Source: Curvibacter sp. GWA2_64_110 (GTDB taxonomy: Bacteria; Pseudomonadota; Gammaproteobacteria; Burkholderiales; Burkholderiaceae_C). From it: 64,000 nucleotides of DNA. Below, piece by piece: positions 1-64,000 of the stretch (position 1 is the stretch's first letter; every line of letters starts with the position of its first letter). The notes under the pieces are model-generated. The model worked only from the letters and a program-made list of their open reading frames with translations, was not told where the DNA came from and did not search any database. The stretch spans positions 62,001 to 126,000 of the forward strand of contig MGPC01000005.1 of the NCBI GenBank assembly GCA_001797315.1. The letters run 5' to 3'. A program made the position numbers and the translations under genes.

Positions 1-372
1 GTCAATACGGAGTCGGTTTATGTGCCCATTCCCTACCTCTGGGCCATCGCCGTCGGCGGCGCGCTGATCGGTGCCGGCTTTGCCGTGGGCGGCTACTGCC
101 CGGGCACCTCGGCCGTGGGGCTGATGACCGGTCGCCTTGATGCGTTGGTGTTCTTCGCCGGTCTGCTGGTCGGCACCTTCATCTTTGCCGGTTTCTTCCC
201 GCAACTCGATGCACTCACCACCGCGGGTGAACTGACCAAAGGCGACCGTCTGCCCGAACTGCTGGGCGTGCCCGAATGGCTGGTGCTGGCGGCGCTGGTC
301 GCTGCCGCAGTGGGGGTGTTCTTCCTCGGCGGCTGGTTCGAGCGCCGTGCCCGTGCGGCCGGCCAGGTCTGA
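1..372 (+). CDS. YeeE/YedE-family sulfur transporter, C-terminal part (partial)
   Basis: The reading frame is open to the first base of the window, so this is the 3' part of a gene; the GTG at 22 is probably internal. The visible 123 residues are hydrophobic with three membrane segments and the motif GGYCPGTSAVG, a hallmark of the YeeE/YedE (sulfur transport, PF04143) family, whose conserved cysteine takes part in thiosulfate or sulfur-compound conduction. The C-terminus ends in a short positively charged tail. Family members move reduced sulfur species through the inner membrane. The adjacent cysteine-repeat protein and the periplasmic rhodanese fit a sulfur role. The full length and number of repeats of the protein cannot be judged from this window. 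Confidence 0.8.
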   Translation, partial: VNTESVYVPIPYLWAIAVGGALIGAGFAVGGYCPGTSAVGLMTGRLDALVFFAGLLVGTFIFAGFFPQLDALTTAGELTKGDRLPELLGVPEWLVLAALVAAAVGVFFLGGWFERRARAAGQV

Positions 373-402
373 CGCATTTCAATTTTTTGCAGGAGATTTT
401 TC

Positions 403-708
403 ATGAAACGTAGCCGCAACAACCTGGCCCCGCTGGTCTCGGCCTTGGCCATGACCCTGCTCACCGTGCCGGTCGCGACCGTGGCCCAGGCGGCGGATGC
501 ACCGGCCAAGGCCGCAGCACCGTGCGCCGGCGGTAACCCGTGTGCCGGTTCGCGCCGTCGCAGCCGTGCCGATAACCCCTGTGCCGGCAACCCTTGCGCG
601 GGCAAGAGCCGCAGCCGTGCCGACAACCCGTGCGCCGGCAACCCCTGTGCCGGCAAGTCCCGTCGCCGCAGCGGTGGCGACAATCCCTGCGCCGGCAAGA
701 GCCGCTGA
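403..708 (+). CDS. Secreted cysteine-repeat protein with seven PCAG units
   Basis: A 101-residue protein with a signal peptide (about residues 1-30, ending AQA) followed by a mature part made almost only of repeats. The unit is (N)PCAG, occurring seven times, some as the doublet NPCAGNPCAGK, separated by Arg/Ser-rich spacers (SRRRSRAD, SRSRAD, SRRRSGGD). Every cysteine of the mature protein is in this motif, giving seven evenly spaced thiols and a strongly basic chain. An AGGAG motif precedes the ATG closely. I do not recognise an experimentally studied homologue; low-complexity NPCA-repeat proteins are known as uncharacterised exported proteins. Binding of a soft metal or of sulfane sulfur in the periplasm is inference from the cysteine pattern and from the neighbouring YeeE and rhodanese genes. 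Confidence 0.75.
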   Translation: MKRSRNNLAPLVSALAMTLLTVPVATVAQAADAPAKAAAPCAGGNPCAGSRRRSRADNPCAGNPCAGKSRSRADNPCAGNPCAGKSRRRSGGDNPCAGKSR

Positions 709-719
709 TCACGACGGAC

Positions 720-1373
720 ATGGCTGCCTCTGCCGACCGGGAGGATGCTGCGCGCGACGCGCTCGCGCGCCAGCTGCGACTGGCACGCCAGGGGCGCTCC
801 ATGCTCTACCCCTTCATCGGCCGCAGCCGGCGTTTCGAGATCTGGCAGCACTACCCGCACAACGACGCCGTGGATGAAACCGGTCGCTGGCAGTTCTATT
901 TCCATGCGCATGATCGCGCTGAGAAAAACAGTGCACGTCATCCGCAGGAGCATGGCCATATCCACCTGTTTCGCCGCAGCCCGCAGGGGCTTCTCACGCA
1001 TCTGGCCGGACTCTCGCTTGACGCGCGCGGCCTGCCGTTGACCTGGTTTGCCACCAACCAGTGGGTCACCGGCGAACGCTGGCAGGCGGCCGAGTCGCTG
1101 GTACGTGGCTTGTCCGCATTCGAGTTGCGCTTGCGCGGCCCGTTGGCCGGCGCCGCCTTGTGGTTGGCCGACATGGTGCGTTTTTATGCCGTGCCGCTGC
1201 GCCAGATGCTGCAGCAGCGTGACGCAGCGCTGGCGCGCCATTGCATGCGCCACCGCATCGACCGGCAGCAGGCCTGGGCCGACCGCCGTGTCGCCGTCTG
1301 GAGTTCCGTTCCCGTTCACTGGCCGCAGGATGCTTTGCAGATGGCTGGCCAGCCATCCCGTTCCCGTTCGTAA
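720..1373 (+). CDS. Conserved hypothetical protein, DUF6969-like
   Basis: The ATG at 720, 12 bases after the stop of the repeat protein, is taken as start, giving 217 residues; the frame is open further upstream but there only mirrors the repeat gene in another frame. The protein has no signal peptide or clear membrane segment. Recognisable conserved stretches are EHGHIHLF (about residues 78-85) and a following THLAGLSLDARGLP and FATNQWVTGERW block, which resemble what I remember of DUF6969; that assignment is from memory and only moderately certain. The His-rich HGHIH segment could bind metal. The position between an exported cysteine-repeat protein and a rhodanese suggests co-transcription and a shared process, but the activity is unknown. 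Confidence 0.6.
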   Translation: MAASADREDAARDALARQLRLARQGRSMLYPFIGRSRRFEIWQHYPHNDAVDETGRWQFYFHAHDRAEKNSARHPQEHGHIHLFRRSPQGLLTHLAGLSLDARGLPLTWFATNQWVTGERWQAAESLVRGLSAFELRLRGPLAGAALWLADMVRFYAVPLRQMLQQRDAALARHCMRHRIDRQQAWADRRVAVWSSVPVHWPQDALQMAGQPSRSRS

Positions 1374-1385
1374 AAGGAGACCCTC

Positions 1386-2366
1386 ATGAAAACTCAAATC
1401 CGCTTTTTTGCAGGCGCTGCCCTGCTGGGCCTGGCTCAGTGGGCGCTGGCGCTCAACGTGCCCGGCCCCGTCGTCGACGGTGCGTGGCTGGCACAGAACC
1501 AGGGCGAGGTCACCATCCTCGACGTGCGCAACAACGCCAAGAGCTTCACCGCCACCCCCGAGTTCGAGACCGACAAGAAGACCGGCAAGAAATTCCTGGT
1601 TGAACTGGGCGGCCACATCGACGGCGCCGTGCTGGTGGACAACAAGAAAGTGCGTACCGAGCGCACGATCGACGGCCTCAAGCTCAAGGGCATGCTGCCC
1701 GAGCGCGCCGACTTCGAGAAGCTGGCACGCGGCTGGGGCGTGCAGGCCGGCCGTCCGGTCGTGATCGTCTACCCGGGCATGGAGACCATGGACTTCAACG
1801 ACGCCTCCCGCCTGTACTGGCAGTTCAAGGTCTACGGTGAAGACAACGTGGCGGTTCTCAACGGCGGCGCTGCCGGCTGGATCGCCGAAGGGCGCGCGGT
1901 GTCCTCCGCTGCAACCAAGCCTGCGGAGGGCAACTGGGCGGCCACGGCCGACCGTTCCGCCGAACTGGGTGCCACCACCGCTGACGTGGCCAAGGCACAA
2001 GCCGAAGGCGGTCAACTGGTCGACGGCCGCGATGCCGCCAGCTTCCTCGGCCTGAGCAAGAGCAGCGCGGTCAGTGCCTTCGGCCATGTCGAGGGCGCAC
2101 GCAACGTCTTCAACGGCCTGTTCACCCAGGGGGCCGATGCCCAGCGCCTGCTGAACGCGGAAACCGACCGCGACATCCTCAAGATGAGCGGCGTGAACCC
2201 GGATGCACCGACCATCACCTACTGCAACACCGGCCATCAGGCCTCGGCCGTCTGGTTCGTGATGCACGAAGTGCTGGGCAACAAGCAGGTCAAGCTGTAT
2301 GACGGCTCGCTGCACGAGTGGTCCATGGCCAAGAAGCCCATGGTCTCCGTGGCACGCTCCAAGTAA
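1386..2366 (+). CDS. Periplasmic double-domain rhodanese sulfurtransferase
   Basis: A 326-residue protein with a signal peptide (cleavage near ALA at residues 20-22) and two rhodanese folds, roughly residues 28-175 and 195-320. The C-terminal domain carries the active-site loop CNTGHQAS with the catalytic Cys280; the N-terminal domain has no cysteine at the equivalent place ([10 protein letters not shown]), as is usual for tandem rhodaneses with one inactive domain. Such enzymes transfer sulfane sulfur from thiosulfate or a persulfide to a thiol acceptor; export places the reaction in the periplasm. An AAAAGGAG ribosome site lies just upstream. It closes a likely operon with the YeeE transporter and the cysteine-repeat protein, which could be its sulfur acceptor (inference). 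Confidence 0.85.
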
Positions 2367-2407
2367 GCCCAGCTTGCGGAGGGCGCCGCACGCGGTATAA
2401 ACGCCGC

Positions 2408-2848
2408 ATGCTCGCTCTCCTGCAACGCGTCAAACCAGCCCGCGTCGATGTCGACGGTCACACCGTCGGCGCCATCGACGCGGGTTTGCTCATTCTGGTG
2501 TGCGCCGAACGCGGCGACACTTCAGTCTTGGCCGACAAGCTGCTGGCCAAGATCCTCAAGTTGCGCATCTTTTCGGATGACGCCGGCAAGATGAACAAGA
2601 GCGTGCAGGACGTCGGTGGCGGCCTGTTGATCGTGAGCCAGTTCACGCTGGCGGCCGACACTTCGGGCGGCAACCGCCCCAGCTTCACCAATGCCGCGCC
2701 GCCGGACGAAGGGCGGCGGCTGTACGACTACTTCGTAGCGCAGGCGCGCGTTGCACATTCCGTGGTGCAGACCGGGCAGTTCGGGGCCGACATGCAGGTG
2801 CATCTGGTCAACGACGGGCCGGTCACCATCCCGTTGACCGTGCGTTGA
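2408..2848 (+). CDS. dtd: D-aminoacyl-tRNA deacylase
   Basis: This 146-residue protein hydrolyses D-aminoacyl-tRNA (and glycyl-tRNA-Ala) in the cytoplasm, keeping D-amino acids out of translation. The family signatures are intact: [17 protein letters not shown] in the middle (the SQxTL active-site strand) and NDGPVTIPL near the C-terminus (the Gly-cis-Pro class motif NxGPVT). The ATG at 2408 gives the standard N-terminus [13 protein letters not shown]; the longer open frame upstream belongs to the end of the rhodanese gene. Length equals the family norm. It is followed after 8 bases by a TfoX-domain gene on the same strand, so the two may be co-transcribed. Confidence 0.95.
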
Positions 2849-2856
2849 GCGCGCAT

Positions 2857-3144
2857 ATGGGCGAGCCGAAGACCCTCAGCGAACTCAAGAGCCTGGGACC
2901 CAAGTCCCAGGAGATGCTGGCGCGGGCCGGCATCACGACCGTGGCGCAACTGCGGGCCTTGGGATCGGTGGCCGCCTTTGTGCGCGCCAAGCAGGTCAAC
3001 CGCGGTGTCAGTCTCAACCTGCTGTGGGGCCTGGAGTCCGCGCTGAGTGGCCTGCCCTGGCAGGAGGTGGCGCGTGTGCATCGCACCAGCCTGCTGCTGG
3101 CCCTGGAAGACCAGGAGAAGCGGGCGCGTCCGCAGCGGCCGTGA
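2857..3144 (+). CDS. TfoX/Sxy C-terminal-domain protein
   Basis: A 95-residue protein that consists of only the TfoX C-terminal domain: the helix-hairpin-helix-like start LKSLGPKSQEMLARAGI, then VAQLRALGSVAAFVRAK and the NLLWGLESALSGLPW block typical of the family. Full-length TfoX/Sxy (about 200 residues) controls competence genes, but stand-alone C-terminal domains are common in proteobacteria and have no established role. The ATG at 2857 is preferred over the TTG at 2845 that overlaps the dtd stop. It runs convergently into the Bug receptor gene, only 4 bases away. Confidence 0.85.
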   Translation: MGEPKTLSELKSLGPKSQEMLARAGITTVAQLRALGSVAAFVRAKQVNRGVSLNLLWGLESALSGLPWQEVARVHRTSLLLALEDQEKRARPQRP

Positions 3145-3148
3145 CGGC

Positions 3149-4132
3149 TTATTCCGCCTCGATGCCGGCCGATTTGATGATGCGGCCCCACTTCAGCGAC
3201 TCGGCAGTCTGGAACTTGCGCAGTTCTTCCGCCGTGCTGGTGAAGATCTCGGTGCCGGTGGACTGGTAGAAGTTGGCCGCCGTGCTGCTGTGTGCGGCAC
3301 CCACCAGCAGCTTGTTCAGGCGCGCGATCACCGGCGCCGGCGTGCCGGCCGGCACGTAGGCGGCAAACCAGTAGGTCATCTCGTAACCCTTCACGCCGGC
3401 CTCGTCGATGGTCGGCACCTCGGGCGCCAGCGGGCTGCGCTTTTTGGTCGACACACCCAGCGCCTTGAGCTTGCCGGCCTTCACCTGCGGCAGGCCGGTG
3501 GCCATGTCGGTGATCATCATGTCGATCTGGCCGCCGATCAGATCCGTCACCGCCGGTGGGTTGCTGCGGTAGGGGATGTTGACGATGTAGGTGCCGGTCA
3601 TCTGCTTGAACAGTTCGCCCGCCGTGCGGCTGGACGAGCTGCCGCTGCCGAAGGAAAGCTTGCCCGGCTGCGCCTTGGCCAGCTTGATGAAATCGGCCAC
3701 GCTGTTCACCGGCAGGCTGGGGTTGACCACCATGATCTGGCCGCCGCGGCCCAGCGCCGTCACCGGCTCGTAATCCTTCACCGGGTCGTAGGGCAGCCGC
3801 TTGAACAGGTGCTCGTTGGCGGCGTGCGTGGTGTTGGTGGTGATGAACACCGTGTAGCCGTCGGCCTTGGCCGCTTTGGCCGCCTGCGCACCGATGAAGG
3901 CGTTGGCGCCCGGCTTGTTGTCGATCACCACCGACTGCTTGCTCTCCAGCGTCACGCCCTGGGCGATGGCGCGCGCCAGCTGGTCGGTGGCGCTGCCGGC
4001 GGCAAAGGGCACGATGAAGGTGATCGGTTTGTCCGGGAAGCCCTGCGCGCTGCCCAGCGTGGGGGCCAGCAGTGCGGCAGCCAGCATCGCCAAGGCGAGC
4101 GGACGGATGCGGGGGGAAGTCATGCGGTTCAT
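3149..4132 (-). CDS. Bug/TctC-family tripartite tricarboxylate transporter receptor
   Basis: A 327-residue exported solute-binding protein: signal peptide of about 29 residues ending GSAQG, then the conserved Bug start FPDKPITFIVPFAAGSATD, the YRSNPPAVTDLIGGQIDMM strand and the PEVPTIDEAG segment. These receptors bind small carboxylates in the periplasm and hand them to TctAB-type membrane proteins, although most Burkholderiales copies are orphans, as here: no tctA or tctB lies in the window. It is the last gene of the AtuA operon (10 bases after the preceding stop), suggesting that the AtuA substrate or a precursor is its ligand. Confidence 0.92.
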   Translation of the reverse strand: MNRMTSPRIRPLALAMLAAALLAPTLGSAQGFPDKPITFIVPFAAGSATDQLARAIAQGVTLESKQSVVIDNKPGANAFIGAQAAKAAKADGYTVFITTNTTHAANEHLFKRLPYDPVKDYEPVTALGRGGQIMVVNPSLPVNSVADFIKLAKAQPGKLSFGSGSSSSRTAGELFKQMTGTYIVNIPYRSNPPAVTDLIGGQIDMMITDMATGLPQVKAGKLKALGVSTKKRSPLAPEVPTIDEAGVKGYEMTYWFAAYVPAGTPAPVIARLNKLLVGAAHSSTAANFYQSTGTEIFTSTAEELRKFQTAESLKWGRIIKSAGIEAE

Positions 4133-4142
4133 GGGTGTCTCC

Positions 4143-4532
4143 TCAGGTGGTTATCAATACATCGTGGTCGTCGCCGGCCAGCAGGGGTTTCAGGGCCGTG
4201 GGGATGCGCACCGGCAAATCCAGCAGCCAATAGGACAGGGCCTTGCCGTGGGTGTCGAGGTTCAGCGCATCGTTGACGCCACCATCGAGCACGTCGTCCA
4301 GCACGAAGTTCATCGCGCCCAGCGTCGGCAGCAGGTAGCGCCGCACGGCGCTGGGGCGGCGGTGCGCGAAGTGGCGCACCACAGCCTCTTCCGTGACCTG
4401 TTCCAGCAGCACGGCATACAGGTCAGGATGCCAGGCGATCACGCTGATATTGGAGCGGTTGCCCTTGTCGCCGGTGCGGCCGTGGGCGGCGCGGTACAGC
4501 GGCACGGTGATGAAGCTGTGCTTGTCCATCAT
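4143..4532 (-). CDS. AtuA C-terminal-domain-like small protein
   Basis: A 129-residue protein resembling the C-terminal ferredoxin-fold domain that is fused to AtuA in some bacteria. The visible motif is AHGRTGDKGNRSNISVIAW near the N-terminus, a conserved Gly-Asp-Lys-Gly-Asn turn, with VRRYLLPTLGAMNFVLDDVL in the middle. It overlaps the end of the AtuA gene by 4 bases (ATGA), which implies translational coupling and a stable two-subunit complex. No catalytic residues are established for this domain. In this operon it acts with AtuA and a carboxylate receptor, so a role in breakdown of a branched acyl or hydroxy-acid compound is plausible but unproven. Confidence 0.8.
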   Translation of the reverse strand: MMDKHSFITVPLYRAAHGRTGDKGNRSNISVIAWHPDLYAVLLEQVTEEAVVRHFAHRRPSAVRRYLLPTLGAMNFVLDDVLDGGVNDALNLDTHGKALSYWLLDLPVRIPTALKPLLAGDDHDVLITT

Positions 4533-5899
4533 GCCTCCAGCATCTCGAAACCGACCGGTACCGCCTCGCGCGGCACCAGGCCAGACAGGGTGTTGAGGCG
4601 CGGCGTCAGCGCAGTACGCACGCCGCCGCCGCCGGCCGGGCCGCAGGTGTAGAGCGCCGTCACCTCGCGCGCCAGCTGCTCGGCCTGTGTGCGCGCCGTG
4701 CAGGCAGCAGCCACGCGCAGGCGCACGTCACGTGCCATGCCGACGGGGCTGGCCTGCAGCAGGGTGCCGCTGTCATCCCCCATCACGCTCATCACGCCGA
4801 TCAAATCCACGCGCAAGGCGTGAGCAGGCAGGCGCTGGCGCAGCACCTCGGCGGCCAGCCGGGCGCGCGCTTCGGCACGCGGGCCGGCGTAGGAAATCTC
4901 GCCCTCGGTCAGCCAGCCGCCTTCATGGCAGACATTGACCTTGAGCGTGCCGGTGCGCGCGTGGCCGCGCACGCCGCGCAAGGCCACACGGTTGGGGCCG
5001 AGTTGTTCGAGCTCGGCGGTGCTGATATCGGCCACCACGTCGGGTGTCAGGTAGGCCGCCGGGTCGTGCACCTCGTACAGCAGCTGCTCCTTCACGCTGG
5101 CCAGGTTCACCAGGCCGCCGGTGCCATCGGCCTTGCCGATGACGCAGCCGCCGCGCGCATCGATCTCCGCGACCGGAAAACCCACCTGGGCCAGGTCCGG
5201 CACGTCCTTGTAGCCGGGGTCGGCAAAGTAGCCGCCGCAGACCTGGGCACCACACTCCAGCAGATGGCCGGCCATGGTGGCGCCGGCGATGGCATCCCAA
5301 TCATCGGCGCGCCAGCCATAGTGCGCCAGTGCCGGACCCAGGGCCAGCGAGGGGTCGGCCACGCGCCCGGCCACCACGATCTGCGCGCCGGCGCGCAGCG
5401 CGGCGGCAATCGGCTCGGCGCCAATGTAGGCGTTGGCGCTGGCGATCTGCAACGCATCGACCTGCGCACCCAGGTGCGCGCGCAGCAGTGCGCGCTGGGC
5501 CGGGGCCGACAGGTCGTCGCCGTGGATCACGGCGATCCGGGGCGTGGGCAGGCCGAGTTCGCGTGCCATGCGCTGGATCAGCTGCGCTGCAGCCAACGGG
5601 TTGGCAGCGCCGAAGTTGCTGACGATGCGGATGCCGTGCTGCAGGCAACGCGCCAGCACCGGGCGCAGCATCAACTCCAGCAGCGGCTCGTAGCCGGCCT
5701 GCGGGTCGGCGCGGCGGCGCAGCTGGGCCAGTGCCAGCGTGCGTTCGGCCAGGGTTTCGAAGATCAGGCAGGCGCTGCCGCCACGCTCGGCCAGGCGGGC
5801 GATCAGCGTGTCCACCACCGGGCCGGCGGCGTCCACGCGGTCGCCGGAGAAGCCGGCAGCGCAGCCGATGAAGAGCGGGGCAGGGGTGAGCGTTGTCAT
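4529..5899 (-). CDS. AtuA family protein (DUF1446), acyclic terpene utilisation-type
   Basis: A 456-residue cytoplasmic protein of the AtuA/DUF1446 family. Recognisable blocks are IGCAAGFSGDRVDAAGP at the N-terminus, IVSNFGAANPLAA near residue 95, VAGRVADPSLALGPALAHYGW near 180-200, and the C-terminal GPAGGGGVRTALTPRLNTLSGLVPR. AtuA was named from the citronellol/geraniol degradation cluster of Pseudomonas, but its reaction is not known and most homologues sit in other catabolic contexts. Here it is the first gene of an operon with the separate AtuA-C protein and a Bug receptor, divergent from a LysR regulator. None of the other atu genes is present, so terpene use should not be assumed. Confidence 0.88.
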   Translation of the reverse strand: MTTLTPAPLFIGCAAGFSGDRVDAAGPVVDTLIARLAERGGSACLIFETLAERTLALAQLRRRADPQAGYEPLLELMLRPVLARCLQHGIRIVSNFGAANPLAAAQLIQRMARELGLPTPRIAVIHGDDLSAPAQRALLRAHLGAQVDALQIASANAYIGAEPIAAALRAGAQIVVAGRVADPSLALGPALAHYGWRADDWDAIAGATMAGHLLECGAQVCGGYFADPGYKDVPDLAQVGFPVAEIDARGGCVIGKADGTGGLVNLASVKEQLLYEVHDPAAYLTPDVVADISTAELEQLGPNRVALRGVRGHARTGTLKVNVCHEGGWLTEGEISYAGPRAEARARLAAEVLRQRLPAHALRVDLIGVMSVMGDDSGTLLQASPVGMARDVRLRVAAACTARTQAEQLAREVTALYTCGPAGGGGVRTALTPRLNTLSGLVPREAVPVGFEMLEA

Positions 5900-5962
5900 G
5901 CGTTCAGGTGTTTCTGGCTTGCACTGTAGGCCAGGGCTTTTGATTTGTGAAATTGAAAATTA

Positions 5963-5992
5963 GAATCAATTGATCTGTAAAACGAATCAATT
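5963..5992. promoter_or_regulatory. Tandem GAATCAATT operator in the atuA/lysR divergent region
   Basis: The 103-bp gap between the divergent atuA and lysR starts is AT-rich, unlike the flanks. GAATCAATT occurs at 5963-5971 and again at 5984-5992, a centre spacing of 21 bp (two helical turns), and the first copy is part of the perfect palindrome ATCAATTGAT at 5965-5974. Paired sites on one DNA face in a divergent gap are usual for LysR-type regulators, so this is the probable binding region of the adjacent regulator. The assignment is inference from position and spacing. Confidence 0.55.
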
Positions 5993-6002
5993 ACACGGAT
6001 TC

Positions 6003-6917
6003 ATGCCCATGAGCCAACCCGACCTTTCCACCCGCCAGCTGCGCGCCTTCCTGGCGCTGGCCGAGCAGCGCAGCTTCACGCGTGCGGCGCAGCAGGTGCA
6101 CCTGTCGCAGCCGGCCTTCAGCGCGTTGATCCGTACGCTGGAGGAGTCGCTCGACGCGCGCCTGTTCGACCGCAGCACGCGCAGCGTGGAACTCACGGCC
6201 GAAGGCCGGCTGTTCGAGGCTTCGGCACGCCAGCTGCTGGGTGATTTCGGTGCCGCCGTCGGCCACCTGCGCGATCATCTGCAGCTGCGCACCGGCCGCG
6301 TCAGTTTGGCGGCATTGCCGTCGCTTGCCGCCGGCTGGCTGCCGGCCATCCTGGCCGAGTACAAGGCGCAGTGGCCGGGCGTGGAGCTCAACCTGCACGA
6401 CAGCCTGTCGGACGACTGTCTCGACCTGCTGCGCGGCGGTGTGGTCGAGTTCGCGCTGGCTTCCACCGGGGCCAACAGCGCCGGCTTGCAGACCGAGGTG
6501 CTGTGCTCAGACGGTTTTCACCTGGTGTGCCGCAAGGACCACCCGCTGGCCAAGCGCAAGGCGACGGATATCAAGTTGAAAGACCTGGCGCCCTATCCTT
6601 TCGTGCACCTGGCGCGCAACAGCAGCGTGCGCCAGCGGCTCGATGCCGCGCTGCACCCGATGCAGTTGAATACGGTCCTGGAGGTGGAGCACCTCGCTAC
6701 CGTGGCCGGCATGGTGGAGGCCGGCCTGGGCATCAGCGTGGTGCCGGCGCTCACGTTGTTCCACTTCCAGCGCCCGACGCTGGTGACGCGTGCGCTCAAG
6801 CTGGCGGGGCTGAAGCGGCGCATCTACGTGGTGCAGCGTCAGGGGGAAAGCTTGTCGGTGGCGGCGCAGGCACTCAGGCAGTTGATCGTGAAGCGGTTGA
6901 AGCAATCCACGGAGTGA
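6003..6917 (+). CDS. LysR-family transcriptional regulator of the atuA operon
   Basis: A 304-residue LysR regulator: N-terminal winged helix (LSTRQLRAFLALAEQRSFTRAAQQVHLSQPAFS region, residues about 7-65) followed by the two-lobed periplasmic-binding-like effector domain from residue 90. It is divergently transcribed from the AtuA operon with a shared AT-rich control region, the standard arrangement for a LysR activator of the neighbouring pathway; the effector is presumably a pathway substrate or intermediate. ATG at 6003 and at 6009 are both possible; neither has a good Shine-Dalgarno sequence. Length is normal for the family. Confidence 0.92.
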   Translation: MPMSQPDLSTRQLRAFLALAEQRSFTRAAQQVHLSQPAFSALIRTLEESLDARLFDRSTRSVELTAEGRLFEASARQLLGDFGAAVGHLRDHLQLRTGRVSLAALPSLAAGWLPAILAEYKAQWPGVELNLHDSLSDDCLDLLRGGVVEFALASTGANSAGLQTEVLCSDGFHLVCRKDHPLAKRKATDIKLKDLAPYPFVHLARNSSVRQRLDAALHPMQLNTVLEVEHLATVAGMVEAGLGISVVPALTLFHFQRPTLVTRALKLAGLKRRIYVVQRQGESLSVAAQALRQLIVKRLKQSTE

Positions 6918-6943
6918 AGGCGAAGAGGCTGGCGCGATGCGGG

Positions 6944-7480
6944 TTAGTGCCCAGCCATCGCAGTCGTGATTGAAAACACAATGAAATAGATGGGAAACAT
7001 TGCAGCAAGGAACAGCCAAAGCCTCTTTCTTTTGGCGGCAATAGACATCTCGCTATCGGCACAGATATTTTTCGTGATCGACCTTCCGACTTTTGCGCCT
7101 AGGTAGCCAACGCTCAAAACTAGAAGAGTTACCCACAGCGCACCGATTTGCCTACCTCTTACGAAGTTTTGAACGGGTGCCACGAAAGTCAGCATCATCA
7201 TTACTGTGCATACGGTCGATAGTTTTCCCCGCCAAAGCTCACGGGATGTCTTCGTTTTCTCTTCAAGGCTTAAAGCTCCTGTCTCTTGATTAATGGTTAA
7301 TGATGGCTGAGCTACCTTGATCGCTTCAGAGGTGTTCAGTCCTTTCGATGAGAGAACTCGATCTAGTGCTGCTATTGCTTCATCAGCAAGGTCGTCGCGT
7401 CGAGCGACCAAGTCTCTAAGTTCATCGTCGTCGTATGCGCCGAATTTGGCTGCGAAGTAGGCGATCTTGCTCTCATCCAT
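6944..7480 (-). CDS. Hypothetical membrane protein in a lower-GC islet
   Basis: A 178-residue protein not recognised. The N-terminal 60 residues are acidic and helical (DESKIAYFAAKFGAYDDDEL, then DLADEAIAALDRVLSSKG), like a small cytoplasmic domain. Three hydrophobic segments follow at about residues 88-107, 112-130 and 153-172, so the C-terminal half is in the membrane. Codon use and base composition are clearly less GC-rich than in the flanking genes, with many AT-ending codons, suggesting recent acquisition. It lies alone between the convergent end of the LysR gene and ybeY. No function is proposed. Confidence 0.65.
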   Translation of the reverse strand: MDESKIAYFAAKFGAYDDDELRDLVARRDDLADEAIAALDRVLSSKGLNTSEAIKVAQPSLTINQETGALSLEEKTKTSRELWRGKLSTVCTVMMMLTFVAPVQNFVRGRQIGALWVTLLVLSVGYLGAKVGRSITKNICADSEMSIAAKRKRLWLFLAAMFPIYFIVFSITTAMAGH

Positions 7481-7545
7481 TAATAGGCTCCCATTTTGTG
7501 AACTTTCTAGTGGATGATGACGGGCAACTTAAACGTTACACGCCA

Positions 7546-8001
7546 TTACTCATATGGATTTCCATACCCGAGCGATTCCATCAACAGCACTTCCAGCGCC
7601 TCCATCTCCAGCGCATCCTTCTCGTTGGTCTCGTGCTCATAGCCCTGCGCGTGCAGGGTGCCGTGCACCAGCAGGTGGGCGTAGTGCTCTTCCAGCGTCT
7701 TGCCCTGTTCCTTCGCCTCGCGTTCCACCACCGGGGCGCACAGCACCAGGTCGGCCAGCACCACCGGTTCTTGCGCGTAGTAGAAGGTCAGCACATTGGT
7801 GGCGTAGTCCTTGTGGCGGTAGCTGCGGTTGAGCGCCTGGCCTTCCTTGGCGTCGACGATGCGCACGGTGAGCTCGGCGTCGCGTTGCAGGGCGTGGCGG
7901 ATCCAGCGCGTCACCTTGGCGCGCGTCAGCACGGCGCGGTGGCGGGTCATGCCTTGGTCGCTGCCGAACTGCAGCGAGAGTGAGAGTGAATTCATGGTCA
8001 T
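7546..8001 (-). CDS. ybeY: Endoribonuclease YbeY (rRNA maturation factor)
   Basis: A 151-residue zinc-dependent single-strand endoribonuclease needed for 16S rRNA 3' end maturation and 70S ribosome quality control. The metal motif is intact: [12 protein letters not shown] (H-x3-H-x5-H) near residue 112-123, with the conserved RxLN-like patch [18 protein letters not shown] before it. Two in-frame ATGs (8001 and 7995) are possible starts; the first lies inside a dispersed 56-bp repeat, the second just outside it. The gene follows phoH on the same strand, the usual order in proteobacteria, though in many relatives corC follows and here it does not. Confidence 0.95.
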
Positions 8002-8053
8002 TTTGGCCTCTGGCCCTTGTAAAATATGCGCGAGCAGCTATTCTTTTGATAGC
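7998..8053 (-). repeat. 56-bp comamonad-type dispersed repeat, copy 1 (phoH end / ybeY start)
   Basis: In gene sense the element starts GCTATCAAAAGAATAGC, contains GCGCATATTTTACAAGGGCC, and ends GAGGCCAAAATGA. The first half has the palindromic core CTAT...ATAG. It supplies the last codons of phoH (Leu-Ser-Lys-Glu) and its TAG stop, and its last bases include the first possible ATG of ybeY. Other copies of exactly 56 bp lie at 23394-23449, 28000-28055 and 39338-39393, all on the minus strand. Confidence 0.75.
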
Positions 8054-8988
8054 GTTCTGCTGGCGCGCGGCTTGTCGTAGGCGTCGACGATGCGGGCCAC
8101 CAGCGGGTGGCGCACCACGTCGGCGCTGGTGAAGCGGCAGATGGCGATGCCCTGGACGCGCTTGAGCACGCGCTCGGCGTCGATCAGGCCACTGAGTTGC
8201 GTCTTGGGCAGGTCGATCTGGCTGACGTCGCCCGTGACCACGGCGCGCGAGCCGAAGCCGATGCGGGTGAGGAACATCTTCATCTGCTCGGGTGTGGTGT
8301 TCTGCGCCTCGTCCAGGATGACGAAGGCGTTGTTCAGCGTGCGCCCGCGCATGAAGGCCAGCGGCGCGATCTCCAGCGCGTTGCGCTCGAAGGCTTTCTG
8401 CACCTTCTCGAAGCCCATCAGGTCGTAGAGCGCGTCGTACAGCGGGCGCAGGTAGGGGTCGATCTTCTGCGTCAGGTCGCCGGGCAGAAAGCCCAGGCGC
8501 TCGCCGGCTTCCACCGCCGGGCGCGTGAGCACGATGCGCTGCACCACGCTGCGCTCCAGCGCATCGACCGCGCTGGCCACCGCCAGGTAGGTCTTGCCGG
8601 TGCCGGCCGGGCCGATGCCGAAGGTGATGTCGTGGTTGGCAATGCTGTCCAGGTAATGCGCCTGGTTGGGCGTGCGGGCGCGCAGCTCGTGGCGGCGCGT
8701 CTGCAGCACCTCGCCGTCCTCGGCCAGCGGCATGGAACTGTCGCCGGCCAGCATCAGCTGCACGGTGGCGGTGTCGATCGGGCGCGCCGCCATCTCGTAC
8801 AACGCCTGCAGCACTTCCATGCCGCGTTTGGCCTTGGCCTTGGGGCCGTCGACCTTGAACTGCTCGTGGCGGTGGGCGATCTTGACCTGCAGCGCGGTCT
8901 CGATGGTGCGCAGGTGCTCGTCCATGGGGCCGCACAGATGGGCCAGGCGGGTGTTGTTGGGCGGCGAGAAGAGGTGGCGGAGAATCAA
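8038..8988 (-). CDS. phoH: PhoH-like ATPase
   Basis: A 316-residue protein of the PhoH/YbeZ family, a P-loop ATPase with RNA-related function that partners YbeY. The Walker A motif [11 protein letters not shown] and the helicase-like Walker B segment [16 protein letters not shown] are present, as is the family end DRRI-like segment [10 protein letters not shown]. The longer open frame upstream overlaps the divergent ruvA gene; homologues start at the [21 protein letters not shown] block, so the TTG at 8988 with an AGGA ribosome site 12 bases before it is chosen. The C-terminal four residues and stop come from a dispersed repeat. Confidence 0.92.
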
Positions 8989-9069
8989 GCTGATAATTCC
9001 TGTAAGCGGGCCGGCATGACGACGGGCCCAAACTGCAATCATAGTCACTGACAACCCAACGGACACCCC

Positions 9070-9642
9070 ATGATCGGTCGGCTCACAGGCATTCTTCTCG
9101 AAAAAAATCCACCCGAGGTGCTGGTGGACTGCCATGGCGTGGGCTACGAAGTCCAGGTCTCCATGAGCACCTTCTACAACCTGCCCAACCTGGGCGAGAA
9201 GGTCAGCCTGCTGACGCATTTTGTCGTACGCGAGGACGCGCAACTGCTCTACGGCTTCGGCACACCCACCGAACGTGAAGCGTTCCGCCAGCTCATCAAG
9301 ATTTCAGGCGTCGGCCCGCGCACCGCGCTGGCGGTGCTGTCGGGCATGAGCGTGGCCGAGTTGGCGCAGGCGGTGAGCCTGCAGGAAGCCGGCCGCCTGG
9401 TCAAGGTGCCGGGCATCGGCAAGAAGACCGCCGAGCGCCTGCTGCTGGAACTCAAGGGCAAGCTGGGGGCCGACATCGGTGCCGTCGGCGGCCCGGTCAA
9501 CGACGCGCAGGCCGACATATTGCAGGCGCTGCTGGCGCTGGGCTACAGCGACAAGGAAGCCGCTGCCGCGCTCAAGGCGCTGCCGGCCGACGTGGGCGTG
9601 AGCGAGGGCATCAAGCTCGCGCTCAAGGCGCTGGCCAGGTAA
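9070..9642 (+). CDS. ruvA: Holliday junction branch migration protein RuvA
   Basis: A 190-residue protein that binds four-way DNA junctions and loads the RuvB motor. It starts [21 protein letters not shown] as expected, with the N-terminal OB fold, the two helix-hairpin-helix motifs ([20 protein letters not shown] and [19 protein letters not shown]) and the C-terminal RuvB-contacting domain ([22 protein letters not shown]). Length is standard. ruvC is not nearby and ruvB lies about 9 kb downstream at 18337, so the ruvAB operon is split by the catabolic cluster and other genes. Confidence 0.97.
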
Positions 9643-9652
9643 AGGCGGCCCC

Positions 9653-10045
9653 ATGGCCTGGCTGGCTCGGCTCAAGCAGCGCGCCAAGGCGCTCAAGGGT
9701 GAGACCTATGTGCTGTACTTGGCGGCGCGCCATCCGGCCACGCCCTGGTACGCCAAGCTGCTGGTGGCCGTCATCGTGGCCTATGCCTTCAGCCCGGTCG
9801 ACCTGATCCCGGACTTCGTGCCGGTGCTGGGTTATCTGGACGACCTGGTGCTGATCCCGCTGGGCATCGCGCTGGCCATCAAGCTGGTGCCGCAGGCGGT
9901 GCTGGACGAGTGCCACGCCAAGGTACAGGCAGCCAGGCAAGGCGGTAAGCCGAGCAGCCGCGCGGCAGCGGTCGTCATCGTGCTGATCTGGCTGGGGATT
10001 GCCGCGTTGGGCGTGGCCTGGGGCTGGCGGGTTTTCGCCGGCTAG
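9653..10045 (+). CDS. YkvA family membrane protein (DUF1232)
   Basis: A 130-residue inner-membrane protein starting 10 bases after ruvA. It shows the DUF1232 signature YAFSPVDLIPDFVPVLGYLDD between two membrane segments (about residues 38-55 and 60-80), plus a third hydrophobic segment at the C-terminus (VVIVLIWLGIAALGVAWGW). The role of YkvA proteins is not known. The close spacing suggests it is translated from the ruvA message. Confidence 0.88.
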   Translation: MAWLARLKQRAKALKGETYVLYLAARHPATPWYAKLLVAVIVAYAFSPVDLIPDFVPVLGYLDDLVLIPLGIALAIKLVPQAVLDECHAKVQAARQGGKPSSRAAAVVIVLIWLGIAALGVAWGWRVFAG

Positions 10046-10052
10046 GCCGGCG
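10036..10052. terminator. Hairpin between convergent ykvA and carbonic anhydrase genes
   Basis: CGCCGGC at 10036-10042 pairs with GCCGGCG at 10046-10052 around a 3-base loop that is the TAG stop codon of the YkvA gene. It lies between two convergent genes and could end transcription from either side, but neither side has a run of T after the stem, so the call is weak. Confidence 0.35.
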
Positions 10053-10061
10053 CCCTTCGGT

Positions 10062-11201
10062 TTACTGCGCGTCGCGGATTGGGCGGCTGTTGACCGGCTG
10101 CACCGGGCGCGCATTGTTGGGGTAGAGCTGGCGGAAGAGCTTGAGCTGTTCCGCGCTGACCGTGGTCGGTTGCTTGAGCACCAGCCACAGCACGCCTTCG
10201 GTGCAGGGCGGTGTGGTGAGCGAGCCGAGGAACTGGTAGTAGCGCTGGTCTTTGGGAAGCAACTCGTTCAGGTCCAGCAGACCGGCCGGCATGCGCACGG
10301 TGTCGCCGGCATCCAGCGGCATGTAGGTCCAGACCTTGTTGATCAGGCCGTTGGCCGCACCCGGGTCGAGCAGCACCGCCACCACAGCCAACTGGCCTTC
10401 GATATTGCGATGCACCAGGTGCACCACCATCGAATACACCTTGTGGTTGATGTGCTCTTCCGACGGGTGGTGGAAGTGGAACTGCAGCAGCTTGTAGTTG
10501 GAGCCTCGCACGTTGATGCTGTTGTCGCCCACCACATCGACCTGGATGGTGTGGCCGTTGTTCACCACCGTGCCGCTGCTGGGCTGGTAGCTGAACTGGA
10601 TGGCCTCGGCCGGGCCCTGCAGCGTGTTCGATTCCTGGATGTGAATCGGCGACTGGCGCTTGCCCAGGGCGCAGGTCTTGTATTCCGGTTTCAGCTGGCC
10701 CCAGGCGTCGGGGCCGCCTTCGCCTTCGTAGGCCCAGTGCACATCGTGGCCGTGGCTGTCTTTATGGGGCGTTGCGCTCGGTGCCGCGTGGCCGACCAGG
10801 GCAGCGGTGCGGGCGCGCTGGTAGGACGCGGCGGGTGCCGGCTTGCTACCCTGCACTGCCGGTGCGGGCGGATCGGCGGGTTCCGCTTGGACTGTTTTTC
10901 TGGCGCCAACCGGCCGGGTCGGTGCCACCGGTTTGGCCGGTTTCGGGATCGAGGTGACGCCGCTGCTCTTGGCCTCCGTGCCGTTGACGATCACGGTCAG
11001 CTGTTTCTGCGACAGGTTGCCCTTGGCTGCCTCGCGCAATTGCTCGGCCAGGTCCTTGCCGAGGGCTTCGCCGGCTGTCGGTTTGGCGGCGGGCTCGGCG
11101 GCAGATAGCGGCAGTGCTGTCAGCAGGCAGGCCAAGCCCAGGCTTGCTACGGCGGTGGCGCGGCGGGACATCCAGGGGGTGGGCTGCAGATGATCAGACA
11201 T
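10062..11201 (-). CDS. Secreted alpha-type carbonic anhydrase
   Basis: A 379-residue exported enzyme that interconverts CO2 and bicarbonate in the periplasm. After a signal peptide (about residues 1-35) comes a long Pro/Ala/Lys-rich linker to about residue 145, then the alpha-carbonic anhydrase domain starting HWAYEGEGGPDAWGQL. The zinc histidines are visible in QFHFHHPSEE and the following MVVHLVH, and the substrate-pocket segment SLTTPPCTEGVLWLVL is intact. The N-terminal extension of over 100 residues is longer than in typical bacterial enzymes and may be a spacer or an interaction region. It has its own position downstream of the catabolic operon, separated by a strong hairpin. Confidence 0.92.
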   Translation of the reverse strand: MSDHLQPTPWMSRRATAVASLGLACLLTALPLSAAEPAAKPTAGEALGKDLAEQLREAAKGNLSQKQLTVIVNGTEAKSSGVTSIPKPAKPVAPTRPVGARKTVQAEPADPPAPAVQGSKPAPAASYQRARTAALVGHAAPSATPHKDSHGHDVHWAYEGEGGPDAWGQLKPEYKTCALGKRQSPIHIQESNTLQGPAEAIQFSYQPSSGTVVNNGHTIQVDVVGDNSINVRGSNYKLLQFHFHHPSEEHINHKVYSMVVHLVHRNIEGQLAVVAVLLDPGAANGLINKVWTYMPLDAGDTVRMPAGLLDLNELLPKDQRYYQFLGSLTTPPCTEGVLWLVLKQPTTVSAEQLKLFRQLYPNNARPVQPVNSRPIRDAQ

Positions 11202-11222
11202 GGTGCCTATGGTATCGGCAAC

Positions 11223-11249
11223 CGGGCGCCGGGCTTGAGCCGGCGCCCG
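11223..11249 (-). terminator. Strong GC hairpin downstream of the catabolic operon
   Basis: CGGGCGCCGG (11223-11232) and CCGGCGCCCG (11240-11249) form a perfect 10-bp stem with a 7-base loop, 29 bases after the end of the FAH-family gene and before the carbonic anhydrase start on the same strand. The stem would fold in the operon message. No T tract follows, so it could be a Rho-assisted terminator or an mRNA-end stabiliser. Confidence 0.5.
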
Positions 11250-11278
11250 CCGCTCCGGGGCGGTCCGTCCGTCGCGGC

Positions 11279-12292
11279 TCAGGCCGTGCGCTGGCGCACC
11301 ACCTGCTCGATGCTGCCGAAGATGCTGGCGCCCTGGGTATCGCGCATGTCAATGCGCACACGGTCGCCGAAGCGCATGAAGGGCGTCAGCGGCTGACCGG
11401 TCTCGATGGTTTCGTACATGCGCACTTCGGCGATGCAGCAGTAGCCCACGCCGCCGTTGGCGATGCTCGATCCGTGCAGGTCGCCCTGCTTGTTCGACAC
11501 CGTGCCCGAGCCGATGATGGAGCCGGCTTCGAGGTCGCGCGTCTTGGCCGCATGGGCGATGAGCTGGTCGAAGCCGAAGGTCATGTCCACGCCGGCGTTG
11601 GGGCGCCCGAAGGGCTGGCCGTTGAGCTCGACCTCCAGCGGCAGGTGCAGCCGGGCATCGTGCCAGGCCGGGCCCAGCTCGTCCGGGGTGACGGCCACCG
11701 GGCTGAAGGCCGAGGCCGGTTTGGACTGGAAGAAGCCGAAGCCCTTGGCCAGCTCGGCCGGGATCAGGTTGCGCAGACTGACGTCGTTGACCAGCATCAC
11801 CAGGCGGATGGCCTGCGCCGCGGCCTCGGGCCGGGTGCCCATGGGCACATCGCCGGTGACCACCGCCACCTCGGCTTCGAGGTCGATGCCCCAGGCCTCG
11901 TCGCCGGCCCACACCGGGTCGCGCGGGCCGACGAAGCTGTCGGAGCCGCCCTGGTACATCAGCGGGTCGGTGTGGAACTCCGGCGGCAGGGTGGCACCGC
12001 GCGCCTTGCGCACCAGTTCCACGTGGTTGATGTAGGCCGAGCCGTCGGCCCACTGGTAGGCGCGCGGCAGCGGGCTGTGGCAGGCCGCGGGGTCGAAGGG
12101 CTGGCCGGCCTCGGCCTGGGCGTTGAGCTGCTGGTAGGCGGCCTGCAGTGCGGGCAGGCAGCGCTCCCAGTCGTCGAGCGCGTGCTGCAGGGTGGCGGCG
12201 ATCTGCGGCACCGGCAGGCAGCGGCGCAGGTCGCGGCTGACGACCACCAGCGTGCCGTCGCGGCCGCCCTGTTTCAGGCTGGCGAGTTTCAT
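11279..12292 (-). CDS. Fumarylacetoacetate hydrolase family protein
   Basis: A 337-residue cytoplasmic hydrolase of the FAH superfamily. The catalytic-domain features are visible: metal-binding acids in GIDLEAEVAVVTGD, the NDVSLRNLIPAELAKGFGFFQSKP block, and the C-terminal GSGTVSNKQG and GDRVRIDM segments. FAH proteins cleave the C-C bond of acylpyruvates (fumarylacetoacetate, fumarylpyruvate) to fumarate or maleate plus a keto acid. It is the last gene of a seven-gene operon that also encodes a GST-type maleylacetoacetate/maleylpyruvate isomerase, so it probably performs the final step of an aromatic ring-cleavage route. Its start overlaps the preceding DUF2783 stop by 4 bases. Confidence 0.9.
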   Translation of the reverse strand: MKLASLKQGGRDGTLVVVSRDLRRCLPVPQIAATLQHALDDWERCLPALQAAYQQLNAQAEAGQPFDPAACHSPLPRAYQWADGSAYINHVELVRKARGATLPPEFHTDPLMYQGGSDSFVGPRDPVWAGDEAWGIDLEAEVAVVTGDVPMGTRPEAAAQAIRLVMLVNDVSLRNLIPAELAKGFGFFQSKPASAFSPVAVTPDELGPAWHDARLHLPLEVELNGQPFGRPNAGVDMTFGFDQLIAHAAKTRDLEAGSIIGSGTVSNKQGDLHGSSIANGGVGYCCIAEVRMYETIETGQPLTPFMRFGDRVRIDMRDTQGASIFGSIEQVVRQRTA

Positions 12293-12507
12293 GTGTTGTC
12301 TCCTGGGGCGTTCGCCAGCGTGTTGTCGCGGGCCAGGGCGATGGCTTCGCTCAGGACCTCGCGGTCGCCGATGTGGTTGGCCAGGATGAGGGCCAGCTTG
12401 GCAATGGCCATGTCGGCCTGCGCCTCGCTCATGTCGCGCTGGCTGTTGATCAGCTCGGCATAGAACAGGTCCTGGTCGGGGATGTTGGGTGTGCGGATGA
12501 GTTGCAT
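12289..12507 (-). CDS. DUF2783 small protein
   Basis: A 72-residue protein starting MQLIRTPNIPDQDLFYAEL and containing LALILANHIGDREVLSEAI, the pattern of DUF2783. These small proteins occur almost only beside PHBH/MhpA-type FAD monooxygenases; their role is unknown, perhaps as an accessory subunit. The ATG at 12507 lies 11 bases after the monooxygenase stop and the stop overlaps the FAH start. In the genome it is easily missed because the frame is open far upstream as an antisense-like shadow of the monooxygenase. Confidence 0.8.
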   Translation of the reverse strand: MQLIRTPNIPDQDLFYAELINSQRDMSEAQADMAIAKLALILANHIGDREVLSEAIALARDNTLANAPGDNT

Positions 12508-12518
12508 GGCAGCGTGCT

Positions 12519-14123
12519 TCAGTTCAGTTTCAAGGCGCGCGACAGTGCGGCCTGCGCCTGCGCCGCGTCGAAGCGGCGCCAGCGCGCGGCCACATGCTGG
12601 TCGGGGCGGATCAGGTAGACCGTGCCGGGCTGGCCGTCGTAGCGCTGCGTGAGGATGCCTTGCGCGTCCTCGATGTCGCGGCCGACCTGCAGCACCGGGG
12701 CGGTGATGCCTTGAACCGTCACCGGCTCGGCCGGGCCGAAGCTCAGCAGAACGAAGCCCTGGCCGAGCTGGTTGAGCAGCCAGGCGTCCTGGCCGTTCTT
12801 GCGGATCGGTGCGTCGGCACAGTTGGTGCCCGGGTACATGGTGCCGGCGAAGGCCGCGCTGTCGGGCGTGTTGAGCGACGACTGCAGGTAGGGCGTGGGC
12901 GTGGACAGCCGGCCGCTGTTGACCAGCGGCCGTGCGAAGGGCTCGGTGCGCGCCAGTTCCAGCACCGCGTTGCGCAGGCGCAGCGAGCTGCGGCTCTTCG
13001 GGGTGATGAAGTCGGTGGCGCGGGTGGAGTGGCCGATGTTGTCGTCGGCCGCGTAGGCGCGTTCCTCGTGGAAGGTGTCCAGCAGTGCCAGCGGCGCGAC
13101 GCCGTCCATCACTGCCTTGAGCTTCCAGCCGAGGTTGTCGCAGTCCTGCACGCCGGTGTTGGCGCCGCGGGCGCCGAAGGGCGAGACCTGGTGCGCGGCG
13201 TCGCCGACGAAGAGCACGCGGCCGTGGCGGAACTGGTCGATGCGGCGGCAGGCGAACTGGTAGACCGAGACCCACTCCAGCTCGAACTCGACGTCGGGCC
13301 CGAGCATGGCCTGGATGCGCGGAATCACGTTCTCCGGCTTCTTCTCTTCCGTCGGGTCGGCGTCCCAGCCGAGCTGGAAGTCGATGCGCCAGACGTTGTC
13401 GCACTGCTTGTGCAGCAGCACGCTCTGGTTGCGGTGGAAGGGTGGGTCGAACCAGAACCAGCGCTCGGTCGGGAAGTCGGCCTTCATCACCACGTCGGCG
13501 ATCAGGAAGCGGTCCTGAAAGAACTGGCCGGTGAAGTCGGCGCCGATCATGCGGCGTGTGTCGCTGTTGGCGCCGTCGGCGGCGACCACCCAGTCGGCCT
13601 CCAGCTTGAAGATGCCGTCCGGCGTTTCCACTGTCAGCACCGCGTGGTCGTCGCGGTTGTCGATCGCCAGTACCTTGTGCTTCCAGCGCAGGTCCACCAG
13701 CGGCGATGCGTCGCAGGCCTGCACCAGCCGCTCCTCCAGGTGGTACTGCTGGTAGTTGATCATGGCCGGCATCTTGTGGTGCGCTTCGGGCAGCAGGTCG
13801 AACTGGTAGGCCAGTTCGTCGCGGAAGAACACCTTGCCCACCTTCCACTGCACGCCCTTGGCGGCGAACTCCTCGCCCACACCCAGGCGGTCCCAGATCT
13901 CCAGCGGGCGCTTGGCGTAGCAGACCGCGCGCGAGCCGATGCTCACGGTGTTGTTGTCGTCCAGGATGACGGTGGGGATGCCGCGGCCGGCGAAGTCGAG
14001 CGCCTGCGTCAGGCCGATCGGGCCGGCGCCGATCACCACCGCCGGGTGGCGGCGAACCTGGCCGCTGCGCTGCTCCTCGCTCTGGCGGTAGGCGTATTCC
14101 GGGTAGGTGTAGGTCTGGGACAT
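12519..14123 (-). CDS. FAD-dependent aromatic monooxygenase (PHBH/MhpA-like)
   Basis: A 534-residue flavoprotein hydroxylase. It has the N-terminal dinucleotide motif VVIGAGPIGLTQA (residues about 29-41), the DG motif VVAADGANSDTRRM and the FAD-ribityl motif LFVGDAAHQVSPFGARGANTG, followed by a C-terminal thioredoxin-like domain as in 3-(3-hydroxyphenyl)propionate and phenol hydroxylases. Family members use NAD(P)H and O2 to hydroxylate a phenolic ring. With downstream ring-cleavage, isomerase and hydrolase-type genes, it most likely converts a hydroxy-aromatic acid to a para-diol such as a gentisate- or homogentisate-like compound; the substrate cannot be read from the sequence. The start is 2 bases from the VOC stop. 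Confidence 0.88.
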   Translation of the reverse strand: MSQTYTYPEYAYRQSEEQRSGQVRRHPAVVIGAGPIGLTQALDFAGRGIPTVILDDNNTVSIGSRAVCYAKRPLEIWDRLGVGEEFAAKGVQWKVGKVFFRDELAYQFDLLPEAHHKMPAMINYQQYHLEERLVQACDASPLVDLRWKHKVLAIDNRDDHAVLTVETPDGIFKLEADWVVAADGANSDTRRMIGADFTGQFFQDRFLIADVVMKADFPTERWFWFDPPFHRNQSVLLHKQCDNVWRIDFQLGWDADPTEEKKPENVIPRIQAMLGPDVEFELEWVSVYQFACRRIDQFRHGRVLFVGDAAHQVSPFGARGANTGVQDCDNLGWKLKAVMDGVAPLALLDTFHEERAYAADDNIGHSTRATDFITPKSRSSLRLRNAVLELARTEPFARPLVNSGRLSTPTPYLQSSLNTPDSAAFAGTMYPGTNCADAPIRKNGQDAWLLNQLGQGFVLLSFGPAEPVTVQGITAPVLQVGRDIEDAQGILTQRYDGQPGTVYLIRPDQHVAARWRRFDAAQAQAALSRALKLN

Positions 14124-14124
14124 G

Positions 14125-14673
14125 TCAGGCGCCCTTGGTTTGCTGGAATTCCTTGTCGTGCATCCAGGCGGCGTGCTTGGGCGCGCGCTTGGTGCGGCTC
14201 CACTCCTCCAGCATGGCCCACTTCACCTCGTCGAGCTGGCGGTACATCTCGGGCGTGCCGACATCGGCCGCCAGTTCGACGCGGTGGCCGTTGGGGTCGA
14301 AGAAGTAGATGCTCTTGAAGATGGTGTGGTCGGTCAGGCCGATCACCGGGATGCCCGCGGCCTCCAGCCGTGCCTTGGTGGCTTCCAGCGTGGCGAGGCT
14401 GTCGACCTTGAAGGCGATGTGCTGCACCCAGTCCGGCGTGTTGGTGTCGCGCCCCATGGCCGGGGTGTTGGGCAATTCGAAGAAGGCCAGGATGTTGCCG
14501 CCGCCCGCATCGAGAAAGAGGTGCATGTAGGGGTCGGGGGCCTTGGTGCTGGGCACCTGGTCTTCGGCGATGGCCAGTACGAAGTCCATGTTCAGGTGCT
14601 TGACGTACCACTCCACCGTTTCCTTGGCGTCCTTGCAGCGGTAGGCGACATGGTGAATCCGTTCGATCTTCAT
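14125..14673 (-). CDS. VOC-family protein, probable ring-cleavage dioxygenase
   Basis: A 182-residue protein with two beta-alpha-beta-beta-beta modules of the vicinal oxygen chelate fold (glyoxalase/extradiol dioxygenase). Candidate metal ligands are His8 in IHHVAYRC, His85 in WVQHIAFKV and Glu133 in NGHRVELA, the 2-His-1-Glu triad of extradiol enzymes; Glu65 in LAFFELP is a fourth candidate. Position between a ring hydroxylase and genes for isomerase and FAH hydrolase makes it the only candidate ring-cleaving enzyme in the operon, since no cupin gentisate or HmgA-type homogentisate dioxygenase is encoded here. A glyoxalase-like or epimerase role remains possible. ATG at 14673 with an AGGAGAG ribosome site. 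Confidence 0.82.
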   Translation of the reverse strand: MKIERIHHVAYRCKDAKETVEWYVKHLNMDFVLAIAEDQVPSTKAPDPYMHLFLDAGGGNILAFFELPNTPAMGRDTNTPDWVQHIAFKVDSLATLEATKARLEAAGIPVIGLTDHTIFKSIYFFDPNGHRVELAADVGTPEMYRQLDEVKWAMLEEWSRTKRAPKHAAWMHDKEFQQTKGA

Positions 14674-14691
14674 GGTGCTCTCCTTCGGACC

Positions 14692-15666
14692 TCAGTCCAG
14701 TTTGATGTTGGCTTCGCGGATGACCTTGGCCCAGCGGGCGCGCTCGGCGCGGGCGTAGTCGGTCATCTGCTGCGGCGTGCCCGGCATCGGCTCCAGCGCC
14801 ATGGTCTGCAGCCGGGCCTTGACCGGGGTCGCGTTCAGCGCGGCCACCAGCGCCTTGTTCAGGCGCGCGACCACGTCGGCCGGCGTGCCGACCGGCACCA
14901 CCAGACCCTGCCAGGCATGGGCTTCCACCTCCTTCAGGCCCTGTTCCTCGAAGGTGGGGATGTCGGCCATGGTCGGCACACGCTGCTTGCTGGCCACGCC
15001 GATGGCGCGCAGGCGGCCGTTGGCGATGTACTGCAGCACGCTGGCGCTGTCCATGAAGCCGATCGGGATCTGGCCGCCGACCAGGTCCTGCACGGCGGGT
15101 GCGGCGCCGCGGTAGGGCACGTGCTGCAGCTTCAGGCCCGCCTTCTGGCGGAACAGTTCGCCCGTCAGGTGGTGCGGGCTGCCGGTGCCGGCCGAGGCGT
15201 AGGGGATGGGGTCCGTTTTCGTCTTGGCCCAGGCCAGGAACTCCTTCAGGTTCCTGGCCGGCACGTTCGGGCCGACGACCAGCAGCATGGGAAAGCGCGC
15301 CAGCAGGCCCACCATCTGGAAGTCGCCGTCCGGGTTGTAGGGCAGCTTGGAAAACAGCGAGGGGTTGGCCGCCAGCGTGGCGAAGTCGGCCGTCAGCATG
15401 ATGTTGCCGTAGTCCTTCGACTTGGCCACGTAGTCGGCGGCGATGTTGGTGGCCGCGCCCGGCTTGTTGTTGATGATGATGGCGCGGCTGCCCAGCTCGC
15501 CGCTCATGGCGACGGCCACGCTGCGGGCCACGTAGTCGGAGCCGCCGCCGGCGGCATAGCCGACCACCCATTCGATGGGCTTGTCGGGCTGGGCCTGGGC
15601 GGCCAGCGGCAGCAGGGCGGCAGCGGCGGCCTGCAGCATCAGTCGGCGGATGGAAGTGATCTTCAT
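14692..15666 (-). CDS. Bug/TctC-family tripartite tricarboxylate transporter receptor
   Basis: A 324-residue exported receptor. The ATG at 15666, preceded by AAGGAGAC, gives a signal peptide ending AAQAQ and then PDKPIEWVVGYAAGGGSD, the Bug ligand-loop start; the longer frame upstream has no ribosome site. Further family segments are PYRGAAPAVQDLVGGQIPIG and PTFEEQGLK. In this operon the likely ligand is the aromatic acid substrate of the pathway. As with the other Bug receptor, no TctAB membrane partner is encoded nearby. Confidence 0.92.
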   Translation of the reverse strand: MKITSIRRLMLQAAAAALLPLAAQAQPDKPIEWVVGYAAGGGSDYVARSVAVAMSGELGSRAIIINNKPGAATNIAADYVAKSKDYGNIMLTADFATLAANPSLFSKLPYNPDGDFQMVGLLARFPMLLVVGPNVPARNLKEFLAWAKTKTDPIPYASAGTGSPHHLTGELFRQKAGLKLQHVPYRGAAPAVQDLVGGQIPIGFMDSASVLQYIANGRLRAIGVASKQRVPTMADIPTFEEQGLKEVEAHAWQGLVVPVGTPADVVARLNKALVAALNATPVKARLQTMALEPMPGTPQQMTDYARAERARWAKVIREANIKLD

Positions 15667-15713
15667 GTATGTCTCCTTGTAGGTGATATGTGTCGGGTGC
15701 GGGTTGACGAGGA

Positions 15714-16670
15714 TCAGCCCTCGAGGGATTCCCACATCTGGCGGTCGCGTTCGGCGGTCCAGATGCGCGGATCGGGGTATTGCGTGGCCTCGTCGTAGGC
15801 GCGGGTCACGTCAAAGGGCATGCAGTGGTCGAAGATGACCCACTGGCCATACTTCGGTTTGAGCTGCGCGTAGGTTTCGCGGTAGACGGCCTTCAGGTCG
15901 CGGCCGGCGGCGGCGCCGGCCTTCACGCTGGCATAGAGGTCGCTGACGAAGTCGCGCGTCATCGCCAGGCCCTGGGCCACCTGGGCCTCGCTGCGCAGGG
16001 CGGCGCCGCGCCCGGGCACCAGGGCCTGCGGCTTGAGGGCGGCGATGTTCTGCAGCGTCTGCGGCCAGGCCTGGAAGTAGGCGTCGCCGGCATAGGGCGT
16101 GGCGTCGAACTCGACCAGGTCGCCCGACAGCAGCACCTTCTCCTGCGGCAACCAGACCACGGTGTCGCCCTTGGTGTGGCCGCGGCCGAGCTGCAGCAAC
16201 TGCACTTCCAGCTGGCCCAGCCACAGCGTCATCTTGCCGGTGAAGGTCAGGGTGGGCCAGGTCAGACCTTGCGGCACCGTCTCGACGTTGCGGAACAGGC
16301 GCGGGAAGCGGCCGATCTCGCTCGCCTTGTCGGCCTCGCCGCGCTCGACGATCAGGTCGTAGGTGTCCTGGCTGGCGATGATCTGCTGCGGCTGGTAGGC
16401 GCTGGCGCCCAGCACCCGCACCGCGTGGTAGTGCGTCAGCACCACGTACTTGATGGGCTTGTCCGTCACGGTGCGGATGTGGCGGATCACGTCCGCCGCC
16501 ATCGCCGGCGTGGCCTGGGTGTCGGCCACCAGCACGGCATCGTCGCCGATGATGATGCCGGTGTTGGGGTCGCCCTCGGCAGTGTAGGCCCAGGCATGTT
16601 CCGACAGCTGGACGAAGCTGACTTGCTTCTCTTCCAGGTCGGCCTGGCTGGCAAAGGTCTTGGTGTTCAT
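15714..16670 (-). CDS. Metallo-beta-lactamase-fold protein lacking site-2 ligands (paralogue 1)
   Basis: A 318-residue cytoplasmic protein with the metallo-beta-lactamase fold. The usual HxHxDH motif reads His80-Tyr-His82-Ala-Val84-Arg85, so the Asp and His of metal site 2 are replaced; the third site-1 histidine (His165 in GRGHTKGD) and the bridging Asp184 (SGDLVE) are kept, while the last site-2 histidine (usually PGHG) is Arg221 in PGRG. It therefore probably binds one metal or acts through a different chemistry. The C-terminus has a distinctive FDHCMPFDVTRAYDE and PRIWTAERDRQMWESL tail. A paralogue with the same substitutions lies at 44724-45713. In the operon it may act on a thioester or lactone intermediate (inference). 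Confidence 0.85.
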   Translation of the reverse strand: MNTKTFASQADLEEKQVSFVQLSEHAWAYTAEGDPNTGIIIGDDAVLVADTQATPAMAADVIRHIRTVTDKPIKYVVLTHYHAVRVLGASAYQPQQIIASQDTYDLIVERGEADKASEIGRFPRLFRNVETVPQGLTWPTLTFTGKMTLWLGQLEVQLLQLGRGHTKGDTVVWLPQEKVLLSGDLVEFDATPYAGDAYFQAWPQTLQNIAALKPQALVPGRGAALRSEAQVAQGLAMTRDFVSDLYASVKAGAAAGRDLKAVYRETYAQLKPKYGQWVIFDHCMPFDVTRAYDEATQYPDPRIWTAERDRQMWESLEG

Positions 16671-16707
16671 GGGGTGATGTGCTCCGGGGTCTGCGGGTTC
16701 AAAAGGG

Positions 16708-17358
16708 TTATTCGGCGTCCGGCTGGTTCGCCGGCAGCGCGGCGACGAAGGCCGGGAGGGCTTCGCAGGCGGCGGCGATGCGCTGGACGGTCGGCATGGC
16801 GTCGAGGGAACAGTGGTAGCGGCGCGCGTTGAAGACCTGAGGCAGCAGGCAGCAGTCGGCCAGGCCGGGCGTGTCGCCGTGGCAGAAGCGGCCGGTCTGC
16901 GGGTGCTCGGCCAGCAACTGCTCCACCGCGCTCAGGCCGAGCTGGACCCAGTGGCGATACCAGGTGTCGACCTCGTCCTGCGTGTGCCCGAGCGTGCGCT
17001 TGAGGTACTGCAGCACGCGCAGGTTGTTGACCGGATGGATGTCGCAGGCGATCGCCTGGGCGATGGCGCGCACGCGGGCACGCTCGGCCGGCGTGGCCGG
17101 CAGCAGCGCCGGCTGCGGGTGGGTTTCGTCCAGGTACTCGATGATGGCCAGCGACTGGGTCAGCACCAGCGGGCTGTCCTGCAGCACCGGCACCACGCCC
17201 AGGGGGTTGAGCGCGCGGTAGGCGGCGTGGTGCTGTTCGCCGCCGTCGCGCAGCAGGTGCACCGGCACGGCGTCGAAGGGCAGGCCCTTGAGGTTCAAGG
17301 CGATGCGCACGCGGAAGGCGGCGGAGCTGCGGAAATAGGTGTGGAGTTTCATGGCCAT
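16708..17358 (-). CDS. Maleylacetoacetate/maleylpyruvate isomerase-type glutathione S-transferase
   Basis: A 216-residue zeta-class GST. The catalytic SSxxxR motif is visible near the N-terminus (YFRSSAAFRVRIALN), followed by the glutathione-binding segment VPVLQDSPLVLTQSLAIIEYLDE and the family-typical helix ACDIHPVNNLRVLQYLK. Zeta-class enzymes use glutathione to isomerise the cis double bond of maleylacetoacetate or maleylpyruvate before FAH-type hydrolysis, matching the FAH gene at the far end of this operon. It is the first gene, transcribed divergently from a LysR regulator. An ATG six bases downstream (17352, giving MKLHTYF) is an equally good start. I give no maiA symbol because the substrate is unproven. 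Confidence 0.87.
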   Translation of the reverse strand: MAMKLHTYFRSSAAFRVRIALNLKGLPFDAVPVHLLRDGGEQHHAAYRALNPLGVVPVLQDSPLVLTQSLAIIEYLDETHPQPALLPATPAERARVRAIAQAIACDIHPVNNLRVLQYLKRTLGHTQDEVDTWYRHWVQLGLSAVEQLLAEHPQTGRFCHGDTPGLADCCLLPQVFNARRYHCSLDAMPTVQRIAAACEALPAFVAALPANQPDAE

Positions 17359-17415
17359 CCGGGCTGGGATGGCGCATTACAGCCTCGCATCATTTATCAT
17401 GCAAACGGTTTTTAC

Positions 17416-17425
17416 AGATATATCT
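17416..17425. promoter_or_regulatory. Palindrome AGATATATCT in the GST/LysR divergent region
   Basis: A perfect 10-bp AT palindrome in the 80-bp gap between the catabolic operon and its divergent LysR gene, inside the wider TTTACAGATATATCTATC context. It is the most obvious candidate core of the LysR binding site; the gap is otherwise the only AT-rich stretch in the neighbourhood. Evidence is position and symmetry only. Confidence 0.45.
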
Positions 17426-17438
17426 ATCGGAAAACGTG

Positions 17439-18329
17439 ATGAATGTGACCCTGAAGCAGCTGCGGGCCTTCGTGGCGGTGGCGCGCACCGGCAGCTTCAC
17501 GCTGGCGGCCGAGCGGCTGTTCCTCACGCAGTCGGCCCTGAGCGGGCAGATCAAGGAGCTGGAGCAGGCGCTGGGCCTGCGGCTGTTCGACCGCAGCACG
17601 CGCCGGCTCAAGCTGTCCGAGGTGGGGCAGGGCCTCCACCCCCTGGTGGAAAAGATCCTGCACGACCTGGACGACGTGCTGGCCAAGGTGGACGACCTCA
17701 AGGCGCTCAAGGGCGGCGCGGTCAGCATCGCCGCGCCGCAGCTGCTGGCTTCCACGCTGCTGCCGGAGGTGATTGCCGCCTACAGCCGCACGCACCCGCA
17801 GGTGCGCATCAAGCTCACCGACTGCGTGGTGGAGGGCGTGATCCCGCGTGTTTTCTCGGGCGAGGTGGACATCGGCGTCGGGCCTGAGCGCGATGCCAAC
17901 TCCGCCATCACCGCGACCCAGCTGTTCGAGATGCCCTTCATGGCGGTGTTCCCGCCCGGCCATGCGCTGGAAAAGCGCAAGACCCTGCGCTGGAGCGACC
18001 TGGAACGCTACCCGGTGATCTCGCTGCAGGGCCAGTTCACCGAACGGCTGATGGGCGACCTCTACGGCAGTGCGCGCATCCAGGGCCTGCAGCCGACCAA
18101 CGAGGTGGCCTTCATGTCCACCGCGCTGTCGATGGTCAACGAAGGGCTGGGCATCACCATCTGCATGCCGTATGCGGCGGCCCAGGTCCGGCTCTATGGC
18201 CTGGTGATGCGGCCGCTGACCAACCCGGTGGTCCGCCGCAGGTTCTACCTCTACACCCGCACCGGCCACACCCTGTCGCCGGCGGCGCAGAGCTTCCTGG
18301 ACTTCCTGCTGCACTATCAGCGGGTATAG
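17439..18329 (+). CDS. LysR-family regulator of the catabolic operon
   Basis: A 296-residue LysR protein with the N-terminal winged helix ([36 protein letters not shown] region) and the effector-binding domain from about residue 88. It faces away from the GST-to-FAH operon across an 80-bp shared region, so it very probably controls that operon in response to the aromatic substrate or an intermediate. The ATG at 17439 is preferred to the GTG three bases earlier. It ends 7 bases before the ruvB start, so some ruvB message may come from this promoter. Confidence 0.9.
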
Positions 18330-18336
18330 TCTTCCT

Positions 18337-19395
18337 GTGAGCATCCAGACCGACGATTTCGCCCCCTCTTCCGCCAACCGCGTGGTCTCGGCCGCGCCAA
18401 CGTCGCCCGGCGAGGAGGCGATCGAGCGCGCGCTGCGGCCCAAGCTGCTCGACGAGTACGTGGGCCAGGCCAAGGTGCGCGAGCAACTGGAGATCTTCAT
18501 CGGTGCGGCCAAGAAGCGCGAGGAAGCGCTGGACCACGTGCTGCTGTTCGGCCCGCCCGGCCTGGGCAAGACCACGCTGTCGCACATCATTGCGCACGAG
18601 CTGGGCGTGAACCTGCGCCAGACCAGCGGTCCGGTGCTGGAAAAACCCAAGGACCTGGCGGCGCTCTTGACCAACCTCGAGAAGAACGACGTGCTCTTCA
18701 TCGACGAGATCCATCGCCTGTCGCCGGTGGTGGAGGAAATCCTCTACCCGGCGCTGGAGGACTACCAGATCGACATCATGATCGGCGAAGGACCGGCGGC
18801 GCGCTCCATCAAGCTCGACCTGCAGCCCTTCACGCTGGTGGGCGCCACCACCCGCGCCGGCATGCTGACCAACCCGCTGCGCGACCGCTTCGGCATCGTC
18901 GCGCGGCTGGAGTTCTATTCCGCCGAAGAGCTGGGCCGCATCGTCACGCGCAGCGCCGGCCTGTTGGCTGCGCCGATGGACGAGGAGGGCGGCTTCGAGA
19001 TCGCGCGCCGCTCGCGCGGCACGCCGCGCATTGCCAACCGCCTGCTACGCCGTGTGCGCGATTACGCCGAGGTCAAGGGCAGCGGCCGCATCACCCGGGA
19101 TATCGCGCAGAAGGCACTCGCCATGCTCGACGTCGATCCGCAGGGTTTCGACCTGATGGACCGCAAACTGCTTGAAGCGGTCATTCACCGCTTCGACGGC
19201 GGCCCGGTCGGGCTCGACAACATCGCGGCCAGCATCGGCGAAGAGCGCGACACCATCGAGGACGTGATCGAACCCTACCTGATCCAGCAAGGCTTCCTGC
19301 AGCGCACGCCGCGCGGGCGCATCGCCACGCTGGCGGCCTACCGCCATCTGGGCGTGACACCGCCCAAGACCGAGGGCGGCCTGTTCGAGGGCTGA
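18337..19395 (+). CDS. ruvB: Holliday junction helicase motor RuvB
   Basis: A 352-residue AAA+ ATPase that drives branch migration with RuvA. Visible are the N-terminal region [20 protein letters not shown], Walker [11 protein letters not shown], Walker [10 protein letters not shown], sensor 1 [10 protein letters not shown] and the arginine-containing DRFGIV segment, plus the C-terminal winged helix ending [14 protein letters not shown]. The start is a GTG. It stands apart from ruvA (9070) and ends with a dispersed repeat immediately after its stop. Confidence 0.97.
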
Positions 19396-19402
19396 GATAT
19401 GG

Positions 19403-19590
19403 AACACCCCCAGGCTTCGCGCACTTCGTGTCGTTCCGCCCCACGTGCCAGCGCCAGAGGCGCGGGCTCTTCGGTCTGTCCAAGCCTGCGCAGGCAGGCT
19501 TGGAGCCGCAGCCCTCAGCCCCTTGCAGGGGGCAACGCCAGTGGCCCGGCACAGCCGGTTCCACGGCGTTTCCCGGTTAGCTCCGCTTCA
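19403..19590 (+). repeat. Stop-adjacent comamonad repeat, copy 1 (after ruvB)
   Basis: Starts AACACCCCCAGGCTTCGCGC seven bases after the ruvB stop and ends with the block CAGGGGGCAACGCCAGTGGC followed by GCCGGTTCCACGGCGTTTC. The two conserved blocks match copies at 22033-22135 and (inverted) 57990-58084; here the middle carries an insert of about 80 bases containing the stem AAGCCTGCGCAGGCAGGCTT. The element lies in the 226-bp gap before the membrane-fusion protein gene. Confidence 0.7.
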
Positions 19591-19621
19591 TGCTCGCTGG
19601 GTGCGTGGTGGAGCCACTGAA

Positions 19622-20785
19622 ATGATCAAATTCGCTGGCAAAACCCGCTGGGTCGTTTTTGCCGTGCTGCTCGCACTGGCACTGGCCGGGCTGGCGGCCT
19701 TCAGCTTGCGTGCACCGCGCGCCGAGGCGCTGCTGATGCAGCCCGGCCCGCTGGTGCGCACCCTGCAGTTCTCCGCCCGCGTCGCCACGCTGTCGCGCGT
19801 CGATGTCGGCAGCACCCTGACCGGCCGGGTGGCGCAGGTGCTGGTGCGCGAAGGGGCGCAGGTGCGTGCCGGCGAGGTGCTGATCCGGCTCGAAACCGAC
19901 GAATTGAATGCCGCGCTGGCGCAGGCCGTGGCGGCCGAGCGCCAGGCCGATGCCACGTTGCAGGCGGCGCAGGCCACGCTGCAGCGCGGCCGGCAGCTGG
20001 TGGCGCAGGGTTTCTACAGTGCAGCGCAACTTGACGAGGCTCAGCGCGCGGTCGACGTCGCCGTGGCGCAGCGCGGCTCGGCCCGTGCCGCCGTGGCGGC
20101 AGCGCGTGCCCGGTTGACGCAGGCGGTGCTGGTGGCGCCGGCCGATGCGCGTGTGCTGTCGCGTCAGGTCGAACCCGGCCAGATCGTGCAGCCGGGCAAG
20201 GCCCTGTTGAGCCTGGCACTGACCGGGCCGACGCAATTGGTGGCGCAGGTGGATGAGCGTTTCCTGGACCAGCTGCAAACGGGCCAGCAGGCGGCGGTGG
20301 TGGCCGATGCCTTTGCCGGCCAGCGCTTCGCGGCGAAGATCCTGTCGATCGCGCCGGTGGTGGACGCGCAGCGTGGCGCCATCGAGGTCAAGTTCACCCT
20401 GCTGCAGGAGCCGCCCGCTTTTCTGCGTGAAGACATGACGCTGTCGGTCGAGGTTGAAACCGGTCGGCGCGAGCAGGCGCTGGCCCTGCCCTTGACCGTG
20501 CTGCGGCAGGCCCAGGGTGACACGGCCAGCGTACTGGTTGCTGTCGATGGCGTCGCGCAGGAGCGCAAGCTGCGGCTGGGCCTGCGCACCTTGGCGGCGG
20601 TGGAGGTACTCGACGGCCTGCGCGCGGGTGATGCCGTGCTGACCGGCAGCGGACTGAAGGCCGGCCAGCGCGTCAGCGTCAGCCCCGTGGCCTGGCAGCC
20701 GGGTGCTGTTACGGCGGCGTCGGCGCAGCGCGCCGACAGCGCGGGCAGTGCCGGCTCGGCGTTGAGCAACGCCATGGGGCGCTGA
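19622..20785 (+). CDS. Periplasmic membrane-fusion (HlyD/MacA-like) subunit of an ABC exporter
   Basis: A 387-residue membrane-anchored adaptor. One N-terminal membrane helix (residues about 9-28) is followed by the lipoyl/biotinyl half VDVGSTLTGRVAQVLVREG, an alpha-helical coiled-coil hairpin rich in Ala/Gln (about residues 95-165), the second lipoyl half LVAPADARVLSRQVEPGQIV and a beta-barrel domain. MacA-type adaptors link an inner-membrane ABC pump to an outer-membrane channel. The permease follows after 11 bases and the ATPase after a repeat, completing a three-gene exporter. No outer-membrane TolC gene is in the window. The start at 19622 excludes the repeat-coded frame upstream. Confidence 0.88.
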   Translation: MIKFAGKTRWVVFAVLLALALAGLAAFSLRAPRAEALLMQPGPLVRTLQFSARVATLSRVDVGSTLTGRVAQVLVREGAQVRAGEVLIRLETDELNAALAQAVAAERQADATLQAAQATLQRGRQLVAQGFYSAAQLDEAQRAVDVAVAQRGSARAAVAAARARLTQAVLVAPADARVLSRQVEPGQIVQPGKALLSLALTGPTQLVAQVDERFLDQLQTGQQAAVVADAFAGQRFAAKILSIAPVVDAQRGAIEVKFTLLQEPPAFLREDMTLSVEVETGRREQALALPLTVLRQAQGDTASVLVAVDGVAQERKLRLGLRTLAAVEVLDGLRAGDAVLTGSGLKAGQRVSVSPVAWQPGAVTAASAQRADSAGSAGSALSNAMGR

Positions 20786-20796
20786 GCGGAGTCGCC

Positions 20797-22032
20797 ATGC
20801 GGGGCTGGCTCGGCTTCGAACTTCGCGTGGCACTGCGCTTTTTGCGCGAAGGGCGCATGCAGACCCTGCTCATCATCGTCGGCGTCGCAGCCGGCGTGGC
20901 GGTGGTGGCCTATATCTCGGCCCTGATTTCCGGTCTGCAGGGCAGCACCCTGACCAAGACCCTGGGCGCCCAGGCCCACATCACGTTGCGCGCACTGGAC
21001 GACGCGGTAACCCCGGCGCGAGCCGCCGACGCTGCACTGGCCCTGACCGAAACCCAGCCGCGCGTGCAGCGCCTGCGCTCGGTCGCCAACTGGCAAGCCT
21101 TGCTACCGCTGCTGGAGCAGATGGGGCCGATTGCGGCCGTGTCCCCCATGGTCTCGGGCTCGGGCCTGGCGCTGCGCGGCGAGGCCACGCAGGCCATTGC
21201 GCTCATGGGCGTGGAGCTGGACCGTTACGACCGCATCGTCGGTCTGCGCAGCAAGGTGGTGAGTGGCGTGGCGCGGCTGGACCCGGGCGAGGCCATCCTG
21301 GGCCGCGATCTGGCGGCCGACCTGGGTGTGCGCGTGGGCGACCGTGTGACCCTGCAGACCACAGTGGGCAGCCGCAACGTCAGCGACGCGGTGCGCGTGA
21401 CCGCGCTGGTGGACCTGGGCGTGCGCGACCTGAACCGCCGCACCGTCATCGTGCCGCTGCGTGCCGCGCAAAGCCTGCTCGGCCTGCCCGGCGGCGCTAC
21501 CGTGCTGGACATGACGCTCAAGGATGTGTGGACCGCCAACGAACTGGCGCAGGAACTACGGCAGCGCTATCCCTACAAGGTGGAGAGCTGGCAGGAGAAC
21601 AATGCGCAGCTGGTGTCGGCCCTCAATGCGCAGTCGGTCAGCACCGCGCTGATCCGCGGCGTGGTGATGATCGTGGTGGTGCTGGGCATTGCCAGTGTGC
21701 TGGTGGTGTCGGTGGTGCAGAAGCGCCGCGAGATCGGCATCCTGCGCGCCATGGGCGCCACGCGCGGCCAGGTGCTGCGCGTGTTTCTGGTGCAGGGCGC
21801 GGTGGTGGGCGCGCTGGGCTCAGTGCTGGGCATCGTGCTGGCGGTGATTCTGATCTGGGCCTTCACCCATTTTGTGCGCGGTTCCGACGGCTTGCCCTTG
21901 TTCGCCATCACGCTGCCGCTGGCCACAGCCTGGCAGGTGGCGCTGATTGCCACCGTCTGCGGCGTGCTGGCGGCGATTGCGCCCGCACGGCGTGCCGCCG
22001 CCATGGACCCGGCCCAGGCCATTCGTATATGA
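20797..22032 (+). CDS. ABC exporter permease, MacB/LolC-like (FtsX fold)
   Basis: A 411-residue integral membrane protein with one N-terminal helix (LLIIVGVAAGVAVVAYISALISG), a large periplasmic MacB_PCD-type domain (about residues 45-265) and three C-terminal helices including the conserved coupling motif KRREIGILRAMGATRGQVLRVF. This is the FtsX/MacB/LolCE topology of type VII ABC exporters that act mechanically on periplasmic substrates. It works with the adjacent adaptor (19622) and ATPase (22180). The stop codon is joined directly to a dispersed repeat. Confidence 0.9.
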   Translation: MRGWLGFELRVALRFLREGRMQTLLIIVGVAAGVAVVAYISALISGLQGSTLTKTLGAQAHITLRALDDAVTPARAADAALALTETQPRVQRLRSVANWQALLPLLEQMGPIAAVSPMVSGSGLALRGEATQAIALMGVELDRYDRIVGLRSKVVSGVARLDPGEAILGRDLAADLGVRVGDRVTLQTTVGSRNVSDAVRVTALVDLGVRDLNRRTVIVPLRAAQSLLGLPGGATVLDMTLKDVWTANELAQELRQRYPYKVESWQENNAQLVSALNAQSVSTALIRGVVMIVVVLGIASVLVVSVVQKRREIGILRAMGATRGQVLRVFLVQGAVVGALGSVLGIVLAVILIWAFTHFVRGSDGLPLFAITLPLATAWQVALIATVCGVLAAIAPARRAAAMDPAQAIRI

Positions 22033-22135
22033 ACACCCCCAGGCTTCACTCGCTACGCTCGTTACGCCACCCCCCTCAAGGGGGCAACGCCAGCGGCCCG
22101 GCAAAGCCGGTTCCGCGGCGTTTCACGGTTTGTGG
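22033..22135 (+). repeat. Stop-adjacent comamonad repeat, copy 2 (after exporter permease)
   Basis: Begins ACACCCCCAGGCTTCACTCG directly after the permease TGA, followed by the hairpin-forming CCCCCTCAAGGGGG (22063-22086 region) and GCAACGCCAGCGGCCCGGCA, then GCCGGTTCCGCGGCGTTTC. It separates the permease from its ATPase gene by 147 bp without breaking the operon direction. Confidence 0.75.
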
Positions 22136-22179
22136 TCTAGGTACGTCGCCGGACCTTCTTTGCGGATGGATGTTATGAC

Positions 22180-22896
<717 letters not shown>

Positions 22897-22903
22897 CGCT
22901 GCG

Positions 22904-23587
22904 TCAGCTTGGTCGCGCGTGGCGCACGATCAGGATCTGTGCCGCGTAGTAGGTGGAGAGCACCCACAGCGGCGCCAGCGGCAGCGGGACGACGAACTTG
23001 TTGAGTGCCAGCAGCGTGTCGCTGAGCATGAAGAAACCGGCGCCGAGCGCCACACCCCAGGCCGCTGTGTCATGCAGCACCGTGGCGCGGCCGATGGCCT
23101 GCGCGGCCATCAGCGAGATCACCACCACATAGGCGGCCACCGGTGCACGCAATGCGGGCGGCAGGCCGCCGACCCAGAGCACGGCGTACATGGCGGCGCC
23201 CAAGCCCAGCGTGGCGACGAGCGCGCGCCGGCTGGGAAACCAGGCCTGGCCCTGCTTGAGCAAGGCGATGTAGGCCAGATGGGCCAACAGGAAAGCCAGC
23301 AGGCCGGGAACGAAGTAGCCCGGGAACATCAGAGCCACGTCACCGGCCAGCGAACAGACCAGGGCGATCAGCAGCCAGGTTTTGAATTTGGATTCAAATC
23401 GGCCTTTGGGCCTTGATTGGTATGCGCGAGTAGCTATGAAAATAATAGCAACCAACATCGCCAGCGGCTTGGTCATGCGGTGCAGTTCGATCAGGTCGGC
23501 GGTGGCTGCGCCGGTGGACACGGCGGCGACCGCGATCAGCAGCAGAAAAAGTGACTGGCTGGGTGCACTGGTCGAGTTGAACGTCAT
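22904..23587 (-). CDS. YhhN/TMEM86-family lysoplasmalogenase-like membrane protein
   Basis: A 227-residue protein with about eight hydrophobic segments and the family-typical SLAGDVALMFPGYFVPGLLAFLLAHLAYI block, with acidic residues in the membrane (Asp in GDVALM, Asp in LSDTLLAL) that form the active site in TMEM86B-type lysoplasmalogenases. Enzymatic activity in bacteria is reported for only a few members. A dispersed 56-bp repeat is read in frame here and encodes the first cytoplasmic loop (AIIFIATRAYQSRPKGRFES). The gene converges on the exporter ATPase. Confidence 0.8.
   Translation of the reverse strand: MTFNSTSAPSQSLFLLLIAVAAVSTGAATADLIELHRMTKPLAMLVAIIFIATRAYQSRPKGRFESKFKTWLLIALVCSLAGDVALMFPGYFVPGLLAFLLAHLAYIALLKQGQAWFPSRRALVATLGLGAAMYAVLWVGGLPPALRAPVAAYVVVISLMAAQAIGRATVLHDTAAWGVALGAGFFMLSDTLLALNKFVVPLPLAPLWVLSTYYAAQILIVRHARPS
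23394..23449 (-). repeat. 56-bp dispersed repeat, copy 2 (inside the YhhN-like gene)
   Basis: In gene sense it begins GCTATTATTTTCATAGC, contains GCGCATACCAATCAAGGCCC and ends AAGGCCGATTTGA, exactly 56 bp, aligning end to end with the copies at 7998, 28000 and 39338. It is translated as part of the first loop of the YhhN-like membrane protein. Confidence 0.75.
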
Positions 23588-23606
23588 GCGCGCATTGTCA
23601 ACATGT

Positions 23607-24782
23607 TCAGCTCAGCGCGCCTCTCGCACTAACCCGAATGAGCTGCTCGACCGTGCCGGCCTGCAGCCCGCCGCGCACGCCGATCATCCAGTCGTGCAGG
23701 TTGACGGTCGGGTCGCAGTGGCCGGGGATCAGCCACAGCACCTCGCCGCGGGCGGGTAGCGCCCCATCCGCCGTGGCGGCGCGCAGCGTGCTGTGCTCGT
23801 CGTTGCAGCCGGTGCATTCCAGGGCCAGGCCGTGCACGCTCGGCAGGCCGGAGTCGATGGCGTGGCTCTTGTGGCCGGCATCCACCACCACGTGGGTTGC
23901 ACTCGCGCTCATGACCTGGCTCTTGACGAACAGCGCGTGTTCGAAGCGCGGCTGCGCCGGGTCGAGGTCGTTGCGGGCGTAGTCGGCGTCCATGAACAGG
24001 TAGGAGCCGGCCTGCAACTCGCCGAAGACGCCGCTGGCAGCTTCCAGGCCGAAGGTGCCGCTGCCGGCGCCGGTGACCAGCGGCAGCGACAGACCTGCCG
24101 CCTCCACCAGCGCGCGCGCCTGCTGCACGCGGGTGAGGACGGCATCGAGCGCGGCGCGGCGCTCGGCCACGCTGCGCAGGTGCTGGGCGCGGCCGTTGTA
24201 GGCCTGCAGGCCGGCCAGGCGCAGCGCCGGCTGCTGCGTGATGGCCTGCGCCAGCGGCAGCACGTCGGCCGGCTCGGCCACGCCGCAGCGGTTCTGGCCG
24301 ACGTCGAGTTCGATGAAGACGTCGATCAGGTTTTCGCCCGGGCCCAGTGCCTGCGCCAGCGCCTGCACACCGTGCAGGCTGTCCACGGCGATGGCCAGCC
24401 GGCCACCGCGCGCGGCCAGTGCGCGCGCCAGTGCCGCCACGCGCTGCAGTTTGTGCGGGGCAATCACTTCGTTGCTGATGTAGATGTCGTCCACACCGCC
24501 GGCCGCCAGGGCCTCGGCTTCCGACGTTTTCTGCACGCACACGCCGACGGCGCCGGCCTGCATCTGCAGTCTGGCGAGTGTGGCGCTCTTGTGCATCTTG
24601 GCGTGCGGACGCAGTTTCACGCCGTGTTGCTGCGCGAACGCCGCCATGGTGGCCAGGTTGCGTTCCATGGCATCGAGGTCCACCACCAGGGCCGGGGTGT
24701 CGATGGCGGCCACGCCCTGGCCGATGAGGGTACCGAGGTGGGCGGGCCAGGTCTCAGCTGCTGATTTCGTCAAGTGATGCAT
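23607..24782 (-). CDS. DSD1-type PLP enzyme (D-serine dehydratase/D-threonine aldolase-like)
   Basis: A 391-residue enzyme with an alanine-racemase-like N-terminal barrel and the C-terminal D-serine-dehydratase-like domain. The PLP lysine is in GVKLRPHAKMHKS, and the C-terminal metal site motif is PGHCDPTVNLHDW. Family members deaminate D-serine or cleave D-threonine/3-hydroxyaspartate-type substrates with Zn or Mn; the exact substrate is not fixed by these motifs. The start at 24782 overlaps the upstream phosphatase gene by 29 bases; the longer open frame is a shadow of that gene. Confidence 0.87.
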   Translation of the reverse strand: MHHLTKSAAETWPAHLGTLIGQGVAAIDTPALVVDLDAMERNLATMAAFAQQHGVKLRPHAKMHKSATLARLQMQAGAVGVCVQKTSEAEALAAGGVDDIYISNEVIAPHKLQRVAALARALAARGGRLAIAVDSLHGVQALAQALGPGENLIDVFIELDVGQNRCGVAEPADVLPLAQAITQQPALRLAGLQAYNGRAQHLRSVAERRAALDAVLTRVQQARALVEAAGLSLPLVTGAGSGTFGLEAASGVFGELQAGSYLFMDADYARNDLDPAQPRFEHALFVKSQVMSASATHVVVDAGHKSHAIDSGLPSVHGLALECTGCNDEHSTLRAATADGALPARGEVLWLIPGHCDPTVNLHDWMIGVRGGLQAGTVEQLIRVSARGALS

Positions 24783-25398
24783 CGTCGAGGTGGGTGGTGT
24801 CGGCCCAACCGACGAGGGACAGGCCTTGCGGCGTCCACAGCAGGCGGTTGACGGCGGTGTTGCCCAGTTGCCAGGTGCGCGGTGCCTGCAGCTCCTGCCC
24901 GGTGGCGGCGCGGTAGAGCTGGTCCAGCACGCCGCCGTGCGCCACCAGCACGATCTGCTCGCCCGGGTGGCGCATGGCCAGTTCGTGCAAGGTGCGCGTG
25001 ATGCGCTCGCGCACCTGCAGCAGCGATTCGCCGCCTTGCGGCGCCCAGTGCGGGTCGCGTTTGCGCCAGCGTTCGGACTCTTCCGGCCAGGTGGTTTCGA
25101 TCTCGACAAAGGTCTTGCCCTCAAAGACGCCGAAACCGCGCTCGCGCAGGCCGCTGTGCGTGGCCAGCGGTGCGCCGGTGGCGTCGGCAATGGCGCGTGC
25201 CGTCTCGTGCGCGCGCTGCAGGTCGCTGCTGTAGATGGCGTGCAGCGGGTCGCGTGCCGCCAGCGCGCGCGCCAGCCGCTGGGCCTGCCAGCGGCCGCGT
25301 TCGTTGAGCGGGATGTCGAGATGGCCCTGGATGCGGGTGTCCACGTTCCAGGCGGTTTCGCCGTGACGGATGGCGAGAATGCGGGTGGCGTCCATCAA
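24754..25398 (-). CDS. Histidine phosphatase family protein (phosphoglycerate mutase-like)
   Basis: A 214-residue cytoplasmic protein with the branch-1 motif ILAIRHGETAWN, the second arginine in IQGHLDIPLNERGRWQA, the acid LRERGFGVFEG and the late histidine VLVAHGGVLD, so all catalytic residues are present. Such enzymes range from cofactor-dependent phosphoglycerate mutase to alpha-ribazole phosphatase and unspecific phosphatases; the length and motif spacing fit the GpmB/CobC group. It overlaps the D-amino-acid enzyme gene by 29 bases. Confidence 0.87.
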   Translation of the reverse strand: MMDATRILAIRHGETAWNVDTRIQGHLDIPLNERGRWQAQRLARALAARDPLHAIYSSDLQRAHETARAIADATGAPLATHSGLRERGFGVFEGKTFVEIETTWPEESERWRKRDPHWAPQGGESLLQVRERITRTLHELAMRHPGEQIVLVAHGGVLDQLYRAATGQELQAPRTWQLGNTAVNRLLWTPQGLSLVGWADTTHLDDASLDEISS

Positions 25399-25412
25399 TG
25401 CTTGTCCGCGAC

Positions 25413-26003
25413 TCAGCGCGGAATTTCGATATTGACCTGGCGTACGCCGGCCGGAGGGTGGGGGAAATCCTTCAGCGCCGCTTCGAACAGGGCGGGCAGG
25501 ATATTGTTCTCGTCGCGCCAGGGGCCGTCGTGCGTGGCACGCGTTTCATAGACCACCAGGCCGCTTGGCAGGTCGCGCAGCAGCAGGCTCACTTCGTAGC
25601 GGTAGTAGGTGGGCGGCGGAAAGCGCATGCCCCAGCCGACCATGCTGCCGGCACTGCCGGTGCCGATCATGATCTGGCCGTAGGAGCCGCCCGGGCGGCC
25701 GAGCGGATCGCCCCAGTAATCGGCCGAGTAAGGCTGGACACGCGCGCCCAGCAGGGCGCTGTAGCGCGCGGCACTGTCGTTGCGGATCAGCCCGACCTGG
25801 GCCAGCGCCACCTGGGCAATGGCCTCCACCTGCGCGGCACGCGGCTGCTCGGCCTGCGAAGGCAGACGCTCGAACCGGTAGCGACCGCCCTTTTCGATGG
25901 CCGTGCTGGTGGCCGTGGCCTGCACCTGTGCGTCCACCAGCCGCATGCCGCCGCAGCCGGACAGCAGCAGGGCCAGGGCGAGCAGGGCGAGCAGGCGTTT
26001 CAT
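25413..26003 (-). CDS. DUF4136-like outer-membrane lipoprotein
   Basis: A 196-residue lipoprotein with lipobox LLLSGC (Cys17) after a short hydrophobic signal. The domain that follows shows the DUF4136 pattern: GRYRFERLPSQ, repeated Gln/Ala-rich helix, VQPYSADYWGDP and YYRYEVSLLLRDLPSG with a C-terminal VNIEI strand. Function is unknown. It ends 14 bases before the histidine phosphatase start and follows ttcA by 9 bases, so these minus-strand genes probably form one transcript. Confidence 0.8.
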   Translation of the reverse strand: MKRLLALLALALLLSGCGGMRLVDAQVQATATSTAIEKGGRYRFERLPSQAEQPRAAQVEAIAQVALAQVGLIRNDSAARYSALLGARVQPYSADYWGDPLGRPGGSYGQIMIGTGSAGSMVGWGMRFPPPTYYRYEVSLLLRDLPSGLVVYETRATHDGPWRDENNILPALFEAALKDFPHPPAGVRQVNIEIPR

Positions 26004-26012
26004 GGGCGTGGG

Positions 26013-26933
26013 TTACAGCGATACCACCTGCACACCCGGCAGGGCCGGCGTGGTGGGGAATTCCTCTTCATCGAACACGATGTCGCCGTTTTCATCCGGC
26101 ACGCCGCTGGCCTTGAGGTTCTTGAAGTCGTGCAGCCGGGCGTCCATCAGGTGCGAGGGCACGACGTTCTGCAGCGCAGTGAACATGGTCTCCAGCCGGC
26201 CGGGGAATTTCTTGTCCCACTCGCGCAGCAGGTTGCCGATCTGCTTGCGCTGCAGGTTTTCCTGGCTGCCGCACAGGGTGCAGGGAATGATGGGGAACTG
26301 GCGGTGCTCGGCCCAGCGGATCAGGTCCTTCTCGGCCACATTGGCCAGCGGGCGGATGACGATGAATTCGCCGTTGTCGCTGGTGAGCTTCGGGGGCATG
26401 CCCTTCAACTTGCCGCCGAAGAACATGTTGAGGAAGAAGGTCTGCAGCATGTCGTCGCGGTGGTGGCCCAGGGCGAGCTTGTTGCATTTCAGCTCGCGTG
26501 CCACGCGGTACAAAATGCCGCGGCGCAGCCGGCTGCACAGACTGCACATGGTCTTGCCTTCGGCGATCTTGTCCTTGACGATGGAGTAGGTGTCCTGCGT
26601 CTCGATGTGGAACTCGATGCCCAGGTTCTTCAGGTACTCGGGCAGGATGTGGTCGGGAAAGCCGGGCTGCTTCTGGTCGAGGTTGACGGCCACCAGTGTG
26701 AAGTCGATCGGCGCGCGCGCCTTCAACTTCATCAGGATGTCGAGCATGCCGTAGCTGTCCTTGCCGCCCGAGAGGCAGACCATGACGCGGTCGCCCTCTT
26801 CGATCATGTTGTAGTCGACGATGGCCTGGCCGACCTGGCGGCACAGGCGTTTCTCGAGCTTGTGCGTCTCGCGCTCGATCTTCAGTTCCTTCGCAGCAGG
26901 AACCGTTTCGTTGTCAATCCATTGGGCGCTCAT
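26013..26933 (-). CDS. ttcA: tRNA 2-thiocytidine biosynthesis protein TtcA
   Basis: A 306-residue cytoplasmic enzyme that thiolates cytidine 32 of certain tRNAs using ATP and an iron-sulfur cluster. The PP-loop is CLSGGKDS (residues 53-60), and the cluster-binding cysteines are visible as [10 protein letters not shown] and [10 protein letters not shown], i.e. two CxxC motifs. The conserved [11 protein letters not shown] segment is also present. Length and start are normal. Confidence 0.96.
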
Positions 26934-26952
26934 AAATTTCTCCGGGGGCAGC

Positions 26953-27040
26953 GTGAACTGGGGTCAGAGCCCAATTTCGTTCTGCACCGCTTGCTTCGTC
27001 AAATAGTTCTGTCCTGAATTGGGATTTGACCCCAGTTCAC
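26953..27040. repeat. REP-like inverted repeat between ttcA and folB
   Basis: GTGAACTGGGGTCAGAGCCC continuing to AATT (26953-26976) is repeated in inverted form at 27017-27040 with 22 of 24 bases matching, around a 40-base centre. The core AACTGGGGTCA...CCC is that of known proteobacterial REP palindromes mobilised by TnpA-REP transposases. It fills most of the 107-bp gap and abuts the folB stop. No transposase gene is nearby. Confidence 0.8.
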
Positions 27041-27412
27041 TTACCAGATTCCCGTCTCGGCGCGGATCGCCACTTCGCAGTCGTCGAAGATTTCCAGCTT
27101 GACGATCTTCACGCGCACGCCCACCACGCCGGGCAGCTGCAGCAGACGGTTGGCCAGTTTGCCGATCATGCTTTCCAGCAAATTCACGTGTTCGGCTGTG
27201 CATTCGTTGATGATGATCTGGCGTACCTTGCGGTAGTCCAGCACATGGTTGATGTCGTCGTCGTGCGGCAGCAGCGCCTGCGGGCCGAGGTTGAGCTCGG
27301 CATCGACCTGGATCGGCTGCGGCGCGGTTTTCTCATGGTCGAGGATGCCCAGGTTGGCATCGAAGCGCAAGCCGGTGAGCGTGAGGATCTGGGTACTTGT
27401 ATTGTTGGGCAT
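27041..27412 (-). CDS. folB: Dihydroneopterin aldolase
   Basis: A 123-residue enzyme of folate synthesis that converts 7,8-dihydroneopterin to 6-hydroxymethyl-dihydropterin and glycolaldehyde. The family pattern is visible: LTGLRFDANLGILDHEK at the N-terminus (the usual GxxGxxxxE context with the catalytic region NLGILDHE), HVLDYRKVRQIIINE and EHVNLLESMIGKLANRLL containing the pterin-binding Glu, then VRVKIVKLEIF. It is preceded by folM 7 bases upstream, which supports a pterin operon. Confidence 0.93.
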   Translation of the reverse strand: MPNNTSTQILTLTGLRFDANLGILDHEKTAPQPIQVDAELNLGPQALLPHDDDINHVLDYRKVRQIIINECTAEHVNLLESMIGKLANRLLQLPGVVGVRVKIVKLEIFDDCEVAIRAETGIW

Positions 27413-27419
27413 CGCGCTC

Positions 27420-28187
27420 TCACATCATCGAAAAATCACGCTCGAAGCGCATCAGGTGCTGGCCGCCGTCCACCAGCAGCGTGGTGCCGGTGATGGACGA
27501 ATTCTCCAGCGCAAATTTCACCGCCGCCGCCACGTCTTCGGGTGTGGACGAGCGGCCCAGCGGCGAGAGCTGGTGCAGCGCCTCGAACTTCTCCGGCGTC
27601 AGGAAGGGGCTGGTCAAGGTCAGGCCCGGCGCCACGCCGACCACCCGCACGTCGGGTGCCAGCGCCTGGGCCAGCATGGTGTTGGCGGCCTCCAGCGCGG
27701 CCTTGGACAAGGTGTAGCTGATGAAGTCCGGGTTCTGGTTCCACAGCTTCTGGTCCAGCAGATTGACCACCACCCCGTCGCCGGCACGCTCGTGTACATG
27801 GGCGTGCAGCGCCTGCGCCAGCACGATGGCCGCGCCGGTGTTGCAGCGCAGGTGCCGCTCCATGGCGGCGTAGCTGAAGCTCTGCGCGCTGTCATGCTCG
27901 AAAATCGCCGCGCAGTTGACCACGGCGTCCACCTGGCCGAAGTGTGCGATCACCCGCGGCAGCAGCGCACGCACCGCCGCCTCGTCCGCCAGGTCGGCAT
28001 CAAAAGCGGCCGCCGCGCCCGTGAATTGTTCGCAGTCAGCTACGGTTTCCATAGCGTCGTCAGCCGAGTCACGGTAATGGATCGCCACCTGCCAGCCGGC
28101 GCGGGCCAGGGTGAGCGCGATCTCGCGCCCCAGCCGCTTGGCCGAGCCGGTGACGAGGACCGTGCGCGTGGGGGAGGAGGCAAGCAT
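27420..28187 (-). CDS. folM: FolM-like dihydromonapterin reductase / pteridine reductase (SDR)
   Basis: A 255-residue short-chain dehydrogenase with the pteridine-reductase-type cofactor motif VLVTGSAKRLGREIA in place of the usual TGxxxGIG, and the catalytic YTLSKAALE. FolM reduces dihydromonapterin or dihydrofolate with NADPH. Its place directly upstream of folB supports the pterin role. The ATG at 28187 is chosen because the upstream alternative would overlap the divergent methyltransferase gene. A 56-bp stretch in the gene (28000-28055) resembles the dispersed repeat. Confidence 0.83.
   Translation of the reverse strand: MLASSPTRTVLVTGSAKRLGREIALTLARAGWQVAIHYRDSADDAMETVADCEQFTGAAAAFDADLADEAAVRALLPRVIAHFGQVDAVVNCAAIFEHDSAQSFSYAAMERHLRCNTGAAIVLAQALHAHVHERAGDGVVVNLLDQKLWNQNPDFISYTLSKAALEAANTMLAQALAPDVRVVGVAPGLTLTSPFLTPEKFEALHQLSPLGRSSTPEDVAAAVKFALENSSITGTTLLVDGGQHLMRFERDFSMM
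28000..28055 (-). repeat. Possible 56-bp dispersed repeat, diverged copy (inside folM)
   Basis: In gene sense this stretch starts GCTATGGAAACCGTAGC, contains TGCGAACAATTCACGGGCG and ends GCCGCTTTTGA. It has the same length (56 bp) and the same end motifs as the clear copies; by eye about 33 of 56 positions match the copy in cca. It encodes AMETVADCEQFTGAAAAFD. The match may partly reflect normal FolM sequence, so confidence is limited. Confidence 0.4.
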
Positions 28188-28207
28188 TGAGGGAGAATTG
28201 GCGGGTA

Positions 28208-29305
28208 ATGACAACACCCGACAGTTTAACGACCGCCCTCCAATCCCGCATGGTGCAGGCCATTCAGGCCGGCGGCGGCTGGCTCGGGTTCGACGCCTTC
28301 ATGGCCCAGGCCCTGTACACCCCGGGCCTGGGTTATTACGCCAACGATTTGCGCAAGCTCGGCCTCATGCCCGGCTCGGGCAGCGACTTCGTGACCGCGC
28401 CCGAGCTGTCGCCGCTGTTCGGCCGCACGCTGGCAGCCCAGGTCGGGCAGGCGCTGCAGCAGACCCGGACGCACGAAGTGTGGGAGTTCGGCGCCGGTTC
28501 CGGCGCGCTGGCGCTGCAACTGCTCGACGCTTTGGGCGAACAGGTCGAGCGCTACACCATCGTCGACCTGTCGGGTGCCTTGCGCGCACGCCAGCAGCAG
28601 ACGCTGCAGAAATTCGGCGACAAGGTGCGCTGGGCCAGCGAGCTGCCCGCGGCCATGCAGGGTGTGGTGGTCGGCAACGAGGTGCTGGACGCCATGCCGG
28701 TCAAGCTTCTGGCGCGGCTGGGCGGCGTCTGGCACGAACGCGGTGTGGCCGTCGATGCCGCGACCCAGGCTTTCGTCTGGCAGGACCGCACCACCGAACT
28801 GCGCCCGCCGCTGGAGGTGGAGGGCGCGCACGACTACCTGACCGAAATCCACCCGCAGGCCGAAGCCTTCTTGCGCACGCTGGCCGACCGTCTCAAGGCC
28901 GGCGCGGCCTTCTTCATCGACTACGGTTTCCCCGAGCGCGAGTATTACCACCCGCAGCGCCACATGGGCACCGTGATGTGCCACCGCGCCCACCAGGCCG
29001 ATGCCGATCCCTTGCGCGACGTGGGGCTGAAGGACATCACGGCGCACGTCAACTTCACCGGCGTCGCGTTGGCGGCGCAGGAGGCCGGGCTGGAAGTGCT
29101 GGGCTACAGCTCGCAGGCGCGTTTCCTGCTGAACTGCGGCCTGGCGCAGTTGATGGAGCAGGCCGACCTGGCCGCGCGCGCCCAGGCCAGCAAACTGGTC
29201 ATGGAACACGAGATGGGCGAGCTGTTCAAGGTCATCGGTTTTTGCGCCGGCGAACCCTGGGCCGCGCTGGGTTTCTCCGCGGGCGACCGCACGCATACAC
29301 TCTGA
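28208..29305 (+). CDS. MidA/NDUFAF7-family SAM-dependent methyltransferase (DUF185)
   Basis: A 365-residue class I methyltransferase of the MidA family. The start region GGWLGFDAFMAQALYTPGLGYY, the DFVTAPELSPLFGR block and the SAM motif VWEFGAGSGALALQLL are diagnostic. The mitochondrial homologue NDUFAF7 methylates an arginine of a complex I subunit; the bacterial role is less clear. It starts only 20 bases from the divergent folM gene and runs into the ROK kinase gene with a 3-base gap. Confidence 0.9.
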   Translation: MTTPDSLTTALQSRMVQAIQAGGGWLGFDAFMAQALYTPGLGYYANDLRKLGLMPGSGSDFVTAPELSPLFGRTLAAQVGQALQQTRTHEVWEFGAGSGALALQLLDALGEQVERYTIVDLSGALRARQQQTLQKFGDKVRWASELPAAMQGVVVGNEVLDAMPVKLLARLGGVWHERGVAVDAATQAFVWQDRTTELRPPLEVEGAHDYLTEIHPQAEAFLRTLADRLKAGAAFFIDYGFPEREYYHPQRHMGTVMCHRAHQADADPLRDVGLKDITAHVNFTGVALAAQEAGLEVLGYSSQARFLLNCGLAQLMEQADLAARAQASKLVMEHEMGELFKVIGFCAGEPWAALGFSAGDRTHTL

Positions 29306-29308
29306 CGC

Positions 29309-30247
29309 ATGAAAGCTGGTGTGGATGTCGGAGGCACCAAGGTGTCGGTCAGTCTGGCTGAGGGTCAGGATGATTTGCTGCGGCCCATGGTGCGGGCCCG
29401 ACTGAGTGAGCCCACGATCAAGACAGGTGCGCATGATGCCGTCGCCCGGCAAATCATGCGTCTGCTGGCGCAAGCGTGCGCACAGAGGGGGTTGGACGAA
29501 TCCGCCATCGAGCAGGTGGGTGTTGCGTCTTGCGGCCCTTTCGTGTTGAAGCAGGGTCTGGTGGAACTGGCGGCACCCAACATCTGCGGCGGCCTGGCCG
29601 GCCCGGCCCGGGGGCTGCCCAATGACTGGGCCAGTGCACTGTTGGAGGCGCCGCTGCGCCAACGGTATCGTCAGGTCCGGATCGAGAACGATGCGGTGGC
29701 AGCGCTGGAGGCAGAGCGGCGCTGGGGGGCGCTGCAGGGGATGAACCATTGCGCCTATGTCACCTGGAGCACCGGTGTCGGCATCGGCTTGTGCGTTGAT
29801 GGCCATGTGCTGCGTGGCAAGAACGGCAACGCCGGTCATGCCGGTCATACCTTCGTGAGTGACGACGCCAGTGGCGCCCTTTGTGGTTGCGGCAATCACG
29901 GCGATGTGGAGGCACTGGTGGCCGGCAATGCCGTGGCGCGCCGTTTCGGTATGGATGCGCCGGCGTTGATGGCGGCGGCCCGTGCGGGTCAACCCGAGGT
30001 CTTGCAGATCGTGGACGAGTTGTGTCGCGTGATGGGGCGTTTGCTCTACAACCTGGTCGTGACGCTGGATTTGCAGCGCATCAGTTTGGGCGGCGGAGTG
30101 TTCTGGCATAACCGAGACTTTCTGTTGCCGCGCCTGCAGGCACACATTGATGGCCATTTGCCGGCATTGACGCATGGGTTCGAGCTATCCAGTGCCGGTC
30201 TGGGTTCAGCACTCGGCGATTACGCCGCGCTGGCGCTGGTGTCGTAA
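29309..30247 (+). CDS. ROK-family sugar kinase
   Basis: A 312-residue protein with the ASKHA fold. The phosphate motif AGVDVGGTKVSVSL opens the protein, the second is YVTWSTGVGIGLCVDG, and the ROK zinc signature is GHAGHTF followed by LCGCGNHGDVEALVAGNAV with three cysteines and a histidine. ROK kinases phosphorylate glucose, fructose or N-acyl sugars. Lacking a DNA-binding domain, it is an enzyme rather than a repressor. It converges on the trehalose operon, and a glucokinase role supplying glucose 6-phosphate to OtsA is plausible but unproven. Confidence 0.87.
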   Translation: MKAGVDVGGTKVSVSLAEGQDDLLRPMVRARLSEPTIKTGAHDAVARQIMRLLAQACAQRGLDESAIEQVGVASCGPFVLKQGLVELAAPNICGGLAGPARGLPNDWASALLEAPLRQRYRQVRIENDAVAALEAERRWGALQGMNHCAYVTWSTGVGIGLCVDGHVLRGKNGNAGHAGHTFVSDDASGALCGCGNHGDVEALVAGNAVARRFGMDAPALMAAARAGQPEVLQIVDELCRVMGRLLYNLVVTLDLQRISLGGGVFWHNRDFLLPRLQAHIDGHLPALTHGFELSSAGLGSALGDYAALALVS

Positions 30248-30274
30248 CGGTGCGGGGCCCTTGTCGTCGGGTCC

Positions 30275-31663
30275 TCAGTCCTTTGTGCCTGATGCCTGAA
30301 GGGCCTCCAGAAAGCTGTTGCGCCACCAGTGCACATCGAAGTTACGAACGCGTTGCAACAGCTGCTGGTGACGTGCCTGCCGCTCAGGCAGCGGCATCCG
30401 CAGTGCCTGGTGGATCGTTTCGGCCATGCCGTCTGCGTCGTATGGGTTGACCAGCAAGGCCTCCTGAAGCTGCTCTGCCGCGCCAGCAAAGCGCGACAAG
30501 ATCAGAACGCCGGGGTTGGCCGGGTCCTGGGCTGCGATGAACTCCTTGGCTACCAGGTTCATGCCATCGCGCAGGGGCGTCACCAGCGCCACCTCGGCCA
30601 CGCGGTACAGGCCGGGCAGGCGTTTGCGGGCCACATTGCGGTGGATATAGCGCACCGGCATCCAGTCCAGTTCGCCATAGTCGCCATTGATCGAGCCGCA
30701 CAGACTTTCCAGCTCTCGCAGCAGATCGGAATAGGAGCCCACGGTTTCCCGGCTGGGCGAGGCAATCTGGATCAGTGTGGTGCTGTTGAGGTGTTCCGGG
30801 TATTTCCCGAGCAGCTTGCGAAATGCCTTGAGGCGTTGTGGCAGTCCCTTGGAGTAGTCCAGCCGCTCCACGCCCAGCAGGAGGCGACGACGTGAGTACT
30901 CGTCACGCATGCGCTCGAACATCTCGCGCCCGTCGTCTGCGTGTGTCAGTGCAGCGATTTCATCGACATCAATGCCGATTGGAAAGGCTTCGGCGCGCAA
31001 GGTGCGGTTGAAGGCGCGGAAATGCCCGGTATCCAGCATCTCGGCATGTGCTTCTTTCTGCGCATAACGGGAGAAATGCATCAGATCAGTCTCGCTCTGG
31101 AAACCGACCAGATCATAGGAAAACAGCGAACGCATCAGCCACTCGTGCTGCGGGATGGCAGCCAGGATGAGTGGCGGCGGCAGTGGAATGTGCAGGAAAA
31201 ATCCGATGTGGTTGGTGCAGCCCAGTGCGCGCAGTTCGGCGGCCAGCGGAATCAGGTGGTAGTCGTGAATCCAGAGGATGTCGCCGGGCCGGATCAAGGG
31301 CATCAGCTTGCGGGCAAACAGCTGATTGACGCGCCGGTAGCCGTCGATGTAGCCGGCATCGAAGTCAGCCAGATCGAGCCGGTAGTGGAACACCGGCCAC
31401 AGAACGCCGTTGCTGTAGCCCAAGTAGTAGCTGTCATGGTCCTCGCGAGACAAGTCCACGGTTGCCAGCGTGATGCGTCCGGCCTGATGGGTATGCAGTT
31501 CACCTTCTCCAGGTGCCCCATCTTCGACGATGGTGCCGCTCCAGCCAAACCACAGGCCGCCGCTGGCGTTCAGGGCCGAACCCAAGGCCACGGCCAGGCC
31601 GCCGGCTGCTGTGGCCTTGCGCGGGTCGGCCACGCGGTTGGAGATGACGACCAGGCGTGCCAT
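30275..31663 (-). CDS. otsA: Trehalose-6-phosphate synthase
   Basis: A 462-residue GT20 glycosyltransferase that joins UDP-glucose and glucose 6-phosphate to trehalose 6-phosphate. It starts [14 protein letters not shown] and has GGLAVAL, the [15 protein letters not shown] and [12 protein letters not shown] segments, [14 protein letters not shown] and the C-terminal [18 protein letters not shown], all family hallmarks. The ATG at 31663 is chosen; the frame upstream reads into the GH15 gene in another frame. It is the last gene of the otsB-GH15-otsA operon, starting 8 bases after the GH15 stop. Confidence 0.96.
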
Positions 31664-31671
31664 GAATGTTC

Positions 31672-33510
31672 CTATATTCTGGAGTCCCACGGCGCCGACA
31701 GGCGAACGGCCGCGTTGATGATGCCGACCATGGAATAGGTTTGCGGGAAATTGCCCCACATCTCGCCGCTGACGGGGTGGGTGTCCTCGGATAGCAGGCC
31801 CAAATGGTTGCGCGCGGTCAGCATGGTCTCGAAAATCTCGCGTGCCTCCTGCTTGCGGCCGATGCGGGCAAGCGCGTCGATGCGCCAGAAGGTACAGATA
31901 TTGAAGGCCGTCTCGGGTTTGCCGAAATCGTCGGCCGCTTCGTAGCGGCGCATGTAAGGGCCGTCGCACAGCGTTTTTTCCATTGCCTCCACGGTCGAGA
32001 CAAAGCGTGAATCGCTGGCATTGATGAAGCCGACCTCGGCCATCAGCAGCACGCTGGCATCCAGCTCCCGTCCGCCGAAGCTCTCGGCAAAGGCTTGCCG
32101 CTCTTCGGACCAGGCTCGCTGGAGGATATCCGCATGCATGCGCTTGGCATGGTCTTGCCAGTATTGCGCCCGCTGCGCAAGGTCCAGTGTCTGGGCAATC
32201 TTGGCAAGCCGGTCGCAAGCGGCCCAGCACATCAGCACGGAGGAGGTATGGATGCGTGACCGCGATCGCAACTCCCACATGCCGGCATCGGGTTGGCCAT
32301 ACACCGACACCGCTTGCTCTCCCACCTTCTCAAGCCGGGCAAACTCGGCCTGGCCGGGGCGGTGCAGCAGCCGGTGGTCGTGAAAGGCCTGTGCGGCGCC
32401 CAGCACAATGTTGCCGTAGACGTCGTGCTGGAAGTGCTCATGGGCCTGGTTGCCGATGCGCACCGGGCCCATGCCGAGGTAGCCCGCCAAGTGGGTGAGA
32501 ATGGTTTCGGGGAGTTCGCGTTCCAGGTCAATGCCATACAACGGCTGGATATGGCTGCCGCGCTCGGCCGCCACTGCATTGACGAGCCAGCGCAGATACT
32601 CTTCCATGGTGGCGACTTCGGACAGGCTGTTGAGCGCGCGCACCACGAAGAAGGCATCTCGCAGCCAGCAGTAGCGGTAATCCCAGTTGCGGCCGCTGTT
32701 CGGTGCCTCTGGGATGCTGGTGGTCATCGCGGCCACGATGGCACCGGTGTCCTCGTATTGTGAAAGTTTGAGCGTGATGGCGGCACGGATCACGGCATCC
32801 TGCCATTCCAGTGGAATGGCCAGGCGCTGACTCCACTTGCGCCAATAACTCAAGGTTTCCTGCTCGAACTGGCGGGCCGTGTTGGCAATCCCGTCGATGA
32901 GCGTCTCATCGGCGCCCAGAAGGAAGTTGTGCTCGCGCGACAGCAAGAAGGGCTGGCGGGACAGGATATGGGAGATCGATGCGTCGGTATTCAGGCGCAG
33001 CGTGAGTTCGCTGCCGACATAGCGTACATGGTTGCTGCCGCGCGTGACCTCCGGCTCTTCGCGACCCCAGCCGTAGCGCGGGTTCAGTGCCACGCGGATG
33101 CGCGGCGAGCCCTGGATCGGCCGCACGCGACGCACCAGCATCAGGGGGCGGAAGGAACGGAAGTGGCTGGTAAAGCGTGGTGCGAAGTCCGTGATCTCAA
33201 TGCCATTGCCTTCCTTGTCGAACAGCTGGGTACGGAGAACGGCCGAGTTGGGCTCGTACCATTGTTGCGAAGAGGCAAGGTCTTCGATCTCGATGGAAAA
33301 CGAACTTGCGTTGTCGGCGGCATCGGGCTGCAGCAGGGCGTTGAACACCGGGTCGCCATCGAAGCGCGGCAGACAGCACCATACGATGCGCGCGTGGGCA
33401 TCGACCAGTGCGCTGAACGCGCAGTTGCCGATCAAGCCCAACGCCAGCGAAGGAGGCGCGGGAGGACCAAACCCTGAGACAGGCACAGATGCGGATAGGG
33501 GGCTGCTCAT
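31672..33510 (-). CDS. Glycoside hydrolase family 15 protein (glucoamylase/trehalase-like)
   Basis: A 612-residue GH15 protein. The N-terminal beta-sandwich (LGLIGNCAFSALVDAHARIVWCCLPRFDGDP region) is followed by the (alpha/alpha)6 catalytic barrel with ALTSIPE-like TSIPEAPNSGRNWDYRYCWLRD, the conserved tryptophan-arginine pattern of the glucan-binding pocket, and catalytic-acid region near LLLSEDTHPVSGEMWGNFPQTYS. GH15 members hydrolyse alpha-glucosidic bonds, including trehalose in some bacteria. Lying between otsB and otsA, coupled to otsB by a 4-base overlap, it probably trims trehalose or an alpha-glucan. There is no signal peptide. Confidence 0.92.
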   Translation of the reverse strand: MSSPLSASVPVSGFGPPAPPSLALGLIGNCAFSALVDAHARIVWCCLPRFDGDPVFNALLQPDAADNASSFSIEIEDLASSQQWYEPNSAVLRTQLFDKEGNGIEITDFAPRFTSHFRSFRPLMLVRRVRPIQGSPRIRVALNPRYGWGREEPEVTRGSNHVRYVGSELTLRLNTDASISHILSRQPFLLSREHNFLLGADETLIDGIANTARQFEQETLSYWRKWSQRLAIPLEWQDAVIRAAITLKLSQYEDTGAIVAAMTTSIPEAPNSGRNWDYRYCWLRDAFFVVRALNSLSEVATMEEYLRWLVNAVAAERGSHIQPLYGIDLERELPETILTHLAGYLGMGPVRIGNQAHEHFQHDVYGNIVLGAAQAFHDHRLLHRPGQAEFARLEKVGEQAVSVYGQPDAGMWELRSRSRIHTSSVLMCWAACDRLAKIAQTLDLAQRAQYWQDHAKRMHADILQRAWSEERQAFAESFGGRELDASVLLMAEVGFINASDSRFVSTVEAMEKTLCDGPYMRRYEAADDFGKPETAFNICTFWRIDALARIGRKQEAREIFETMLTARNHLGLLSEDTHPVSGEMWGNFPQTYSMVGIINAAVRLSAPWDSRI

Positions 33511-34259
33511 GTCTTTTTCCTTGCGGCATTCTCAGCGCTCAGCTGATCGATGGAAAGACGAAGCCACTCGCGCAGTGCTTGCGGACTGCCGCAGCGATGT
33601 TGCGCCAGGCTGGGGCCAGGGCCAACTTTCAGCCCATGACCGCCAAGACGTTGCACCACGTCAAAGCCAGCTTCGTCGGTTACGTCATCGCCGGCAAACC
33701 AGGGCTGTCGCCCCGTGAACGGCGGCACAGCCATGAAAGTTTCAATCGCTTGCCCCTTGTTTATGCCTGCGGGCTTGATTTCCAGAACGCACTTGCCTTC
33801 CAGCAGTTCCAACCCAGGAATGCGGTCCACCACGTCGGACAGGACCGTGCGGCAAAGTGACTCAAGTGCGGGAGCGTGACGGTAGTGCAAGGCGACGGTA
33901 GCCACTTTTTGTTCGATCCGCAAGCCGGCATGGCGGGCTACCAGCGCGTGGGCCGCCACCAGAACGGGCGCCAAATCAGGTGTCATGCAGGTCAGGCGGC
34001 CATCGGCATGACGGTGTTGTGCACCATGCTCACAGGCGGCTGGCAGGCCGAGGGGCGCCAAAAAGTAGTCAATGTCGCTCAGGCGTCGGCCTGAGACGAT
34101 CGCCAGTGCGCCGCCCAGCAATTCGTACAGCGTGGCCAGAGAGGTTACGAGGCCAGAGGCCACGCGCACGGCCTCGGGTTGTGGCGCCAGTTCGGCCAGC
34201 GTGCCGTCGAAATCAAGAAAGAGTGCAGACCCGTGCGTGATGCCTGGAAGCCGTTGCAT
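33507..34259 (-). CDS. otsB: Trehalose-6-phosphate phosphatase
   Basis: A 250-residue HAD-superfamily phosphatase that dephosphorylates trehalose 6-phosphate. Motif I is LFLDFDGTLAEL near the N-terminus (nucleophile Asp and acid Asp), with AIVSGRRLSDID as motif II region, the lysine in INKGQAIETFM and the late acids in WFAGDDVTDEAGFD. It is the first gene of the operon and overlaps the GH15 start by 4 bases. The C-terminal LSAENAARKKT tail lies in the overlap region. Confidence 0.94.
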   Translation of the reverse strand: MQRLPGITHGSALFLDFDGTLAELAPQPEAVRVASGLVTSLATLYELLGGALAIVSGRRLSDIDYFLAPLGLPAACEHGAQHRHADGRLTCMTPDLAPVLVAAHALVARHAGLRIEQKVATVALHYRHAPALESLCRTVLSDVVDRIPGLELLEGKCVLEIKPAGINKGQAIETFMAVPPFTGRQPWFAGDDVTDEAGFDVVQRLGGHGLKVGPGPSLAQHRCGSPQALREWLRLSIDQLSAENAARKKT

Positions 34260-34385
34260 AGGGTAACCATAACAAATTCTGAAAGCCTGTCTGTTGCAGA
34301 CCCGTGAGATACTTGAAAAATCGTGCGGTTTTTGAAGTGTTCAGCCATTTCTGGCCGGGACAAGCCGTCGTCCTTCTCCTTCCTC

Positions 34386-34580
34386 ATGTTCCGCTGGCTC
34401 ATCGTCATCTTCATCGCGTTGCTGATCATCAACGCCTTCACGCCCTGGTTCAAGAAGGTCGGCTTCGGTCGCCTGCCGGGCGACCTGAACTTCACGCTCT
34501 TCGGCCGCGAGTTCAACCTGCCGCTGACCACCACCATCATCCTGAGCCTGGTGGCGGGCGCGGTGGCGCGCTTTCTGTAA
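34386..34580 (+). CDS. DUF2905 small membrane protein
   Basis: A 64-residue protein starting MFRWLIVIFIALLIINAFT, with two membrane helices flanking a short loop GRLPGDLNF, and ending TTIILSLVAGAVARFL. This is the DUF2905 layout; the function is unknown. The upstream open frame has no ribosome site, so the ATG at 34386 is used. It is divergent from otsB. Confidence 0.8.
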   Translation: MFRWLIVIFIALLIINAFTPWFKKVGFGRLPGDLNFTLFGREFNLPLTTTIILSLVAGAVARFL

Positions 34581-34581
34581 G

Positions 34582-34598
34582 CGACCGTCTGTCGGTCG
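34582..34598 (+). terminator. Hairpin after the DUF2905 gene
   Basis: CGACCG (34582-34587) and CGGTCG (34593-34598) form a 6-bp stem with a 5-base loop starting one base after the stop codon, followed by TTTGG. A short weak terminator is possible. Confidence 0.35.
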
Positions 34599-34723
34599 TT
34601 TGGCGGGTGTCCCACAAACGGGGGATGGCCGCTCCCCTGACAATGTGCTGCAATGCTTGGGCGGATTCGGGCAGGCGGGATGATCGCTGCCTGAATCGGT
34701 ACATGCCAGACAGGAGATGCAAC

Positions 34724-35182
34724 ATGATTCACGGACAACGATCGTCGAAATCTCTGCTTTGCTTCGGAGCGCTCCTGATCACATTGGCGGCCTTCTTGCC
34801 GGCTTGCTCGGTGAAGCTGATCAGCAGCTATGACGAAGCGACCGACAAGGCCGTCACTGCGTTGCAGCGCAAGACGGAAGCGCATCTGATCGGGCTTGAG
34901 GCGGTGGAGGGTTTGCCGGAATGCAAATACGAAAAGCACAAGTCCTTCTATGACGAAGCCAAGGTGGATGTCAGCGCCATTGCCGTGCGGGCGGCAGCCA
35001 TCCCGCAGAACGACATCACGACCGAATCAGTGGCTTTGCTTGCCAACAGCCTGGGCAGTCTCGAAAAACTGCACAAGATAGCTTGCCTGAGCAAGGACCA
35101 GATTGCCCCTTTGCGCCTCCAGTTCAACGCCAGTTTTACCGCGATTCTCAAGCTGGAACTCGCGAAACGCCGCGGTGAGTGA
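34724..35182 (+). CDS. Hypothetical lipoprotein
   Basis: A 152-residue protein with an N-terminal hydrophobic signal and lipobox FLPACS (Cys near residue 28). The mature part is helical and charged (YDEATDKAVTALQRKTEAHL, then CKYEKHKSFYDEAKVDVSAI) with two further cysteines. An AGGAG ribosome site precedes the ATG. I do not recognise the family. It is followed by the frameshifted gene at 35204 with its own ribosome site, and the two probably belong together. Confidence 0.7.
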   Translation: MIHGQRSSKSLLCFGALLITLAAFLPACSVKLISSYDEATDKAVTALQRKTEAHLIGLEAVEGLPECKYEKHKSFYDEAKVDVSAIAVRAAAIPQNDITTESVALLANSLGSLEKLHKIACLSKDQIAPLRLQFNASFTAILKLELAKRRGE

Positions 35183-35203
35183 CCCTACGTCAAGGAGAAG
35201 ATC

Positions 35204-35532
35204 ATGAGTCTCAATGCGTCCCAGCTGGGAAAAGACATACTCGGCGCGTTCAAGGGGGCTTTTGCCGAAAGATGGCCCGCCATCAAAGAGTACGGTGAAG
35301 CTGAAGCCAAGAAGCTGGCGCAGACGCTGGTCATGATCGAGGCACTCAAGGCCTCGGGCAAGATCAACGATGAGCAAGCCACGCTCCACCTTGAGATTCA
35401 GAAGAATGCGACGCGTACGGTTTTTCTGACGCTCGAAGGGCTCGGCATTCTGGCTGCGGAAGCTGCCTCAATGCTGCGCTGGCGGTTGTCAAGGATGCTG
35501 TCAATACGGCCATCGGGTTCGCGCTGCTGTAA
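35204..35532 (+). pseudogene. Small membrane-associated protein gene with single-base frameshift
   Basis: The first about 90 residues (MSLNASQLGKDILGAFKGAF through VFLTLEGLGILAAEAA) read as a normal amphipathic protein. Then the frame turns into an Arg/Ser/Cys-rich, shadow-like sequence to a stop at 35599, whereas one base shift after about 35467 gives the smooth continuation NAALAVVKDAVNTAIGFALL and a TAA at 35530-35532. The text GCC-TCAATGCT fits loss of one A from GCC-ATC-AAT-GCT. This is either a real frameshift or a sequencing error. It follows the lipoprotein by 21 bases with an AAGGAG site. Function unknown. Confidence 0.7.
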
Positions 35533-35618
35533 CAAGTCTGTCGATTTGGCGTGTCGTCGCCCGGCTCTCTTGAACTGTGTCCGGCTGCCCCCACTCTGAT
35601 GGGCAGAAAGGGTTCACC

Positions 35619-36059
35619 ATGAGCGAAACGCGCCACATCGTCTGTCCGCACTGCCACACCACCAACCGGGTCCAGGTCGGTGATCTGGGCCATGCGCCCG
35701 ATTGCGGAAAATGCCACCAGCCGCTGTTCACGGCGCATCCGCTGGAGCTGGATGAGGCCTCGTTCGAGCGCCACATCGGCCGCAACGAGATTCCGGTGCT
35801 GGTGGACTTCTGGGCCCCCTGGTGCGGGCCGTGCCGCATGATGGCGCCGGCCTACGAGCAGGCCGCCGGCCAGCTCGAACCCCAGGTGCGCGTGGCCAAG
35901 GTGAATACCGAAGCGGAACAGAACCTGGCGGCGCGTTTCAACATCCGCAGCATCCCGACGCTGGCGCTGTTCGTCGGCGGGCGCGAGGTGGCGCGCCAGG
36001 CCGGTGCCATGCGCTCGGCCGCCGACATCGCACGCTGGGTGCAGGCCAACCTGCGTTAA
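35619..36059 (+). CDS. trxC: Thioredoxin 2
   Basis: A 146-residue cytoplasmic disulfide reductase. It has the TrxC N-terminal zinc finger with Cys9, Cys12, Cys29 and Cys32 (VCPHCH and CGKCHQ) and the thioredoxin active site WAPWCGPCRM (Cys69, Cys72), with the cis-proline in SIPTLALF. TrxC works in oxidative stress defence and is often OxyR-controlled in related bacteria, though no OxyR site was identified. It ends overlapping the tail of the convergent gene by 4 bases. Confidence 0.95.
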   Translation: MSETRHIVCPHCHTTNRVQVGDLGHAPDCGKCHQPLFTAHPLELDEASFERHIGRNEIPVLVDFWAPWCGPCRMMAPAYEQAAGQLEPQVRVAKVNTEAEQNLAARFNIRSIPTLALFVGGREVARQAGAMRSAADIARWVQANLR

Positions 36060-36472
36060 GACGCAATGGTCCACTCTTCGGCGCACTGGCGGCAACGCAC
36101 GCCGGTGTCGCCAGTGCGCCGGTCTTCGCTCACCACTTCGAAGCGGGCGTAGGTGCCGCACTGCGGGCAGTTGGCCTGGTTGGCCACTTCCTCGGCATGC
36201 ATCAGCAGGTAGAGATAGCGCCGCAGCGCCCACAGCCCAATGACAGCGCTGACAATGAACAGTACGACGTCGAGCAGCTTTTCCCCCAGGCTGCCGCCCG
36301 AAAAGACTTCCAGCGTACCCATCAGCGCAATGGTGCACAACAGGGCCAGCAGCATGTGTGCGTGGCTGGACAGCAACTCGCGTTCGTACCACTTGCGAAA
36401 CCCGTGGCGGCGCACGCCTTCGGCCAGGCGGTGGTTGAGCGGATTGCGCGGCCAAGGCGTCATGGTTGACAT
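36056..36472 (-). CDS. Hypothetical two-helix membrane protein with C-terminal zinc ribbon
   Basis: A 138-residue protein with two membrane helices (HMLLALLCTIALMGTLEVF and LLDVVLFIVSAVIGLWALRR) and a C-terminal zinc ribbon with CPQCGTYARF and VRCRQC, i.e. two CxxC knuckles about 25 residues apart. The ATG at 36472 is taken as start (36463 is another choice); the longer frame begins in poorly conserved sequence. No family name is offered. It converges on trxC with a 4-base overlap. Confidence 0.65.
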   Translation of the reverse strand: MSTMTPWPRNPLNHRLAEGVRRHGFRKWYERELLSSHAHMLLALLCTIALMGTLEVFSGGSLGEKLLDVVLFIVSAVIGLWALRRYLYLLMHAEEVANQANCPQCGTYARFEVVSEDRRTGDTGVRCRQCAEEWTIAS

Positions 36473-36632
36473 GATGCCCCGCCAGCGGCCGATCTTGCTG
36501 CCCTGCTTCAAAGCACCCGAGCGTGCCACAGGGGTTTAAGTTGTGGCAAGCGGCGGGAGCCGGGCCGCAGCGTCGCCCGTGTCCGCGGGCTCCAGGCCCA
36601 GCGGTGCTGAGCCACCGGTTTCTACGACTGCT

Positions 36633-38255
36633 TCAGCGGCCGTTGTCGTAGGGCAGTTGCAGGTTCGGCGCTGCGGCGTGTGCCACACCCTTCAGTTTGA
36701 AGGTGCTGACCACGCGCTCGAGATGGCCGGCCTGATCCTGCAAGGATTTCGCATCGGCGGCGGCCTGCTCGACCATGGCCGCGTTTTGCTGGGTGGCGGT
36801 GTTCATGCCGTCGATGTCACGGTTGACGCGCCCGATGCCCGACATCTGCTCCGCGCTGGCGGCGGCAATGCCGCGCATGATGTCGGTCACATGGTTGATG
36901 CTTTCCACGATCTCCGACATGGTGGCGCCGGCCTGGTGCACCAACTGGCTGCCGGTCTGCACCCGTGCGACCGAGTCGTCAATCAGCGCCTTGATTTCCC
37001 GCGCCGCGCCGGAGGAGCGCTGCGCCAGGCTGCGCACTTCGGCCGCCACCACGGCAAAACCACGTCCCTGTTCGCCCGCACGAGCGGCTTCCACCGCCGC
37101 GTTGAGCGCCAGGATGTTGGTCTGGAAGGCGATGCCGTCGATGACGCTGATGATGTCCACGATCCGCCTGGAGGAGGTGTCGATCGACGCCATGGTGTCC
37201 ACCACCTGCGACACCACGCCGCCGCCCTTGAGCGCCACTTCCGATGCCGCCTGGACCAACTGGTTGGCGCGCTGGGCATCGTCGGCATTGCGGTTGACCA
37301 TGGTGGTGAGCGCATGCATCGATTTCGCCGTTCCCTCCAGCGTGCCCACCTGCTGCTCGGTCCGGCTGGCCAGATCGGCGTTGCGGTTCGAGATTTCGTT
37401 GGACGCGGCATAGATTTTGTCGGTGACGGATCGCACCTGGCCCACGATGTGGATCAGACTGTCGTTCATGTCGCGCAGGGCCTGCTGCAGGTCGCCGACT
37501 TCGTTGCCGGAGCTCACCTGCACTTCCTGCGTCAAATCGCCCGTCGCGATGGCGCGGGCGGTCTCGACCCCGCTGGCCAGGGGCACCGTGACCACTTTCC
37601 GGATGAAGGGGTAGATCAGCAGCAGGACCGGAATGCTGGTCAGGAAGGCCGCCAGGATGGACTTGGTGCGCTGCTCCGCCAGGCCGCGGTTCACCTTGTC
37701 CAGCGAGACCTTCATGCTCACCGCGCCCAGCACCGTGCCTTCGGGCACCTGGTGGCAGACCGTGCAGTCCTTGCCGAGGTAATTCTTGAGCGCGAGCGCG
37801 GGACGGACGGCGCGCAGGTACTCGCCCCGGTCATCGCTCTCGGTCCAGACCAGCTCCCGGCCCGACTGCATGACCTGGGCTTCGCGCGGGTCGGGTGACT
37901 CCTCCTTGCCGCTGCCGGCGCCGAAGAGCTTGATCACGGCATCGGCGCGCAGCACGCGCACGTCGCGGATGGTGCCCAGCTGCTTGATCTGGTCGAGCAG
38001 CACATTGCGCTGCGCCACGGTGCCGGTGACCATCATGCCGGTGAGGCCCGCCATGGTGGCGTCGTGCATGCTGAGGGAAAAGTCCTGCGCCTGGGCCAGG
38101 GCGGCCTGGCGCGACACATGGCCCTGCCAGACGATCACGCCCGACCAGACCACCAAGAGCGCAAAGCCCATTGTCGCCAGGAGCTGGGTCCAAATTTTCA
38201 GCTTCGCGCCATGTCGCAAGATGCACTCCCGATGAGATGATTTCAGTCGAGGCAT
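36633..38255 (-). CDS. Methyl-accepting chemotaxis protein with periplasmic c-type haem motif
   Basis: A 540-residue inner-membrane chemoreceptor: helix 1 at about residues 22-44, periplasmic domain 45-198, helix 2 at about 199-217, HAMP domain, and a cytoplasmic signalling domain with the hairpin tip QTNILALNAAVEAARAGEQG. The periplasmic domain holds CTVCH at residues 164-168, a c-type haem attachment motif, in KNYLGKDCTVCHQVPEGTVL, similar to the Tll0287-like (DUF3365) haem sensor domain. It should therefore bind haem covalently after export and could sense redox state, NO or O2 in taxis. The signalling domain lacks a C-terminal CheR-tether pentapeptide. Confidence 0.9.
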   Translation of the reverse strand: MPRLKSSHRECILRHGAKLKIWTQLLATMGFALLVVWSGVIVWQGHVSRQAALAQAQDFSLSMHDATMAGLTGMMVTGTVAQRNVLLDQIKQLGTIRDVRVLRADAVIKLFGAGSGKEESPDPREAQVMQSGRELVWTESDDRGEYLRAVRPALALKNYLGKDCTVCHQVPEGTVLGAVSMKVSLDKVNRGLAEQRTKSILAAFLTSIPVLLLIYPFIRKVVTVPLASGVETARAIATGDLTQEVQVSSGNEVGDLQQALRDMNDSLIHIVGQVRSVTDKIYAASNEISNRNADLASRTEQQVGTLEGTAKSMHALTTMVNRNADDAQRANQLVQAASEVALKGGGVVSQVVDTMASIDTSSRRIVDIISVIDGIAFQTNILALNAAVEAARAGEQGRGFAVVAAEVRSLAQRSSGAAREIKALIDDSVARVQTGSQLVHQAGATMSEIVESINHVTDIMRGIAAASAEQMSGIGRVNRDIDGMNTATQQNAAMVEQAAADAKSLQDQAGHLERVVSTFKLKGVAHAAAPNLQLPYDNGR

Positions 38256-38412
38256 TCTGCCGAAGGCGGACAGTGCGGAACCTGATATGCATCAAGAAAA
38301 ACCGAGAGATGCCGACAGTTTGGCGTCAGCATGCGGGGTCCCGTTTGGTGCTGGTCAAGCCGCCCTGGCCGACGGTGGTTCGCCGACAGGCCGGGCCGGA
38401 GCGGGGACCTGC

Positions 38413-39672
38413 TTACGTTGCGGTCAGGTGCTCGGCGACGGCCTGCGCCCGCGCGGCATGGATCAGTTCGCCAATCTTCTTGCCGCTGTGACCCTGGGCC
38501 ATGGCGTGTTCGGCGATGGTGTGCGTCGCCACGCCGAGCACGACGTCGAGCACGCCCTGCAGCCGCTGAGCTTGCGGGTAGGGGGCATCGTTCAAGCCCA
38601 GCCGTCCGCGTGCATCGCAGGCGCAGGCTTGCAGGACCTCGGCAAAACGCTGCGGCTTGCGGATGGCGTCGCAGCGCTCCAGCAGGCGCACCAGCGCTGC
38701 TGCGCCCAGGTCGCCGCTGCGGTGGATGTGGCCGTGCTCGCGCGCCACCACGTCGGCCAGCTCGCGGCAGTCCAGCGGTACGCGCAGGCGTTCGCACAGG
38801 CCCTTGAGCAGGCGCGCGCTGCGCTCCTCGTGGCCGATGTGGCGCGGCAGCGCTTCGGGGTCGGTGGTGCCCTTGCCGAGGTCGTGGCCCAGGCAGGCGA
38901 AGCGCACCGTCAGCGGGGCATGGAGTCGGGCCGCCATGTCCAGCACCATCATCAGGTGCACGCCGGTGTCGATCTCGGGATGGTGCTGCTGCGGCTGCGG
39001 CACGCCCCACAGGCGGTCCACCTCCGGCAGCAATCGCTTGAGGGCACCGCATTCGCGCAGCACGTCGAACATGCGCGAGGGCTGGGCCTCCATCAGGCCG
39101 CGGCTGAGCTCCTGCCAGACGCGCTCGGCCACCAGGTGGTCGACCTCGCCGTCGTCCACCATGTGGCGCATCAGCGTCAGGGTCTCGGGGGCCACGGTGA
39201 AGTCGGTGAAACGCGCCGAGAGCCGCGCCACGCGCAGGATGCGCACCGGGTCTTCGCGGAAAGCGGGGGTGACGTGGCGGAACACCTTGTGTTCGATGTC
39301 CTGGCGGCCGTGGTAGGGGTCGGTCAGGTGTTCGAGGTCAAAAGTGCCGTCAGGCCTTGTGTATTCTGCGCGAATAGCTATCGAATTGATAGTGAGATCG
39401 CGCCGCGCCAGGTCTTCCTCCAGCGTCACCTCGGGCGAGGTGTGGATGGCAAAGCCCTTGTAGCCGCGCGCCGTCTTGCGCTCGGTACGCGCCAGCGCGT
39501 ACTCCTGCTTGGTCTCGGGGTGCAGGAACACGGGGAAGTCCTTGCCCACCGGCACAAAACCGCGCGCCGTCATCTCTTCCGGCGTGGCGCCCACCACCAC
39601 CCAGTCGTGATCCTTGACCGGCAAACCGAGCAAGGCGTCGCGCACCGCACCACCCACCATGTATATCTGCAT
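38413..39672 (-). CDS. cca: Multifunctional CCA tRNA nucleotidyltransferase
   Basis: A 419-residue class II enzyme that adds or repairs the 3' CCA of tRNA. The nucleotidyltransferase head has GGAVRDALLG, the catalytic acids in VKDHDWVVVG, ARTERKT and RRDLTINSIA, then HVTPAFREDPVRILRVARLSAR; the C-terminal half carries an HD domain (HDLGKGTTDPEALPRHIGHEE). Between RRDLTINSIA and DPYHG there are about 14 extra residues (IRAEYTRPDGTFDLEHLT) relative to the compact E. coli type, and that insert coincides with the 56-bp dispersed repeat at 39338-39393. Confidence 0.95.
   Translation of the reverse strand: MQIYMVGGAVRDALLGLPVKDHDWVVVGATPEEMTARGFVPVGKDFPVFLHPETKQEYALARTERKTARGYKGFAIHTSPEVTLEEDLARRDLTINSIAIRAEYTRPDGTFDLEHLTDPYHGRQDIEHKVFRHVTPAFREDPVRILRVARLSARFTDFTVAPETLTLMRHMVDDGEVDHLVAERVWQELSRGLMEAQPSRMFDVLRECGALKRLLPEVDRLWGVPQPQQHHPEIDTGVHLMMVLDMAARLHAPLTVRFACLGHDLGKGTTDPEALPRHIGHEERSARLLKGLCERLRVPLDCRELADVVAREHGHIHRSGDLGAAALVRLLERCDAIRKPQRFAEVLQACACDARGRLGLNDAPYPQAQRLQGVLDVVLGVATHTIAEHAMAQGHSGKKIGELIHAARAQAVAEHLTAT
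39338..39393 (-). repeat. 56-bp dispersed repeat, copy 4 (inside cca)
   Basis: In gene sense it begins ACTATCAATTCGATAGC, contains TATTCGCGCAGAATACACAA and ends GACGGCACTTTTGA; 56 bp, aligned end to end with the copy at 7998 and the copy at 23394. It is read in frame as TINSIAIRAEYTRPDGTFD in the tRNA nucleotidyltransferase, just after the conserved RRDL motif. Confidence 0.75.
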
Positions 39673-39696
39673 GGCTGGCAGTTTAGCGGTATGGCC

Positions 39697-40380
39697 TCAT
39701 CGTTTGAGGCGATAGGGTTCTTCAAATTCGCGGAAGTCCTGTTCGGCTCGCGCCTGGGTGATCCAGTCCGCCACCCCCGGTAGCGCGGCCACACGCTCGA
39801 CATAGGCCGCGATGTCGGCTGGCACCGGCAGGGCGTAGGTTGTGAGGCGCAGGCACACCGGCGCGAAGTAGGCGTCGGCAATGCTGAACTTTCCGAACAG
39901 CAGCGGCCCGCCGTGGGCGCTGAGCAGCTCGCGCCACATGGCCACCAGCCGCGCCACGTCGGCGCGCACAGCCGGTTGGTCGCGCCAGATCAGCGCGCCG
40001 ACCTCAGGCAGCGAGGCTTCGATGTTCTGCGGGCAGTGGCTGCGTAGCGCGCTGAAGCCTGAGTGCATCTCGGCGCAGACGCTGCGCGCCCGCGCGCGTG
40101 CGGCCACGTCCAGAGGCCAGAGTCGTTTCTCCGGGAATGTCTCGGCCAGGTATTCAGCAATCGCCAGCGTGTCCCAGATGATCAGCTCGCCATCCTGCAG
40201 CACCGGCACCTTGCCGGTGGGGCTGACGCCGGCCAGCGTCTGCTTGAACTGCGAGCCGGCATCGAAGGCGTCGAAACGCACCAGCACTTCCTCGAACGGG
40301 ATGCCGGCCTGGCGCATCAGCACCCAGGGCCGCATGGACCAGGACGAGTAGTTCTTGTTGCCAATGAAGAGCTTGGGCAT
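39697..40380 (-). CDS. Glutathione S-transferase family protein
   Basis: A 227-residue GST. The N-terminal thioredoxin-like half has LFIGNKNYSSWSMRPW with the likely catalytic serine, and the glutathione-binding VPVLQDGELIIWDTLAIAEYL; the C-terminal all-helical half follows. The pattern NKNYSSWSMRPW is shared by a group of bacterial GSTs (YfcF-like) of uncertain substrate. The ATG at 40380 (MPKLF) is preferred to the one 24 bases earlier because homologues start there. Confidence 0.88.
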   Translation of the reverse strand: MPKLFIGNKNYSSWSMRPWVLMRQAGIPFEEVLVRFDAFDAGSQFKQTLAGVSPTGKVPVLQDGELIIWDTLAIAEYLAETFPEKRLWPLDVAARARARSVCAEMHSGFSALRSHCPQNIEASLPEVGALIWRDQPAVRADVARLVAMWRELLSAHGGPLLFGKFSIADAYFAPVCLRLTTYALPVPADIAAYVERVAALPGVADWITQARAEQDFREFEEPYRLKR

Positions 40381-40435
40381 GGGGACCTCCGTCAGACGCC
40401 CCATGGTAGCGCGCGGCAGGGCCGAGCACAGCCGC

Positions 40436-41398
40436 TCAAGGACGCCGGTACTGGCCGCGCAGCGTCACGTAGCGGTCGTTCTGGCCCAGGTAGTCGGGCG
40501 CGATGGCGCCCAGGGCCGCCGGCGTGATGCCCAGCGCTGCCAGACCGGGTAGCCGGCCGCTGGCCATGTTGTCGATGCGCAGGGAGTCGAGGTTGTCGCG
40601 GCTCATCAGCGGCTGGCCCGGCAGCCACTCCATCAAGCCGGCCTGCAGGCGACCCAGCGCCATGGGCAGCGGGATGACCGGGCGAGCGTGGCGCAGGCCG
40701 CTGTAGCGGCCCGCCAGCTGCACCAGTTGCTTGAGCGTGAAGATGTCTGGCCCGCAAGCCTCATAGGTCTGGCCGATGGTGGCCGGGTCTCGCAGGCAGT
40801 GCACGATGGCCTGCGCCACGTCTTCCACCCAGACCGGCTGAAAACGCGCCTGCGCGCCAGCCAGCGGCATGACGGGAAACACGCGCTGCAGTCGCGCGAA
40901 CAGGTTGAGGAAGCGGTCGCCGGCACCGAAGATGACACTGGGGCGCAGCACGGTGAGCTGCAGGCCGTCACGGGCGGCGGCTTGCAGCACGGCTTCGCCG
41001 CGGCTCTTGCTGCGCAGGTAGAGCGAGGGGGCGGTGTCGGCAGCGGTGGGCTCGGCCCCCAGGGCGCTGACATGCACCAGCCGCGGCACGCCATTCGCCA
41101 GGCAGGCACGTGCCAGCTTGGCCGGCAGTTCGACATGGGTGCGCTTGAACGCGGCAGCCGTGCCGTGCAGGATGGCCACCAGGTTGACCACGGCATCGTG
41201 GCCGCGTACCAGCTGCGCCAGTGCCGCTTCGTCATGCACGTCGGCCGCGACCACCTCCAGCCGCGGCAGATGTTGCAGGTGTTGCGCCTGGCTGGTGCGC
41301 CGCGTCGGCACGGTGATCTGCCAGTCCAGCCGTGCCAGCTTCTCGCAGACGTGGCGGCCGACGAAACCGGTGCCGCCGAGCAGCAGCACCTTGTTCAT
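40436..41398 (-). CDS. NAD(P)-binding NDUFA9-like epimerase/reductase
   Basis: A 320-residue atypical short-chain reductase of the complex I NDUFA9 subunit group. The N-terminal dinucleotide motif is VLLLGGTGFVGRHVCEKL, followed by VNLVAILHG, the active-site-like region LVHVSALGA...YLRSKSRGE and VLRPSVIFGAGDRFLN. The catalytic tyrosine is retained in SLYLRSK. Bacterial members are NAD(P)H-binding proteins of unclear substrate, sometimes linked to quinone or lipid metabolism. Its start overlaps the lytic transglycosylase stop by 4 bases, so the two genes are translationally coupled. Confidence 0.87.
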   Translation of the reverse strand: MNKVLLLGGTGFVGRHVCEKLARLDWQITVPTRRTSQAQHLQHLPRLEVVAADVHDEAALAQLVRGHDAVVNLVAILHGTAAAFKRTHVELPAKLARACLANGVPRLVHVSALGAEPTAADTAPSLYLRSKSRGEAVLQAAARDGLQLTVLRPSVIFGAGDRFLNLFARLQRVFPVMPLAGAQARFQPVWVEDVAQAIVHCLRDPATIGQTYEACGPDIFTLKQLVQLAGRYSGLRHARPVIPLPMALGRLQAGLMEWLPGQPLMSRDNLDSLRIDNMASGRLPGLAALGITPAALGAIAPDYLGQNDRYVTLRGQYRRP

Positions 41399-43404
41399 GG
41401 CAGGTCTTCGTAGACGTCGCTCTTGCCCGGGCGCTGCGGCCCGATCTGCCCCAGCCGGGCCTTGAGGGATTGCGGCCGGCCGGTGATGAGCGCGGCGTAG
41501 TTGGTGGTGTTGGACAGCACCTTCTTCACGTAGTCGCGCGTTTCGTTGAACGGCACGTTCTCGGCCCAGATGGCGGCTTCCAGCATCGGGTCGCCGTCCT
41601 GGCCGCGCCAGGCGCGCGAGCGGCTCGGGCCGGCGTTGTAGGCGGCGGCGGCCAGCGGCATGGAGCCGTCGAAGCTCTCCAGCACCAGCTTGAGGTAGCC
41701 GGTGCCGATGGCGATGTTGGTGTCGCGGTCGGTGATGTGGTGCGGCTTGAAGTCGCTCAGGCCGATGCGCCGTGCGGTCCAGCGCGCCGTGGCCGGCATG
41801 ACCTGCATCAGGCCGGAGGCGCCGACGCTGGACTGCGCGTCCATGATGAAACGGCTTTCCTGCCGGATCAGGCCGTAGACGTAGGCCGGGTCGAGTTCGA
41901 TCTGGCTGGCGCGCTGCACCACCGCGCTTCTGAACGGCATGGGGAAGCGCTGTTCGAAGTCGATGACAGACTTGGTGCGCTCGCTGGTGTTGATGCAGCG
42001 GTCCCACACCTGGTTGTCGCAGGCCAGCTGGGCGGCGGCCAGCAGCTCGCGGTCGGACAGGCCGCCGCGCTGGTGCGCGCCGACGCTGTAGTTCCATTCG
42101 CGCACGCCCTCGGCACGCAGCCCGGCCTGGATGGCGTAGAGCCCGCGGCGCAGGCCGGGGTTGCTGCGCGCGGCTTCGAGTTCGGCGGCGGTCGGCGGCT
42201 CGGGTTTGGGGGGGACGGTGATGGCGCGTCCCAGTTCTTCCAGCGCCAGCTGTTCGTAGAAGCCGCGCGGCGAGGCGATCGACTCGAACAGGGCGCGGGC
42301 CTGGGCCGGCGCTTCCGGTTTGCCGCCCAGGGCGAGCAGGGCGCGGGCGCGCCAGTAGACCCAGGCCGGGTCCTGGCGCTGCGCTTCCGGCATGGCGGCG
42401 GTGGCGTTCAGCACTTCCTGCCAGGCGCCGGCACGCAGGGCGGCGCGTACTTTCCAGGCCAGGTGGTCGCCGTTGAGGTACTGGTCCTGCGCGTGGGCGA
42501 ACTGGTTGATCGCGCCTTCGGTCAGGCGGCGCGCGGCGCGCTTGCCGATCACGCCCCAGACCCAGCTGCGCTCTTCCTGCGTCAGCTGGGTGCGCCAGCG
42601 CACCTTGTTCATCTCGTCCATCGCCGCCGTGGTGTCGGTGCTGGCCAGGCGCACCAGCGCCAGCGTCACCAGCTCCTTGGTGCGCGGGCGCAGGGCGGTG
42701 ATCTTGTCATCGAGGAAACGCACCGGGTTGGCATAAATGGCGTTGACGCTGGCCACCCAGTCCGGGTTCAACAGGCCCACCGCCTGGGCGGCGATGCGCG
42801 GCTTTTCGTTTTCGAAGCCCAGCCGGGCGCGCAGCCAGGCGGTGTGGGGCTTGAGTTTGTCGGCCTGCAGCTGCTGGTCGGCGGCGGCGGCGCAACCTTC
42901 GTCGGCTTCCTTCTGCGCCAGCCAGAGCTCCTGCACCTGGGCGGCCACGTCGGTGCCGCTGGACTGCGCCTCGTTCAGCAGCGCATAACAACGCACCGAG
43001 CGGTCGTCGTTCATGCGGAACCTGGGGTACTCGGCCGCAAAGGTGGCCCAGTCGCGTCGTTTGCCCAGGAGCAGCAGCCAGTCGTTGCGCAGGCGGTCTT
43101 CCTGGTAGGTGCCGGCATAGCGAGCAAGGAAGGACATGATTTCCGTCGGGCCGGCCTCGTCGAGCCGGGCGGCCAGTTCCCAGTAGGCGCCCCAGGGCTC
43201 CAGCACGTGGCCTTGCACCTGCGGCAGCAGCGCGGAGAGGCGTCGGCGGTCGCCCTTCTTGAAGGCCTGGTTCATCTCCAGGATGGCGGCGTCGTCGGCG
43301 GTTTGCGGCCGCGGTTTGGCCTTGGGCGCGGCCAGGGCGCTGGCGTGTGGCAACATCAGCCCCGCCACCAGGGCGATCGATGTCAGAATGGCTTGAAACT
43401 GCAT
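41395..43404 (-). CDS. Soluble lytic murein transglycosylase
   Basis: A 669-residue periplasmic enzyme of the Slt70 family that cleaves peptidoglycan with formation of 1,6-anhydromuramyl ends. A signal peptide ends near ASALA; a long superhelical region of repeats follows (about residues 40-480), then the goose-lysozyme-like catalytic domain with the catalytic Glu in GLIRQESRF, the SSVGASGLMQVMPATA motif, AIGTGYLK and AAAAYNAGPSRSRAW. The ATG at 43404 gives the signal peptide; the longer open frame has none. Confidence 0.94.
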   Translation of the reverse strand: MQFQAILTSIALVAGLMLPHASALAAPKAKPRPQTADDAAILEMNQAFKKGDRRRLSALLPQVQGHVLEPWGAYWELAARLDEAGPTEIMSFLARYAGTYQEDRLRNDWLLLLGKRRDWATFAAEYPRFRMNDDRSVRCYALLNEAQSSGTDVAAQVQELWLAQKEADEGCAAAADQQLQADKLKPHTAWLRARLGFENEKPRIAAQAVGLLNPDWVASVNAIYANPVRFLDDKITALRPRTKELVTLALVRLASTDTTAAMDEMNKVRWRTQLTQEERSWVWGVIGKRAARRLTEGAINQFAHAQDQYLNGDHLAWKVRAALRAGAWQEVLNATAAMPEAQRQDPAWVYWRARALLALGGKPEAPAQARALFESIASPRGFYEQLALEELGRAITVPPKPEPPTAAELEAARSNPGLRRGLYAIQAGLRAEGVREWNYSVGAHQRGGLSDRELLAAAQLACDNQVWDRCINTSERTKSVIDFEQRFPMPFRSAVVQRASQIELDPAYVYGLIRQESRFIMDAQSSVGASGLMQVMPATARWTARRIGLSDFKPHHITDRDTNIAIGTGYLKLVLESFDGSMPLAAAAYNAGPSRSRAWRGQDGDPMLEAAIWAENVPFNETRDYVKKVLSNTTNYAALITGRPQSLKARLGQIGPQRPGKSDVYEDLP

Positions 43405-43413
43405 GTGGGAATT

Positions 43414-44013
43414 ATGGACACATCCGAGGAAAAAAGGGCGCAGGAAAAGAAAGCCCTGCGCCAGCAACTCATTACACAACGCCTGAGCCTGCCCGATCGT
43501 CTACAGCGTGCGACGCTGTTGCAGCGTGTCATGCGCATCTGGCTGGTGGGCCGCACGGATGCCGTGATCGGCGCCTACTGGCCGATCAAGGGTGAATTCG
43601 ATCCGCTGCCGGCCCTGCACCGCTGGAAAGAGGACGGCGAGTTGATCGACCAGCCGCAGCCGCGGCGCATCGGCCTGCCGGTGATCGACAAGGTGCACAA
43701 GACCCTGACTTTCCACGCCTGGTACCCGGGTTGCCCGATGGAAGAGGACGCCTACGGCATTCCGAAACCGAAGGACACCGAACTGATCGTGCCCACGCTG
43801 CTGTTCGTGCCTTGCGTCGGCTACGGCCCCGGCGGCTACCGCCTGGGCTATGGCGGCGGTTTTTACGACCGCACGCTGGCAGCGCTGCAGCCCAAGCCCT
43901 TTACCGTCGGGCTGGGCTTTACCCAGGGTTTCCTGTCGGATTTCGAGCCCGAACCGCACGACGTGCCGCTGGACGCCATCCTCAACGACAACGGCGTGGT
44001 CTGGCCGGTCTAG
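43414..44013 (+). CDS. 5-formyltetrahydrofolate cyclo-ligase
   Basis: A 199-residue enzyme that converts 5-formyl-THF to 5,10-methenyl-THF with ATP. Basic residues near the N-terminus (KKALRQQLITQRLSL) and the late motif GYRLGYGGGFYDRTLA, which binds ATP, are typical of the MTHFS family; DVPLDAILND closes the fold. The ATG at 43414 is just 9 bases from the divergent slt start. In many proteobacteria this gene is linked to 6S RNA, but no 6S-like structure was recognised upstream here. Confidence 0.9.
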   Translation: MDTSEEKRAQEKKALRQQLITQRLSLPDRLQRATLLQRVMRIWLVGRTDAVIGAYWPIKGEFDPLPALHRWKEDGELIDQPQPRRIGLPVIDKVHKTLTFHAWYPGCPMEEDAYGIPKPKDTELIVPTLLFVPCVGYGPGGYRLGYGGGFYDRTLAALQPKPFTVGLGFTQGFLSDFEPEPHDVPLDAILNDNGVVWPV

Positions 44014-44020
44014 CAACGCC

Positions 44021-44620
44021 ATGGCCCGTCCCAAATCTGCTTCCCACGACCTCAAGCGCGACGAGATTCTCGACATCGCGGCGCAGTGCTTCGCCGACAA
44101 GAGCTACCCCGCCGCCAGCATGAACGACATTGCCGCCGCCTGCGGCACCTCCAAGGCGCGGCTGTACCACTACTACGACAGCAAGGAAGCCATCCTGTTC
44201 GACCTGCTGGACCGCTACACGCAGCAGCTGCTGGCCATCGTCGGCCAGGTGCAGGCCACGGCGCAACGCCGCAATCTGGACGACCGCGCCGCGCTGCACG
44301 AGCTGGTGCGTTGCTTCCTGCAGGAGTACGAGACCTCGGCCACGCGTCATGTGGCGCTGCTGAACGACACCAAGTTTCTCGGCGAGACGCAACGCGAGCA
44401 GATCCTGGAACGCCAGCGCGACGTGGTGGCGGCGGTGACGCGTTTTCTCAAGCGCGCCTACCCGGGACGGCTGAACGCGCGCAACCAGACCGCCATCACC
44501 ATGATGCTGTTCGGCATGATCAACTGGACTTTCACCTGGCTGCGCCCGGGCGGTGCCATGAGCTACGCGGCCTTTGCCGACGAGGTGATCGCCATGCTGG
44601 AGCGCGGCCTGGCGGCCTGA
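44021..44620 (+). CDS. TetR-family transcriptional regulator
   Basis: A 199-residue repressor-type protein with the N-terminal helix-turn-helix RDEILDIAAQCFADKSYPAASMNDIAAACGTSKARLYHYYDSKEAI and an all-helical ligand-binding domain. It starts 7 bases after the cyclo-ligase gene. The downstream gene is the metallo-beta-lactamase paralogue at 44724, and an inverted repeat (44660-44673) lies between them, so that gene is the likeliest target. Ligand unknown; TetR proteins of this form often sense acyl-CoA or fatty acids. Confidence 0.9.
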   Translation: MARPKSASHDLKRDEILDIAAQCFADKSYPAASMNDIAAACGTSKARLYHYYDSKEAILFDLLDRYTQQLLAIVGQVQATAQRRNLDDRAALHELVRCFLQEYETSATRHVALLNDTKFLGETQREQILERQRDVVAAVTRFLKRAYPGRLNARNQTAITMMLFGMINWTFTWLRPGGAMSYAAFADEVIAMLERGLAA

Positions 44621-44629
44621 AAAAGCGGC

Positions 44630-44652
44630 CGCCGGCGGGGGCGCCGGCGTTT
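44630..44652 (+). terminator. Intrinsic terminator-like hairpin after the TetR gene
   Basis: CGCCGGCG (44630-44637) and CGCCGGCG (44642-44649) pair as a self-complementary 8-bp stem around GGGG, followed by TTTC, ten bases after the TetR stop. The short T run makes it a plausible intrinsic terminator. Confidence 0.55.
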
Positions 44653-44659
44653 CACCATC

Positions 44660-44673
44660 CGTAATGCGTTACG
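44660..44673. promoter_or_regulatory. Inverted repeat CGTAA-N4-TTACG before the second MBL gene
   Basis: A 14-bp inverted repeat (arms CGTAA and TTACG, 4-base centre TGCG) sits between the TetR gene and the metallo-beta-lactamase gene, just before an AT-rich TTGAATAAAATC stretch that could be promoter. Its size and place suit a TetR operator controlling the downstream gene. Confidence 0.45.
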
Positions 44674-44723
44674 CTTGAATAAAATCGGCGCCATCGCCCG
44701 ATCACGATTCCACCGGAGACACC

Positions 44724-45713
44724 ATGAGCAAAGCCTTTGCCTCGCAAGCCGACCTGACCGACAAGAAAACCACCTTTGAGCAGCTCAGCAAACACTGCTG
44801 GGCCTACACCACCGAGGGCGACCCGAACTCGGGCGTCATCATCGGCGACAGCTACATCATGGTCAGCGACGCCACTGCCACGCCGGCCATGGCACGCGAC
44901 CTCATCAAGAAGATCCGCACCGTCAGCGACAAGCCCATCAAGTACGTGCTGCTGACGCACTACCACGCGGTGCGCGTGCTCGGTGCCAGCGCCTACGCCG
45001 CCGAGGGCGCGACCGAGATCATTGCCAGCCAGGGCACGCTGGAGCTGATCCGCGAGCGCGGCGCGCAGGACATGAAGAGCGAGATGGAGCGTTTCCCGCG
45101 CCTGTTCCGCAACGCCGAAACCGTGCCCGGCCTGACCTGGCCCACCATGGTGATCGGCGGCGGCAACCCGACCAAGGGTGAAGTGCCGGGCAAGCTCAGC
45201 ATCAACCTGGGCGGCGTGGTGGTTCAGATCTGGAGCCCCGGCCCGGGCCACACGCGCGGCGACACCATCGCCTGGGTGGAAGAAGAGAAGGTGCTGTACT
45301 CAGGCGACCTGGTGGAATACGAGGCCGGCGTCTACACCGGCGACGCGCAGCTCGAAGAGTGGCCGGCCACGCTGGAGGCGCTGCGGACGCTGAAGGCCGA
45401 GTACCTCGTGCCCGGCCGCGGCGAGGCCATGAAGGGCAACGCCAACGTCAACAAGGCGCTGGACTACACCAGGCGCTGGGTCGAGACGCTGTACACGGCG
45501 GGCAAGGAGGCCGTGGCGCAGAAGATGGACCTGAAGGCCGCCATGGCGCACGCGCGCAAGAGCATGGACCCGGTGTTCGGCCAGGTCTTCATCTATGAGC
45601 ACTGCCTGCCGTTCGACGTGACGCGCGCTTATGACGAGGCCAGCGGCATCAAGAACCCGCGCATCTGGACCGCCGAGCGCGACAAGGAGATGTGGGCGGC
45701 GCTGCAGGGCTGA
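44724..45713 (+). CDS. Metallo-beta-lactamase-fold protein lacking site-2 ligands (paralogue 2)
   Basis: A 329-residue paralogue of the protein at 15714-16670: about two thirds of the first 90 residues are identical, and the C-terminal EHCLPFDVTRAYDEASG and PRIWTAERDKEMWAALQG segments match. The metal motif is again His79-Tyr-His81-Ala-Val83-Arg84, with His176 (GPGHTRGD), Asp195 (SGDLVE) and Arg232 in PGRG. So both proteins keep site-1 ligands and lack site-2 ones. It differs by a 10-residue insertion near residue 146. Preceded by a TetR gene and an operator-like repeat; the SD is GGAGAC. Substrate unknown. Confidence 0.87.
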   Translation: MSKAFASQADLTDKKTTFEQLSKHCWAYTTEGDPNSGVIIGDSYIMVSDATATPAMARDLIKKIRTVSDKPIKYVLLTHYHAVRVLGASAYAAEGATEIIASQGTLELIRERGAQDMKSEMERFPRLFRNAETVPGLTWPTMVIGGGNPTKGEVPGKLSINLGGVVVQIWSPGPGHTRGDTIAWVEEEKVLYSGDLVEYEAGVYTGDAQLEEWPATLEALRTLKAEYLVPGRGEAMKGNANVNKALDYTRRWVETLYTAGKEAVAQKMDLKAAMAHARKSMDPVFGQVFIYEHCLPFDVTRAYDEASGIKNPRIWTAERDKEMWAALQG

Positions 45714-45721
45714 CTGCGCAC

Positions 45722-46381
45722 ATGGGCATTCCGGCGGTCATCCTTCGTGCCGTCCTGCTGCTGGTACCGCTGGCGGCGTGGGCGCAGGCGCCAGCGGCCG
45801 GCAGCGACGAAGTGCCGACGCTGTCGGCGGCCCAATTGCGCGGCCTGTTGCCGCAACTGCGCGCCGGCGGGCACGTCATCTTCTTCCGCCATGCCACGAC
45901 GCGGCTGGATCAGGAGGACAGGCCCGGGCTGGACTTGAAGGACTGCGGCAGCCAGCGCAATCTGTCGGAGGCGGGGCGGCGTGAAGCGGCGGCCATCGGT
46001 GCAGCCTGGCGCGCGCTGCGCATCCCGGTCGGCCGCGTGCTGGCGAGCCCGTTCTGCCGCACGCGCGAGACCGCGCAGCTCGCCTTCGGCGGCGTAATCG
46101 AGGTATCCGACGACCTGTACTTCGCCATTGGTCTCAAGCCCGAGCAGCGCACCGCCAAGGCTGCCGCGCTGCGCCGCATGCTGGGCCAGGCGCCGCCCGC
46201 CGGGCGCAATACCGTGCTGGTGTCGCACACGGCCAACTTGCAGGAGGCGGTCGGCATCTGGCCCAAGCCGGACGCCGTCGCGCTGCTGGCGCGGCCGGAC
46301 GGGCAGGGCGGCCACCGGCTGATCGGCCGCGTTCCGCCGGAGGCCTGGGCCCTGACCGCACGCGGGATTGCGCGACCATGA
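45722..46381 (+). CDS. Exported histidine phosphatase family protein
   Basis: A 219-residue protein with a signal peptide (ending AAWAQ) and a histidine-phosphatase domain: FFRHATTRLDQ with the catalytic histidine, NLSEAGRREAAAIGAAWRAL, the arginine in SPFCRTRETA and the late VLVSHTANLQE. It should act in the periplasm; in related proteins RHA replaces the RHG of branch-1 enzymes. It starts 8 bases after the metallo-beta-lactamase gene and overlaps the start of the GGDEF/EAL gene by 4 bases, so these three are likely one operon. Confidence 0.85.
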   Translation: MGIPAVILRAVLLLVPLAAWAQAPAAGSDEVPTLSAAQLRGLLPQLRAGGHVIFFRHATTRLDQEDRPGLDLKDCGSQRNLSEAGRREAAAIGAAWRALRIPVGRVLASPFCRTRETAQLAFGGVIEVSDDLYFAIGLKPEQRTAKAAALRRMLGQAPPAGRNTVLVSHTANLQEAVGIWPKPDAVALLARPDGQGGHRLIGRVPPEAWALTARGIARP

Positions 46382-49005
46382 AACGGATCGAACGCATGCC
46401 GCTGGCCATGCGGGCGCGGCTGGTCGTCGTGCTGGTGCTGCTAACCAACGTGGCCATGTTTCTGGCAGGCCTGTACATCTTCTCGCTGTATGACGACTAC
46501 CGCCGCGATTTCATCGAGTATGAGATTCCGATGGCGCGCGGCATTTCCGACGCCAACACCGCGCTGGCGCAACTGCAGATCGAGCTGGACAATCTGATCG
46601 AACGCGCTGGCGCGCGCCGCATCGACGAGGGGGCGGTCTATCGTGAGGGGCAGCGGCTGCTCGACCGGTTCGACCTGATCCGGCCACCCGATGAGGCGCG
46701 CCTCATCGGGCGCGACCATACCTCTCCCGGGGTCTACCAGCGCTTCCTGCGTTCCATCGCCGAATATCGCAGCCACCTCATGGCCAGCGTGACCGCCATC
46801 ACGGTGGATCTGGCCCAGGCCGATGCGCATGCGCGCCGGGCCTCCCGTGCCTCGCTGGAGATCAATCAGGATGCGGCCGAATTGGTGTGGATGCTGCACG
46901 AGGGCATGCTGTACGACTCGGAGACGCTGAGCGCGCGCCTGTACCGCATCGGCCTGCCGGCAGCTCTGCTGGTGCTGACCTTCACGGCGGCGATCTTCTG
47001 GCTGGTTCGCCGGCTGGCTACGAACATGACGCGCACGGTCGCGTCCCTGCAAGCCACGTTGGCTCGGCTGCGCGGTGGCGACGTGGACATGGAGATCGTG
47101 CCCGCGGCTCCGACGCAGGAGGCGCGGGACATCGCCGAGTCGCTGGGCACCTTCCGCCAGACCCTGCGGGAACTGGCTTCCGTCCGCGCCGATCTGGCCC
47201 GGCAGGTGGAGGAGCGCACCCAGCGGCTGCAGGAGGCGAACGCCGATCTCGATGAGCAGCTCCAACGCCTGCGCAGCACGGAGCAGGCGCTGCGCCTGTT
47301 CAAGCAGGTGTTCGACAGCACGGCGGAAGCCATCCTCGTCACCAACCTGGAAGCCCTCATCGTTGACGTCAACGACGCCTATGTCGCCATCACGGGCCAT
47401 GCGCGAGAGGACGTGGTAGGCCGGCCCGCCAGTCTGCTCGGTTCTGGTCGCCATGATCCGGCCTTCTACCAAGGCATGTGGCAGGCCCTCAAGACGCGCG
47501 GCGCCTGGTCTGGGGAAATCTGGAACAGGCGGCGCGACGGCACGGTCTTTCCCACGCTGCAGACCATCAACACCATCTATGACGAGCAGCAGCGACCTGC
47601 CTACTACATCGGCGTGTTCACCGACATCACCCGCCTCAAGCAGGTGGAGCAGGAGCTTGAGCAGCTGGCATACTTCGATCGCCTGACCGGGTTGCCCAAC
47701 CGGCGCCTACTGCTCGACCGCATGGAGCACGCCGTCAAGTTGGCCGAGCGCAGCCGCAGCTATGGCGCCGTCTTCTTCCTCGACCTCGATCACTTCAAGC
47801 ACATCAACGACACGCTGGGCCACCAGTTGGGGGACGAGCTCCTGAGCGCAGTGGCGGGGCGCATCAAGGCCTGCGTGCGTTCTTCCGACACCGTGGGCCG
47901 GCTGGCCGGTGATGAATTCGTGGTGCTGGCCGAGGAACTGTCCAACAACGCCGAACAGGCCACGGCGCAGGCGCACCAGATCGGACGCAAGATCGTCGGG
48001 GCCTTGGCCGCCAGCCACCGCTTGGGCGGCAAGGCGGTGCACTGTTCGGCCAGTGTGGGCGTGGTGCTCTTTGGCGGCGAGGTCGACAGCAGCGTGGAAC
48101 TGCTGCTGTCGAAGGCCGACACCGCCATGTACGAGGCCAAGAAGGCCGGCCGCGCGGCCATGTGCCTGTTCGAGCCGTCCATGTGGCAGGACCTGCAGGC
48201 GCGCGTGGAGCTCGAGAGCCGGATGCGTGAGGCGCTGCGCGAGGACCGGTTCTTCCTGCTTTACCAGCCGCTGGTGGACATGCGCGGGCGCGTGGTGGGC
48301 GTGGAGGCACTGGTGCGCTGGAACGATCCCGGGCGCGGTACGGTCTCGCCGGCGGAATTCATCGCGCTGGCCGAGGAGACGCACCTCATCATCGATATCG
48401 AGAAACGCGTGCTCGGACAGGTTTGCCAGCGCCTGCGGGACTGGCAGGGGCAGGAGGGCCTGACCGGGGTGCCCATCGCCATGAACGTGAGCGCCGTGCA
48501 CTTCAACCACCCGAACTTCGTTCATACGCTGGCGCAGGCGATCTCCCGTTACGGCATCAACCCTTCGCTGCTCAAGATCGAACTTACCGAGAGCGTGGTG
48601 ATGAAGGACATCATGGCGTCGGTCTACCGTATGCGCGAACTGCAGGCCATGGGCATACGCTTGGCCATGGACGACTTCGGCACCGGCCACTCCTCGCTGG
48701 CCTACCTGCGCGACCTGCCCTTCGACCAGATCAAGATCGACCGCAGCTTCATCCGGCACGTGGACGACGACCAGAACGACCGCTTTATCGTCCACTCCGT
48801 GCTCACCATGGCCAAGTTCCTGCGCGTGGACGTGGTGGCCGAGGGCGTGGAGACCGAAATCCAGCGCGAGGCGCTGATTGCGATGAGCTGCCAACTGTTC
48901 CAGGGCTACCTGTTCAGCCGGCCACTGCCGGTGGAGGAATGCGAGAACCTGGTGCGCAGCCAATCCTGCCAGCCCACCGGCAGCAGCTGGATGTCGCTGC
49001 TGTAG
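46378..49005 (+). CDS. Membrane PAS-GGDEF-EAL cyclic-di-GMP enzyme
   Basis: An 875-residue inner-membrane signalling protein. Two membrane helices (about residues 13-35 and 196-215) enclose a helical periplasmic sensor; then come a HAMP domain, a short coiled coil, a PAS domain (about 300-425), a GGDEF domain (about 430-590) and an EAL domain (about 610-865). The GGDEF signature reads RLAGDEF, a variant with Ala for the first Gly. The EAL motifs are complete: EALVRW, NVSAVHF, ELTESVVM, DDFGTGHSSLAYL and AEGVETE, so c-di-GMP hydrolysis is the surer activity. Confidence 0.93.
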   Translation: MKRIERMPLAMRARLVVVLVLLTNVAMFLAGLYIFSLYDDYRRDFIEYEIPMARGISDANTALAQLQIELDNLIERAGARRIDEGAVYREGQRLLDRFDLIRPPDEARLIGRDHTSPGVYQRFLRSIAEYRSHLMASVTAITVDLAQADAHARRASRASLEINQDAAELVWMLHEGMLYDSETLSARLYRIGLPAALLVLTFTAAIFWLVRRLATNMTRTVASLQATLARLRGGDVDMEIVPAAPTQEARDIAESLGTFRQTLRELASVRADLARQVEERTQRLQEANADLDEQLQRLRSTEQALRLFKQVFDSTAEAILVTNLEALIVDVNDAYVAITGHAREDVVGRPASLLGSGRHDPAFYQGMWQALKTRGAWSGEIWNRRRDGTVFPTLQTINTIYDEQQRPAYYIGVFTDITRLKQVEQELEQLAYFDRLTGLPNRRLLLDRMEHAVKLAERSRSYGAVFFLDLDHFKHINDTLGHQLGDELLSAVAGRIKACVRSSDTVGRLAGDEFVVLAEELSNNAEQATAQAHQIGRKIVGALAASHRLGGKAVHCSASVGVVLFGGEVDSSVELLLSKADTAMYEAKKAGRAAMCLFEPSMWQDLQARVELESRMREALREDRFFLLYQPLVDMRGRVVGVEALVRWNDPGRGTVSPAEFIALAEETHLIIDIEKRVLGQVCQRLRDWQGQEGLTGVPIAMNVSAVHFNHPNFVHTLAQAISRYGINPSLLKIELTESVVMKDIMASVYRMRELQAMGIRLAMDDFGTGHSSLAYLRDLPFDQIKIDRSFIRHVDDDQNDRFIVHSVLTMAKFLRVDVVAEGVETEIQREALIAMSCQLFQGYLFSRPLPVEECENLVRSQSCQPTGSSWMSLL

Positions 49006-49039
49006 CGCCTTGCGACGGCCGTCGCCTGCCGAGGGTGGG

Positions 49040-49918
49040 CTAGGGCTCCGCCGCCAGCGCCCTGAAATCCGCCTCGTAGCCCTGCAGCTTTCCAATGAAC
49101 TGGCGCCGCTGCGCCGCGCTGGCGCTGTTGTGCAACAGGGCCATGATCTGGCAGCCTTCCTGCAGCATGCGCTCGAACTGCGCGCGGTAGGCCGGCTCGG
49201 GCGATTCCAGGTTGCGCTTGGTCAGCGCCAGCATTTCGGCCTGTACGTGTGCTGGCCGGTCGGTACCGCGGTGTTCCTGGAACACGCGCAGCATGTCCTG
49301 CTGGCGGCGTAGCCGCTCGGCCCAGGCGGTGCGCGCATCGAGGCTGGAGGCGCTCAGGCGCTGGCGCAGCAGGGTTTTCTGGGCATCCGTCAGGCGGCCA
49401 TAGAAATCCTCGTAGCGGTCCACGGTGCGCGCCAGGCGCCGCTCCAGCAGTTCGGCGGGGGAGCCGTCCAGCCACTCTTCGCGCCATTTCTGGTTGTTTT
49501 TCTCGAACTGCTGTGCCAGGCGCCGCAACTGCTCATCCTGCAGCGTGGGCGCCACCTGGGCCAGACCGTCGGCGCTTTGCTCGGCCAGGCGCAGCATGTG
49601 CGCACGGATCTGGTCGACAAAGGTGCAGACCAGCTCGAGGCTGACCGGGCCGCCGGCCAGCTGCTGCATGCGGTTGAGCAGGTCGGCGTAGGCCGGTAGT
49701 TCCTGCTGGCGGTGCCAGGCGTGCAGGGCGGCCAGGCTGTCGCGCACCGGCTTGTCCTGTGCCTCGTTGAAGTCCACATAGCCGTCCAGCCACCAGTAGA
49801 GCAGGGTGGGGGCGCTGTTGTAGCCGGTTTTCACCGCGCTGCAGCCCGTCAGCAAAACCAGCAGCAGCCCGCCGATAATGCGGGGCAGGAGCGCCGGCAG
49901 GCGCCGCAAACCCAACAT
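49040..49918 (-). CDS. DUF6279-family lipoprotein
   Basis: A 292-residue protein with lipobox LLTGCSAV after a hydrophobic signal, followed by the family start YNSAPTLLYWWLDGYVDFNEAQ and a long alpha-helical body rich in Gln, Arg and Leu, including two repeated Q-R-rich helices. DUF6279 lipoproteins are uncharacterised; the assignment is from memory of the YYWWLDRYVDF-type motif. The ATG at 49918 lies 19 bases from the divergent glmU start, so the promoters overlap. It runs antisense to the end of the GGDEF/EAL gene region. Confidence 0.78.
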   Translation of the reverse strand: MLGLRRLPALLPRIIGGLLLVLLTGCSAVKTGYNSAPTLLYWWLDGYVDFNEAQDKPVRDSLAALHAWHRQQELPAYADLLNRMQQLAGGPVSLELVCTFVDQIRAHMLRLAEQSADGLAQVAPTLQDEQLRRLAQQFEKNNQKWREEWLDGSPAELLERRLARTVDRYEDFYGRLTDAQKTLLRQRLSASSLDARTAWAERLRRQQDMLRVFQEHRGTDRPAHVQAEMLALTKRNLESPEPAYRAQFERMLQEGCQIMALLHNSASAAQRRQFIGKLQGYEADFRALAAEP

Positions 49919-49937
49919 GGCAGTGGATGGCAAGTAT

Positions 49938-51362
49938 ATGAAGCAGAACGGACAGGCGGTGGATGTGGTCATCATGGCGGCGGGCAAGGGCACGCGCATG
50001 AAAAGCAGGCTGCCCAAAGTGTTGCACCGTTTGGCCGGTCGTGCATTGTTGCAGCATGTGGTGGACACCGCGGCCGGTTTGAATGCGCGCCACGTGGTGG
50101 TGATCACCGGCCACGGTGCTATGGAAGTTGAAGCGGCTCTCGCACAGCCAGCAAGGGCTGGGGCCGGATTTGACTTGAAATTCGTGCGCCAGGAGCCGCA
50201 GCTCGGCACCGGTCATGCGGTGCAGCAGGCGGTGCCCGCGCTGCCGGACGACGGCGTGGTGGTGGTGCTGTCCGGTGACGTGCCGTTGACGCAGGTTGAC
50301 ACACTGCAGGCGCTCATCCGTGCTTGCGACGGGAGCAAGCTGGCGCTGCTGACGATCGACTTTGCCGACCCCACGGGGTATGGCCGCATCATGCGTGCCG
50401 GCACGGGCGCCATGCAGGCCATCGTCGAGCACAAGGACGCCAGCGAGGCGCAGCGCGCCATCACCGAGGTTTACAGCGGCATCATGGCCGTGCCGGCCGC
50501 GCTTCTCAAGCCCTGGCTGGCCAAGCTGAACAACCAGAACGCGCAGGGTGAGTACTACCTGACCGATGTGGTGAAGTTCGCTGTTGAGCAGGGTGTGCCG
50601 GTGGTGGCGCACAAGATCACGGACGCGCTGCAGGTGGCCGGCGTCAACAGCCCGGTGCAACTGGCCGAGCTGGAGCGGGCCTACCAGTTGCGGGTGGCCA
50701 AAGCCTTGATGGAGCAGGGTGTGCGCCTGGCCGACCCGGCGCGCTTCGATGTGCGCGGCGAGCTGCAATGCGCGCAGGACGTGGAGATCGACGTCAACTG
50801 CATCTTCGCCGGCCGCGTCGAGTTGGGCGAGGGCGTGCGCATCGGTGCCAACTGCGTCATCAGCAACGCCCGCATCGGCGCCGGTGCGGTGATCCATCCC
50901 TATACCCACATTGAAGGCGGCAACAGCGACAAGGATGCGGTCGAGGTCGGCCCTGGCGCCCTGATCGGTCCCTTCGCCCGCCTGCGCCCCGGCGCCAAGC
51001 TGGGCCAGGAGGTGCACATCGGCAACTTCGTCGAGATCAAGAACGCCACTCTGGCCAATGGGGCCAAGGCCAACCACCTGGCCTACATCGGCGACTCGAA
51101 GGTGGGCGAGCGCGTCAACTACGGCGCCGGCAGCATCACCGCCAACTACGACGGCGCCAACAAGCACACCACGGTGATCGAGGCCGACGTGCACATCGGC
51201 AGCAACTGCGTGCTGGTGGCACCGGTCACCATCGGCGCCGGCGGCACGGTGGGTGGTGGCTCCACCATCACCAAGGACACCGCGCCTGGTGCGCTGACCG
51301 TGGCACGTGCCAAGCAGGTCAGCATCACCAACTGGCAGCGGCCCGAGAAAAAGAAGAAGTGA
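49938..51362 (+). CDS. glmU: Bifunctional UDP-N-acetylglucosamine pyrophosphorylase / glucosamine-1-phosphate acetyltransferase
   Basis: A 474-residue enzyme making UDP-GlcNAc from glucosamine 1-phosphate. The N-terminal uridylyltransferase has IMAAGKGTRMKS (the first Leu of the usual LAAGxGTRM is Met), QLGTGHAVQQA and NSPVQLAELE; the C-terminal left-handed beta helix has GNFVEIKNATLANGAKANHLAYIGD and NYDGANKHTTVIE with the acetyl-transfer histidine. Between HGAMEVEA and FVRQEP, a related 63-bp repeat is read in frame and adds residues. It works with GlmS at 52745, 1.4 kb downstream. Confidence 0.95.
   Translation: MKQNGQAVDVVIMAAGKGTRMKSRLPKVLHRLAGRALLQHVVDTAAGLNARHVVVITGHGAMEVEAALAQPARAGAGFDLKFVRQEPQLGTGHAVQQAVPALPDDGVVVVLSGDVPLTQVDTLQALIRACDGSKLALLTIDFADPTGYGRIMRAGTGAMQAIVEHKDASEAQRAITEVYSGIMAVPAALLKPWLAKLNNQNAQGEYYLTDVVKFAVEQGVPVVAHKITDALQVAGVNSPVQLAELERAYQLRVAKALMEQGVRLADPARFDVRGELQCAQDVEIDVNCIFAGRVELGEGVRIGANCVISNARIGAGAVIHPYTHIEGGNSDKDAVEVGPGALIGPFARLRPGAKLGQEVHIGNFVEIKNATLANGAKANHLAYIGDSKVGERVNYGAGSITANYDGANKHTTVIEADVHIGSNCVLVAPVTIGAGGTVGGGSTITKDTAPGALTVARAKQVSITNWQRPEKKKK
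50118..50180 (+). repeat. 63-bp comamonad-type repeat, read inside glmU
   Basis: Begins GCTATGGAAGTTGAAGCGGC, contains CAGCCAGCAAGGGCTGG and ends GGCCGGATTTGACTTGAAA. It matches the pattern I know from comamonad intergenic repeats, GCTAT...GAAGC...CCAGCAAGCGCTGG...GGCC, and shares the GCTAT start and GGCC...TTTGA end with the 56-bp elements elsewhere in the window. In glmU it encodes AMEVEAALAQPARAGAGFDLK. Confidence 0.65.
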
Positions 51363-51372
51363 GCCACCAGGC

Positions 51373-52122
51373 ATGAGCGCGTTACCCTCCCCGCAGGAGC
51401 AAGAGCTGAGCCGGCTGCGCGCCGAATTGCAGGCGGCGCGTGATGCCCTGGGCGACTTCGCCTACGTGGTCTCGCACGATTTGCGCGCCAACCTGCGCCA
51501 CATCACGGCGTATGCCGGGCTGGTGCGCGAAGAGTTGGGCGATGCGCCACCGGCCGAAGCTTTGACCTACCTCGACACCGTGACCAGCGCCGCCCGGCTC
51601 ATGGGGCGGCAGATCGACGGGCTGATGGCCTGGTCGATGCTGGACCGGGCCGAGCTGGACCGCACGACGCTGGACGTACCGGCGCTGATTGAAGAAGCGC
51701 GCCAGGCGCTGGCGGGCGAAGCCGCGGGGCGGCAGATCGACTGGCAGGTGGCGGCGGACCTGCCGCCACTGCACGGCGATGCTGCGCTGGTGCGCCAGTT
51801 GTTTGGCCACCTGCTGTCCAACGCGCTCAAGTTCACGCGGCCGCGTGCATCGGCCGTGATCCACATCGGCTGGCAGCCGCCGGCCGAAGATGGACTGTGC
51901 ATGCTGTTCGTGCAGGACAACGGCGTCGGCTTCAACCCGCAACTGCAGAACAAGCTGTTCCATGTGTTCCAGCGTCTGCACAGCGCCAGCGAATTCGAGG
52001 GCCTGGGCCTGGGGCTGGCGCTGGCACGCAAGATCGTGGAGCGCCATGGCGGCAGCATCCGCGCCGAAGGCCAGCCCGACGCCGGCTGCTGCATCCGCTT
52101 CACCCTGCCGCTGGCGGTTTAA
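51373..52122 (+). CDS. Sensor-less cytoplasmic histidine kinase
   Basis: A 249-residue protein containing only a dimerisation/phosphoacceptor domain (FAYVVSHDLRANLRHITAYAG, phosphorylated His in SHDLR) and an ATPase domain with N box LLSNALKFTRP, G1 box VQDNGVGFN, F box FHVFQRLH and G2 box LGLGLALARKIVERHGG. There is no membrane segment, PAS or GAF domain, and no response-regulator gene adjacent. It starts 11 bases after glmU. It may receive input from a partner protein; the SHDLR motif groups it with phytochrome-like kinases. Confidence 0.87.
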   Translation: MSALPSPQEQELSRLRAELQAARDALGDFAYVVSHDLRANLRHITAYAGLVREELGDAPPAEALTYLDTVTSAARLMGRQIDGLMAWSMLDRAELDRTTLDVPALIEEARQALAGEAAGRQIDWQVAADLPPLHGDAALVRQLFGHLLSNALKFTRPRASAVIHIGWQPPAEDGLCMLFVQDNGVGFNPQLQNKLFHVFQRLHSASEFEGLGLGLALARKIVERHGGSIRAEGQPDAGCCIRFTLPLAV

Positions 52123-52610
52123 GTTTTTGCGGGCAGCGGCACCCGCGTGCCGAACTTGCTGCGTTTCACGCTGAAGAAGGCCTTGACGTTGCGCACGTTG
52201 GCATCGCTGGTGAAGAGGCGCTGCGCCAGCGCCAGGTAGTCGGGCATGTCGCGCGCCTGCACCACCAGCACGAAGTCCGGCCCCGGCGAGACGCGGTAGC
52301 ACTGCTGCACGGCATCGTCCGCCGCCACGCGCTGCTCGAAGGCCTCGAGCGCTTCCGCATCCTGGCGGTCGAGCGTGATCTCCACGATGGCCTGCAAGCC
52401 GTGGCCGAGCAGCGGTGCCAGCTTGTCCGCGCTCAGCACCGCCACCTGCCGCTCGATCAGGCCGGCTTCCACCAGGCGCTTGACGCGCCGCAGGCAGGTG
52501 GGCGGCGAAATGTGCACCCGTGCCGCCAGCGCCTGGTTGCTCTGGCTGGCATCGCGCTGCAGGGCGTCCAGCAGCAACAGGTCGGTTGCGTCGATGGTGA
52601 TTTGTTCCAT
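52119..52610 (-). CDS. Lrp/AsnC-family transcriptional regulator
   Basis: A 163-residue protein with an N-terminal helix-turn-helix (LLLLDALQRDASQSNQALAARVHISPPTCLRRVKRL) and the C-terminal RAM domain for amino-acid binding (AIVEITLDRQDAEALEAFEQRV onward). Lrp/AsnC proteins form octamers and respond to amino acids. It is divergent from glmS across an AT-rich gap with palindromes, and overlaps the end of the kinase gene by 4 bases. Regulation of itself is likely; regulation of glmS is possible. Confidence 0.9.
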   Translation of the reverse strand: MEQITIDATDLLLLDALQRDASQSNQALAARVHISPPTCLRRVKRLVEAGLIERQVAVLSADKLAPLLGHGLQAIVEITLDRQDAEALEAFEQRVAADDAVQQCYRVSPGPDFVLVVQARDMPDYLALAQRLFTSDANVRNVKAFFSVKRSKFGTRVPLPAKT

Positions 52611-52744
52611 AAATATTTGTTTTATGAAATATTTTCAATCAAAATTCAATTTTTGAAATTTAAATTCAAAAAGCAATAAATATCAATAAGAAATTTTGAC
52701 GGAAGCACTCTACCATCGGCCATCGATTTGAGGAGATTTCAAGC
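52611..52744. promoter_or_regulatory. AT-rich divergent control region between lrp-type gene and glmS
   Basis: This 134-bp gap is strikingly AT-rich. It holds two copies of the palindrome AAATATTT (52611-52618 and 52627-52634, 16 bp apart), then TTCAATTTTTGAA and AATTTAAATT within 52645-52666. Repeated AT palindromes on adjacent helix turns suit an Lrp-type octamer wrapping DNA. The glmS ribosome site GAGGAG lies at the right end. Individual promoters could not be assigned with confidence. Confidence 0.5.
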
Positions 52745-54598
<1,854 letters not shown>

Positions 54599-54772
54599 TC
54601 AGAGTCTGTTTAGTTCGAGCCTATTCCGTGCAATTAAAGTCGTAAACAAGCTTGCAAGCAAGGACTGACTCGATTGCCAAGCGCTGCATAGTGGCAATTC
54701 GATTGATCCGGTCTGTGGCAGCTATCACCAAGAGCCGCCGTTAGGCGTTTCTAACCGGATGTCCGCTTCAGG

Positions 54773-54853
54773 CGGCGGATTCAACCGGTCAGTGCAACAC
54801 TCCTTCCGCCTATGCGGTGGTTAGTGTGTTGCATCGACCGGTTGAATCCGCCG
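54773..54853. repeat. Large palindrome in the glmS/permease intergenic region
   Basis: The 276-bp gap after glmS has lower GC and no gene. At its right end CGGCGGATTCAACCGGTC...TGCAACAC (54773-54800) is repeated inverted at 54826-54853, 26 of 28 bases matching, around a 25-base centre that itself contains CCGCCTATGCGG. It ends 21 bases after the permease stop. Just upstream is a small hairpin GTTAG-gcgttt-CTAAC (54740-54755). It looks like a miniature inverted-repeat element or insertion-sequence remnant; it may also end permease transcription. Confidence 0.7.
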
Positions 54854-54874
54854 TCGATATCTGCCAGTCGGTGT

Positions 54875-56164
54875 TTACAGAAACGCAAACTTCAACACGA
54901 ATACCACCGCAATCACCGCCACCGTCACCGGCAGTTCCTTGACGCGGCCGGCCAGTAGCTTGATGGCTGCGTAGGAGATGAAGCCGAAGGCGATGCCGTG
55001 CGCGATGGAGAAGGTGAAAGGCATGGTGATGGCGGTCACGGCCGCCGGGGCGGCTTCGGTCAGGTCGTCCCAGTCGATCTCGCTCAGGCCGCGCAGCATC
55101 AGTACCGCCACGTAGCACAGCGCCGGTGCGGTGGCGAAGGCGGGCACGGTGCCGGCCAGCGGCGCGAACACCAGGGCGACGATGAACAGCACGGCCACGG
55201 TGACGGCCGTCAGGCCGGTGCGGCCGCCAGCCGCGGTGCCGGCGGCGGATTCGATGTAGGCCGTGGTGGACGAGGTGCCGAGCACGGCACCGGCGGCAAT
55301 GGCGGTGGAGTCGGCCAGCAGCGCCTTTTTCAGGCGCGGCAGCTGGCCGTCTTTGTCGAGCAGGCCGGCGCGGTGGGCCACACCGATGAGTGTGCCGGAG
55401 GCGTCGAACAGTTCCACCAGGAAGAAGGTCAGGATGACGGTGATCAGGCCGGCATTGAGTGCGCCGGCAATGTCCATTTGCATGAAGGTCGGCGCCATCG
55501 AGGGCGGCGCGGCGACGATACCGCCGAAGGGTGCCAAGCCCATGGCGATGGCGGCCACGGTCACGGCCAGGATGCCGATGATGATGGCGCCCGGAACCTT
55601 GCGCCACTCCAGTGCCACGATCAGCAGGAAGCCGAGCGCGGCCAGCACGGGCCCCGGCTGGTGCAGGTTCCCGATGGTGACGAAGGTCGAGGGGTGCGCG
55701 ACGATGAGGCCGGCGTTCTTCAGCCCGATGATGGCCAGGAAAAGACCAATGCCGGCCGAGATGGCGAACTTGAGCGAGCGCGGAATGGCATTGACGATGG
55801 CCTCGCGCACCTTGAACAGGCTGACCACGATGAAGAGCAGGCCGGAGATGAACACGGCGCCGAGTGCGGCCTGCCAGGTGAAGCCCATGCCCTTGACCAC
55901 GGCGAAGGCGAAGTAGGCATTCAGGCCCATGCCAGGGGCCAGGGCAATCGGGTAGTTGGCGTACAGGCCCATGATGGCCGAGCCGATGGCAGCGGCCAGG
56001 CAGGTGGCCACGAACACGGCGTCTTTCGGCATGCCGGCGGCGGAGAGGATGTCCGGGTTGACGAAGATGATGTAGGCCATCGTCAGGAAGGTTGTCAGGC
56101 CGGCCAGCAACTCAGTTTTGACGGTGGTGCCGTGTGCCGAGAGCTGGAAATAACGTTCCAACAT
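54875..56164 (-). CDS. NCS2/AzgA-type purine permease
   Basis: A 429-residue integral membrane transporter with about 12-14 helices. Family features are the start FQLSAHGTTVKTELLAGLTTFLTMAYIIFVNP, APGMGLNAYFAFAVV, the VGTSTTTAYIES-like GTSSTTAYIESAAG and the LRGLSEIDWDDLTEAAPA segment, characteristic of the AzgA/GhxP group that imports adenine, guanine or hypoxanthine with protons. The first gene upstream on the same strand, 34 bases away, encodes an XRE regulator. No purine riboswitch was recognised in the short leader. Confidence 0.93.
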   Translation of the reverse strand: MLERYFQLSAHGTTVKTELLAGLTTFLTMAYIIFVNPDILSAAGMPKDAVFVATCLAAAIGSAIMGLYANYPIALAPGMGLNAYFAFAVVKGMGFTWQAALGAVFISGLLFIVVSLFKVREAIVNAIPRSLKFAISAGIGLFLAIIGLKNAGLIVAHPSTFVTIGNLHQPGPVLAALGFLLIVALEWRKVPGAIIIGILAVTVAAIAMGLAPFGGIVAAPPSMAPTFMQMDIAGALNAGLITVILTFFLVELFDASGTLIGVAHRAGLLDKDGQLPRLKKALLADSTAIAAGAVLGTSSTTAYIESAAGTAAGGRTGLTAVTVAVLFIVALVFAPLAGTVPAFATAPALCYVAVLMLRGLSEIDWDDLTEAAPAAVTAITMPFTFSIAHGIAFGFISYAAIKLLAGRVKELPVTVAVIAVVFVLKFAFL

Positions 56165-56198
56165 GCGGTTCTCCTCAGGGGTTGGGGTTCACTTCATT

Positions 56199-56507
56199 CT
56201 AGGGGTGCCGTGCCGGGGCGGCCGGTGTGCGCGGCTTGCCGGCGCGCAGGCGTTCAGGGGTGCGCGTCGCAGGCGCGGCTGATGCTTGCAGACTTTCCAG
56301 CCATTCGCTGCGTCCCAGTGCCTGTACCACGCAGGTCAGGCTGCGTAGCGTGGCGCCGCTGCCGGCTTCAAGACTCTTGATCGCGCCCAGAGCCACCCCG
56401 GCCTGGCGGGCCAGTTCGGCTTGCGACTGGTTGCGTGCCAGCCGCAGCGCGCGCACCTGCCGACCGATATGGGATTGCAGTTGTTGGGCGATATCCGGGG
56501 TTTCCAT
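56199..56507 (-). CDS. XRE-family helix-turn-helix regulator
   Basis: A 102-residue protein with one helix-turn-helix: GRQVRALRLARNQSQAELARQAGVALGAIKSLEAGSGATLRSLTCVVQALGRSE, close in form to HipB-type DNA-binding subunits. The C-terminal 30 residues are Ala/Pro/Arg-rich and probably disordered. No toxin-like (HipA) gene is adjacent, so a toxin-antitoxin role is not supported. It lies 34 bases upstream of the purine permease on the same strand and may regulate it. Confidence 0.82.
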   Translation of the reverse strand: METPDIAQQLQSHIGRQVRALRLARNQSQAELARQAGVALGAIKSLEAGSGATLRSLTCVVQALGRSEWLESLQASAAPATRTPERLRAGKPRTPAAPARHP

Positions 56508-56690
56508 AACGGCCTGAATTCTGTCTGAAGTTTCCAGTTTTGTGCTTTATGGCCTGAAAAATGGCCGAAGATTCTTGAAAATTTTTCCAAAAAAGAGAAA
56601 AAAGGCCTAAATAACCCCCTTAATCTGCCGTTAATACTGATACGTAAACGGATAAAAGCCTCTGCCTTGCGGCTGGGGCGATTGACCAAA
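56508..56690. promoter_or_regulatory. AT-rich divergent region with repeated GGCCTGAA
   Basis: This 183-bp gap between the XRE gene and the unknown gene at 56691 is much richer in A and T than its flanks. GGCCTGAA occurs at 56511-56518 and 56551-56558 (40 bp apart); the second is followed by AAAATGGCC, giving a GGCC-N8-GGCC pair, and AAGGCCTAA occurs at 56602-56610. These are candidate operator sites for the XRE protein. Two long A runs lie at 56587-56603. No clear promoter was assigned. Confidence 0.35.
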
Positions 56691-57206
56691 ATGCAACTAC
56701 CTACTGTTGAGCGAACTCCAAATCTGCGGCCAGCCGGCGCAGAGATGGCTGTGCCTGCCGCAGCCAGGGTGATCCCCGTTGCGCCGGTCAATCCGTCCGT
56801 GCAGGTGCAAGCCGGCGCCAGCGTGGTGAACGACATCAATCCGGAGGTGCAGGCCAAGGCGGCGTCCGAGTCGGCAGCCCAGCCAAGTGCCTCCGATCCG
56901 CTGCAAGGCGGCTCCAAGGCCGACAACAGCAGCAAGGACTGGACTCAGGCCGCCCCGAAGCCCAAAGTGGCCGAGGAGCCGCCCAAGGAGCCGCTGACCC
57001 AGATGCTGATCGAGCATGTCAAGACGCTCTGGATTCTCAGTGCGCGGGCGGTCGACCTCATGAGTTCCCACAACCAGGATTCCAACCAGGTGCAGAACCT
57101 GGCTCAGATCCGCAACCAGGACCCGAGTGCCATACCGGGCGTACTGGCCAAGGAAGTGCTGACTTACTCGCCCAGCAAGATCGCCAAGACCGGCAAGCCG
57201 GAGTGA
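56691..57206 (+). CDS. Hypothetical protein, Ala/Pro-rich with helical C-terminus
   Basis: A 171-residue protein I do not recognise. Residues 1-110 are Ala, Pro, Val, Lys and Gln-rich and probably disordered (e.g. PVNPSVQVQAGASVVNDINP). Residues about 112-160 form a more ordered, helical part with a hydrophobic stretch MLIEHVKTLWILSARAVDLM and an Asn/Gln-rich segment HNQDSNQVQNLAQIRNQDP. There is no signal peptide or membrane segment. It is divergent from the XRE gene and 46 bases before queC. The composition resembles hook-length or secretion-linked proteins, but no assignment is made. Confidence 0.65.
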   Translation: MQLPTVERTPNLRPAGAEMAVPAAARVIPVAPVNPSVQVQAGASVVNDINPEVQAKAASESAAQPSASDPLQGGSKADNSSKDWTQAAPKPKVAEEPPKEPLTQMLIEHVKTLWILSARAVDLMSSHNQDSNQVQNLAQIRNQDPSAIPGVLAKEVLTYSPSKIAKTGKPE

Positions 57207-57252
57207 GCACCCGCGCAAGCGAGGTGGGGGCTGAGATGCCCTAACATTGGGT

Positions 57253-57957
57253 ATGCATAAGACAGCCCTTGTATTGTTTTCCGGTGGGCAGGACTCCACC
57301 ACCTGCCTGGCGCACGCCCTCAAGGCCTACGAACGCGTCGAAACCATTGCCTTCGATTACCGCCAGCGGCACCACATCGAACTTGAATCACGCATCAAGG
57401 TCCTGAGCGAAATCCGCCGCCAGTTCCCGCAATGGGCCGATAAGCTGGGCGAGGACCATCTGCTCGACCTGGAAGTGCTGGGGCGTGTGAGCGAGACCTC
57501 GCTGACGCGCGAGACCGCTTTCAAGATGGAAGCCAGTGGCCTGCCCAATACCTTTGTGCCGGGCCGCAACCTGCTGTTCCTGACACTGGCCGCCGCCGTG
57601 GCCTACCGCCGCGGGCTGGAGGTGATCGTCACCGGCGTGTGCGAGACCGATTTCTCCGGCTATCCGGATTGCCGCGACGACACCATGAAAGCCATGCAGC
57701 TGGCGCTGTCGCTGGGTATGGACAAGCGCTTCCTGATCGAGACGCCGCTGATGTGGATCGACAAGGCCGACACCTGGCGCCTGGCCGAGTCGCTGGGCGG
57801 GCCGGCGCTGGTGGACTTGATCATCGAGCACACCCACACCTGCTACCTGGGTGACCGCGAGCACCGCCATGCCTGGGGTTATGGCTGCGGCACTTGTCCG
57901 GCCTGCGAGCTGCGTGCGCGCGGTTGGGAACGGTACAAAGCTCAAGTGCCGAATTAA
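57253..57957 (+). CDS. queC: 7-cyano-7-deazaguanine synthase
   Basis: A 234-residue enzyme of queuosine synthesis that converts 7-carboxy-7-deazaguanine to preQ0 with ATP and ammonia. It shows the PP-loop motif [13 protein letters not shown] (residues 8-16), [31 protein letters not shown] and the zinc-binding end [25 protein letters not shown] with four cysteines. The ATG at 57253 is chosen over the TTG six bases before. No preQ1 riboswitch was recognised upstream. Confidence 0.95.
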
Positions 57958-57989
57958 CGCCAGGGCCCTGGCGATAGCAGGCCTCGACC

Positions 57990-58084
57990 GCGGAACGCCG
58001 TGGAACCGGCTGGGCCGGGCCACTGGCGTTGCCCCCTCTTGAGGGGGGTGGCATAGCGAACGAAGGGAGCGAAGCCTGGGGGAG
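57990..58084 (-). repeat. Stop-adjacent comamonad repeat, copy 3 (after the SbmA/YddA-type gene)
   Basis: Read on the minus strand it starts CTCCCCCAGGCTTCGCTCCC directly after the stop codon of the ABC transporter gene, with CCCCCCTCAAGAGGGGGC, GCAACGCCAGTGGCCCGGCC and GCCGGTTCCACGGCGTTCCG. So it has the same orientation relative to its gene as copies 1 and 2. It lies in the 127-bp gap between convergent queC and the ABC gene. Confidence 0.75.
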
Positions 58085-59857
58085 CTATGTCTGTTTCAGC
58101 TGGAACAGCGCCACGTCTTCGTCAATGCGCTTCTCCAGTTGCCAGGTGCGGCTGTGGTAGCTTGCTACCGTGTGTCGGTGCGCTATCGAAATAAGAGCGC
58201 CTTGCCCAGATTTGACAAGTTCCAGAAGTCGTTTGTACAGGGTTCCTTCGGCCTCCTCATCGAGCGCACTGGTGGCTTCGTCAGCGAAGATCCAGGCCGG
58301 TTTCTTGAGGAACACGCGCGCCAAGGCCAGGCGCTGCTGCTCGCCGCCCGAGAGCTTCTGGCCCCAGGCATCCACCACGTCAAGCTGATCGACCAGGTGC
58401 GGCAGCAGCGCATCGCTCAGGGCCTGCTTGAGTGTTGCCTCATCGTAGCGCTCGGCCGACTCCGGGTAAGCCAGCGCATCGCGCAAGCTGGCATTGGGGA
58501 AGTAAGGCCGTTGCGGAATGAACATGCTCGACTCCGGCAGCTGGACCCGGCCCGAGGCCAGCGGCCAGATGCCGGCCAGCGCACGGAACAGGGTGGACTT
58601 GCCGCTGCCGGAGGGGCCGCTGAGCAGCACGCTGTCACCCGGCTGGGCATTGAATTGGGTATGCGCCAGCAGGCGGCTGCCGGTGGGCAGGTCAAGCGAC
58701 AGGTCGTTGGCCGTCACCCCCGCACTGCTTGAGGCGCCGGTGCGCAGGAGTTGCAGTGCCGCTTTCTGGTTGGCGATCTGGATGGCGGCTTCGAAATGGG
58801 TCAGACGGTCGGTGGTGGCGCGCCAGGCGGCCAGGCCGTCGTAGTTGTCGATGAACCACGAGAGCGCGTCCTGCACGCGGCCGAAGGCCGAGGCGATCTG
58901 GATCATGGAGCCGAGCTGGATGGCGCCGCTGAAAAAGCGTGGCGCCGCCACGATGAAGGGGAACACCGTTGAAGCCTGGCCGAAGGTGGCGGTGAACATG
59001 GTCAGACGCTTTTGCGCGTCGATCAGCTGCAGGTAGTTGGCCAGCACATGGCCAAAGCGCAGGTCGAGCTGCTTGAGTTCGACTTTCTCGCCGCGGTCCA
59101 GCGCGATGGCCTCGCTGTATTCGCGTACGCGAACCAGGTTGTGGCGGAAGTCGGCCTCACGCCGCTGCTGCTGGTAGTTCAGCGGGATCAGCGGACGCCC
59201 GACGTAGTGGGTGATGACGCTGCCTACGATGCAGTAGAGGATGGCGACCCAGAGCATGAAGCCGGGGATGACGAATTCGGTGCCGCCGAACGAGAAGCTG
59301 AAGGCGCCGCTGAGCGACCACAGGATGCCGACAAAGCTGAACAGTGTGACCAGCGCATTGAGCAGGCCCATGCTCAAGCCCACGGTGCTGGAGGTGAAGA
59401 GCTTGAGGTCTTCCTGGATGCGCTGGTCCGGGTTGTCGGGCGACTGGTCGGCCGCCAGTGCGGCATAGCGCGTGAGTTCCAGGTGGTAGTAGACCTGGTT
59501 GTCCAGCCAGCGCTGCAGGTAGTGGCGTGTCATCCAGGCGCGCCAGCGCATTTCCAGTTGCTGCGTCAGGTAGAAGCGGTAGACCGCGATGACGATGTAG
59601 ATGAAAGCCAGCACCGTGTAGCGCAGCAGCTGTTCCAGAAAGACCGGGTAGTTCTTCTCCTGCAGCGCATCGTAGAAGAAACGGTTCCACTCGTTGAACA
59701 GCACGAGCGTGTAGACGAAGCCGAGGTTGAGCGCAATGATGGCGGCGAGCAGGCCGCGCGCCTTCCATTTCTCCTCGGATTGGAAGTAGGGGATGGCCAG
59801 GGCCCAGGCGCTTGAGATGAAGGCCTTGAAGTCGGCCAGTTTCGTGTGAAAAGACAT
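58085..59857 (-). CDS. SbmA/BacA-YddA-type ABC transporter (fused permease and ATPase)
   Basis: A 590-residue inner-membrane transporter. The N-terminal half has about six helices with the SbmA/BacA-like segments NEWNRFFYDALQEKNYPVFL and MRWRAWMTRHYLQRWLDNQVYY and the NPDQRIQEDLKLFTSSTVGLSMGLL block; the C-terminal ATPase has Walker A LSGPSGSGKSTLFRALAG, signature LSGGEQQRLALARVF and Walker B WIFADEATSALD. This is the YddA/ABCD-like group, linked to uptake or export of peptides, cobalamin or lipids. The extreme C-terminus (GALISIAHRHTVASYHSRTW) partly resembles the dispersed repeat. Confidence 0.88.
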   Translation of the reverse strand: MSFHTKLADFKAFISSAWALAIPYFQSEEKWKARGLLAAIIALNLGFVYTLVLFNEWNRFFYDALQEKNYPVFLEQLLRYTVLAFIYIVIAVYRFYLTQQLEMRWRAWMTRHYLQRWLDNQVYYHLELTRYAALAADQSPDNPDQRIQEDLKLFTSSTVGLSMGLLNALVTLFSFVGILWSLSGAFSFSFGGTEFVIPGFMLWVAILYCIVGSVITHYVGRPLIPLNYQQQRREADFRHNLVRVREYSEAIALDRGEKVELKQLDLRFGHVLANYLQLIDAQKRLTMFTATFGQASTVFPFIVAAPRFFSGAIQLGSMIQIASAFGRVQDALSWFIDNYDGLAAWRATTDRLTHFEAAIQIANQKAALQLLRTGASSSAGVTANDLSLDLPTGSRLLAHTQFNAQPGDSVLLSGPSGSGKSTLFRALAGIWPLASGRVQLPESSMFIPQRPYFPNASLRDALAYPESAERYDEATLKQALSDALLPHLVDQLDVVDAWGQKLSGGEQQRLALARVFLKKPAWIFADEATSALDEEAEGTLYKRLLELVKSGQGALISIAHRHTVASYHSRTWQLEKRIDEDVALFQLKQT

Positions 59858-59875
59858 GATGAACTTGCGGACCTG

Positions 59876-60784
59876 TTAAGGATTAGCGATGCCGCTGGCG
59901 ACATGGCCCGAAGGCACGTGCTGCGAAGCGGATTCGATGTGGCCGGTCTGGTCGTCGAAGAAGAAGTCGGGCTCGAATTCGCGCAGGAATTCGCCCTTGG
60001 GCAGGCCGCCAAGGAACATGGCCTCGTCAACCTCGATGTTCCACTCCATCAACGTACGGATGGCGCGTTCGTGCGCCGGCGCGCTGCGCGCCGTCACCAG
60101 CGCGGTGCGGATGCGCATGCTGGGCGTGCCTTCCTGCTGCAGCCGGTGCAGCGCGGCCAGCAGCGGCTTGAAGGGGCCGGCCGAGAGCGGCTGGAGCGCC
60201 TTGTCGCGTTCATGCTTCTGGAAGGCGCTCAAACCCTGCGCCTGGAACACGCGTTCGGCTTCGTCGCTGAAGAGCACGGCATCGCCGTCGAAGGCGATAC
60301 GCACCTCGTGCGGGTGGGCATCACTGGCCAGCGCCGACTGCGGGTAGACCTGGGCTGCCGGCACGCCGGCGTCGAGCGCGGCGCGCACGTCGCTCAGATG
60401 GGTCGAGAGAAACAGGTTGGCGTGCAGTGGTTTGAGGTAGCGCCAGGGTGACTGGCCGCGCGTGAAGCTGCCGCGCTCGATCGGCAGGCCGTAATGCTGG
60501 GCCGAGCGGAACACGCGCATGCCTGAGACCGGGTCGTTGCGCGAGAGGATCACTACCTCCACCCGTTGCGCCTGGGCGTCATTGAACGCCAGCAGTTTTT
60601 TGACCATGGAGAAGGCGACGCCCGGCTTGGCCGGTTCTTCCAGCTTGTCGAGCTGCAGCTTCATGTAGGCGCGGTCCTTGTGCGGGCCCTGTCCGTGTTC
60701 GAACACCTTGTTCTCTTCCTCGAAGTCGAACAAGGCGCGCGAGGAAATGGCGACGACGAGCTTGCCGTCCAGTGATGCACCCAT
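59876..60784 (-). CDS. Cytosolic 5'-nucleotidase family protein (PF06189)
   Basis: A 302-residue cytoplasmic protein of the 5'-nucleotidase (PF06189) family. Motif-like segments are LVVAISSRALFDFEEEN at the N-terminus (the catalytic Asp region), VEVVILSRNDPVSGMRVF, VRIAFDGDAVLFSDEAERVF and FEPDFFFDDQTGHIE near the C-terminus, with paired acidic residues for magnesium. It should dephosphorylate nucleoside monophosphates. The ATG at 60784 is chosen; the longer frame starts with a Cys/Trp-rich shadow. It follows the Tat-exported protein gene by about 43 bases and precedes the ABC transporter. Confidence 0.85.
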   Translation of the reverse strand: MGASLDGKLVVAISSRALFDFEEENKVFEHGQGPHKDRAYMKLQLDKLEEPAKPGVAFSMVKKLLAFNDAQAQRVEVVILSRNDPVSGMRVFRSAQHYGLPIERGSFTRGQSPWRYLKPLHANLFLSTHLSDVRAALDAGVPAAQVYPQSALASDAHPHEVRIAFDGDAVLFSDEAERVFQAQGLSAFQKHERDKALQPLSAGPFKPLLAALHRLQQEGTPSMRIRTALVTARSAPAHERAIRTLMEWNIEVDEAMFLGGLPKGEFLREFEPDFFFDDQTGHIESASQHVPSGHVASGIANP

Positions 60785-60827
60785 GGTGTCTGCCTCTTGT
60801 CTCTTGTTGTGTGTCCTGTGCCGCTGC

Positions 60828-61382
60828 TCAGCCGAGCCAGCGCCCCAGCTGTTCCACATCTTCCGGGAACAGCTGGCCTTTTTCGGCCTGCAGCAGTTTG
60901 CCATCGCGCCCGCGCACCAGGGTGATGGGCAGGCCTCTGGGTTTGGGCAGCACACGCTGGACGGCGGGCGTCACGAAGCCGGCCGGGAAGGTATAGCCCT
61001 TTTTCTGCAGATAGGCCTGCGCATCTTCGCGCTTGCGGTCGATCGACAGTGTCAGCAGCTGCAGGCCGTGCTGGCGCTGGCTGAGCCAGAGTTTTTGCAT
61101 TTCGGGGCTTTGCAGCGCGCAGAACGGGCAATCGCTGGCCCACCAGTAGATCACCAGCACCCGGCCTTCAGCCTGGGCCGGGCGGAACAGCGTTCCGTCG
61201 AACAACGCTACTTCCGGCAAGGGCAGCGGGGTGCCGAGGGCGGGCATGGGCGGTGCCTTGGCCTCCAGGGCTGCCGGTGATGGTGCAGGGGGCTGCGCCA
61301 GCGCGGTGTTTGCCTGGCCCAGAGCGACGGCGCCGGTCAGCAGCGAGGCACTGCCGAGAAAGTGTCTGCGGTCGGGGTTCAT
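60828..61382 (-). CDS. Tat-exported TlpA/ResA-like thioredoxin-fold protein
   Basis: A 184-residue protein with a twin-arginine signal (DRRHFLGSASLLTGAVALG) followed by a Pro/Ala linker and a thioredoxin fold with active site SDCPFC near residues 86-91 (ASDCPFCALQSP), and the cis-proline in RGLPITLV. CPFC replaces the CxPC of classic TlpA/ResA. It is probably a periplasmic thiol-disulfide reductase or chaperone for a metalloprotein; Tat export suggests it folds before crossing the membrane. Confidence 0.82.
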   Translation of the reverse strand: MNPDRRHFLGSASLLTGAVALGQANTALAQPPAPSPAALEAKAPPMPALGTPLPLPEVALFDGTLFRPAQAEGRVLVIYWWASDCPFCALQSPEMQKLWLSQRQHGLQLLTLSIDRKREDAQAYLQKKGYTFPAGFVTPAVQRVLPKPRGLPITLVRGRDGKLLQAEKGQLFPEDVEQLGRWLG

Positions 61383-61406
61383 GGCTTTGATCTTAGCGCT
61401 TGCACA

Positions 61407-62228
61407 TCAGGGCGGTATGGCGGGTGGGTGACGCGCCAGCAACTGACCGGCCGCCACGGCCACGGTCTCGCCCTCGGCCAGCGGCTGCCAGGGCTCCTCG
61501 CTCAGCGGCACGCTGGCCAATAGCGCCACTTGCTGAAAGCCGCAGCCGACGCATACGCCATGTGCCTGCAAGGGCTGGTCTTCAGCATGGCACTGGCGCG
61601 TCAGCAGGTACAGGCCCGGCGGCTCGATGCGGCCACTGTCCTGGATGCGCCGGTGGCCGTGCGCGAACAGTACCTCCCCATCGGCATAGAGGAAATTGGC
61701 CGGCCCGAGTTCCCGCAACTCGGCGGCAAAGGTCGCCACCACGGCCAGCCGTGCCTGTACCGAGGGCGGCGGCGCGGTGGGTTGCCAGAGTACCTGCAAC
61801 CGCGCCAGCAAGGCGCAAAAGGCGTGTTCGGAGTCGGTTTCGCCCACGGGGTGAAACGGGCCGGGCATGAAGCGCGGTGACTGCGCAATGCCGGCCAGCG
61901 TGCCGTTGTGGGCGAAGACATGGCTGCGCCCGGCCAACTCGCGCACGAAAGGCTGGGTGTTGGCCAGCGAGATGGCGCCCTGCGTGGCATGGCGGATGTG
62001 CGAGATGGCCAGGGTGGTGGGCGGCCCCTGGGCCTCGAGCAGATGCACCAGGGGGCTGTCGCTGGCGGGCGCCGGTTCGCGGTAGAGGGCGGCATCGCGT
62101 CCCTGGTAGAAGGCGACGCCCCAGCCGTCACGCGGACTGTGGCCGGGGCTGCTGCGCTCGGCCAGCGCCTGCAGCGAGAAGTTCAACCGGGTGGCGTGCC
62201 GGCTGGAGATGGCAAGAAGTTCGCACAT
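61407..62228 (-). CDS. Class II glutamine amidotransferase (YafJ-like)
   Basis: A 273-residue Ntn-type amidotransferase. The ATG at 62228 places Cys2 (MCELLAISSR) as the N-terminal nucleophile after Met removal, with the oxyanion segments HIRHATQGA and FAHNGTLAG and the ETDSEHAFCALL block. It is the YafJ/DUF stand-alone group and its acceptor substrate is unknown. It is divergent from the Crp/Fnr gene and shares an 83-bp control region with a good sigma-70 promoter. Confidence 0.88.
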   Translation of the reverse strand: MCELLAISSRHATRLNFSLQALAERSSPGHSPRDGWGVAFYQGRDAALYREPAPASDSPLVHLLEAQGPPTTLAISHIRHATQGAISLANTQPFVRELAGRSHVFAHNGTLAGIAQSPRFMPGPFHPVGETDSEHAFCALLARLQVLWQPTAPPPSVQARLAVVATFAAELRELGPANFLYADGEVLFAHGHRRIQDSGRIEPPGLYLLTRQCHAEDQPLQAHGVCVGCGFQQVALLASVPLSEEPWQPLAEGETVAVAAGQLLARHPPAIPP

Positions 62229-62259
62229 GCTTCCCCCATGACTCACGGATGTCCGAGTA

Positions 62260-62288
62260 TTGCGTTGGATGATTCGGTCCACTATACA
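62260..62288 (+). promoter_or_regulatory. Sigma-70 promoter of the Crp/Fnr gene
   Basis: TTGCGT (62260-62265) and TATACA (62283-62288) are separated by exactly 17 bp, and the element lies about 24 bases upstream of the ATG at 62312. It is the best promoter match seen in the window. A GTGTGCAC palindrome at 62301-62308, between the -10 and the ATG, could be an operator. Confidence 0.65.
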
Positions 62289-62311
62289 CTGTGGGGTATG
62301 GTGTGCACGGT

Positions 62312-63037
62312 ATGACGAGCGAAGCAGCAATGATCCCGATCAAGACAGAATCCGCCTGGCGCGGTACCTCGGATTGCCGCAACTGCGGCATCCGCGACAT
62401 GGTGCTGTTCGCCGACCTCAACGAGCAGGATTTCGGCATGATCCATGCGCCGATTGACGACCTGGAATTCCGTCAGGGCACGTCGCTTTATGCCGAAGGC
62501 AACCGCGCGGCCGGCATTTTCACGCTGCGCACGGGCATGATCAAGCTGGTGCGGGTCACGGCCGATGGCCGCCTGCGCATCGTGCGCGTGCTGCGCCCCG
62601 GCGATGTGGCGGGGCTGGAGGCGCTGGGCAGCTCGCGCTACGACTGCGAAGCGGTCGCGCTGACCGATGTGTCGGTCTGCCGCATTCCGCTGGAGGTGAT
62701 CCACACCCTGGGGGCCAGCAGCCCGCGCCTGCATTTGCGCCTGATGCAGAAGTGGCAGCAGGCGCTCAAGGACGCCGACGACTGGCTGGCCGATCTCAAT
62801 TTCGGCACGGCGCGCCAGCGGGTGTCGAACTTCATCCTCAAGATGCGCAGTCCGTCGGATGGGCGCACGGTGACGTTGTTCGCGCGTGACGACATGGGGG
62901 CCATGCTGGACCTGAAACTCGAGACCGTCAGCCGCGAGGTCAGCCGCCTGGTCCGAGAGGAAGTGATCGAGCCGCTGGACAAGCAGGGCCGCGTCTACCA
63001 CCTGCGCGAACCTGAGCGCCTGCTGGAAGCCGTCTGA
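62312..63037 (+). CDS. Crp/Fnr-family regulator with an incomplete FNR cysteine set
   Basis: A 241-residue regulator with a cyclic-nucleotide-binding-like domain (residues about 40-140) and a C-terminal winged helix (LDLKLETVSREVSRLVREEV). The N-terminus has Cys22 and Cys25 in SDCRNCGIRD, matching the first CxxC of FNR cluster ligands, and Cys112 and Cys123 (VSVCRIPLE, the FNR Cys122 place). The third N-terminal cysteine of FNR, expected six residues after Cys25, is absent (Val31). A [4Fe-4S] FNR cluster in the usual form is thus doubtful. Recognition helix LETVSREVSR is close to FNR-type ETVSR. DNR-like or other redox control is possible. Confidence 0.85.
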   Translation: MTSEAAMIPIKTESAWRGTSDCRNCGIRDMVLFADLNEQDFGMIHAPIDDLEFRQGTSLYAEGNRAAGIFTLRTGMIKLVRVTADGRLRIVRVLRPGDVAGLEALGSSRYDCEAVALTDVSVCRIPLEVIHTLGASSPRLHLRLMQKWQQALKDADDWLADLNFGTARQRVSNFILKMRSPSDGRTVTLFARDDMGAMLDLKLETVSREVSRLVREEVIEPLDKQGRVYHLREPERLLEAV

Positions 63038-63044
63038 ATTCATT

Positions 63045-64000
63045 TCACCGCGTCAGCGCCATGAACAGCCGGGGCAACTGCTCCGGCAGCCGTTCGATGT
63101 GGTCGATCACGGTGTACTGCCGGCCGAAGATATCGCCCACATAGGCATCGGCCTTGGGGTCCAGGTTGATGCAGTAGCTGAAGATGGCCTGCTGGCCGAT
63201 TTCCTTCACCGCCTGGCGCGCGTCCTCGATCAGCAGCCGCTCATCGGGCGCATCGACGTCGGAGGGCTGGCCATCGGTGAGCACCAGCAGCAGTTTCTTG
63301 TCGGCTTGCTGCGCCCCGAGGTAGTGGGCCGCATGGCGCATGGCTGCGCCCATGCGGGTGGACCAGCCGGCCTGCATGGCCGCCAGCCGTGCCTTCACCG
63401 CATCACCCCAGTGCTCGCCATAACCCTTGATGTGCAGGTAGCGCACGTCGTGCCTGGTGTTGGAATGGAAGCCGGCAATCGCAAAGGCATCACCCAGGTG
63501 CTCGATGGCGCCACCCAGCAGCGATACCGCCTCCTGGCTGAGCTCGAGGATTGACTGGTCCGAGCCGGCGGCTTTCTCATTGAGGGACTGCGACAGGTCC
63601 AGCAGCAGCATGACGGCGATGCTGCGCCCGTCGGTGCGGTGGCTCATGTTGATGCGCGGATCCGGCGTGTGGCCGCTTTTGAAGTCGATGAACGAGCGCA
63701 GTGCCACGTCCAGATCGAGCTCGCTGCCCTCTTCCTGGTAGCGCACGCGCAGCTTGTCCTGCGGCTTGAGCAGGTCCAGCAGGCGCTGCAGGCGCTTGGC
63801 CAGGGCACTGTGTTTGGCCAGCAGACGGTCGATGTCGGCGGCGTTGCCGCTCGGATGCAGGTGTTCGTACAGGCTGACCCAGTCCGGCCGGTAGCTCTGG
63901 CTGCTGTAGTCCCATTCCGGGTAGTGGCGCGGCGGCAGCCCGGAGGCTTCTTCTTCCGTAGTCGAAGGGCAGTGTTCCTCGAACATCTCCTCGTCGTCGC
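63045..64000 (-). CDS. NorD/CbbO-type VWA-domain protein, C-terminal part (partial)
   Basis: The reading frame is open to the right edge of the window, so the N-terminus lies beyond 64000; the ATG at 63986 is probably internal. The visible part ends in a von Willebrand A domain with a MIDAS motif VMLLLDLSQSL (DxSxS) and the late LLVLTDGQPSDVD, followed by GDIFGRQYTVIDHI. Such proteins partner a MoxR-type AAA ATPase (NorQ/CbbQ) to activate metalloenzymes, e.g. nitric oxide reductase or RubisCO. The flanking Fnr-type regulator agrees with a denitrification or autotrophy link, but which one cannot be told here. Confidence 0.8.
   Translation of the reverse strand, partial: DDEEMFEEHCPSTTEEEASGLPPRHYPEWDYSSQSYRPDWVSLYEHLHPSGNAADIDRLLAKHSALAKRLQRLLDLLKPQDKLRVRYQEEGSELDLDVALRSFIDFKSGHTPDPRINMSHRTDGRSIAVMLLLDLSQSLNEKAAGSDQSILELSQEAVSLLGGAIEHLGDAFAIAGFHSNTRHDVRYLHIKGYGEHWGDAVKARLAAMQAGWSTRMGAAMRHAAHYLGAQQADKKLLLVLTDGQPSDVDAPDERLLIEDARQAVKEIGQQAIFSYCINLDPKADAYVGDIFGRQYTVIDHIERLPEQLPRLFMALTR

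Follow-up and report, generated by a model that had tools for sequence, protein, structure and literature searches.

Results

Organization of the locus

Seven open reading frames, all on the minus strand, lie within positions 11279-17358 of the window (the whole stretch of Curvibacter sp. GWA2_64_110 DNA that was analysed, 64,000 nucleotides), and a LysR gene stands divergent from them:

17439-18329, plus strand: divergent LysR regulator (PF00126 and PF03466); the start is the ATG at 17439, and the family match was made from the GTG at 17436
17392-17406, minus strand: conserved block GTTTGCATGATAAAT in the LysR-GST interval, candidate LysR site (alignment of seven divergent LysR regions)
16708-17358, minus strand: GST, 216 aa, predicted maleylacetoacetate isomerase of the MaiA/HmgC type (TIGR01262)
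15714-16670, minus strand: MBL-fold protein, 318 aa, with one metal site lost (HYHAVR) (PF00753, Lactamase_B)
14692-15666, minus strand: Bug/TctC periplasmic receptor, 324 aa (PF03401, TctC, 205.5 bits)
14125-14673, minus strand: proposed VOC-fold homogentisate 1,2-dioxygenase, 182 aa (PF00903, Glyoxalase; 9u42; genome distribution)
12519-14123, minus strand: MhaA-like FAD monooxygenase, 534 aa, proposed homogentisate-forming hydroxylase (FAD_binding_3; NF006002)
12289-12507, minus strand: DUF2783 protein, 72 aa, proposed coupling protein in the MhaB position (PF10932, 77.8 bits)
11279-12292, minus strand: FAH-family hydrolase, 337 aa, proposed fumarylacetoacetate hydrolase (PF01557, FAA_hydrolase; PF18288, FAA_hydro_N_2; 3lzk)

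The genes are tightly packed, with a 4-bp overlap between the FAH and DUF2783 genes and gaps of 1-47 bp between the others. The coordinates and family matches confirm the seven-gene operon with a divergent LysR gene that had been described from the letters and translations (the sequence-only reading). In six loci, a VOC or HPPD-VOC operon likewise has a divergent LysR gene, 48-68% identical to that of the window. The GTTTGCATGATAAAT pattern was derived from an alignment of seven LysR regions including the window's own, and for this reason the one match that it has in the window provides no independent test. Scans for promoter-like and terminator-like sites across 11150-17500 returned 0 and 2 sites, respectively, none of them above shuffled sequences.

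The GST scores 301.1 bits on TIGR01262 (maleylacetoacetate isomerase; cut-off 171.05), and the FAH protein, which is of a short type, scores 22.6 bits on TIGR01266 against a cut-off of 375.3. By family membership the two appear to fit maleylacetoacetate isomerase and fumarylacetoacetate hydrolase, and because of this fit the diol cleaved by the operon is most likely homogentisate. The monooxygenase matches NF006002 at 829.9 bits (cut-off 416); its earlier label, "PHBH-type", did not hold, since MhpA-like models score 221-224 bits versus 74 bits for the 4-hydroxybenzoate 3-monooxygenase model.

The MBL protein is indeed a variant, as had been noted. H80, H82, R85, H165, D184 and R221 are invariant in 25 aligned rows (the window's included), and all 25 have HYHAVR and R221 in place of the hallmarks of dinuclear hydrolases (HxHxDH and a second metal site), if the metal-site roles that we assume for these positions hold. 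The best fold and sequence match is 8d2z from Burkholderia cenocepacia (60% identity), the title of which gives no function, followed in the fold search with the predicted structure by chlorothalonil dehalogenase at 25% identity. The MBL gene accompanies hydroxylase genes in 28 of the 29 loci that carry it. Because the second metal site is lost and the gene is associated with hydroxylase genes, the additional hydrolytic step formerly ascribed to this protein is unsupported.

Fold and active site of the VOC protein

The best match of the VOC protein both by sequence and by fold (Foldseek) is 9u42 (64% identity, E 5e-76, TM 0.83/0.89), a VOC-fold structure with a 182-aa chain in which the key residues are the same in the alignment. 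It was solved with Zn, was released on 2025-07-23 under the PDB title "Homogentisate 1,2-Dioxygenase from Acinetobacter", and bears the molecule name 'Glyoxalase'. Because a VOC protein of this name is in the PDB, the view of the sequence-only reading that the dioxygenase of this route is a cupin is unsupported as a general rule. Across 23 aligned rows, that of the window among them, six residues of the VOC protein never vary (H8, H51, H85, H116, Y123 and E133), in agreement with the His-His-Glu triad (H8, H85 and E133) proposed before. In an alignment with a catechol 2,3-dioxygenase, H85, H116, Y123 and E133 stand opposite His, His, Tyr and Glu residues that we take to belong to the metal triad and second-sphere His/Tyr of that enzyme. 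The ring-cleaving enzyme of the operon is likely the 182-aa VOC protein, and its substrate is likely homogentisate.

The 9u42 homologue in Acinetobacter baumannii VB958 lies in the order fahA-maiA-VOC-IclR with hppD divergent, whereas the VOC gene of the window lies with MhaAB-like hydroxylase, Bug and MBL genes. According to PMC7646211, strain AB4353 has no hmgA, and between its hmgC and hmgR lies a gene for a ring-cleaving dioxygenase of type I; from its position, we infer that this is the VB958 VOC gene. The same paper judges the Acinetobacter gene probably to be without dioxygenase activity (PMC7646211).

Related genes in the host genome

The host genome, a draft that is 95.56% complete, encodes 4-hydroxyphenylpyruvate dioxygenase (HPPD) outside the operon, and no HmgA was found in it (TIGR01015, E 0.001). 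Likewise, it yielded no match to the canonical fumarylacetoacetase model TIGR01266 over the cut-off (best 21 bits against 375.3). A second VOC paralogue (48% identity) lies at C18 with its own FMO (44% identity). Gentisate 1,2-dioxygenase is absent from the operon, and matches to it occur at C9 (over the cut-off) and C36 (below the cut-off), the latter adjoining its own FAH-type hydrolase and GST. Of the cupin dioxygenases that the sequence-only reading had considered elsewhere in the genome, no homogentisate type was found, and a gentisate type was. A gentisate operon follows the same plan as that of the window, with a dioxygenase to cleave a para-diol, a GST to isomerise the product and an FAH-type hydrolase to split it. 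Genes of this kind lie outside the operon here (C9 and C36), which makes gentisate unlikely as its substrate, and it was set aside.

Distribution of VOC and HmgA

Among 185 HPPD-positive genomes, 39 contained only the VOC orthologue, 122 only HmgA, 17 both and 7 neither, where the genomes are related to one another, HPPD was taken only over the cut-off, HmgA includes matches below the cut-off and one clipped by a contig end (G052), and VOC matches of at most 48% identity were left out (the lowest counted in one search was 62%). VOC and HmgA thus mostly replace each other in this set, with an HmgA match also present in 17 of the 56 genomes positive for VOC and HPPD. Eight of the 19 families with a VOC-only genome, as well as three genera, also contain HmgA-only genomes, in a comparison that took in 41 of the 122 HmgA-only genomes. 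At least 22 HPPD-VOC pairs no more than 249 bp apart were found in at least 21 genomes, from the coordinates of 42 of the 64 VOC genomes, and 19 of these 21 had no HmgA match.

The gene neighbourhoods compared include the top 80 out of 590 related stretches, which represent the closest kin rather than a fair sample; weak Bug, LysR, GST and VOC matches were dropped. The order HPPD-VOC-FAH-GST (L052, L054, L055 and L056) is mirrored by HPPD-HmgA-FAH-GST (L215) and by HPPD-divergent HmgA-FAH-GST (L163, L165 and L180), and the window set has a counterpart with HmgA in the order MBL-FMO-DUF2783-HmgA-FAH-GST (L217). Homologues of the monooxygenase with DUF2783 occur near HmgA in other genomes. VOC-FAH-GST sets with a divergent LysR gene were found in Duganella and Pseudoduganella (L144 and L146), and a VOC-MFS-FAH-MaiA set on an Enterobacter plasmid. 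VOC and HmgA stand together in at least 11 loci, nine of them among these top 80 (L079, L088, L100, L105, L110, L114, L115, L117, with HmgA on the strand opposite to VOC, and L148), in addition to L194 and L201; this co-occurrence counts against a simple replacement. In 16 of 106 loci, 10 within the top 80 and 6 outside it, none of HPPD, HmgA, FAH, GST or an FMO with at least 50% identity was found nearby; some of the contigs are short.

Across the VOC tree the HPPD context shows clustering (8 changes versus a shuffled mean of 21.6), and because of this some specialisation of the VOC protein by context is possible. Proteins linked to HPPD and those linked to FMO do not form two separate clades, and the starred branches require the HPPD label to change at least three times.

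Discussion

The earlier suggestion that the VOC protein takes the dioxygenase step is the most likely one, on the basis of the 9u42 title, the lack of an HmgA match in the host genome, and the way in which VOC and HmgA take each other's place between genomes and in equivalent operon slots. We put the probability that the operon encodes a homogentisate pathway at roughly 0.8. The Bug receptor would help import an aromatic acid, probably a hydroxyphenylacetate, and the FAD monooxygenase with DUF2783 would form homogentisate, most likely from 3-hydroxyphenylacetate at C-6. The VOC protein, as a His-His-Glu metal dioxygenase, would convert homogentisate to maleylacetoacetate, the GST would isomerise this to fumarylacetoacetate, and the FAH-family hydrolase would release fumarate and acetoacetate. 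Tyrosine-derived homogentisate made by HPPD would enter at the VOC step, and LysR may act from the divergent region.

The monooxygenase and DUF2783 proteins resemble MhaAB, the 3-hydroxyphenylacetate 6-hydroxylase, in size and layout: MhaAB, named in Pseudomonas putida U, is described as a 566-aa flavoprotein with a 60-aa coupling protein (PMC3053370), and its order, a flavoprotein of about 560 aa and then a small partner in the neighbourhood of homogentisate genes, has its parallel here in proteins of 534 and 72 aa. In Burkholderia xenovorans LB400, homologues of MhaAB adjoin hmgA1B1C1 (PMC3053370), so that, as in the window, the hydroxylase pair, ring-cleaving enzyme, FAH and MaiA share one region. 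In contrast to LB400, the window has VOC for the cupin HmgA, additional MBL and Bug genes, and a short FAH of the FAA_hydro_N_2 type rather than the TIGR01266 type. This layout argues against another source of homogentisate, namely 1-hydroxylation of 4-hydroxyphenylacetate or 5-hydroxylation of 2-hydroxyphenylacetate with the rest of the pathway the same, which we regard as a tentative alternative; for 2-hydroxyphenylacetate, moreover, Cupriavidus pinatubonensis is described as using a P450 (PMC8449657).

There is a small chance that the monooxygenase forms a different para-diol, a 2,5-dihydroxyphenyl acid other than homogentisate, and that this is what the VOC protein cleaves, with homogentisate cleavage at most a side activity and the lower enzymes taking a substituted analogue. 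The eleven loci with both VOC and HmgA, the wide variation of the accompanying monooxygenase (36-86% identity to that of the window) and the clustering of HPPD context would agree with this. However, VOC adjoins HPPD in 19 genomes that gave no HmgA match, VOC-FAH-GST sets occur in which no monooxygenase was found nearby, and the tree gives no division into HPPD- and FMO-linked clades, with HPPD-label changes forced within it.

Less probable still is an accessory role in the homogentisate pathway, in which the VOC protein would be a glutathione-linked or isomerase-type enzyme and not the dioxygenase. Foldseek matches after 9u42 are mostly glyoxalases and fosfomycin-resistance proteins, and E66, which may match a fourth ligand of glyoxalase I, is also invariant in the 23 aligned rows. 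Against this, the fold matches include L-DOPA dioxygenase (ranks 26-33 and 48), likewise a small dioxygenase of the VOC type, and the 39 VOC-only genomes would be left without any homogentisate dioxygenase that these searches could find. A flavonoid route, in which a homologue of FdeC or IfcB would follow an 8-hydroxylation and cleave the A-ring of some flavonoid-like compound, is very improbable. By their description, FdeC and IfcB are small glyoxalase-type dioxygenases that act after an FAD monooxygenase in the fde/ifc clusters, on the A-ring of flavonoids (PMC11069340). This reading fell behind on the MaiA and FAH of the window set, the HPPD neighbours, the separate VOC and FMO pair at C18 and the homogentisate title of 9u42.

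In the open-access literature, a scope outside which most subscription papers lie, we found no paper behind 9u42, nothing relevant on DUF2783, and neither this form of operon nor the exchange with HmgA; a structure title already names the enzyme type itself. Returning to the homogentisate pathway, we think it probable that a VOC-fold homogentisate dioxygenase has repeatedly replaced the cupin HmgA in equivalent operon slots across Pseudomonadota, and that it also serves MhaAB-type hydroxyphenylacetate operons. Tyrosine breakdown in these bacteria would then run through two successive VOC-fold dioxygenases, HPPD (which we take to be a VOC-fold enzyme) and the VOC protein, and the annotation of the latter only as "VOC family protein" would lead species to be read as lacking the step. 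Homogentisate cleavage is described as central to the breakdown of tyrosine and phenylalanine, its loss leading to pyomelanin (PMC7646211). If the VOC protein is the sole such dioxygenase in about one-fifth of the sampled HPPD-positive genomes (39 of 185), many genomes that seem incomplete would be complete, and studies seeking hmgA in such species may settle on the wrong gene or judge the true one to be inactive. It would also, if true, be a clear example of one enzyme giving way to a non-homologous one at matching positions in operons.

Operon organization

The layout proposed by the sequence-only reading was confirmed: seven minus-strand genes and a divergent LysR gene. One pair of neighbouring operon genes overlaps by 4 bp, and 1–47 bp separate the others. 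Families were assigned with Pfam and NCBIfam profiles.

11279–17358, minus strand: operon encoding a glutathione S-transferase (GST), a metallo-beta-lactamase-fold protein (MBL), a Bug receptor, a VOC protein, an FAD monooxygenase (FMO), a DUF2783 protein and a fumarylacetoacetate hydrolase family (FAH) protein

The GST scores over the cut-off for maleylacetoacetate isomerase, the FMO belongs to NF006002, and the DUF2783 protein has 72 residues. The hydrolase carries FAA_hydro_N_2 and FAA_hydrolase domains, matches structure 3lzk and, by NCBIfam profile check, is not a canonical TIGR01266 fumarylacetoacetase. A carbonic-anhydrase-like gene adjoins the operon (region 9070–19395), and we take the flanking genes, from their translations, to be ruvA and ruvB. 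An alignment placed a GTTTGnATGATAAAT-like block, a candidate regulatory element, in seven divergent LysR regions including the window's, with LysR proteins 48–68% identical to that of the window; the window was searched with a pattern derived from these aligned regions, so that search does not test the block independently.

Identity of the VOC protein

The earlier inference that the VOC protein is a ring-cleaving dioxygenase holds and can be refined, with homogentisate as the likely substrate. Its top solved-structure match, both by sequence and by Foldseek (query, its AlphaFold2 model; mean pLDDT, 83.9), is 9u42, titled "Homogentisate 1,2-Dioxygenase from Acinetobacter". Unlike the title, the molecule name in the available part of that entry is "Glyoxalase", and literature searches found no publication behind it. 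No NCBIfam model exceeded its cut-off against the VOC protein, and plasmid records annotate its homologue as "VOC family protein". Residues H7, H8, H51, H85, H116, Y123 and E133 are invariant in 23 aligned rows including the window's; H85, H116, Y123 and E133 pair with His, His, Tyr and Glu of a catechol 2,3-dioxygenase, whose roles there we assume. E66, likewise invariant in these rows, could supply a fourth ligand of the kind found in glyoxalase I, so the metal site may be made up in more than one way.

Exchange of VOC and HmgA

The Curvibacter genome (3.4 Mb, 41 contigs, 95.56% complete) carries a 4-hydroxyphenylpyruvate dioxygenase (HPPD) gene on contig C24, and profile searches of it returned no match to TIGR01015, the cupin homogentisate dioxygenase HmgA, and none over the cut-off to TIGR01266. 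Gentisate dioxygenase matches lie on C9 (over the cut-off) and C36 (below it), the latter adjoining FAH-type hydrolase, GST and transporter genes as read by eye from translations. On C18 (locus L059, 8443–10787), a second VOC protein (48% identity) adjoins another FAD monooxygenase (44%), a pair that is possibly fde/ifc-like.

VOC orthologs were found in 27 of 200 genomes of the order (at least 68% identity) and 38 of 349 of the phylum (at least 62%). HPPD was counted only over its cut-off, and HmgA including divergent matches below it. HPPD-positive genomes had VOC only, HmgA only, both or neither in 17, 26, 5 and 4 cases in the order (52 genomes), 23, 101, 12 and 6 in the phylum (142), and 39, 122, 17 and 7 in their union (185); the Fisher p of 1.3e-19 for VOC against HmgA in the union overstates the case because the sampled genomes are related. 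VOC-only genomes fall in 19 families, of which at least 8 also contain HmgA-only genomes, and the two kinds share 3 genera (41 of the 122 HmgA-only genomes entered). The seven genomes with neither enzyme (G049, G093, G133, G137, G322, G349 and G414) suggest that a further solution may exist, or that their HPPD may serve another end.

At least 22 HPPD–VOC pairs in at least 21 genomes lie no more than 249 bp apart (coordinates covering 42 of 64 VOC genomes), and 19 of these 21 genomes have no HmgA match.

Gene orders at compared loci
HPPD-VOC-FAH-GST: L052, L054, L055, L056
HPPD-HmgA-FAH-GST: L215
HPPD-divergent HmgA-FAH-GST: L163, L165, L180
HPPD-divergent HmgA-FAH, GST upstream: L164
MBL-FMO-DUF2783-HmgA-FAH-GST, the HmgA counterpart of the window set: L217
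VOC-FAH-GST with divergent LysR: L144, L146 (Duganella, Pseudoduganella)
VOC-MFS-FAH-MaiA and a LysR gene, flanked by transposase genes: L205 (conjugative Enterobacter plasmid NZ_CP074161.1)
fahA-maiA-VOC-IclR, hppD on the other strand: A. baumannii VB958

The HmgA homologue following HPPD in L163, L164, L165 and L180 is divergent (24% identity), and its slot holds VOC in other members of two genera (G013 with G061 and G105; G021 with G068, G112, G151 and G188). According to the available part of one report, the Acinetobacter strain AB4353 lacks hmgA; the gene that separates its hmgC from hmgR encodes a type I ring-cleaving dioxygenase domain and was considered probably inactive by the authors (PMC7646211). 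From its position we infer that this gene is the VOC homologue of VB958. In the accessible portion of another report, the hmgA reference coordinates span 633 bp and overlap a 1308-bp hmgB by 14 bp (PMC11945678). Sizes and overlap agree with maiA and fahA of L203 (4045–5971), so the gene named hmgA there may be maiA.

Gene contexts and the proposed hydroxylase pair

VOC neighbourhoods were compared in 80 loci (the best 80 of 590 related stretches; those closest to the window by VOC are mostly Burkholderiales) and 26 further loci. An FMO of at least 50% identity lies near VOC in 49/80 and 10/26 loci, at least one of HPPD, HmgA, FAH, canonical FAH and GST in 40/80 and 17/26, and none of these genes, FMO included, in 10/80 and 6/26. 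On a tree of 129 VOC rows both contexts are clustered, HPPD with 8 changes against a shuffled mean of 21.6 and FMO with 26 against 43.3; neither forms one clade, since starred branches force at least three and at least six changes, respectively.

MhaAB of P. putida U, a 566-residue flavoprotein with a 60-residue coupling protein, converts 3-hydroxyphenylacetate to homogentisate, and its LB400 homologues (560 and 60 residues) adjoin hmgA1B1C1, as described in the available part of PMC3053370. The window's FMO and DUF2783 protein have the gene order of MhaAB and similar sizes. FMO homologues lie near HmgA in L170, L175, L178, L181 and L217, accompanied by DUF2783 in all except L178 (tblastn), where a 66-residue ORF occupies its position. 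FMO is not everywhere tied to HmgA, being found in one of 14 further HmgA regions (L217). On the Acidovorax sp. T1 IncP plasmid NZ_CP021650.1 (L202, 7577–8410), MBL and VOC (88% identity) are present and the FMO match spans only residues 1–269 of 534.

In all 25 aligned rows, MBL retains H80, H82, H165 and D184 and carries an HYHAVR motif and R221, which we take, on assumed site roles, to mean that the second metal site is removed. MBL occurs in 29 of the 80 + 26 VOC loci, with FMO in 28 (exception, L057), and is absent from HPPD–VOC loci save L137, whose HPPD match is weak and on the other strand; this pattern ties MBL to the hydroxylase step.

VOC and HmgA occur together in eleven loci (L079, L088, L100, L105, L110, L114, L115, L117, L148, L194 and L201), on opposite strands in L117 and consecutively as FMO-DUF2783-VOC-HmgA in L201. 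In some species, therefore, VOC would be redundant, active under other conditions, or directed to a related diol.

The literature searched contained neither the HmgA–VOC exchange nor the link of VOC with an MhaAB-like pair. An enzyme of this type is already named in one structure title, so the operon represents a variant form of an established pathway and not a separate category.
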